This document shows positions 1 to 25,338 of a DNA stretch of 25,338 bases, piece after piece. Source of the DNA: a virus; the IMG/VR virus record IMGVR_UViG_3300032160_000050, positions 1 through 25,338 of that record. One strand, given 5' to 3'. Positions within the stretch are counted from its first letter, which is position 1. Each line of letters starts with the position of its first letter. Under the pieces are notes generated by a model. The model was not told the DNA's origin. It did no database searches and saw only the letters and a program-made list of their open reading frames with translations. A program made the position numbers and the translations under genes.

Positions 1-2
1 CA

Positions 3-1172
3 AATGCCCAGGATGCCAACCGCGGGCTGAACTACGCTGCCACCAGCGCCACGGAGATCTGCGGCTCGATGACCAAATCGCCGTGGGTGGGCTGGGAGGG
101 CCAATTCGATACGACCAACGCGCAGGGCTTCAACCCGTGGGAGTCGCAAGGCACGCTTTGGGCCTATCTTGAAGTGAAGCCGGTCTTCGCGACCGATCCA
201 GTCAGCGGCGCATCGCAGCTTCTGCCAGCTCCCCAGCGCAATACCTGGGAGGCCCCGATTCAACGGTTGATGGAGTTGGCGAATTTCTTTGCCGAGCAGG
301 TCAAGGCAGCCACGAGCGTATTTTTCGAGCCATCGCTGCCGAGCGCGGCTCAATCGCAGTCCGGAGCGGCAATCAAGGCGCTTCAGCAGCAAACCAACAT
401 TGGGACAATCAACTGGCAGGACAATCTGCACCGGGCGGTAGCGCTCAGCTACCAGGACGCCGCGGCTATCTTGCCGGAGATCTACGACGGCGAGCGCGTC
501 AAAACCATCGTCCGGCCCGACAACCAGCACGAAATTGTCACCATCAACCGGGAATTTCCGCCGCATGAGATCGACCAGGCGACCGGCAAGCACAAGGGTG
601 GCCAGCCGCGGAACTCGATCACGCTGGGCCAGTACTCCCTCCGCGTCGAGGCCGGCCCCAACTTCGAGACGCGGACGGATGAGTCCATCGAGGACCTGAC
701 GGAAATAGTGAAGTTCATCCCGGCGCTCTTCCAGAATCCGGCGGCTGCCGCGCAGTTCATCCGCCTGGTGGGCAAAGGCAACCCACAAGTCGAGCAACTG
801 GCCGACTCGATCCAGCCGCAACCTGGCCAGGATGCCAATCCCGCGCAACTCCAGCAGCAGATTCAACAGGCCGCTGCGCAGAATCAGCAGCTTATAGGCG
901 TAGTGCAGAAACTCCAGATGGCCATTCAGGCGAAACTGCCGGAGGTCGAAGCCCGCAAGTTCGCCGCGCTGGTGAAGGCCGCGACCGACATCCGCGTCGA
1001 GCAGATCCGCCATGGAGAGGGTGACAAGGACCGCAGCCAAGAGAACATTCAACACGCCATGGATCAGGCTCACGAGCTGGCCATGCAGGCGCACGCGCAG
1101 GCTGGCGCGCAGCAACTGGCCACGACGCAGGCTGCGCTCCAACCACCGCCAGAGCCGGGGGCACAACAATAA
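3..1172 (+). CDS. Portal protein, P22 gp1-like, C-terminal part (5' truncated)
   Basis: The reading frame is open from the first complete codon at base 3, upstream of the first ATG at 69, so this is the 3' part of a longer gene; about 389 residues are visible, while P22 gp1 has about 725. The portal is the dodecameric ring at one capsid vertex through which DNA is packaged and ejected. Seen: a PSLPSAAQSQSGAAIKALQQ segment followed by an NWQDNLHRA stretch, typical of the core of P22-type portals, then a beta-rich part (ITLGQYSLRVEAGPNFETR). The last ~120 residues are Gln/Ala-rich and helical, consistent with the long C-terminal barrel of this family. The TAA stop directly abuts an ATG created by the inserted element at 1175-1608. 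Coat and scaffold genes lie downstream, as expected. Family call confident; full length unknown. Confidence 0.85.
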   Translation, partial: NAQDANRGLNYAATSATEICGSMTKSPWVGWEGQFDTTNAQGFNPWESQGTLWAYLEVKPVFATDPVSGASQLLPAPQRNTWEAPIQRLMELANFFAEQVKAATSVFFEPSLPSAAQSQSGAAIKALQQQTNIGTINWQDNLHRAVALSYQDAAAILPEIYDGERVKTIVRPDNQHEIVTINREFPPHEIDQATGKHKGGQPRNSITLGQYSLRVEAGPNFETRTDESIEDLTEIVKFIPALFQNPAAAAQFIRLVGKGNPQVEQLADSIQPQPGQDANPAQLQQQIQQAAAQNQQLIGVVQKLQMAIQAKLPEVEARKFAALVKAATDIRVEQIRHGEGDKDRSQENIQHAMDQAHELAMQAHAQAGAQQLATTQAALQPPPEPGAQQ

Positions 1173-1174
1173 AT
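1167..1174 (+). repeat. Target-site duplication, left copy
   Basis: CAATAAAT, repeated at 1609-1616; followed by GG in both places, so 10 bases are identical. It includes the portal stop TAA and the first two bases of an ATG. Confidence 0.8.
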
Positions 1175-1217
1175 GGGAATTATATACATGACTACCTCGG
1201 AGCGGAGAAAGGTGTAA
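1173..1217 (+). CDS. 14-codon mini-ORF spanning the left repeat (possible leader peptide)
   Basis: ATG at 1173-1175 directly follows the portal stop TAA, and the frame encodes MGIIYMTTSERRKV. Its stop TAA (1215-1217) overlaps the ATG of the DUF3307-like gene as TAATG. It could carry ribosomes from the portal to the inserted gene. Whether it is translated cannot be told from sequence; the short length makes chance possible. Confidence 0.3.
   Translation: MGIIYMTTSERRKV
1175..1199 (+). repeat. Left terminal inverted repeat (25 bp)
   Basis: Perfect reverse complement of 1584-1608. The first mismatches fall immediately outside (base 1174) and inside (base 1200). The core is A/T-rich (AATTATATACATG) in otherwise GC-rich surroundings. 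It contains an ATG at 1188 and completes another ATG at 1173-1175. Confidence 0.95.
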
Positions 1218-1591
1218 TGACTCAACTTCTGTTGCATCTGGTCGGTGATTACATCACGCAGTCCCACTGGATGGCGACGAACAAGACCAAAGCGTGGATT
1301 CCAGCGCTGATTCATGCGACGATTTACAGCATCCCGTTCCTGCTGATTGGTAGCCCGTTTGCGGTGTTCGTCATCTGGTTCACTCACCTCTGGATCGATC
1401 GTTTTAGGCTCGCGCGTTTTGTTGTGTTTGCAAAGAACCATATGGGCTTTCCATGGCCTAAGTGGTCGGACTGTTCGGCTACTGGCTTTTCGAGCGATGT
1501 CCCTGCGTGGCTCGCCGTTTGGCTTCTCATCATCGTAGACAACACGATGCATCTTGTGATCAATTACGCATCGCTGCGATGGGCGAGGTAG
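1217..1591 (+). CDS. DUF3307-like membrane protein (cargo of the insertion element)
   Basis: The 124-aa protein has three to four hydrophobic segments. The N-terminal HLVGDYITQSHWMATNKTK followed by ALIHATIYSIPFLLIG matches the DUF3307 pattern (HLLGDY-Q--WMA-NK ... LIH---Y--P). The later segments THLWIDRFRLARFVVFAKN and LLIIVDNTMHLVINYASLRW are as I recall them from many phage-encoded members. Function is unknown; location is predicted to be the inner membrane. Conserved His and Asp residues sit in or near the membrane helices. The start is chosen for AGAAAGG five bases upstream and the TAATG overlap with the mini-ORF. The stop codon lies inside the right terminal repeat, so the gene and element are closely fitted. 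GC is lower than in neighbours, consistent with a foreign origin. Confidence 0.8.
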   Translation: MTQLLLHLVGDYITQSHWMATNKTKAWIPALIHATIYSIPFLLIGSPFAVFVIWFTHLWIDRFRLARFVVFAKNHMGFPWPKWSDCSATGFSSDVPAWLAVWLLIIVDNTMHLVINYASLRWAR

Positions 1592-1608
1592 TCATGTATA
1601 TAATTCCC
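1584..1608 (-). repeat. Right terminal inverted repeat (25 bp)
   Basis: Perfect inverted copy of 1175-1199. Its GAGGTAG part supplies the stop codon of the enclosed gene (TAG, 1589-1591) and a possible ribosome-binding site for an ATG at 1594. Confidence 0.95.
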
Positions 1609-1614
1609 CAATAA
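1594..1614 (+). CDS. 6-codon mini-ORF in the right repeat (possible re-initiation relay)
   Basis: GAGGTAGTCATG: a ribosome-binding-like GAGG lies just upstream of the ATG at 1594, two bases after the stop of the DUF3307-like gene. The frame encodes MYIIPQ and ends in TAA at 1612-1614, directly abutting the ATG at 1615. This would restore stop/start coupling to the downstream gene. Translation is unproven. Confidence 0.25.
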   Translation: MYIIPQ

Positions 1615-1616
1615 AT
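1609..1616 (+). repeat. Target-site duplication, right copy
   Basis: CAATAAAT directly after the right terminal repeat. The next base completes the ATG (1615-1617) of the downstream structural gene. Confidence 0.8.
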
Positions 1617-2241
1617 GGCCCACCCCAATTACTTCGACGGCGATCTCTACACGCTGAACGGCCAGGGTTACCCCCCTGACGGCGGTACGATGCTGATGGG
1701 GTATTATGGCGGCGCGGCATACGCGCTGGCCTGTAACTCCCAGCGCCAACTTCAAGTTGCGGTGACGGGGGCGGGAGCGGGCGGAACTTCTTCGGTGGAC
1801 GAGGCCGCTTTCGCCGCGGGGATTTCGGCCGGCACGCCGCTGATGGCGTACGATCCGACCAGTGGGGAACTGCTGATTGTCGAGACTTCGCCCGGCACGC
1901 GCATCCTGGCCAGCCAGACCACGGTAACGCCGCCTACGTCGAACGCGGCGAGCGTCCCGGCGCAGCAGACCGTGGGGAGCAGCTCCGGGGCGGTCCTGGC
2001 GGCCAACGGCGCGCGCAAGGCGTGCGGGGTGAAGAATACAGGGCCCGTGACAGTCTACCTGGGTCTGGGGCGCACACCGACGACGACGGCCTACCATGTC
2101 GCATTGCAGACCAGCGGCATCTCAGACGATGGTTTTGGCGGATACTGGGATGGAACCGTTTCCGGAGTCTTGTGGACCGGCGCAGTGAATGCGATCACGG
2201 CGGCGGGCGGCGGGAAGGTCCAAACGGTGGAACTGACATGA
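1615..2241 (+). CDS. Beta-rich phage structural protein (putative decoration or fibre component)
   Basis: 208 aa with no signal peptide. The N-terminus is Gly/Tyr-rich (MAHPNYFDGDLYTLNGQGY). The C-terminal ~90 residues hold a pattern I know from phage head/tail accessory proteins: VLAANGARKACGVKNTG, then VTVYLGLGRTPTT, then a Gly-rich YWDGTVSGVLWTGAVNAI run ending in VQTVEL, which suggests a small beta-sandwich. Exact role unknown. Before the insertion its ATG would have abutted the portal stop (TAAATG), so it was probably co-translated with the portal; it is now separated by the element. Its last bases overlap the next gene as ATGA. Real gene: confident. Virion role: inferred from position. 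Confidence 0.7.
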   Translation: MAHPNYFDGDLYTLNGQGYPPDGGTMLMGYYGGAAYALACNSQRQLQVAVTGAGAGGTSSVDEAAFAAGISAGTPLMAYDPTSGELLIVETSPGTRILASQTTVTPPTSNAASVPAQQTVGSSSGAVLAANGARKACGVKNTGPVTVYLGLGRTPTTTAYHVALQTSGISDDGFGGYWDGTVSGVLWTGAVNAITAAGGGKVQTVELT

Positions 2242-2408
2242 TAATCGAAATCGAACTGGCGATAATCGCGGGACAGCTTGCGGGAATCGCTTTGCTACTG
2301 TGGAACGTGACCGAAGAGCCAAGACGAAAGAACTCCCGCGCGCGAGTAGAAGAACGGGAACGCCTGAAGCGCCACGAAGAGTGGCGGAGGAATCAAGATG
2401 CTCGATAA
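2238..2408 (+). CDS. 56-aa single-helix membrane protein with charged tail
   Basis: ATG at 2238 overlaps the previous stop as ATGA, and the TAA at 2406-2408 lies 11 bases inside the next gene. Residues 3-23 (IEIELAIIAGQLAGIALLLWN) form one hydrophobic helix. The rest, from EEPRRKN onward, is strongly charged (RARVEERERLKRHEEWRR) and probably a cytoplasmic amphipathic helix. No family is recognised. A lysis accessory role is conceivable but nothing shows it; the endolysin is 3.7 kb away. The exact stop/start overlaps on both sides support it being a real gene. Confidence 0.6.
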   Translation: MIIEIELAIIAGQLAGIALLLWNVTEEPRRKNSRARVEERERLKRHEEWRRNQDAR

Positions 2409-3015
2409 GCGGTGGAAGAAGATCCTGGCCGGGTGCCTGCTGGCGGGAGTGCTGATCGCCCAACAGCCGATCCAGTTGCAGACCGTCAATGGCGGGGGCG
2501 CCGTCGCGCTCGGCCACGGAACTGCGGCAGCGGCTCTCCGCGTGGAGTTGCCCACCGATGGCACCGGGCAGGTAACCCTCGCTTCGGGAGCCACCGTGGC
2601 CTTGGCGGCTGGCTCCGCTTCTGTGGGCACGGTCGGTTTGAACGCTGGCTCGAACGCCATCGGCACGGTCCAACTGCTTCCGCAGTCCACCAGCACTTAC
2701 GCGCTCACGGCCTACGACTTGGCCGCCACTGCCGCAACCAACGTCAAGGGCAGCGCGGGCAACGTCTATGGCTGGTACGGCTATAACCCCAACGCCAGCA
2801 CTTGCTTTTTGCAGTTCTATAACTCGACTTCGGCCACCCTCGGTACCTCGCCGCTTCATCAGTTTGGTATCCTCGCCGGTGCCAGCTTCAACATGCAACC
2901 CGGCCCGGTTGCCATATTCAATTTGTCAACTGGCATCAGCACGGGGCAGACGACCACGGCGACCGGGAGCACTCAGTGCGGCTCGGCGATGGTTATCACC
3001 ATCATTTACCAGTGA
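2398..3015 (+). CDS. Exported beta-rich protein of the virion module
   Basis: 205 aa. The N-terminus is a Sec-type signal: basic MLDKRWKK, a hydrophobic run ILAGCLLAGVLIA, then cleavage near A-Q-Q. The mature part starts with a short repeat-like series (VALAAGSASVGTVGLNAG, then SNAIGTVQL). The C-terminal half has alternating beta pattern and aromatics (NVYGWYGYNPNASTCFLQFY), as in small phage beta-sandwich proteins. LAGC near the start looks like a lipobox, but the hydrophobic stretch before it is too short. The start overlaps the previous gene by 11 bases, and the end overlaps the next as GTGA. Function unknown. A signal peptide here is odd if the protein joins a cytoplasmically assembled virion. 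Confidence 0.65.
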   Translation: MLDKRWKKILAGCLLAGVLIAQQPIQLQTVNGGGAVALGHGTAAAALRVELPTDGTGQVTLASGATVALAAGSASVGTVGLNAGSNAIGTVQLLPQSTSTYALTAYDLAATAATNVKGSAGNVYGWYGYNPNASTCFLQFYNSTSATLGTSPLHQFGILAGASFNMQPGPVAIFNLSTGISTGQTTTATGSTQCGSAMVITIIYQ

Positions 3016-4418
3016 GGCTTTCCGCTCTGATTCTCGGTTGCTGCGCTTGGCTGAACGCCGCTCCGGTAATTCAGCATTCCTACAACGCCACATCGGTCCC
3101 CAAAACGGTCACCTCAACTACGGCTGGCCGGAGCATGGTCTGGTGGGTGGCGTCGGCGAGCACGCCGACTCAGTCGCGCATCACCGGGGGCACCGGGGAA
3201 ACTGTAACCCCGACCGTGACCTATGCGGATCCCAGCGGGGAAATCATCTCTATTTTCGTCGTGAAGAGCCTTCTGGCGAGCGGCACAGCCATCACCTGTA
3301 GCTCCGGATCTCCCGATAACTGCGGCGCGCTGAATTCGCTGCTGGCTTGGGAAATATCCGGAACGGACACCACCACTACGGTAGATCACATTTCGCATTG
3401 CCAGTCGCCATCTGAGCTTTGCGCGGCCGTATTGTCAGGCTGGGGGTCCGGCGCGCCGCGCACTTTCCTTCCATTTAATCCGGGATATAATTCGGAAGCC
3501 GCTCTCATCGCTTACTACTGCTCGGGCAATGCCAGCAGCTTCGCGACGGGCAGTTGGTCGGGCACCAGCTTCCCGGCTGGCAACGCGGGAGGTTCCCAGA
3601 TCACCAGCGGTTTTGGAGTGGTCACCGGCGCGCCAGATTCCGGCTGTGGCTCGACAACCACCGGAGTAATCATCGGGATCAAGGGTTCCGGGGCCACGCA
3701 ACAATGCGCCGGCACATCCGCTGTGGCCGCCGATGCCGATTACTACGGGTACAGCGCAGAATCGGGCGTCAATACAAATGCCACCATGACGGCTACCGCC
3801 AATGCGGGCGATCTTATGGTTATCGTGGCATGGTGCTCGATTACTTGCGGGGCCGGCACGGTGACTTTCGGAAGCCAATCCGCGGTCCAGACCTCAGTGT
3901 CGGGCAACAGCAGCTCCACCAATGGACAGGCGCGTCTATTTTATATTCTCTCGGTGACCACGGGAGGGTCCGCGACTCTAACATTCGCCCCGACCAGCAC
4001 ATGGACCCATGCCCAAGTGGCGTATTATGCTTTCAGTTACGCCGCCGGATGCACCTTCACCCACAATATAGATTCGACCCTCGGGACGGGCACCGGCACG
4101 GCCATCAACACGCCATCCATCACCCCGACCGCAGGGGATCTGGTCTTCAATTTCACTTGGGTAGATACTCACATCACGGCGCTCGGCTCTTCCTGGTACT
4201 GTAACGACCAAGTCACTACTGGCGATTGCACGTTCAACGCAACGAAAAACGTAGACGCCTACATCCTGGGATCTGCCGGAACTTCAACGGCCAACTCCAT
4301 GACCAATTTGAATGTCACGGATAATTGGCAGGGATTGCTCTCGTCGTTCACCCTCGCGGCCCCTCCGGCGGGAGGCTGCACCAGCACGTTGATGCTCCTG
4401 GGGGCGGGCTGCAAATGA
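3012..4418 (+). CDS. Large exported two-domain beta-sandwich protein
   Basis: The GTG at 3012 is preferred: it overlaps the previous stop as GTGA and gives a clean signal peptide (VRLSALILGCCAWLNA before APVIQ). An ATG at 2976 would add a His-rich extension in front of it. The 468-aa product is Ser/Thr/Gly/Ala-rich with at least two similar domains: each has an AGDL hydrophobic strand (ATANAGDLMVIVAW; ITPTAGDLVFNFTW) and a later aromatic strand (QVAYYAFSYA; QGLLSSFTLA). This pattern is common in secreted proteins of Acidobacteriota and related soil bacteria, probably jelly-roll-like. Several close Cys pairs (CSITC, CSSGSPDNC) could form disulfides after export. It ends with a Gly/Leu tail. 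Role unknown; candidates are a fibre, a surface adhesin or a host-surface modifier. Confidence 0.65.
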   Translation: MRLSALILGCCAWLNAAPVIQHSYNATSVPKTVTSTTAGRSMVWWVASASTPTQSRITGGTGETVTPTVTYADPSGEIISIFVVKSLLASGTAITCSSGSPDNCGALNSLLAWEISGTDTTTTVDHISHCQSPSELCAAVLSGWGSGAPRTFLPFNPGYNSEAALIAYYCSGNASSFATGSWSGTSFPAGNAGGSQITSGFGVVTGAPDSGCGSTTTGVIIGIKGSGATQQCAGTSAVAADADYYGYSAESGVNTNATMTATANAGDLMVIVAWCSITCGAGTVTFGSQSAVQTSVSGNSSSTNGQARLFYILSVTTGGSATLTFAPTSTWTHAQVAYYAFSYAAGCTFTHNIDSTLGTGTGTAINTPSITPTAGDLVFNFTWVDTHITALGSSWYCNDQVTTGDCTFNATKNVDAYILGSAGTSTANSMTNLNVTDNWQGLLSSFTLAAPPAGGCTSTLMLLGAGCK

Positions 4419-4624
4419 TCCTGACAGCCCTGAGCCCGCGGGAAGCCGAAGTGGCGGCGCTGGTGGCGGCCGGGTTGTCGAACAAGGAGATCGCCCACCG
4501 GCTAGCGTTGACAGAGGGTACAATCAAGACGTACCTGTCCCGGCAGATCTTCCGGAAGCTGCACGTCGGCAGCCGGACGGAACTGGCGGTGCTGATCGCG
4601 AGGGAGTTGAGCCATGCGGTGTGA
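4415..4624 (+). CDS. Stand-alone LuxR/GerE-type HTH protein (69 aa)
   Basis: The ATG at 4415 overlaps the preceding stop as ATGA; an upstream ATG at 4325 in this frame would lie deep in the previous gene. Almost the whole protein is one LuxR C-terminal domain: LSPREAEVAALVAAGLSNKE, then IAHRLALTEGTIKTYLSR and IFRKLHVGSRTELAVLI. These match the four-helix GerE fold, with the recognition helix around EGTIKTYLSRQ. No receiver or ligand-binding domain is attached, so it should bind DNA constitutively or as a partner of a host protein. A regulator inside a structural operon suggests control of late phage genes or of host genes. Domain assignment very confident; target unknown. Confidence 0.85.
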   Translation: MILTALSPREAEVAALVAAGLSNKEIAHRLALTEGTIKTYLSRQIFRKLHVGSRTELAVLIARELSHAV

Positions 4625-4651
4625 AGTATTTCGAAACAAGGGAGCGGACGT

Positions 4652-4846
4652 ATGATGTTCGGCTTGCTTATTCAGATTGTGATCGTGCTGATTATTGCCG
4701 GTCTGGCTCTGTGGATCGTCCAGCAGATTCCCATGGACCCGGCCATTTCGCGCATCATCCGGGTCGTGGTGATTGTCGCAATTGCGATCTGGCTGATTTA
4801 CGTTTTACTGGGGCTGCTGCCAGCGACGGGGCTGCTGCACCGATAA
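4652..4846 (+). CDS. Small two-helix membrane protein (Thivi_2564-like; holin candidate)
   Basis: 64 aa with two hydrophobic helices: FGLLIQIVIVLIIAGLALWIV, then after the QQIPMDP turn IIRVVVIVAIAIWLIYVLLG. The helix-IPMDP-helix layout matches the small Thivi_2564-type membrane proteins as I remember them. AGGGAGCGGA precedes the start at a good distance; the ATG at 4655 is an alternative. In a phage with a signal-less endolysin 1.3 kb downstream, a two-helix protein is a plausible holin, but that is inference from topology and position only. Confidence 0.6.
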   Translation: MMFGLLIQIVIVLIIAGLALWIVQQIPMDPAISRIIRVVVIVAIAIWLIYVLLGLLPATGLLHR

Positions 4847-4863
4847 CCGAGAGGAACTGAATC

Positions 4864-5256
4864 ATGCATAAAACGGTACTACTGTTGGCGCTGGCTATCC
4901 CCGGATTCGCGCAGTCCTGCCCTACCGGAGTCGTGCACTGCACGAGCCTGAGTTGGGCGGCGGGCACCACGCCCGGCGGAGTCGCGGTGGGATTCCACGT
5001 CTGGAAGGGGTCGAACTGCGCCGCGGTCGGGACGCCTGGGCAACCACCCGCACAAACCACGCCGTACGCCACCGTGGCATCTCCCACCGTGGTGGCCTAC
5101 ACGGACACCAACGTCACGGCAGGGGCGACGGTCTGCTACGGCCTGACCGCCTACAACGGGTACGGTGACTCGCCGCTGAGCGGGGAGGTCTCAGCGACCA
5201 CACCGGCCTTTTCCGTCCCTCCTGTGCCGACTGCTTTGTCGGCTGTGGCCCAATAG
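4864..5256 (+). CDS. Exported fibronectin type III-like protein
   Basis: 130 aa. The signal peptide MHKTVLLLALAIPGFAQ ends in the A-Q style seen in several genes here. The mature part is one Fn3-like beta-sandwich: the LSWAAGT strand, WKGSNC, then the hallmark end VAYTDTNVTAGATVCYGLTA, followed by YNGYGDSPLSGEVSATTP. Such domains bind carbohydrates or proteins and often decorate phage tails and capsids. A CPTGVVHC pair follows the cleavage site. GAGAGGAACTG precedes the ATG. A membrane-protein gene lies just upstream. A virion or surface role is inferred; the presence of a secretion signal argues for the periplasm or cell surface. Confidence 0.7.
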   Translation: MHKTVLLLALAIPGFAQSCPTGVVHCTSLSWAAGTTPGGVAVGFHVWKGSNCAAVGTPGQPPAQTTPYATVASPTVVAYTDTNVTAGATVCYGLTAYNGYGDSPLSGEVSATTPAFSVPPVPTALSAVAQ

Positions 5257-5282
5257 CCAGTTCTGCCAGCGATGCAAGGCGC

Positions 5283-5288
5283 TATAAT
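5283..5288 (+). promoter_or_regulatory. Candidate sigma-70-type -10 box (TATAAT)
   Basis: A perfect TATAAT in the 55-bp gap before the gene at 5312, in GC-rich DNA. The -35 position holds only a weak TTCTGC at 5261-5266 (16-bp spacing). It could start a transcript through the lysis and head genes. Confidence 0.35.
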
Positions 5289-5311
5289 CGGGCCGAAGGA
5301 GTATTCCCGTT

Positions 5312-5764
5312 ATGCCTGAACCATCCTCCGGACACTCGCAGCAGTGCTCCGAAGTAAACATGCTCAACTCCAAACTTTCCTTGGATGAGCAATACGATAA
5401 CCGTCGCGAACTCCTGGCGCGTGAGCGCGCTTGGGAAGACCTCAAACTCCGAAAGGCGCAGAACGCCGCGACTTTCGACCATTTCGTCGATATGACGACC
5501 GCTGGCGCCACCGCCGCTTCGCAACAGACCGGCCAGACCGAGAATCAGCAGACGGTCAGTCCGATCCGCACCGGCGCAGGCGATGCCATCGCCGCGGTTC
5601 CCGGCGTATCTGCCGGCGCGATCTCCGCCGATGTAGCGAACTTCGCAACCGGCATCGTCGGCGCGACGCTTCAAGCGGTGTTCGCAAATCTTCCGGCGCT
5701 GATTACCGCTTCCGGAACCGCAGCCAGGGCCGCGCAGCCAAACCCTACTCCAGTGGGCGCGTAA
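5312..5764 (+). CDS. Unknown 150-aa protein upstream of the lysis region
   Basis: No family is recognised. The N-terminal ~50 residues are charged and helical (SLDEQYDNRRELLARERAWE), suggesting a coiled coil. The middle is polar with TTAGATAASQQTGQTENQQ. The C-terminal ~60 residues are Ala/Gly/Ile-rich (GAISADVANFATGIVGATLQ, then AVFANLPALITA), moderately hydrophobic and possibly membrane-associating. GAAGGAG lies 10 bases before the ATG; an internal ATG at 5360 is an alternative start. A near-perfect -10 box precedes it. The next gene follows with an AAAGGAG site straddling this stop, so the two are probably co-expressed. Confidence 0.55.
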   Translation: MPEPSSGHSQQCSEVNMLNSKLSLDEQYDNRRELLARERAWEDLKLRKAQNAATFDHFVDMTTAGATAASQQTGQTENQQTVSPIRTGAGDAIAAVPGVSAGAISADVANFATGIVGATLQAVFANLPALITASGTAARAAQPNPTPVGA

Positions 5765-5775
5765 AGGAGAACCGA

Positions 5776-6045
5776 ATGTCATTCTGGAAAATTCTTGCAA
5801 CCATCGGCGCGGATGTCGAGAAGGGCATCGCCGCAGCCGCGCCCATCATCGGCGCATTTGTTCCCGCCGCCGGGCCGATCCTGACCGAAATTGAGACAAT
5901 CATCGCCGAACTCGAATTGGCTGGTCATTCGCCCGCGCCGCAAACCATTTCGGCTATTGCGCAGTCGGTCGCGCACATCGAAACGATCAAACAGGCAATC
6001 GACACCAAAGCCGTGCAGCCTACGCGCAGCCAACAGTTCCCATAA
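5776..6045 (+). CDS. Unknown 89-aa protein with hydrophobic N-terminal segment
   Basis: The start ATG at 5776 has an ideal AAAGGAGA site beginning right after the previous stop. Residues 20-38 (AAAPIIGAFVPAAGPILTE) are hydrophobic and Pro-broken, flanked by amphipathic helices (MSFWKILATIGADVEKGI; IETIIAELELAGH). The C-terminus is polar. It could be a pinholin-like or structural protein; it sits 80 bases before the endolysin. No family recognised. Confidence 0.5.
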   Translation: MSFWKILATIGADVEKGIAAAAPIIGAFVPAAGPILTEIETIIAELELAGHSPAPQTISAIAQSVAHIETIKQAIDTKAVQPTRSQQFP

Positions 6046-6126
6046 CGGGACTCTCTCCAGCCGGGCGGGCGGGAATCCAACCCAACCCCTTGCCCCCGCT
6101 CTCCCGCTGGCAGGGGGACGCAACCC

Positions 6127-6561
6127 ATGCCTGATACTGCCCGCGTGACTACCGCCGAACTGGCCGCTGCACTGATCGCGGTCTTCGAGGGAGACCGCCT
6201 GACCGCTTACCAGGACTCCGGAGGGGTCTGGACTATTGGCTTGGGGCACACCGCTGGGGTCCATGCGGGGATGGTGATCACCGAAGAGCAGTCGCTGGCC
6301 TTCCTGGAGCAGGACTGCGCGCCGCTGCTGGCGATGGTGGCCAATCAGCCGGTCTTGGCAGGCGCTGCGCTGGTCAGCTTCGGCTACAACTGCGGGCGCT
6401 ACACCATGGAAAGCGTGATCGGCGGACACGATACCATCGGCGATCCTCGCCACACCACCGACCGCCACGGAACCGTCCTGCCAGGACTGGTTGCCCGCCG
6501 CAGGCTCGAGGAAACCCTGCTGGCGCTTGCAGCCGAGGTACCGGCCGCTGTGATAAGGTAA
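6127..6561 (+). CDS. Endolysin, GH24 lysozyme (muramidase)
   Basis: 144 aa. It cleaves the beta-1,4 bond between N-acetylmuramic acid and N-acetylglucosamine in peptidoglycan at the end of infection. The catalytic pattern E-x8-D-x5-T is complete: E21 (FEGDRLTAY), D30 (YQDSGG), T36 (WTIGLGHT). The family's C-terminal signature is also present (LPGLVARRRLEETLL), as are the ALVSFGYNCG helix residues. Length is normal for T4/P22-type phage lysozymes. There is no signal peptide or SAR helix, so a holin is needed; candidates are at 4652 and 5776. GGCAGGGGGACG precedes the start. The position between portal and scaffold is unusual for a P22-type genome. Confidence 0.93.
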   Translation: MPDTARVTTAELAAALIAVFEGDRLTAYQDSGGVWTIGLGHTAGVHAGMVITEEQSLAFLEQDCAPLLAMVANQPVLAGAALVSFGYNCGRYTMESVIGGHDTIGDPRHTTDRHGTVLPGLVARRRLEETLLALAAEVPAAVIR

Positions 6562-6570
6562 GCATAAGAA

Positions 6571-7536
6571 ATGTCCACTACGGTAGTTCCGCCCGCTGCA
6601 TCCTTCGATGCCAAAGCCTACATCAAAGAAGCCAATCAAGCCGAAGCTGATCGGCGCGCGGGAAAGGTACCGCCGATCAAATCCGGCTCCGAAGTGGGCA
6701 CTCCGCCTCCCGGCGGCCCGCCGGTAGCGCCGCCAATCGATGGCGAACCGACACATGCGCGCGTATCGCGCAGCCAGCGCCGCGAATCCAACCGCCTGCG
6801 CGAGGAATTGGGAGCTGCGCGCGCCCGCGCCGACATGATGGCGGAAGAGTTGGAACGTTCCCGCCGTGCGGCGCCTGCAGCATCGGCAGCCGCGCCGGTA
6901 GCGGATCCCGAACCGCAGAGGGCGCAATTCCAAAGCGATGCCGAGTACAACCGCGCGCTGGGCCGCTGGGACGCGCGCCAGGAAGTCGCCAAAGCGACCA
7001 AACAGGCGGAAGCCAAGGGCGTGAGCGATGCGCAACTCCAGGCTTATCGGGACCGGATCGCCGCCGCCGACGAGAAGGCGCTCGAAGATCAAAAACTCTT
7101 CGCCGACTGGGACGCAGTACGCGAGGGCGCCGCCGAAGACCCTATCGAATTCAGACCGGACGATCATCCCGTCCTAATGAGTTTGATTGCCCTGAGCGAT
7201 CAGAAAGCGAAAGTCCTCTACCATTTCGCCAAGGACCAGCAAGCGCTCCAAGCGCTACTGGATCTCGCGAAATCGCCTGACGAATTGATTGCCCGTTTCC
7301 ATCGGCTCGAAGGCCGGCTCGAAAGGGAGTATACTCCGAAAGAGGAGAAGAAGGCTCCAACCGCGGCAGAACGTGACGCCGCGAAACCGGCCCCCAGCGA
7401 AACGGTACGGGTCAACGGCGGAACGGCCGCCCCGGATAAGACGCCGATGTTTATACAGGACGCCAGGGGCCGGAATGTGCTGAATCCGGCATGGAAGCAT
7501 GAACGGAACGAAGCCGAAGTGCATCGGCACAGATAA
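6571..7536 (+). CDS. Capsid scaffolding protein (P22 gp8-like by position and features)
   Basis: The 321-aa, highly charged, Ala/Glu/Lys-rich protein lies directly upstream of the coat gene; P22 scaffold has 303 aa. Scaffold directs coat assembly into a procapsid and then leaves. Visible parts: an N-terminal basic helix (KAYIKEANQAEADRRAGK), a Pro-rich linker (~40-60), a coiled coil at ~68-100 (ESNRLREELGAARARADMM), a long helical middle, and a basic tail (PAWKHERNEAEVHRHR). P22 scaffold binds coat through a basic C-terminal helix-turn-helix, which fits. Sequence homology itself is not obvious by eye. No good ribosome-binding site precedes the start beyond GATAAGGTAAG. Confidence 0.75.
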   Translation: MSTTVVPPAASFDAKAYIKEANQAEADRRAGKVPPIKSGSEVGTPPPGGPPVAPPIDGEPTHARVSRSQRRESNRLREELGAARARADMMAEELERSRRAAPAASAAAPVADPEPQRAQFQSDAEYNRALGRWDARQEVAKATKQAEAKGVSDAQLQAYRDRIAAADEKALEDQKLFADWDAVREGAAEDPIEFRPDDHPVLMSLIALSDQKAKVLYHFAKDQQALQALLDLAKSPDELIARFHRLEGRLEREYTPKEEKKAPTAAERDAAKPAPSETVRVNGGTAAPDKTPMFIQDARGRNVLNPAWKHERNEAEVHRHR

Positions 7537-7653
7537 GCAGTAAGGGCCACGCAAGCCCGGCGGAAGCCGAAGACCGCAGGCACCCCGCAGATGGCCTCAC
7601 CGCCTGGGCGGAACAACCGAAGTTGAAATTCGACTTTTGGAGGTTCGCCGCCT
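7537..7653 (+). promoter_or_regulatory. 117-nt leader of the coat gene with two hairpins
   Basis: A longer gap than most here. It holds a CCGCC/GGCGG hairpin (7600-7611) and a 6-bp hairpin AAGTTG/CGACTT (7620-7625 with 7631-7636, one G-U pair). The strong site TTTTGGAGG then lies 10 bases before the coat ATG. The hairpins may stabilise the mRNA 5' end after processing or tune the very high coat expression. No convincing -35/-10 pair seen. Confidence 0.3.
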
Positions 7654-8895
7654 ATGGCAGGCAACTACGAAGCTGTACGACGCGAAGTCACTGCGGAGTT
7701 TCTCCGCATTTTCACCAACAATTGCGTGATGCCGAGGCTCCTGAAACGGAGCTTCGAGAAGTACTTCCAGGAGAACGTCAAGATCGGCGCGTCCCTCGAC
7801 ATCAAAACGGCGCTGCGCGTGGTGGGCGCGGACGGCCAAGCCTTCCAGCCGGAAGGGCTGATCCGCACGACCCTACCGCTCACGGTGGCTTACTGGAACC
7901 AGGAAGCGTTCGTGTACAACGATACCGAGGAAGCGTTGTACTTGAATGAGGACATCAAGAAGAACTACATCCACCCGCACGCAGTGAACTTGGCGAACAA
8001 GGTGGACAGGTACATGCTTCAGTACATGCAGGCCATCGTCCCCAACTGGACCGGCACTCCCGGAACGACTCCGACCAGCGCCACCCAGGGTCTCGTCCCC
8101 ACGGCCTACCAGTCGGCTCAGACCAAACTCGATCAACTTCTGGCCCTGCAGGCAGACCGGTCCATCGTCTACAACGCCACCTTCAACCAGCAGGTGGTGC
8201 AGACGGTGAGTACGATCTTCCACCCCGGCGATGCCATCAAGACGGCATTTTTGAAAGGCTATCTGGGTGAGTACGCCGACTTCGAATTTTTCAAGGATGA
8301 GCAAGTCCCGTCCATGACTGTCGGAACTTACGCCGGCTCTGGCCAAGTGAACGGCGGAAACCAAACGGGCACCTCGATTCTCACCAACAACTGGACCGCG
8401 GCAAGCGTTTCGCTGTCTCAGGGACCGGGCGTGGACCGCTGCACGTTCGCCGGCTGCCTGGAGATCAACTATCAGTCGCGGTTGCCGCTGCCGGGAATCC
8501 TGAAGCAATTCGCTATCGTTTCTCCGGTCACCGATGCCGCAGGCGCGGCCACGTTCAGCGTGTTCCCTGGCGTGATTCCGGCGGGACCCTACCAGAATTG
8601 CTCGGCCAGTCCGACCAATGGCGGGGCGGTAACCATCGCGGGCGCCAGTGGCGCCGCGTGCGTGACGGCTTTCGCCTTCCAGGAAGACGCCTTCACTTGG
8701 GTCTCGATCCCGCTGATGGACGTTTCCGAATACGGCGCGAAGTGCTACACCCTCGGCGAGCCGGAGACGGGCATGAACATCCGCTGCATTCAGCAGTGGG
8801 ACAATCGGCTCGGAGAGGTCACTACGAGGATGGATTTCGTCTGGGGCATCGCGCAGACGGAAGCCGATCACAAAAGCCTGGTGATCTTCGGCTAA
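7654..8895 (+). CDS. Major capsid (coat) protein, P22 gp5-like
   Basis: 413 aa; P22 coat has 430. The N-terminus (AGNYEAVRREVTAEFLRIF) and the QENVKIGASLDIKTALRV segment have the length and layout of P22-type coat proteins. Further family features are EGLIRTTLPLTVAYWNQEAF, a Lys/Tyr/His helix (NEDIKKNYIHPHAVNLA), the AFAFQEDAFTWVSIPL strand near the C-terminus, and the terminal RMDFVWGIAQTEADHKSLVI. It should form the HK97-fold capsid shell. Six or seven Cys residues (for example DRCTFAGCLEI) are more than usual. The scaffold gene is immediately upstream. A strong GGAGG site supports the start. Family call confident. Confidence 0.9.
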   Translation: MAGNYEAVRREVTAEFLRIFTNNCVMPRLLKRSFEKYFQENVKIGASLDIKTALRVVGADGQAFQPEGLIRTTLPLTVAYWNQEAFVYNDTEEALYLNEDIKKNYIHPHAVNLANKVDRYMLQYMQAIVPNWTGTPGTTPTSATQGLVPTAYQSAQTKLDQLLALQADRSIVYNATFNQQVVQTVSTIFHPGDAIKTAFLKGYLGEYADFEFFKDEQVPSMTVGTYAGSGQVNGGNQTGTSILTNNWTAASVSLSQGPGVDRCTFAGCLEINYQSRLPLPGILKQFAIVSPVTDAAGAATFSVFPGVIPAGPYQNCSASPTNGGAVTIAGASGAACVTAFAFQEDAFTWVSIPLMDVSEYGAKCYTLGEPETGMNIRCIQQWDNRLGEVTTRMDFVWGIAQTEADHKSLVIFG

Positions 8896-8901
8896 GGAGC
8901 T

Positions 8902-9765
8902 ATGACCATGAAACTCTTTTCAAAAATCTCGATTCTGGCTCTCCTGAGCGCCTTCATGGCCGCTGCGCAGACGGCAACGCCATCGACTACCCTGTGTGGC
9001 GCGCAGACCAAGGCTGCTACCACCATCTGCCTTACGAGCACCGCCAATATCGTCAACCAGGTGGGCGTCTACGTAGACGAGGAATACGAGCTGGTCCAAC
9101 TCAGCGCTAGCCAAGTGGTTTGCACCGGACCCTGCCAGGTACCGGTGTCGCGGAATAACCGCGCGGGAGGAAGCGGCCCGACGTCGCACGCCAACTCCGC
9201 TATTGCCTGGGAAGCCCTGACACCAAGTCAGACTCCCGTTCCCGGCGCTAACGGGTTCGAGCTCGGAACGAACTTGACGGACATTGGCACCTGCACGCGG
9301 GCGTCCCTTTCCTACCTTCCAAAGATTTGGCCAAACCGGGGCATCAAGCGCGACTGCGTTGCGGTCACCAACAACGCTTCAGTTGGCGCTTGGGTCGATT
9401 TCGCGCCGATGTCGGGGCTTGACTTCACGAGTCCGACGCCGCTTTCGTCCATCGCCGTCAATGGCGCGCTCTCTGTGTCGAGCGGCAATTACATCCTGCT
9501 AACCAAGGCTGGCGTCATCGCCTTGACCCTGGCGGCCCCGACTGCGGGCGTGCAGGATGGCATGGTGATTACGATCACCGCCAACAACGGAGCCTATGCG
9601 GACACTCTGACTGCCACCGGCCTGATTCAGACTGGTGGCGCAGGCTCGCCTTACACCACGGCCACGTTCGGCGTGACCACGGCTTTCAACGGGGCGTCTC
9701 TCACCCTCAAATCGTACAATGGGTACTGGTACGTGGTATCCAGCGTAAATGTGGCGTTCACATAA
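8902..9765 (+). CDS. Exported structural-module protein
   Basis: 287 aa directly after the coat gene, with a perfect AAGGAG six bases after the coat stop. The Sec signal is MTMKLFSKISILALLSAFMA, continuing AAQT. The mature part has Cys pairs (CGAQTKAATTIC, CTGPC) and a middle domain with VGVYVDEEYELVQLS and VPVSRNNRAGGSGPTSHA, which resembles phage head/tail accessory proteins in which a beta-barrel carries a mobile RG-rich loop. A C-terminal beta domain follows (ALSVSSGNYILLTKAG, then GVIALTLAAPTAGVQDGMVI, ending SYNGYWYVVSSVNVAF), common in fibre and decoration proteins. Position suggests a capsid decoration protein or head fibre; the signal peptide does not fit simple cytoplasmic assembly. 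Confidence 0.65.
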   Translation: MTMKLFSKISILALLSAFMAAAQTATPSTTLCGAQTKAATTICLTSTANIVNQVGVYVDEEYELVQLSASQVVCTGPCQVPVSRNNRAGGSGPTSHANSAIAWEALTPSQTPVPGANGFELGTNLTDIGTCTRASLSYLPKIWPNRGIKRDCVAVTNNASVGAWVDFAPMSGLDFTSPTPLSSIAVNGALSVSSGNYILLTKAGVIALTLAAPTAGVQDGMVITITANNGAYADTLTATGLIQTGGAGSPYTTATFGVTTAFNGASLTLKSYNGYWYVVSSVNVAFT

Positions 9766-9773
9766 GGAGCGAT

Positions 9774-10250
9774 ATGGCCGTCCAGAAGATTGACCACAAT
9801 TTCGGCGTCAACGGGCACGCCACCGCGATCAAGGATTTCAAGCGGGCGCACGAAGAGAACACCGCGGGGCTGCTGAATGCCTTCGAAGGCAAGGAGGTAG
9901 ATGCTCCGCGCCCAGTCCACGATCCCACGCACCCGGACAACCAGTGGCCGCGGATGGCGCATCACCCGGCCAAGGGTGAAATGCCCGTCGGGACGAACCT
10001 TAAAGGCGTGGACGATCCATCCAAGCGCAAGGCGATCCAGGCGGCCAATGAAAAAGTCTGGAAAGACGCGATGGCGAGCGGCTACCGCGCTGAGCCGTAT
10101 CTCCGGCCCCAGGTTGCGCTCCACGATCCGGCCACCGAGAAGAAAATCACTGCGGACGAGTTGGCCCGGCTCCGTGGCGAAAACGCCATTCTGTCCGAGC
10201 GCCTCAACCAGCTTCTGGAACGCTTCGACGCCCAAGGGAAGACCAGTTAG
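9774..10250 (+). CDS. Unknown head-module protein with C-terminal coiled coil
   Basis: 158 aa, polar, with no signal peptide. The N-terminus is charged, and the centre is His/Pro-rich (VHDPTHPDNQWPRMAHHPAK). Residues ~122-152 form a clear coiled coil (KKITADELARLRGENAILSE, then RLNQLLERFDAQ) with Leu at heptad spacing, so it is probably oligomeric. AAGGAGCGAT precedes the ATG. It sits between the coat-linked gene and the gp4 pair, a place where accessory head or assembly proteins occur in podophages. No family recognised. Confidence 0.6.
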   Translation: MAVQKIDHNFGVNGHATAIKDFKRAHEENTAGLLNAFEGKEVDAPRPVHDPTHPDNQWPRMAHHPAKGEMPVGTNLKGVDDPSKRKAIQAANEKVWKDAMASGYRAEPYLRPQVALHDPATEKKITADELARLRGENAILSERLNQLLERFDAQGKTS

Positions 10251-10265
10251 CGCCGGGAGGGCGAC

Positions 10266-11063
10266 GTGCCGAATCCCGTGGCCGTCACCGGCCAGTACAT
10301 CATCAACAACGCTTTCACCGCCCTGGGAATCCTCGAACAAGGCGGCGCTCCTTCAGTTTCCGATTCGGTTGACGCCCTGGCGGAACTCAATGACATGTGG
10401 GGTGCCTGGGGAATCGACGAAGGGTTGATCTTTTCCTCGGTCGCGGCGCAGTTCGCATGGCCGGCGGCGACCCCCAGCGTGGGAATGGGCGTGACAGCGC
10501 CTCCCCCCTTCAATCAGATCGGCGTCCCAGCGCGCATCTACGATGCCCATATGATCCTCGGAGGAATCCGCAAGCAATTGAAAATAGTCGATTTGGAAAC
10601 CTATACCGCCCATGGGGACTTGACCGCCACGGGCCTCATTGCCGACGAATTGCACCCGGACTGGTTCGTCAACGTTGGCAATGTGGCGGGCGTCTCGGGC
10701 TGCATCACGCTGTACGTATTCCCAGTCCCTTCAGGCGCGATCATCCTGGAACTCTCGGTTGGCATTCAGGCTTTTAGCCTGTGGACCCTCGCTGGGGCAA
10801 ACGTTTACGTTCCACAGGGTTATGTCGATGCACTGAAGTACACCCTCGCCTACCGGCTCCTACCGCGTTTCGGCGTGGCGGTCCAACCGCAGGTGGCCGA
10901 GACGGTTACACAGTTGGCTGAAAAGGCTGAAGCGCGCATCCGCGAAATGAACGCGATCAACCGGCAACTGAAAGGGCAGCAAGGCGCGCTCCCCGGATCG
11001 CCCGGCACACCGGCCGCGCCGCAGATGGCTCCCCAACCGGCTGGCGCTGGCGCGGTAAGGTAG
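10266..11063 (+). CDS. Head-completion / tail accessory protein, P22 gp4-like (copy A)
   Basis: 265 aa. gp4-type proteins bind the portal after packaging and begin tail assembly. The N-terminal signature is AFTALGILEQGGAPSVSDSV, continuing DALAELNDMWGAWG: the helix, (E)xxPS, D-A-L-x-x-L-N-D-M-x-x-x-W pattern of this family. Then come beta strands ITLYVFPVPSGAIILEL and the helical YVPQGYVDALKYTLAYRLLP segment, and the C-terminal AEKAEARIREMNAIN helix. A Pro/Gln/Ala-rich tail follows. P22 gp4 is shorter (166 aa). The start is GTG with GGGAGGGCGAC upstream. The following gene is a recognisable paralogue. Confidence 0.8.
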   Translation: MPNPVAVTGQYIINNAFTALGILEQGGAPSVSDSVDALAELNDMWGAWGIDEGLIFSSVAAQFAWPAATPSVGMGVTAPPPFNQIGVPARIYDAHMILGGIRKQLKIVDLETYTAHGDLTATGLIADELHPDWFVNVGNVAGVSGCITLYVFPVPSGAIILELSVGIQAFSLWTLAGANVYVPQGYVDALKYTLAYRLLPRFGVAVQPQVAETVTQLAEKAEARIREMNAINRQLKGQQGALPGSPGTPAAPQMAPQPAGAGAVR

Positions 11064-11067
11064 AGAC

Positions 11068-11853
11068 ATGCCATGGGTTCAAGGCGACGGCAGCGCACAG
11101 GACTTCATCTACCGCTCTTTCCGCAAAATCGGCCAGATCCGGCCCGGCTATACGCCATCGCCCGAGATTCTGCAGGACGCTCTCACTGAGTGGGGCGATT
11201 TTTTCGATGCCCTCGGCGCTGAGCAGAACGCACCCTATTCGAATCCCGTCTACCAGCACGCGGTGAGCGGTCCCGGCTCGCAGACCAACGGCAACGGCTA
11301 TCAGGTGGGACCCACGGCGGCTGACTGGGTGCAGCCGCGGCCCGAGGAGATCATCCGCGCGAACCTGGTCTTCACCAGCCAGGGACCGCAACCGGTTTAC
11401 ATCCAGTTGCGCCCGGTCAGCCAGGCGGAATGGGCCGCGCTCGCCATCCAACAGATTCCCGCGGTCAATGTAACCTCGATTTTCTGGTACGATCCGCAGT
11501 TCCCGAACGGCGTTTTCAACGTCTTCCCACCGCTGAACAGCAACGCTATCCAACTCTATCAACGCGGCATCCTAGCGTCCCCGGCCACGCTCGCGACGGT
11601 CTACACCGCGCCGCCGGGCTACAACGATATGGTGACCTACGGGCTGGCCGAGCGCCTATATTATCTGGCCACCAAAGAGGTGTGCATCCATCCGCGGCCC
11701 TACCAGAACATCGCGGCGCGGGCCGCCAATGCGCTGAACTACATCAAGCGCATGAACCGGCCGATCCCGCGGCTGGCGAACGATTTCCAGAGCGGGAAAA
11801 AGCCGGATGGCTTCTACGACAGCCAGGTCTATCAGACTGGGATTCCCTACTGA
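11068..11853 (+). CDS. Head-completion / tail accessory protein, P22 gp4-like (copy B)
   Basis: 261 aa. It has the same architecture as the preceding gene: N-terminal DFIYRSFRKIGQIRPGYTPS followed by EILQDALTEWGDFFDALG; central strand pair FWYDPQFPNGVFNVFPPLNS and AIQLYQRG; then APPGYNDMVTYGLAERLYYL and the helix IAARAANALNYIKRMNRP. The two proteins align segment by segment though identity is low, so this is an old tandem duplication. It may act as a second adaptor ring or as a different tail-tube component. There is no clear ribosome-binding site; a TAAGGT lies six bases before the ATG. Confidence 0.75.
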   Translation: MPWVQGDGSAQDFIYRSFRKIGQIRPGYTPSPEILQDALTEWGDFFDALGAEQNAPYSNPVYQHAVSGPGSQTNGNGYQVGPTAADWVQPRPEEIIRANLVFTSQGPQPVYIQLRPVSQAEWAALAIQQIPAVNVTSIFWYDPQFPNGVFNVFPPLNSNAIQLYQRGILASPATLATVYTAPPGYNDMVTYGLAERLYYLATKEVCIHPRPYQNIAARAANALNYIKRMNRPIPRLANDFQSGKKPDGFYDSQVYQTGIPY

Positions 11854-11854
11854 G

Positions 11855-14533
11855 ATGAAACAACTCCTGGCAATCTTGCTTTTCACTGCCGCCGCACAGG
11901 CTCAGAACGCCTTCCCCGCCCCACAACCGCAGTTGCAGTTCACTACGGCGGGGGGACCCCTGGCAGGTGGAAAGCTCTGCACCTACGTGAGCAACACCAC
12001 GACGCCGCTCGCGACCTACACCGATGGCACAGCGAGCGTGGCTAACTCCAACCCGGTGGTGCTCGATACCAACGGCAGCGCCAGCGTGTGGCTCACGCCC
12101 GCGGGCCTGTACACCTTCGTGCTGCGCTCCGGCGGCGATGGGAGCTGCACCACCGGAACGGTCCTATGGACGCAAAACGGAGTGGGAATCACTGCGGCTG
12201 GCCTGGTCAACGCCCTCGCCATCCCCCAACTCGGAACCGGCGCCAAGACTACGGGAGGCTATATCGATGTTCCGCCCATCACCGGCCCGCAAGTCGGTTG
12301 CACGGATGCCTTCGGCAACCCCGTGGAGATTCCCGTGCGGCTTGGCGGATTGCCGGCCATTGGGAAGAACGACGTGGTCATGTGGAATTCTCCATCGCCG
12401 CTTCCGGGAGTGAATCCTGGGGGATGCGCGATCAGCCTCTACAGCCAGAATGTCTATGGCCTGAACATCAACACGTACGTCCTGGCGCAGGGCGGTTTTG
12501 CCACTTTCCTTGGAAAGTTCGATGAGTACCAGGCTTCCTACGACCCGGCCACCATGCACGTGGGCGGCTATGTGGGCGGCAGCTTCACCGCGGGTACCCT
12601 CTATCCCATCGGCACGATTACCAGTACTGGAACTCTCACCGCTCCGGCCTACCTTGGCGGCTACATGCTGATCGGGCACTCCGCCGGGCCGCCGGTCGCC
12701 GGCACCATCGCCAGCGTGACAAATCCCCTGTCCTACGGTGAGGGCTTGCTTCAGGGCATGATCTATTTCGATGACACGTTGAAGTGCGGCCAACTCTATA
12801 ACGGGACCGGCTGGAACGGCTTTGGGTGCGGAGGCAGCGGAGGAATGCCGGGCGGCGGGACGGCCTCGATTCAAATCAATAATGGGGCCGGAGGATTTGG
12901 CGGAGACGCTAATTTCACCTACGTCGCTGGCACGGCGGTAACCCTCGGCGGCGGGGCGTCCTTCTTCGTGTCCGATCCCGCCGCTGGTTTCGATGCCAGC
13001 GCCTGCACGGCGACAAATTGCATTCAGGCACCCTTGGGGGGCATCCTCGGTCTGACGCTGCGCACCACCGATTCAGTGATTTGGGTTGAGGAAGCCGCTC
13101 CATCGCTCAGCTCCGCCGGCCAAGCGCGCATCTACGACGACTCAACCGCCCACGCGCTCATGGTCTCGCTGAACGGCGGGGCGTACTCGACTTTCGGCAC
13201 GGGCACTGTCACCCACACCGCCGGCGCGCTCACCCAGTACGCGGTCATGCTCGGGGCCGGCGCGGCGGATTCGACAGTGGTGTCTGGCTTGGGCACCGCA
13301 GGCTACGTGCTGACTTCAAACGGCGTGGCAGCGGCTCCGACCTGGCAGAATGTTACCGGCACTGGCACCGTGACGCACACGGGCGGCGCGCTCACGGCGA
13401 GTCTGCCCATCATCGGCAACGGTGGCGGCGACGTGAAGCCTGGCACCGTCAGCGGCAACACCACCGAATTCGGCACAGTGAGCGGTTCCCTGGTATCCGG
13501 AGATTGCCTGAAGGCCGACGCCAGCGGCAACATCGTGGACCAGGGATCTCCGTGCGGCTCGGCCAGCGCGGGTGTGTCCTCCATCGCGAGCGGTGGCAGC
13601 GGCCTCTACACCGGCGCGATCACTCTGACCGGCACGGCCAACCAGGTGATCATCACCCCCACCAGCGGGCCGAACACGTTCACCTTCAGCCTGCCGCAGA
13701 GCATCGCCACGGGAAGCGCTGTGACCTTTGGGTCGGTTACAATTGGCGGCGCGTTCACTACGAGTCAGACGGGCAGCAGTTACGCTTTCGTCAACAGCGA
13801 TGGATCTTTTAGCGTGACGGGAACCGGCGTCGTGACGGCTTCCGGAAGCGCGACTTTCGCCAATGTGACGGCGGGCAGCAACTCGGGCGCTGGCGTGATT
13901 CAGCCGTGGTGCGCGAACACTACAGCGGCCTGCTTTCAACTGGTCCAAACGGGCAGCGGCGGATCGATCACGCCGATTCAGATGGACGGGCAAGGCGACC
14001 TCAGCATATCCGGTCAATTCGTCATCAACTATGGCGGAGGTAGCTATAGGGTTCAAAGTACTGGACTTGCGACGAGTTGGTACAGCGGATCGACGGCTGA
14101 ATTTACAGTCAATTCCTTGAATGGCCTGATCACCGACTATGCCGGTCATACCGTAGGCACCAATAGCCAGGGCGTCTCCTGGATTCCGGCGACTTACCAG
14201 GCTACGGGCCAGACCGGCTCCATTTCAGCGCAGAGTCTCCAAGTGGGCGGCGGTATCGCCCCGGCTGGCCAGTACCGGATAAGCGCCACTGGAGGCGTCA
14301 CGACGGCCGGAACCGGCGGAACGCTCTTCGCTTATGTCTCCTACACAGGTGCGGGAGGAACGAGCAATCAGCCCCAAATCTGTCAATTTCTGGCGACGGC
14401 GGGCGGTACCTGTTCCGGGTCCGTGACGATCTACACGACCGGAGCGGCGAACATTCAGTTTTCCACCACGGCGTCCGGCTTCACGGGTAGCCCTCAGTAT
14501 TCGATCTACGTGACGCTGGAGCGGCTTCAGTAG
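11855..14533 (+). CDS. Tailspike/tail-fibre-like protein with signal peptide
   Basis: 892 aa from ATG 11855; an in-frame ATG at 11807 lies inside the previous gene and would bury the signal. Residues 1-17 (MKQLLAILLFTAAAQAQ) are a classic Sec signal. Residues ~20-115 match the head-binding type domain of phage tailspikes: PLAGGKLCTYVSNTTTPLAT, YTDGTASVANSNPVVLDTNG, SASVWLTPAGLYTFVLRSGG, then VLWTQNGVGI. After a middle domain comes a Gly/Ser/Thr-rich shaft with repeats (GTGTVTHTAGALT and GTGTVTHTGGALT; TSNGVAAAPTWQN). The C-terminus is a beta domain (AGQYRISATGGVTTAG ... QYSIYVTLERL). No depolymerase motif is recognised. It probably recognises the host surface. A Sec signal ahead of a capsid-attachment domain is unexpected. 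Confidence 0.75.
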   Translation: MKQLLAILLFTAAAQAQNAFPAPQPQLQFTTAGGPLAGGKLCTYVSNTTTPLATYTDGTASVANSNPVVLDTNGSASVWLTPAGLYTFVLRSGGDGSCTTGTVLWTQNGVGITAAGLVNALAIPQLGTGAKTTGGYIDVPPITGPQVGCTDAFGNPVEIPVRLGGLPAIGKNDVVMWNSPSPLPGVNPGGCAISLYSQNVYGLNINTYVLAQGGFATFLGKFDEYQASYDPATMHVGGYVGGSFTAGTLYPIGTITSTGTLTAPAYLGGYMLIGHSAGPPVAGTIASVTNPLSYGEGLLQGMIYFDDTLKCGQLYNGTGWNGFGCGGSGGMPGGGTASIQINNGAGGFGGDANFTYVAGTAVTLGGGASFFVSDPAAGFDASACTATNCIQAPLGGILGLTLRTTDSVIWVEEAAPSLSSAGQARIYDDSTAHALMVSLNGGAYSTFGTGTVTHTAGALTQYAVMLGAGAADSTVVSGLGTAGYVLTSNGVAAAPTWQNVTGTGTVTHTGGALTASLPIIGNGGGDVKPGTVSGNTTEFGTVSGSLVSGDCLKADASGNIVDQGSPCGSASAGVSSIASGGSGLYTGAITLTGTANQVIITPTSGPNTFTFSLPQSIATGSAVTFGSVTIGGAFTTSQTGSSYAFVNSDGSFSVTGTGVVTASGSATFANVTAGSNSGAGVIQPWCANTTAACFQLVQTGSGGSITPIQMDGQGDLSISGQFVINYGGGSYRVQSTGLATSWYSGSTAEFTVNSLNGLITDYAGHTVGTNSQGVSWIPATYQATGQTGSISAQSLQVGGGIAPAGQYRISATGGVTTAGTGGTLFAYVSYTGAGGTSNQPQICQFLATAGGTCSGSVTIYTTGAANIQFSTTASGFTGSPQYSIYVTLERLQ

Positions 14534-14809
14534 GGTAGAATTGCAAGTTTGGGGTTGCCCTTGGGTGTCCTCCGGGGGCACGGCTGAATCCTGCAAGGAG
14601 GCGTTACGCTTCGAAAGCAGCCGTCAGTTGTTGGGAATGCACATGGGTAACCCAGTCGCGAATGCGATGCGCGGGCCCTCCTGGAGCGAATCTCCAGGGT
14701 AAAGAGACTGAGGCCCCGCCGAAATGGCTTCCAACCGACCGGCGGGGCCAGAACTCATGGGCAGGTTCCAGCTTTAGAGTATACCCCATCGGGGCAGGCT
14801 CGCAACAAG

Positions 14810-14835
14810 AAGCCCAGGGGCTTACTCTGTTTTTT
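14810..14835 (+). terminator. Weak Rho-independent terminator candidate
   Basis: Stem AAGCC/GGCTT with loop CAGG (14810-14823), then ACTCTG and six T (14830-14835). The stem is short and the T run starts six bases after it, so efficiency is doubtful. It would end transcripts from the tailspike region just before the gene at 14852. Confidence 0.35.
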
Positions 14836-14839
14836 CGGT

Positions 14840-14845
14840 TACAAT
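14840..14845 (+). promoter_or_regulatory. Candidate -10 box (TACAAT) for a leaderless transcript
   Basis: TACAAT ends six bases before the ATG at 14852, and no ribosome-binding site is present. A transcript starting about 7 bases after the box would begin at the ATG. No -35 is recognisable. Confidence 0.35.
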
Positions 14846-14851
14846 GGGCGC

Positions 14852-15199
14852 ATGAGAAAGTACCTCCTGGCGGTGCTGCTTTTCCCTCTGATGCGCTGCT
14901 CCACCTCGCCCGACGTGCAGGCCGTGCGTCAGAACGCCTCCTACCGCCGCGGCCTCTCCGACCTGAACGCGAAGATCCGCGAGGAAAGTGCGGCCCGCGA
15001 CGCCCTGGTGAAGGAATGGGCGCGCGTCTGCACCGGCAAGGGTGCGGCGCTCGGGATCGACGATTTCAAGGAGGTAAGCTGCATCCCCGATCCAAAGGCG
15101 CAACAGGCCGCAGGCACCGGCCAATCTGCTGAGCAAAAGGCCATGCCGATGCGCGGCACCGTCAAGGTCGATCCTCCCGTGAAGCCCGCGGCGCAATGA
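14852..15199 (+). CDS. Exported or membrane-anchored coiled-coil protein, unknown
   Basis: 115 aa. The N-terminus MRKYLLAVLLFPLMRC is a signal or anchor. It resembles a lipoprotein signal, but Arg precedes the Cys, so lipidation is doubtful. Residues ~25-60 are a charged helix (ASYRRGLSDLNAKIREESAA, then RDALVKEWARVC) likely to form a coiled coil. The tail is Pro/Gln/Ala-rich. A one-helix anchor plus periplasmic coiled coil is the layout of an inner spanin, but it is 8 kb from the endolysin and next to tail genes, so that reading is weak. Its stop overlaps the gp10-like start as ATGA, indicating co-translation. Confidence 0.55.
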   Translation: MRKYLLAVLLFPLMRCSTSPDVQAVRQNASYRRGLSDLNAKIREESAARDALVKEWARVCTGKGAALGIDDFKEVSCIPDPKAQQAAGTGQSAEQKAMPMRGTVKVDPPVKPAAQ

Positions 15200-16764
15200 G
15201 CCAACCCTTCGCCGGATTTATCGGCCCCAGCTACCAGTTGTCAAATCGCTGGGCCGCCATCGAGCGCTGCGCGAACTGGTTTTTGGTGCCCGTGGAATCG
15301 TCCGACGAAACCAAAAGCCGCGTCGTCTTCGATCCCTTCCCGGGGAATCGGCAGTTCTCAGCGCTCCCTCTGGCCCCGCCTTTCAACCAGCCGTGCCGCG
15401 GGCTATTGGAGAACCGCGGGGCGGTCTACGGCGTGAACGGCACGTGCGTCTACATCCTCTTGCCCTCGGGCGCCATGCAGCAACTCGGCAACATCGTTAG
15501 CGACGGCAAGCCCGTCAGCATGACGGCCAATGGAAACGGCCAGATCGGAATCAGCAGCGCTGGCCGCTTCTGGGTCTTCGAGCCTGCCGGGTGGGCGGCG
15601 GAAGTCCCGGTGGGAGATAAGTTCCTGGGCAGTGGCGTCATCACATTCCAAGACGGGTACGTGATCGCTGTCACCCCGAATTCCAACCAATTCCAAATCA
15701 GCGGCACTGACGACATCCCTATTGGCGACATGCGCGTCTGGGACGCGGCCAACGTGAGCATCCAGGCCGGCCAAGCCGACAATCTCCGCGCGGTGCTTTC
15801 CTCGAGGGAATACCTCCGTCTGTTTGGCCATCGGCGCTCGCAGGTCTACCAGAACGTGGGCAGCGCCGGAATCGGCGGTTTCCCCTTCCAGTCGTACAAC
15901 GAGACCTTCATCGAGACTGGCTTGGCCGCTCCCTTCGGTCTTTGCGACCTGGGCCAGTCCGTCGTGTGGATCGGTGAAGACGCGCGGGGCCAGCGCGCGG
16001 CGTGGCGGGACATCGCTTTCCAACCCCAGCGGATTTCGACATTCGCGGTAGAGTTGGCCTGGGGCGGCTATCCGACCGTGGAGGACGCAACCTGTTTCCC
16101 GTTCATTTGGCAAGGCCACCTGATGGTGCGCTTCGACTTCCCGAGCGCGCAGCCGGTCTTCGATGGCGCGGCGCAGAACGGCGCGAGTTGGGTCTACGAC
16201 GATACCGCCAGCGCGCTACTCCAGCGGCCCATCTGGACGGAGGTGAACTTCACCGCGGCTAACGGCATTCAGTCGCGGCGGCCCGAGCAGTTCCACTGCT
16301 TCGCTTTTGGCAAACATCTGGTGGGAAGCAACGGCCTCGACGGCAATCCGGGAGCGGTCTACCAGTGGCAGCCGGGCCAGTATTCCGACTGCGCGGTCGC
16401 GCTCGATGGCACCCAAACGCAGGTGGAAATCGTCTGGGACCGTATCTGCCCGCACCAGTGGAGCGGCAACAAACGCGTGGTCTACAATCGCATCGAGTTC
16501 GAATTGGCCCGCGGCGTGGGACTCGACGGGGATCCGCCGGTAGGCGCCAATCCCCAAGTTCTGTTGCGCTGGTCGGACGATGGCGGATCGACTTGGAAGC
16601 CGTTTGTAAACATCCCCATTGGGAGACTGGGCCAGTACCTGGTGCGGGTTTACCGGAACCGCGTAGGGTACGCGCGGGATCGCGTGTTCTGGCTGCGGTG
16701 CTCAGATCCGGTATTCAATTCACTGGTGGGCGCAACGCTCGATTCCTTCGTCTGCGGCTCTTGA
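15196..16764 (+). CDS. Tail hub / packaged-DNA stabilisation protein, P22 gp10-like
   Basis: 522 aa; P22 gp10 has 472. In P22, gp10 hexamers bind below gp4 and close the portal channel. The N-terminus FAGFIGPSYQLSNRWAAIER, continuing CANWFLVPVES, is the family signature (G-x-GPSYQ ... ERC-NW). The following beta-propeller-like strands are typical: GLLENRGAVYGVNGTCVYIL, then FQDGYVIAVTPNSNQFQISG, REYLRLFGHRRSQVYQNVGS and SVVWIGEDARGQRAAWRD. The C-terminal domain has LLRWSDDGGSTWKPFVNIPI and YRNRVGYARDRVFWLRCSDP, a motif shared by many podophage tail hubs. No signal peptide. The start overlaps the previous gene (ATGA). Family call confident. Confidence 0.87.
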   Translation: MSQPFAGFIGPSYQLSNRWAAIERCANWFLVPVESSDETKSRVVFDPFPGNRQFSALPLAPPFNQPCRGLLENRGAVYGVNGTCVYILLPSGAMQQLGNIVSDGKPVSMTANGNGQIGISSAGRFWVFEPAGWAAEVPVGDKFLGSGVITFQDGYVIAVTPNSNQFQISGTDDIPIGDMRVWDAANVSIQAGQADNLRAVLSSREYLRLFGHRRSQVYQNVGSAGIGGFPFQSYNETFIETGLAAPFGLCDLGQSVVWIGEDARGQRAAWRDIAFQPQRISTFAVELAWGGYPTVEDATCFPFIWQGHLMVRFDFPSAQPVFDGAAQNGASWVYDDTASALLQRPIWTEVNFTAANGIQSRRPEQFHCFAFGKHLVGSNGLDGNPGAVYQWQPGQYSDCAVALDGTQTQVEIVWDRICPHQWSGNKRVVYNRIEFELARGVGLDGDPPVGANPQVLLRWSDDGGSTWKPFVNIPIGRLGQYLVRVYRNRVGYARDRVFWLRCSDPVFNSLVGATLDSFVCGS

Positions 16765-16777
16765 CATTCTCGCCGGA

Positions 16778-17620
16778 ATGGGCGATGCTGCAGACGTGGC
16801 TTATCCCGGCGGGAAAAACGGCGCTGGCGTTTACCAGCGGCTCATCAACCTGATGCCTCCGCACCGGGTTTACATCGAACCTTTCCTGGGCGGCGGTGCG
16901 ATCATGCGGCTCAAGCGTGCGGCGCCCCTGAGCATCGGCCTCGACCTCGATCTCGAAGCGCTGGCTATGGCGATGCCGCCGGAGGGATCGTCGCGGATCG
17001 CGATGCGCGATCGCGCACCATCGGATTCGGTGATAGCGGCCGAAATCGCCCGCATCGGCGATGGCGGATCCGCCACCATCCGCATCGACGATGGCGGATC
17101 CTCCATCTTTATCCACGGCGATGGGATCCGGTTCCTGGAAGCTTATCCTTTTCGCGGGAACGAACTGGTTTACTGCGATCCGCCCTACATGATGGAGACG
17201 CGCTCCGGGCGGCGACTCTACGCGCACGAGCTTTCCGAGGGGGGCCATCGCCGTTTCCTGCGAGTGGTGATGGGGATCGCTGAGCGCACCAAAATCATGA
17301 TTTCCGGATATTATTCGGCGCTGTATGGGAAAATGCTCGAAGCTCCCATCTGGCAGACCGTCAGTTTCGAGGCCATGACGCGCGGCGGTCGCACCGCTAC
17401 CGAGTGGCTTTGGTTCAACTTCGATCCACCCAAGGAGCTTCACGATTACCGCTACCTCGGCCAGAACTTCCGCGAGCGCGAACGCATCAAGCGGAAAAAG
17501 GCGCGCTGGACTGCCCGGCTGGCGCGGATGGAACCGCTGGAGCGTGCAGCACTGATGCTGGCGATGCAGCACTCCAACGCCGATTCTGACGCTAATAGCA
17601 GCTTTACAATTAAGCCATGA
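16778..17620 (+). CDS. dam: DNA adenine methylase, Dam/D12 class
   Basis: 280 aa, the length of E. coli Dam. It transfers a methyl group from S-adenosylmethionine to N6 of adenine. Motif order is that of alpha-group enzymes: YPGGK at residues 9-13, FLGGGAI at 36-42 (SAM binding), a variable target-recognition region, and the catalytic DPPY at 134-137. Later come MISGYYSALYGKML and ATEWLWFNF. The variable region contains a 10-residue tandem repeat (IGDGGSATIR at 93-102, IDDGGSSIFI at 103-112). The gene has 11 GATC sites, six of them within 16986-17128. It may protect phage DNA from host restriction or alter expression. GATC specificity is likely but unproven. Confidence 0.88.
   Translation: MGDAADVAYPGGKNGAGVYQRLINLMPPHRVYIEPFLGGGAIMRLKRAAPLSIGLDLDLEALAMAMPPEGSSRIAMRDRAPSDSVIAAEIARIGDGGSATIRIDDGGSSIFIHGDGIRFLEAYPFRGNELVYCDPPYMMETRSGRRLYAHELSEGGHRRFLRVVMGIAERTKIMISGYYSALYGKMLEAPIWQTVSFEAMTRGGRTATEWLWFNFDPPKELHDYRYLGQNFRERERIKRKKARWTARLARMEPLERAALMLAMQHSNADSDANSSFTIKP
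17054..17113 (+). repeat. 30-bp tandem repeat in the methylase gene
   Basis: Two adjacent 30-bp units (17054-17083, 17084-17113), both starting ATCG(G/A)CGATGGCGGATCC. They encode related decapeptides in the expected target-recognition region. Each unit carries a GGATCC. Confidence 0.75.
17605..17610 (+). promoter_or_regulatory. Candidate -10 box (TACAAT) for a leaderless transcript
   Basis: TACAAT, then exactly six bases, then the ATG at 17617, as at 14840. No ribosome-binding site precedes this ATG. No clear -35. Confidence 0.35.
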
Positions 17621-18216
17621 CTCCTCAACTTCCCAACCCGCCCCGCTTTGCCAGCGGCAACAACCAGCCGCAGTCGTCCGAGGACTGGAACGCCCTCTCC
17701 CGCTGGTTCGATGCCATCAAAAAGTGGGTGTTCTCGCTCGGCATTCCGGGGCAACTGCTCACGCTGAACGCGCCGCCCTATCCTTCCGCGCCCACCGATC
17801 ACGGGCGGCCACCCTTCCAGCCGTACCGTCCTGGTTCGCCCTTCCTGCCATCCTCCATGATCCCGGCCGGCGCGCCAGCGCAGCCGTACCCGTCTGCCAA
17901 GTTCAAGGCTTATCAGGTAGTCACCGCCAACACGCCGGGGAATGTCTACCAGAACACCGATCCGACCGTGCGGACAGTCAATTTCTCCGCCACCATGGCT
18001 GCCACGTTCAGCGATATGCTCGCCTTCACCGACTCAGCCAATCCGCCCGTGACGTTGGTTTGCGCCGTGTCGGGCGAAGCCGCGCAGGGTGGCCACAATC
18101 CAATCCGCCAAATCGTATTCGACGTTCTGCCGGGCAACTACTACCAGATCACCTACAACGGGGCCATTACTTTCGGGACTTGGGTTGAAACCAACGCCGG
18201 GACGCCGGGCTTTTGA
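17617..18216 (+). CDS. Beta-rich tail/head accessory protein, unknown
   Basis: 199 aa with no signal peptide. The N-terminus is helical (SSEDWNALSRWFDAIKKWVF), the middle is Pro-rich (PPFQPYRPGSPFLPSSMIP), and the C-terminal ~100 residues look like a beta domain (VRTVNFSATMAATFSDMLAF, then NPIRQIVFDVLPGNYYQITY and GAITFGTWVET). The helix-linker-sandwich layout fits a virion accessory protein such as a tail appendage. The start overlaps the methylase stop as ATGA. No family recognised. Confidence 0.6.
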   Translation: MTPQLPNPPRFASGNNQPQSSEDWNALSRWFDAIKKWVFSLGIPGQLLTLNAPPYPSAPTDHGRPPFQPYRPGSPFLPSSMIPAGAPAQPYPSAKFKAYQVVTANTPGNVYQNTDPTVRTVNFSATMAATFSDMLAFTDSANPPVTLVCAVSGEAAQGGHNPIRQIVFDVLPGNYYQITYNGAITFGTWVETNAGTPGF

Positions 18217-18237
18217 AGTTCGTGCTAACCTCAAGCC

Positions 18238-18621
18238 GTGGCCGTCTACAACCTATCGCCGATCTTTGAGCCGGGATACGTGCCCAACGCGGCAGCGGCA
18301 CTGGCCTTCGCCACTCCCGGTAACCCTACCTCAGTTCCGGCCAACTACCAGTACCAGATCCAAGTCCTCCGCGTGACGAACATTACCGGCGCGCCCGTCA
18401 CGATTGAAATCTGGCGCGTGCCAAGCGGGGGCGCGCGCGGCAACTCCAATATCGTGGTGCCCGCAGTAGCCGTGCCGGTGGCCAGCCAGACGTTCATGGC
18501 GCTAGACCTGACGGCTTTATGGGGTGCCGTGCTCCAAACCGGTGATGCGATCCACGCGGTAGCGGGCAACGCCAACGCTCTGGTGATCCAGGGCGATGGC
18601 ATCGTGGCGCAGGTGCCATAA
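18238..18621 (+). CDS. Small beta-sandwich structural protein
   Basis: 127 aa. GTG start with no ribosome-binding site, but a TAACCT six bases before it. The sequence is almost all beta (YQIQVLRVTNITGAPVTIEI, then GNSNIVVPAVAVPVASQTFM, then GDAIHAVAGNANALVIQGDG). This strand pattern is common in phage accessory proteins that bind tails or capsids. The stop overlaps the next start as TAATG. Role inferred from position only. Confidence 0.6.
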   Translation: MAVYNLSPIFEPGYVPNAAAALAFATPGNPTSVPANYQYQIQVLRVTNITGAPVTIEIWRVPSGGARGNSNIVVPAVAVPVASQTFMALDLTALWGAVLQTGDAIHAVAGNANALVIQGDGIVAQVP

Positions 18622-19010
18622 TGGCGAAATTCCGGATTGTCGTCGCCGAAGGAGAGGCTTCCGAAGAATCGTTGCGCGCGATTCTTGCCAGCCTCCAAAT
18701 CGTTCAATCTCCTGAATCGGCTCCAACGCCGATCCCGGCGCCCGCATCAGCGACGACCGCCAAGAGGATTGCCGCGCCGGCCAAGATCGCGGAGAGTCCC
18801 TACGAAGTGCGGCCCGGAAGCTTGGGAGAAGCCGCGCTGGTGGCTCTGAAAGCAGGCCCGCTATCATCCATCGATGTTTTTGAGAGGCTACAGAAACAGA
18901 ATCCCAAAACTTCGGCTGGCAGCGTATACGGCGTATTGAGATTCCTGACTGAAAAGGGAAAACTCCGCAAGCTCGTTGACGAACATGGCACGCGCTGGGC
19001 GCTTCAATGA
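18621..19010 (+). CDS. Winged-helix DNA-binding protein, putative
   Basis: 129 aa. The N-terminal ~30 residues are helical (EASEESLRAILASLQIVQ), followed by a Pro/Ala linker. The C-terminal ~65 residues look like a winged helix: SLGEAALVALKAGPLSSIDV, then FERLQKQNPKTSAGSVYGVL, then the wing RFLTEKGKLRKLVDEHGTRW. The SAGSVYGVLRFL part would be the recognition helix. It might control late genes or bind packaged DNA. It is coupled to the genes on both sides (TAATG before, ATGA after). The fold is predicted by eye, not by homology to a named family. Confidence 0.6.
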   Translation: MAKFRIVVAEGEASEESLRAILASLQIVQSPESAPTPIPAPASATTAKRIAAPAKIAESPYEVRPGSLGEAALVALKAGPLSSIDVFERLQKQNPKTSAGSVYGVLRFLTEKGKLRKLVDEHGTRWALQ

Positions 19011-19225
19011 CGACCTACGACCGCCTGAAGCGCGCCGCCGAGCGCGCGGGGACGAGCGTAGACGCGCCAGACGCGCCCTTCGAAGGCGATTCTCTGGATT
19101 TCCTGCTGCTGATCCAGAAGGTGGAAGAAGAGTTCGGCATCGAGCTTTCGGTCTGGGCGCTGGGAAAGCGCCGGGTGAATACTCCGCGCGAGTTGGTAGC
19201 TTATGTGGATGAGTGCGGCCTGTGA
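19007..19225 (+). CDS. Acyl-carrier-protein-like protein
   Basis: 72 aa, matching the ACP length of 75-80. The sequence EGDSLDFLLLIQKVEEEFGI has the ACP helix-II signature: D28-S29-L30-D31 with Ser29 as the phosphopantetheine attachment site, followed by a hydrophobic helix and EEFGIEL. The end NTPRELVAYVDE matches the ACP helix IV (T-x-x-DLVxYV). One departure is the basic GKRRVN loop. If modified by a host phosphopantetheinyl transferase it would carry an acyl chain. It is translationally coupled to a GNAT-fold gene (overlap at 19222), suggesting the two work together. The ACP call rests on a short motif but the fit is good. Confidence 0.7.
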   Translation: MTTYDRLKRAAERAGTSVDAPDAPFEGDSLDFLLLIQKVEEEFGIELSVWALGKRRVNTPRELVAYVDECGL

Positions 19226-19695
19226 TTACCTTTCAGCTTGAAGCGTGGCCTGACGTGGCCGAAGAGATCAAGGCGCTGGCACTCCTCCAGTACGAAGAGA
19301 TTGCCCTGGACCGGGAGGCCATACCCTACGATCCGGACTGGAACTATTACAGCCAGGCGCACGCCATCGGGCGTCTCAAGGTCGTGACGGTGCGCCACAG
19401 CATCACTTACCCGGTGGGCCGGTTGGTGGGCTGGTACGGCGCTCTCGTGATGCCTCACCCGCACTACCGCTCCACGCTATTCGCTTTCCAGGACCTCTTC
19501 TATCTCTTGCCGGAGTACCGGCGCGGCACTACGGCGGCGCGGCTCTTCGTAGAAGCTGAGCAGATGCTGCGCGCGGCGGGCGTCAAATGCGCCATCTCGA
19601 TCAGCAAGGATCACATGCCCGGCGCGGCGGCGCTCCTGGACCGGCTCGGTTGGCGGCGCGTGGGCGTGATGCACACCAAGTTGCTGCTACCATAG
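19222..19695 (+). CDS. GNAT-family acyl/acetyltransferase
   Basis: About 157 aa from the GTG at 19222, which overlaps the ACP stop as GTGA; the GTG at 19213 (+3 residues) is an alternative. The C-terminal half shows the GNAT fold: strand beta-4 FAFQDLFYLLPEYR, the acyl-CoA loop and helix RRGTTAARLFVEAEQMLRAA, strand VKCAISIS, and the last strand pair ALLDRLGWRRVGVMHTKLLL. The acyl-CoA loop is degenerate compared with RxxGxG/A but resembles phage-borne GNATs. The N-terminal part holds EEIALDREAIPYDPDWNYY, possibly shaping the substrate site. The substrate is unknown. Some GNAT-fold enzymes use acyl-ACP (LuxI-type, HlyC, FeeM), which the neighbouring ACP makes plausible. Confidence 0.8.
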   Translation: MITFQLEAWPDVAEEIKALALLQYEEIALDREAIPYDPDWNYYSQAHAIGRLKVVTVRHSITYPVGRLVGWYGALVMPHPHYRSTLFAFQDLFYLLPEYRRGTTAARLFVEAEQMLRAAGVKCAISISKDHMPGAAALLDRLGWRRVGVMHTKLLLP

Positions 19696-19702
19696 AGTTT
19701 CG

Positions 19703-20635
19703 ATGGCGTCCATTTCACTGCCGATTGCGCTTTTAGCTGGTGGCGCTCTCTCGGCTGCTGGTGGCGTGACGAGCGCGGCCCTGGGATCGAATGCCGCTCA
19801 GACTGCCGCTGGTGAGCAGGTCGCCGAGCAGGAAAAGGCCCTCCAGTTCCAGGAGCAGGTCTGGTCCCAGCAGCAGGCGAATCAGGCTCCTTTCATCGGC
19901 GCGGGGCAGCAATCCATCGCGTCCTTGATGGCGGCGCTGGGCAATGGCACCTTCGGACCCGGTTCCCTCGGACCCGTCCCGACCGCTCCGGGAGCCTTTG
20001 TCCCACCCACTCTCGAACAGGCCCAGGCGACGCCCGGCTATGAGTTCACCCAGCAGCAGGGCGAGAAGGGCATTCTGGAGGGTAGCGCGGCGGCCGGCGG
20101 AGCCATCAGCGGCGGCACGCTTAAGAGCCTGGACACGTTCAACACGAACCTGGCCAACAACACCTACGGCCAGATCTACAATCAGGCACTCCAGGGCTAT
20201 TCCGCCAATCTCGCACAGTACGGCTCGCAGTTGGCAGGCTATCAGACCGCGCAGGGCGCGCAGCAGCAGGCGTTCCAGCAACTCGCCACCCCGGCCGCTA
20301 TCGGCGAAGGAGCCACAGTCAATCTGAGCAATGCCGGTAGCTCGGCCAGCTCGACAATCGCGCAACTGATGCAGGCCATTGGGGCATCGCAGGCCGCGGG
20401 AACGGTGGGGTCCACCAACGCGATTACCGGCGGGATCGGCAACGCCACGGGGCAGATCGGCCAGGACCTCTTGCTCAGTCAGATTTTGCCGCTCCTGACA
20501 GGAACCGGCGCCGGTGGCGTCCAAGGGGTACCAGCCGGAGTGCAGCCCGCGGGTATCCCGGCCGGACAGATTCCCATGCCCCTGCCACCCACGCTTCCGC
20601 CCGCGCCCGCCTATCCTGGCGGCGGTGCCGGATGA
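19703..20635 (+). CDS. DNA ejection (transfer) protein, P22 gp7-like
   Basis: 310 aa. The N-terminus is a hydrophobic Ala/Gly helix (LPIALLAGGALSAAGGVTSA), followed by a Gln-rich helix (AAGEQVAEQEKALQFQEQVW). Then comes the phage motif ATPGYEFTQQQGEKGILEGS, continuing AAAGGAISGGTLKSLDTF, and NTYGQIYNQALQGYSANLAQ. This is the layout of podophage proteins often labelled DNA transfer protein, which leave the head with the DNA and help form a trans-envelope channel. The tail is Pro/Gly-rich. Its stop overlaps the next start (ATGA). No ribosome-binding site is evident; TACCAT lies 8 bases before the ATG. Confidence 0.75.
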   Translation: MASISLPIALLAGGALSAAGGVTSAALGSNAAQTAAGEQVAEQEKALQFQEQVWSQQQANQAPFIGAGQQSIASLMAALGNGTFGPGSLGPVPTAPGAFVPPTLEQAQATPGYEFTQQQGEKGILEGSAAAGGAISGGTLKSLDTFNTNLANNTYGQIYNQALQGYSANLAQYGSQLAGYQTAQGAQQQAFQQLATPAAIGEGATVNLSNAGSSASSTIAQLMQAIGASQAAGTVGSTNAITGGIGNATGQIGQDLLLSQILPLLTGTGAGGVQGVPAGVQPAGIPAGQIPMPLPPTLPPAPAYPGGGAG

Positions 20636-22152
20636 GCGCGGCTGCAATCCCGCTGGCCGTCAACCCGCCACAGCCCGGCCCGTCGCCCGTCGCCACCATC
20701 GGGCAGCTTATGCAGTACCGCGGCCTTGCCTCGGAAATCGCGCTGCGCCAGCAGCAGGCGCAACAGATGGCCGCCCAGACTGCCGACGTGCAGGCGCAAG
20801 CACAACAGCGCCAGCAGCAGATTCGCGACCAGACCACCGTCATGCAGGTGATGGCCGACCCGGCTGCGAACGCGCGGATTCATCTGGGAAATTACAGCGA
20901 TCTGGAAGGCAAAGTTACACAGCCGACCCTGGACGCGCTGGAGCAACATCGATCCACGCTCGCCAATAACCTTCTGGCGCAGACCAAAGAGCAGAACGCC
21001 ATCCAAGTGGATGCGAAAAAGCAGATTACGGACGCACTGACCGGAAAACTCTTCACCCACACGGACAGCGATGGAAAAGTGGACCTGGACGCCATCAACC
21101 AGGGGATGCCGAGTTCGATAGCGGCCCTCGCAACGCCATTGAAGAACGCCGGCCTGACCGGAGCGGTGCCACAGTCTTTCAGCAGCGCTGAGCAGATCAA
21201 GGGCATTATCGCCAACCTGGGCGGCGGCATCGCCCTGCAGAACGATGTGCTGGCAAAGCAGAAGGCTCAGGCGGAAACCGCTGCCAGCACTGCGACGGCG
21301 GCGAAGACGCAAGCGGAGATACCGGGCGCGAAAATCGCGAGCGAGCGCGCTCAGATGGAACTGGAACTCTTCAAGCAGTTGCGGGCGAATCCCACGGCTG
21401 GCGACAACGTGATAGACCGAGCCATCCAAGATCCTACGATCCGCGAGACAACAAAAGTCATGGCCCATGCGGCCACCAGCTATGCAGACTGGGAAGCGGC
21501 CATCAATAAGGGCTTGGCCGATGAGCGCTCGCAGCAGTCCCAGGTGGCGGTGAAGAAGTCCGAAGCGGGGACGCTGGAGGCTATCGCGGCGGCCAATGCG
21601 ACCGCAACTGCCAACGCTCAGCATCGAGCGAGCGCTATCGACGCTCTCAGTAAGTCGGAATCGAGCGTGGGCGCGGTTCAGGCGAATGTGGATCGTCTGA
21701 AATACCTGCTTGGGCAGGCTCAGCAGAACAACAACTCCACGGCAGCGCTTGCCGTTAAGCAGTCGATGGGCGTATTCAACCTCGCGCTCCAGGGAACCCA
21801 TCGTGCCTCCAACGCCGTCATGGACCAATCTCCGGGAAGCGCTTGGGACAAACTCCAGGGTCTTGTTGGCGGAATCGTGGAAGGGCAGCCGATTCCCAAG
21901 AGGGTTTTCGACGAAGCTCCCGGCGTCCTGGATTCCGCTGTCCGCGAAGCTCAGCAAGCACATAATGCAATGGCAGACACCAACAACCGGGAATGGAGTC
22001 TGAACTTCCCCAAATTCCCGGTTGGCGGCGCGGCCCCCGCGGGGCAACCCGCTGCCCGCACCGCGCAAGGCGGCTACCAGATCGGCCACAAGTATGGGGG
22101 ACTGACCTACTTGGGTGGGGACCCAAAGGACCGGGCCAACAGTTGGCGGTAA
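20632..22152 (+). CDS. Internal virion / ejection protein (second of three)
   Basis: 506 aa, Ala/Gln-rich and mostly helical: LRQQQAQQMAAQTADVQAQA, KQKAQAETAASTATAAKTQA, AIAAANATATANAQHRASAI. Long coiled coils and the place between two other ejection-type proteins fit a gp20- or gp16-like role. The C-terminal motif GGYQIGHKYGGLTYLGGDPK, followed by DRANSW, is one I associate with podophage internal proteins. No enzymatic domain such as a transglycosylase is visible. The start overlaps the previous stop (ATGA). The next gene starts immediately after this stop (TAAATG). Confidence 0.7.
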   Translation: MSAAAIPLAVNPPQPGPSPVATIGQLMQYRGLASEIALRQQQAQQMAAQTADVQAQAQQRQQQIRDQTTVMQVMADPAANARIHLGNYSDLEGKVTQPTLDALEQHRSTLANNLLAQTKEQNAIQVDAKKQITDALTGKLFTHTDSDGKVDLDAINQGMPSSIAALATPLKNAGLTGAVPQSFSSAEQIKGIIANLGGGIALQNDVLAKQKAQAETAASTATAAKTQAEIPGAKIASERAQMELELFKQLRANPTAGDNVIDRAIQDPTIRETTKVMAHAATSYADWEAAINKGLADERSQQSQVAVKKSEAGTLEAIAAANATATANAQHRASAIDALSKSESSVGAVQANVDRLKYLLGQAQQNNNSTAALAVKQSMGVFNLALQGTHRASNAVMDQSPGSAWDKLQGLVGGIVEGQPIPKRVFDEAPGVLDSAVREAQQAHNAMADTNNREWSLNFPKFPVGGAAPAGQPAARTAQGGYQIGHKYGGLTYLGGDPKDRANSWR

Positions 22153-23829
22153 ATGCCGGCATTCGTTCCACCCCCGCTTTCTTCTCACGAAGGGCTTGCC
22201 AGCGACTGGACACCACCGCCGCTTTCGGCGCATGAGGACCCTCCGGAGCCCAAAGGTTTTTGGGCCACGCTCGGAAGCGACATCGCCAATGCTCCCAAAC
22301 ATGTGATGGATTTCCTCTCTGGCCATCCGCTCGGGGATACGCTCCAATTCATCAAGGACACTGGCGCGCAGCGGGAGGCGCACACCGCCGCGGCAACAGC
22401 CGCCTATAAGGCGGGCGACTACAAGACCGCCGCAGAGCAAGCGCTATTCTCCATTCCCTTCCTCGGGACGGGAATGGCCAGCACGATTCCCGAATGGGAG
22501 AGCGGCCAGAAAGGCGCAGCGGGGGCCCATCTCTTCGAGCAAGCCGCGGGGATTCTGGGACCGTCTGCCGTTCGCGCCGTTACGCCGGTAGTGCGAGCAA
22601 CGGGTGCAGGGATGGCCGCGGCGGCTCCCGGCATAGTCGGGGGTGCCACGAAGATCGCAGCGGGTGAAGCCCTCGGAGCGGTGGCTCCCGGAATGGAGTG
22701 GCCCGGCCGCTTGGCTCTCGGCTATCCGGGCGCTCGGCAGGTTGCAGGTGGCTTCCAAGCAGGTGCACAGGCATTTCGCGCCGCACTGGCAGGCGGCGCT
22801 TCGCCCGAAGCGGCCATGTCGCAACTCATGGAGGACCTGTCTCAATCACTGGGCGGAAAGTCCTTCGCGAATCTATCGGAGTCGCAGCAAGTTGGCATCC
22901 GCGCAGTGGCCAACCGCATTACGAATGGGCTGCCACTGGAAACAGCGACGCCTAAACCGGGCGTCGTGAATCCGGGTACCCCAATAGGCGGAAAGACTGC
23001 CGCGCAAATGCTGCAAGAAGAGTTGGCCGCGGCAAAAGCGCCTCCAGCGGCGGTCCAGCGCGGAGCGCCCTTGTGGAGTGGGGTACCCGCGACCGCGCCC
23101 GCGCCCACACCCGAATTTGCGTCTGTTCCTTCGACTTTGCCATCTGGACGCATCCCCGGCACAGGTACTCCCCCTGCGGCGCCCGCCGTCACAGTTACGC
23201 CTCAGCGTGCCCCGATTTGGGCCGGAATGCCAGCCGCGGAATCGGCTCCCCTTCCCGGCGTTTCACCAATTCCTTCGCCACTACCATCGGGGCGGATACC
23301 CGGCACAGGCGTAGCGGCGGGCCCTGCGCCAGTTGTCCCCCCAGTCGGCGTGAACGTTCCTCTCCGCCCTCCCCTTCGTCCGGCAACCGCCCCTGCCCCA
23401 ACTCCGCTCCCTACTCCCACCAGCGCCCCCGCTGTAGCGCCTGCCCCAGCGGCTGCCGGACCTCCGTCCATCGCTCAAATGCTGGCCGAGGAAATGGCCA
23501 AATCGGGGACGATCCCCGCAGGCGCCCGCGTGACGATCCCCGCCCCGGAGCCTGCGATACCGCCCGAAACGTACGCCGGAGCTGCGCGCGCTGCCCGCGC
23601 CGATAAGGCAGCCTCCCTAGCCGGTGCCCTGCACTCGGCCGACATCCCGGCGTCCGACCTCGGCGCGATGAGCAAAGCCGAGTGGAAAACGGTGGCAGAG
23701 GGGCAGAAGATCGAATGGCCCACAGGCAAAGCGGCCCAGGAGAAGCTCATCCGCGATGCCACCAACGCCAAGTTGGGGCTGGAGGCCGGGCAACCGGCGA
23801 CCGTAAGCAAAATGATGGAGGCGAAGTAA
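22153..23829 (+). CDS. Large Ala/Pro-rich internal virion protein (third of three)
   Basis: 558 aa. The N-terminus repeats PPPLSSHE and PPPLSAHE. Residues ~70-230 are helical and partly hydrophobic (AEQALFSIPFLGTGMASTIP; GAGMAAAAPGIVGGATKIAA; ARQVAGGFQAGAQAFRAALA), resembling membrane-inserting ejection proteins. From ~270 to 440 the sequence is a Pro/Ala linker with diverged repeats: RGAPLWSGVPA and RAPIWAGMPA; PSTLPSGRIPGTG and PSPLPSGRIPGTG; TAAQMLQEELAAAK and SIAQMLAEEMAKSG. The C-terminus is charged and helical. Position after two ejection-type genes suggests the gp16-like partner; homology is not visible. No transglycosylase or peptidase motif was found. Confidence 0.65.
   Translation: MPAFVPPPLSSHEGLASDWTPPPLSAHEDPPEPKGFWATLGSDIANAPKHVMDFLSGHPLGDTLQFIKDTGAQREAHTAAATAAYKAGDYKTAAEQALFSIPFLGTGMASTIPEWESGQKGAAGAHLFEQAAGILGPSAVRAVTPVVRATGAGMAAAAPGIVGGATKIAAGEALGAVAPGMEWPGRLALGYPGARQVAGGFQAGAQAFRAALAGGASPEAAMSQLMEDLSQSLGGKSFANLSESQQVGIRAVANRITNGLPLETATPKPGVVNPGTPIGGKTAAQMLQEELAAAKAPPAAVQRGAPLWSGVPATAPAPTPEFASVPSTLPSGRIPGTGTPPAAPAVTVTPQRAPIWAGMPAAESAPLPGVSPIPSPLPSGRIPGTGVAAGPAPVVPPVGVNVPLRPPLRPATAPAPTPLPTPTSAPAVAPAPAAAGPPSIAQMLAEEMAKSGTIPAGARVTIPAPEPAIPPETYAGAARAARADKAASLAGALHSADIPASDLGAMSKAEWKTVAEGQKIEWPTGKAAQEKLIRDATNAKLGLEAGQPATVSKMMEAK
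23059..23340 (+). repeat. Diverged tandem repeat coding for Pro-rich linker
   Basis: Two units of about 141 bases, with the shared core coding SGRIPGTG at about 23145 and 23286. DNA identity is patchy, so this is an old duplication within the 558-aa gene. Confidence 0.6.
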
Positions 23830-23830
23830 A

Positions 23831-24340
23831 ATGAACCTCATGCGAACCTTTCTCGCGATTCTAGCGCTGGCGGCGGCCGGCTGGGCGCAAAACGTGGTCC
23901 GCTGGAGCGCTACCACCGGCCAAGTCTCCCTGACCTCCAGCGGGACGGCGGCGACCGTCCAGCAGCCCCCCACGGGCGCGGCCCAGGAGATCATCGAGCA
24001 GATCGTCGTGTACTGCTCAGTCGGCTGCACGGCCACCCAGTACAGCGGCGGTACAGCGGCGACGGCCACGGCTGGGACGGTCGTTCCTTTGCTCCCGGTG
24101 CAAGCCAACTTCCCCATTCCGCTGAACTTCTACACGGCTTCTAACACGGGCACCGGCACTCAGCAGGGCGGCATCACGAACATCCCGGCCGGCGCGACCG
24201 TGGTGCTCTGCCTGGCGCGGACCTGCGGCAACGGCGGCGATGTAGCGCTTCCGGCTACGTCGGGCGCTCAGTACACCCTGGTGATCGGCTCACTCACCGG
24301 CACGGTCAACATCACCTTTTACGGCAGGCAAATCCAATGA
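23831..24340 (+). CDS. Small exported beta-rich protein
   Basis: 169 aa with a clear Sec signal (MNLMRTFLAILALAAAGWAQ). The mature part is beta-rich with two close Cys pairs (VYCSVGCTAT, LCLARTCGNG) and a C-terminal VALPATSGAQYTLVIGSLTG followed by TVNITFYGR. The layout suggests a small decoration or adhesin domain. TGGAGGCG precedes the start by 10 bases. The stop overlaps the following fibre gene as ATGA, so the two are probably made together and may act together, for example as a fibre and its accessory protein. No family recognised. Confidence 0.65.
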   Translation: MNLMRTFLAILALAAAGWAQNVVRWSATTGQVSLTSSGTAATVQQPPTGAAQEIIEQIVVYCSVGCTATQYSGGTAATATAGTVVPLLPVQANFPIPLNFYTASNTGTGTQQGGITNIPAGATVVLCLARTCGNGGDVALPATSGAQYTLVIGSLTGTVNITFYGRQIQ

Positions 24341-25338
24341 GACGCGGGCTATTCGCAGTCCTGGCGCTCTGCCTTTATGTGGCGGTGCGCGCCCAAGCCC
24401 CGGTTCCCGGCAATATCGTGGGCGGCGTCGCGGGGGGCGTCTCGGCTCTTGCGACCTGCACTTTCGCGTCCTCTGCGACTGGTTGCGCAACGCCATCGAG
24501 CATCAATGTCCTGTCCCTCCAGATGACTCTTCCGCAACAGATGACGGTTTTCTGCGAGGTTGCAAACAGCGGAACTTACAGCCAAGTTTCGGCCACTTAC
24601 ACCTATACGACTAGCGGATCTTACATCTCAACCGTTTCTCCGGCCTTCAGCAGTACCGCCTATGCGGGGTACTGCGCCGTGCTCGGCAACAACGCCACTG
24701 GCCCGGCGGGTCCCGTGCTCAGCGTCAACACTTACACCGGAGCGGTGATCCTCACCAAAGGCGATGTCGGACTCAATAACGTGGTGAATCTTAACCAGAC
24801 CGTGGCCGACAATATTTCCAGCGGGGTGCTGCGGGTGAGCACCCAAAACGTGGTGTCGTGCATTCCGGCCAGCGGGTCTGGCACGCATTATACCTGTGCG
24901 GGAGTTCCGCCTCCCACCAGCTATTTGCAAAGCTGGATTCTGGAATTCGTCCCGGATGTCAACTGCGGATCTAACCCGGACGTGAACGTCGCCGGTCTCG
25001 GCGCGGTCAATTTGATGACAACCGCCAGCACGCATTGGAGCGGCTGTACCGCAGGAACGGGGTACATATTTTACTACGATAATGCGACGGAGTTTTTGCT
25101 GGCGGCGGGCGGCGGTCTGTCCGGTTACACCACGAGCGGCACAGGAACCGTTCTCGCCTTGACCGGCTCTCCAGCCATCGCAAATATCTCCCCGGGAGCG
25201 GACTTCACCTTGACGCAGAATTCGGTCGCCGTCATCAAGTCGATCAATGCGAGCGCGGCGGCGAGCACGTTGTTCCTGCGGGCCGGGACTCTTGGCATTG
25301 GGATCGATCCTTCGGGATTTTCCAGTGCCCTCGTGGCG
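24337..25338 (+). CDS. Tail fibre with signal peptide (3' truncated by window end)
   Basis: ATG at 24337 in an ATGA overlap; the frame stays open to the last base, giving 334 codons. The signal peptide is MRRGLFAVLALCLYVAVRAQ. A beta domain with Cys residues follows (TCTFASSATGCA). The hallmark tail-fibre motif VNTYTGAVILTKGDVGLNNV, continuing VNLNQT, is then clear; it matches the T-GxVxLTKxDVGLxNVxN repeats of phage fibres. A second beta domain has WILEFVPDVNCGSNPDVNVA, and a shaft-like GTGTVLALTGSPAIANI follows. This is the second receptor-binding-type protein with a secretion signal in the window. Fibre identity is good; the C-terminal receptor-binding tip is outside the window. Confidence 0.75.
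   Translation, partial: MRRGLFAVLALCLYVAVRAQAPVPGNIVGGVAGGVSALATCTFASSATGCATPSSINVLSLQMTLPQQMTVFCEVANSGTYSQVSATYTYTTSGSYISTVSPAFSSTAYAGYCAVLGNNATGPAGPVLSVNTYTGAVILTKGDVGLNNVVNLNQTVADNISSGVLRVSTQNVVSCIPASGSGTHYTCAGVPPPTSYLQSWILEFVPDVNCGSNPDVNVAGLGAVNLMTTASTHWSGCTAGTGYIFYYDNATEFLLAAGGGLSGYTTSGTGTVLALTGSPAIANISPGADFTLTQNSVAVIKSINASAAASTLFLRAGTLGIGIDPSGFSSALVA

Follow-up and report, generated by a model that had tools for sequence, protein, structure and literature searches.

A Sec-type signal peptide in front of a P22-type tailspike head-binding domain suggests a periplasmic route for exterior virion parts in a group of short-tailed phages

Textbook tailed phages are assembled in the cytoplasm. 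In phage P22 the tailspikes are added last, and they can join spikeless heads in vitro. Phage-encoded Sec signals occur on proteins of the lambda Lom/Bor type, which are host-envelope conversion proteins and not parts of the virion exterior with head-binding domains. In Rhodoferax phage P26218, Xanthomonas phage PBR31 and related podophages, the head-binding domain of the spike begins at the initiator methionine, the spike has no signal, and at most one signal per genome is called by the rule used here. Lom is also treated as an exported phage protein in PMC12309495, and Dec, the decoration protein of phage L, attaches in vitro to mature P22 capsids (PMC7602432). The protein described below resembles the tailspikes of P22, Sf6, Pam1 and Pan3 in the fold and N-terminal position of this domain and in its gp4, gp10 and P22-type capsid neighbors, but adds a Sec signal and a pair of cysteines, one in the KLC strand and one in an inserted GGDGSC loop. 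With P26218, PBR31 and their relatives it shares the head-binding domain family as well as capsid and gp10 homology. With Lom/Bor it shares the phage-encoded signal, whereas the head-binding domain and a predicted place on the virion exterior set it apart.

The window, i.e., the whole stretch of 25,338 nucleotides (25.3 kb) of record IMGVR_UViG_3300032160_000050, represents a short-tailed, P22-like phage. It encodes the C-terminus of the portal, an endolysin, a scaffold, a P22-type coat protein, two gp4-like adaptors, the tailspike ORF and a gp10-like hub (Table 1). In the structural block, the gp4-like genes are followed by the tailspike ORF and then by the gp10-like gene, with the P22 coat gene nearby. 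Close relatives were sought with three queries, the head-binding domain, gp4 and the capsid protein, and these scans returned nothing beyond the same phage and one partial relative; more distant sister phages, with 50–60% gp10 identity, were found by gp10 alignment. These relatives are metagenome fragments, and their genes were called with an in-house gene caller.

Table 1. Features of the window that bear on the signal-bearing tailspike and its neighbors.
Feature	Coordinates	Strand	Basis
Tailspike/fiber preprotein, whole, 892 aa	11855..14533	+	Open in-frame ORF; sole ORF of the record with a head-binding domain
Predicted Sec signal peptide MKQLLAILLFTAAAQA of the tailspike	11855..11902	+	Sequence; sister phages keep the feature, not the sequence
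Mature head-binding domain, P22/Pam1 fold (predicted)	11903..12211	+	AlphaFold pLDDT 91; Foldseek; VIA
Cys codon 1 (KLC) of the signal-associated pair	11978..11980	+	Alignments; signal association
Cys codon 2 (GGDGSC loop) of the signal-associated pair	12146..12148	+	Alignments; signal association
gp4-like tail adaptor, first copy, without signal	10266..11063	+	phrog_12985; phrog_637 head-tail adaptor Ad3
gp4-like tail adaptor, second copy, adjoins the tailspike ORF upstream, without signal	11068..11853	+	phrog_12985, E 7e-12
gp10-like packaged-DNA stabilization/tail hub protein, without signal	15196..16764	+	tblastn: 'phage stabilization protein' and 'head closure Hc3' records
P22-type major capsid protein, without signal	7654..8895	+	Pfam P22_CoatProtein E 3e-24; PHROG 283 E 5e-42
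Signal-bearing protein directly 3' of the capsid gene, 6 Cys	8902..9765	+	Possible decoration protein
Small signal-bearing protein, 2 Cys	2398..3015	+	Signal scan, Cys count
Small signal-bearing protein, 4 Cys	4864..5256	+	Signal scan, Cys count
Signal-bearing protein, 4 Cys; family signal-bearing in 5/5 records	23831..24340	+	Signal scan
Minor-tail-like protein with signal (MRRGLFAVLALCLYVAVRAQ), runs off the record end	24337..25338	+	PHROG 2952 minor tail protein, E 4e-5; signal read by eye at this start, the script placed the start later

A sequence-only reading of this DNA had proposed that an export signal directly precedes a domain of the P22 tailspike head-binding type, and this holds for the tailspike ORF, whose N-terminus reads MKQLLAILLFTAAAQA|QNAF and is of the Sec/SPase-I type. 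The signal is, however, 16 residues long, and not 17 as had been thought, with predicted cleavage at AQA|QNAF, so that the mature protein would begin QNAFPAPQPQLQFTTAGGPLAGGKLCTY. In our rule-based scan it has the tripartite Sec/SPase I layout, with K2 in the n-region, the h-region LLAILLFTAAA and small residues at positions -3 and -1. An alternative start upstream, at 11807, would place the first 47 nt of the ORF inside the gp4-like gene. The PLAGGKLCTY, NPVVLDTNG and WLTPAGLYTFVL motifs are present in the ORF as previously read.

The assignment of the region behind the signal to the head-binding fold, for which a comparison of the predicted structure with the P22 tailspike N-terminal domain had been proposed as the check, is borne out by several methods. 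By phmmer it matched the head-binding domain of the Pam1 cyanophage tailspike (7eeq, E 4e-6), and tblastn with the domain found 33 phage records, many of them annotated as tailspike or tail fiber. The AlphaFold model of preprotein residues 17–119 reached a pLDDT of 91.4 and a pTM of 0.83. In Foldseek this model retrieved 7eeq (E 9e-5), Pan3 9vyg, P22 1lkt (probability 1.00) and 8eb7, and Sf6 7sg7, all at probabilities of 0.99–1.00, while VIA-align gave Z scores of 10.9 for 9vyg, 10.3 for 7eeq and 8.6 for 1lkt. The domain thus has the P22/Sf6/Pam1 fold as modeled, and it lies N-terminally in a long fiber/spike protein of a P22-type structural block. In signal-less homologs it starts with the initiator methionine, about 15–20 residues before PLAGGK; the cleaved window protein would have an N-terminus of about this native length. 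Since the 16-residue signal stands in front of the domain, which would come to lie at the N-terminus in the predicted mature form alone, the window domain is a variant and not a standard member of the P22-type tailspike head-binding domains.

We found that signals of this kind are not restricted to the window. Besides its own, 16 signal-bearing head-binding domains were detected, mostly in the gp10 sister phages, where a signal precedes the domain in every case in which the domain was found, and in a second lineage. The signal sequences are largely unrelated to each other and are mostly cut at A|Q, e.g., MRLAALAFLGIALSA|QTLPNAVP in L025, MKRLLSVLAFTVAAVA|QTAAP in L018 and MKRILWLLAAVAFA|QDP in L022; among the sister phages all differ, save the near-copies of L021 and L027. 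The second, distant lineage (L046/L047) has a signal of its own, MKRLLTLWALILLYAIPAQA|GSY. In these two records (L047:17567-20000 and L046:12509-15106), the domains are near-identical, and the signals have diverged strongly and differ in length by two codons, in frame. In the 20-codon signal of L021 and L027, seven codons differ, six of them synonymously and one by an R/K exchange; this pattern indicates translation of the segment and selection on it at the protein level, as does the retention of the feature across divergent sequences.

The presence of the signal coincides with that of cysteines in the domain. According to alignments, most signal-bearing domains have one cysteine in the KLC strand and one in the inserted GGDGSC loop, and in L022 and L046/L047 the cysteines occupy other or slightly shifted positions. 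At least two cysteines are present in 17 of 17 signal-bearing domains vs. none of 87 signal-less ones (104 records; Fisher 7e-20, a value that ignores kinship). On a gp10 tree of 63 rows, signal and cysteines each require two changes, and these are the same two; both traits thus appear to have arisen together at least twice. Resting on two independent origins, the link is a striking coincidence, short of statistical proof. The obvious reading of the pair is a disulfide that would be formed on the oxidizing side of the membrane.

Other proteins of these phages show the same combination. With a home-made signal rule, which recovers nine of ten known E. coli signals, signals were called in 46 of the 317 genes in the window's group that encode 100 aa or more, compared with 7 of 312 such genes in the related control phages (p 1e-8, overstated, as the protein sets include homologs of one another). 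All 38 curated signal-bearing proteins have cysteines in their mature part, and the number is even in 34 of the 38 vs. 81 of 189 cysteine-containing signal-less proteins (p 7e-8, overstated for the same reason); for one of the four odd cases the cleavage site had been misplaced, and another count gives it an even number. Like the paired cysteines of the domain, these counts fit disulfide formation in the mature proteins. In turn, none of 104 core genes examined (portal, scaffold, capsid, gp4, gp10 and others) was called with a signal, the gp4-like adaptor being signal-less in 18 copies. Pfam returned nothing for most of the signal-bearing proteins; weak PHROG matches point to tail-fiber, tail and virion-structure families. 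In several phages a signal-bearing gene lies directly 3' of the capsid gene. In the window the model of its product was of very low confidence (pLDDT 36), so that assigning it as a decoration protein is conjecture drawn from gene position.

A similar pattern was observed in the podophage Tunturi 1 (PMC11924767), whose laboratory host is the acidobacterium Tunturiibacter psychrotolerans X5P2. Signals precede gp12, gp13, gp14 ('tail spike'), gp16 and gp17 ('virion structural'), whose mature parts hold 20, 10, 20, 1 and 32 cysteines, respectively. The five signal-starting genes lie in one block (L172:10371-23028), and several of them are annotated as virion proteins. Tunturi 2 has signals as in Tunturi 1, with gp13 annotated as 'tail fiber' and gp14 as 'pectin lyase', and Tunturi 3 and 4 yielded no signal calls in their structural blocks. 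In the text of PMC11924767, the word 'signal' occurs only within a reference. While Tunturi 1 and 2 resemble the window's group in having signals on 'tail spike', 'tail fiber' and 'virion structural' proteins with cysteine-rich mature parts, they belong to a different, 63-kb lineage with almost no genes in common, and this head-binding domain was not seen there; they appear to show the signal pattern independently of the window's clade. A signal-bearing homolog of Tunturi gp13 in one record of the window's group (G014, E 3e-10) hints at an Acidobacteriota host for this group. Scans of 84,980 reference genomes by gp10 alignment found no prophage of the window's clade.

The problem posed by the sequence-only reading, namely that a domain which has to meet the tail inside the cell follows a signal that would send it out, is genuine; the two solutions it offered, a domain reused on a secreted protein or a signal without function, are probably both wrong. 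We favor, with a probability of roughly 0.6, a reading in which the signal is functional and the protein is still the tailspike of the phage, disulfide-bonded in the periplasm and attached at or after lysis. The spike would be made as a Sec preprotein, sent to the periplasm and cleaved after AQA, which would leave a complete P22-type head-binding domain starting at normal length. There it would fold and trimerize, with a disulfide between the two cysteines absent from signal-less relatives. Heads filled with DNA and the gp4/gp10 hub would be built in the cytoplasm, and once the inner membrane and the wall are opened at lysis, the periplasmic spikes and other exported exterior proteins would join the heads as the last step. 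Export appears well supported by the sequences, which strongly suggest oxidation too, and late attachment we infer: if parts can be added late to finished heads, then the exterior parts may be the very ones that could be kept in the periplasm until lysis and attached then. Spikes that join only after lysis would be diluted unless they are abundant or held near the cell.

As export signals usually imply a role outside the cytoplasm, and several of the signal-bearing proteins have no known virion homolog, the exported protein could be something other than, or more than, a virion part, i.e., a released or surface-displayed decoy, a matrix-binding or depolymerizing factor or an exclusion factor with a captured head-binding domain. 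We regard this as unlikely. Each signal-bearing record checked has one ORF with the domain, and no second tailspike of this type was found, so the phage would be left without one; moreover, the gene sits within the gp4-gp10 block, the domain is retained in all relatives, and other signal-bearing genes match tail-fiber and virion families. The same two facts, a sole ORF and its place in the block, count against the earlier proposal of a domain reused on a secreted protein. Somewhat less probable again is an uncleaved hydrophobic N-terminus that acts as a membrane anchor, with spikes docking on heads at the membrane or using the segment at infection. A hydrophobic segment alone does not distinguish signal from anchor, but most members have short h-regions and A|Q-type cleavage sites, the mature length suits the native domain start, and the cysteine pairs and even cysteine counts indicate the oxidizing side.

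Under dual localization, virions would be assembled with spikes that stay behind in the cytoplasm, and the exported fraction would be a by-product or serve another purpose. This would resolve the topology with no need for assembly after lysis; yet the gained cysteine pairs suggest that the exported form is the working one, and we give this option a slightly smaller chance than the anchor. Very improbable, in our view, is a signal that is untranslated or non-functional, with the true start further downstream. The Shine-Dalgarno sequence before 11855 is weak, but the window has no in-frame ATG or GTG from the signal to the PLAGGK core, which removes the downstream start that had been named as a possible refutation; a wrong start codon was therefore rejected. 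Furthermore, signals are kept in many relatives, several of which have GGAG- or GAGG-like sites before the signal ATG, and the synonymous pattern of L021 and L027 speaks for translation. A dead signal was likewise rejected as unlikely, because the feature seems to be conserved by selection and co-occurs with the cysteine pair.

Extended beyond the window, periplasmic storage followed by attachment at lysis would amount to a two-compartment assembly in tailed phages, at least partly of Acidobacteriota, in which cytoplasmic heads and hub and periplasmic disulfide-bonded spikes, fibers and capsid-adjacent proteins are joined only at lysis. This reading as a whole, with at least two origins among P22-like phages and a separate one among Tunturi-like phages, we consider an evenly balanced proposition. 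In the open-access literature we found neither signal peptides described for the virion proteins of such phages nor a split, late-attachment assembly route. According to a paper on rumen phages, two Bacteroides phages have only one or two signals each or between them, and its other phages have none; a paper on phage DGR target proteins reports that the targets are without signals. The chimeric fiber proteins of Bdellovibrio (PMC10769870), an example of fiber-like proteins secreted by cells, also resemble phage fibers and serve the cell at its surface, but they are encoded by cellular genes outside any phage structural operon. If the proposed route is true, the division between a signal-less core and a signal-bearing, cysteine-paired exterior would mean assembly by way of the secretion and disulfide machinery of the host. 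It could explain a hardening of soil-phage spikes against outside conditions, and would warn annotators that 'secreted' phage genes may encode virion parts. The model is directly testable, because the cultured phages Tunturi 1 and 2 bear like signals.

Several further features of the window were noted. The two gp4-like genes stand in tandem, and their shared match to PHROG 12985 gives the impression of a duplicated head-tail adaptor; both copies are retained in the sister phages. Between the tailspike and gp10 genes, positions 14852-15199 encode a small protein, MRKYLLAVLLFPLMRCSTS, with a lipobox-like start, possibly an outer spanin or a lipoprotein. A probable adenine-specific DNA methyltransferase gene (16778-17620) lies within the structural block and is common only to L018/G003 and L019, and a GNAT-like acetyltransferase gene (19213-19695), also located amid structural genes, is common to L012 and L041.

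Follow-up and report, generated by a model that had tools for sequence, protein, structure and literature searches.

A gene for an acyl carrier protein (ACP) followed by a gene for a GNAT-fold enzyme recurs in short-tailed phages from environmental samples, just before the DNA ejection genes, and this suggests that the phages chemically modify a protein or a small molecule while building their particles. The best reading is that the pair is an acylation module in the late operon of P22-like short-tailed phages. We consider it highly probable that ACP and GNAT work together as one functional unit, and give a probability of roughly 0.55 to an acyl transfer from the ACP through the GNAT, with the acceptor left open; the ejection protein as that acceptor is a tentative suggestion. 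In the open literature, a scope with most subscription journals outside it, the pair is unreported and phage ACPs appear solely as auxiliary genes.

The ACP and GNAT genes in the window

The window, that is the whole viral record of 25.3 kb analysed here, has a gene content that places the phage among the P22-like podophages. A P22-type major head protein and the Hc3 head closure protein are followed later by a P22 gp7-type DNA ejection protein, and besides the ACP, the GNAT and the winged-helix-like protein the interval from Hc3 to the ejection gene encodes a DNA methyltransferase and two proteins of no clear family. The pair is flanked by the P22-type Hc3/tail block on one side and the gp7-type ejection gene on the other:

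15196-16764, plus strand: Hc3 head closure protein of the P22 gp10 type, the anchor for the genomic context (phrog_578 Hc3, E 5e-55)
16778-17620: D12-type DNA adenine methyltransferase
18621-19010, plus strand: winged-helix-like protein, 129 aa, its end overlapping the ACP gene by ATGA (sub-threshold FUR match, E 0.0017)
19007-19225, plus strand: predicted acyl carrier protein, 72 aa, phosphopantetheine site D28-S29-L30-D31 (PF00550, model, motif)
19222-19695, plus strand: predicted GNAT-fold N-acyltransferase, 157 aa from the GTG at 19222 (phrog_1249, model, Foldseek)
19703-20635, plus strand: DNA ejection (internal virion) protein of the P22 gp7 type, 310 aa, directly 3' of the GNAT (phrog_598 'DNA ejection', E 2e-23)
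20632-22152, plus strand: second ejection-block protein, 506 aa (homologues in L028 and L017)

The ejection protein is 53% identical to its homologue in contig L028 and 49% to that in L017, and the protein behind it, without a PHROG match of its own, is 40% (L028) and 28% (L017) identical to homologues lying directly 3' of the ejection gene in both. In the window the block continues with a protein at 22153-23829. L017, a close relative whose Hc3 is 52% identical to that of the window, has no ACP and, at the corresponding place (L017:10473-10829), a GNAT that is different and shorter. Another contig, L016, is 99.8% identical to the window over 9994-17257, and a one-base difference in the methyltransferase gene shifts the L016 frame.

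An earlier, sequence-only reading had marked 18621-19695, which is the span of three genes joined by ATGA and then GTGA overlaps; the pair itself occupies 19007-19695. The position and ATGA overlap of the winged-helix gene that this reading placed just upstream were retained, but its FUR match stays below cut-off and the gene is absent beside the ACP in the relatives inspected (L028 and further ACP contigs); it is probably a local passenger. The proposed translational coupling of ACP and GNAT by GTGA was confirmed, the likely true GNAT start being the GTG at 19222, which lies in the 4-base overlap with the ACP stop; the mechanical ORF call opens the GNAT at 19213 and ends it at 19695.

Judged from sequence and predicted structure, the product of 19007-19225 is a genuine acyl carrier protein, as the ACP-like size and DSLD motif had indicated. 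It passes the PF00550 (PP-binding) cut-off with E 4.1e-6 and 27.4 bits against 20.8, and its AlphaFold model is a canonical four-helix bundle in which Ser29, by motif the modifiable residue of DSLD (residues 28-31), is the first residue of helix II (29-43). The top Foldseek matches to the model were mostly ACPs, with E-values that are modest (0.008 at best). PF00550 is matched by all 12 aligned homologues (E up to 0.01), and D-S-L are the sole invariant residues of the alignment (mean column identity 34%), kept in 12 of 12 even as identity of the relatives to the window ACP falls to 16-38%. Homologues lacking the Ser were sought among these and none was seen; six further ACPs from the ACP-seeded scan described below likewise read DSL. 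All the ACPs are acidic, with net charges of -5 to -12.

The window GNAT is assigned, on its profile match and predicted fold, to the GNAT superfamily and to phrog_1249 (acetyltransferase, E 2e-10); alone it is sub-threshold for PF00583, which 56 of the 74 family members do match. Structure prediction, called for by the sequence-only reading for both proteins, gave a very confident model here as well (pLDDT 95.2), and the nearest solved folds are the CoA-using AAC(3) and RimI (AAC(3)-Ia, E 7e-10). The residues E10, R61 and R103 are invariant, and the R-x-G-x-x-G/A loop is kept, in ACP-paired and unpaired GNATs alike. In this pyrophosphate-motif region R103 is invariant, G105 nearly so and position 108 G or A, giving the spacing R-x-G-x-x-G/A as against Q/R-x-x-G-x-G/A. 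ACP-paired GNATs have a mean net charge of +1.3 and the others about -0.3 to -0.6, a slight difference which was therefore not used as evidence.

The suggested likeness to LuxI, HlyC and FeeM did not hold as family membership: among the 74 members there was no match to the FeeM/acyl-ACP N-acyltransferase families (PF13444 and relatives), to the LuxI autoinducer synthases or to the Pfam family of the HlyC toxin-activating acyltransferase, and none of the three appears in the top 50 PDB folds. Nor did any of the 74 match DUF2833 or DUF2824, which we take to be the Pfam families of the T7 gp13 and P22 gp14 virion proteins; the position before the ejection genes is presumably the sole feature that the GNAT has in common with these. 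The defence-system families gave no match.

Recurrence of the pair before ejection genes

Single-protein searches with the window ACP or GNAT (viral_contigs, genome_contigs) returned no relatives, nor did a two-sequence ACP alignment (A3) used as query, and finding relatives required profile- and context-based scans. A strict regular expression for the ACP overlooked most homologues and was replaced by PF00550 together with a home-made HMM.

Among the records of 13 named phages with GNAT homologues, the slot is mostly comparable, after the tail genes and before internal virion genes, with L008 as an exception where the GNAT precedes the portal gene. Phage acetyltransferases of the same broad GNAT family as the window GNAT are SP6 gp28, BPP-1 bbp24 and the Vibrio Zobellviridae GNATs; the window GNAT and several relatives match phrog_1249, and the SP6, BPP-1 and Vibrio phage genes were found by similarity. 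Unlike the window, none of the 13 records holds an ACP, and the SP6 and BPP-1 genes lie before the portal gene. Among 100 further viral records (98 of them GNAT-bearing) only L028 had an ACP, which by itself would have pointed to a one-off; a survey seeded on the ejection protein altered this picture.

That survey found an ACP at 14 of 80 loci (13 recognised in the records with PF00550, the fourteenth, L120, being the L028 record), and the GNAT lies 3' of the ACP in all 14, immediately so except in L158 with its 174-base gap. An ACP-seeded scan, blind to the GNAT, had the GNAT next downstream at 12 of 17 loci, six of the contigs being new, and the ejection gene follows the pair wherever the contig is long enough. 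The remaining five ACPs stand in other gene contexts, without a GNAT and with no ejection gene nearby; every ACP found beside an ejection gene has the GNAT in between. The two scans together bear out the expectation that the pair stands side by side in other podophages, with 18 contigs carrying an ACP followed by a GNAT, a total that includes the window, leaves out copies of L124 and L172 and drops to 17 when L158 and L225, which are near-identical, are taken as one, and it should be noted that the counts are not independent trials, since the scans partly overlap and the contigs share ancestry.

The two genes overlap by 4-20 bases in nearly all pairs, and no ORF matched both the ACP and the GNAT profiles, which gives no sign of a natural fusion. 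In three pairs of relatives dN was lower than dS for ACP and GNAT alike, with some dS values near saturation and one ACP comparison resting on very few changes; at the level of these alignments this shows purifying selection on both genes.

Some unverified gut records named 'Bacteriophage sp.' (H63, H64, H70; MT835740.1, MT837406.1, MT835512.1 = L211, L212, L216) have ordinary bacterial-type ACPs and no GNAT, and the MT835740.1, MT837406.1 and MT835512.1 records are probably bacterial fragments.

The GNAT tree and the hydroxylase partner

On a tree of 98 GNATs (149 columns, quick method, L131 and L156 left out) the ACP label needs 2 changes, against 9.7 with shuffled labels. Eight ACP-paired GNATs form one branch with support 87. 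The window GNAT lies outside this main branch, its position having 81-90% SH-aLRT, and forms with L028 and L018 a separate small branch (support 81), in which L018, sister to the ACP-paired L028, is without ACP. The limited resolution of the tree is compatible with a single gain and loss of the ACP or with its repeated gain. At L131:2716-3382 and L156:2719-3391 the GNAT overlapped by an ACP belongs to a more distant branch, the L131 GNAT also matching phrog_1249; hence pairing with an ACP is found in two or more GNAT branches.

At many ACP-less GNAT loci the overlapping upstream gene encodes an Asp/Asn beta-hydroxylase (PF05118, E 1e-14 to 1e-17), which overlaps the GNAT start or lies just upstream at L139:2357-2938, at L002:3404-4000 (Pseudomonas phage PfAn1) and at about 35 further loci. 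Among the 98 GNATs, 10 have an ACP and 20 a hydroxylase nearby, and none has both. As preceding gene the hydroxylase characterises one large GNAT branch, and the ACP and hydroxylase labels are one change apart on the tree. The LpxO model matches the PF05118-type neighbour weakly, far below cut-off; PF05118 is a family which we take to include LpxO, acting on lipid acyl chains, and SyrP, acting on carrier-bound Asp. From this pattern it seems that the slot before the GNAT often holds a lineage-specific partner, and that the ACP-GNAT pair therefore is a variant of a more general cassette, whose GNAT core is unchanged with an ACP, with a hydroxylase and with no partner. The GNAT family is not ACP-specific, a caution against taking an ACP to be required by the GNAT in every case.

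A podophage-type GNAT is also present in the 39 kb genome of Limnohabitans phage DC33 (PQ492659.1, L215), which is filed under Inoviridae and is likely misclassified.

Proposed function and alternatives

In the late-operon acylation module as we read it, a host phosphopantetheinyl transferase would charge Ser29 of the ACP, and host fatty-acid or other thioester metabolism would load it. Neither a phage phosphopantetheinyl transferase (PPTase) nor an acyl-adenylating (AMP-binding) enzyme was found in 15 ACP records, several being fragments, hence the charging is probably from the host. The GNAT would move the ACP-bound acyl group onto an amine during virion assembly, a role suggested by gene position. 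The first candidate acceptor would be the ejection protein encoded immediately 3', by analogy with HlyC and CdiC, whose genes precede those of their substrates. In these systems the donor is acyl-ACP and the acyltransferase is encoded next to its substrate (PMC8510554), and the phage gene likewise lies directly 5' of its candidate substrate gene; unlike HlyC/CdiC, none of the 74 phage GNAT members matches their Pfam family.

A true ACP, its invariant Ser, the overlapping genes, a pair kept across highly diverged phages and the fixed slot before the ejection genes all speak for the module, while most GNATs being without ACP, the acetyl-CoA-using nearest folds and the invariant residues common to paired and unpaired members speak against acyl transfer. 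The latter points fit the chief rival, which we hold to be unlikely: the GNAT would be an ordinary acetyl-CoA N-acetyltransferase whose target is a protein of the virion or of the host, and the ACP would serve as a subunit for binding or regulation and donate no acyl group. The same GNAT core with ACP, hydroxylase or no partner agrees with this, as does phiKMV Rac, a GNAT encoded in the structural-gene region of that phage, for which acetylation of host targets is reported (PMC7552054). Compared by description, Rac differs from the window GNAT in that no ACP is mentioned and that it adjoins the RNA polymerase and the first structural gene. A purely structural partner would not need the phosphopantetheine Ser, which is strictly kept while the ACP diverges to 16-38%. 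GNAT homologues without the ACP neighbour and with ordinary acetyl-CoA sites had been named beforehand as evidence against the pair, and half of this was borne out: most homologues do lack the ACP, and the nearest fold is CoA-using.

The main alternative outcome, that the pair makes a soluble N-acyl amine (a signal, an aminolipid precursor or an antibiotic-like product) in the manner of FeeM or OlsB, we regard as improbable. It would suit the hydroxylases that occupy the place of the ACP in sister phages, given the presumed kinship with LpxO and SyrP. Acyl-ACP-dependent GNAT-type synthases exist (PMC11631085, PMC8762209); FeeM and OlsB are acyl-ACP-using N-acyltransferases making small molecules (PMC11631085), and ACP binding by FeeM is reported by Van Wagoner and Clardy 2006, as cited in PMC11631085 and PMC8762209. 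In the proposed role the phage GNAT would resemble FeeM as a GNAT-type enzyme taking its acyl group from an ACP, and by the sequence-only reading the FeeM cluster likewise has an ACP of its own, but the phage GNAT has no sequence or top-50 fold match to FeeM and is encoded in a phage late operon. Against a metabolite also stand the lack of any match to N-acyltransferase or autoinducer synthase Pfam families, a slot beside virion genes that would be unusual for one, and the negative outcome for the two kinds of biosynthetic enzyme sought, PPTase and AMP-binding. We find it very improbable that the two genes travel as passengers independently of each other, with the ACP raising host fatty-acid synthesis as an auxiliary gene and the GNAT serving separately in host takeover. 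Descriptions of ACPs in phages as auxiliary metabolic genes exist (PMC8224337, PMC11705849), with no GNAT partner reported in the accessible portions of these papers, and the five ACPs without GNAT in the blind scan point the same way; the GNAT as next gene downstream of every ACP in ejection-gene context, and the clustering of the ACP label on the GNAT tree, argue otherwise.

Further, within the acylation module, we speculate that in P22-like phages the ACP and GNAT might fatty-acylate an ejected internal virion protein, leading to its insertion into the host envelope during DNA delivery, and that sister phages swap the carrier for an Asp/Asn-type hydroxylase acting with the same GNAT; as a whole this is a doubtful proposal. 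If true, phages would possess, in the fatty-acylation of virion proteins, an equivalent of toxin-activating acylation. It is an open question how short-tailed phages get their ejection proteins into or across the host envelope, and the position of the pair offers a testable hypothesis, namely that virion proteins are modified with lipid or other acyl groups. From the exchange of ACP for hydroxylase in sister phages one may suspect that a single slot hosts a broader set of modification cassettes, of which we found no description. As this GNAT occurs very commonly among podophages and lacks an assigned function, a solution would annotate a large gene family.
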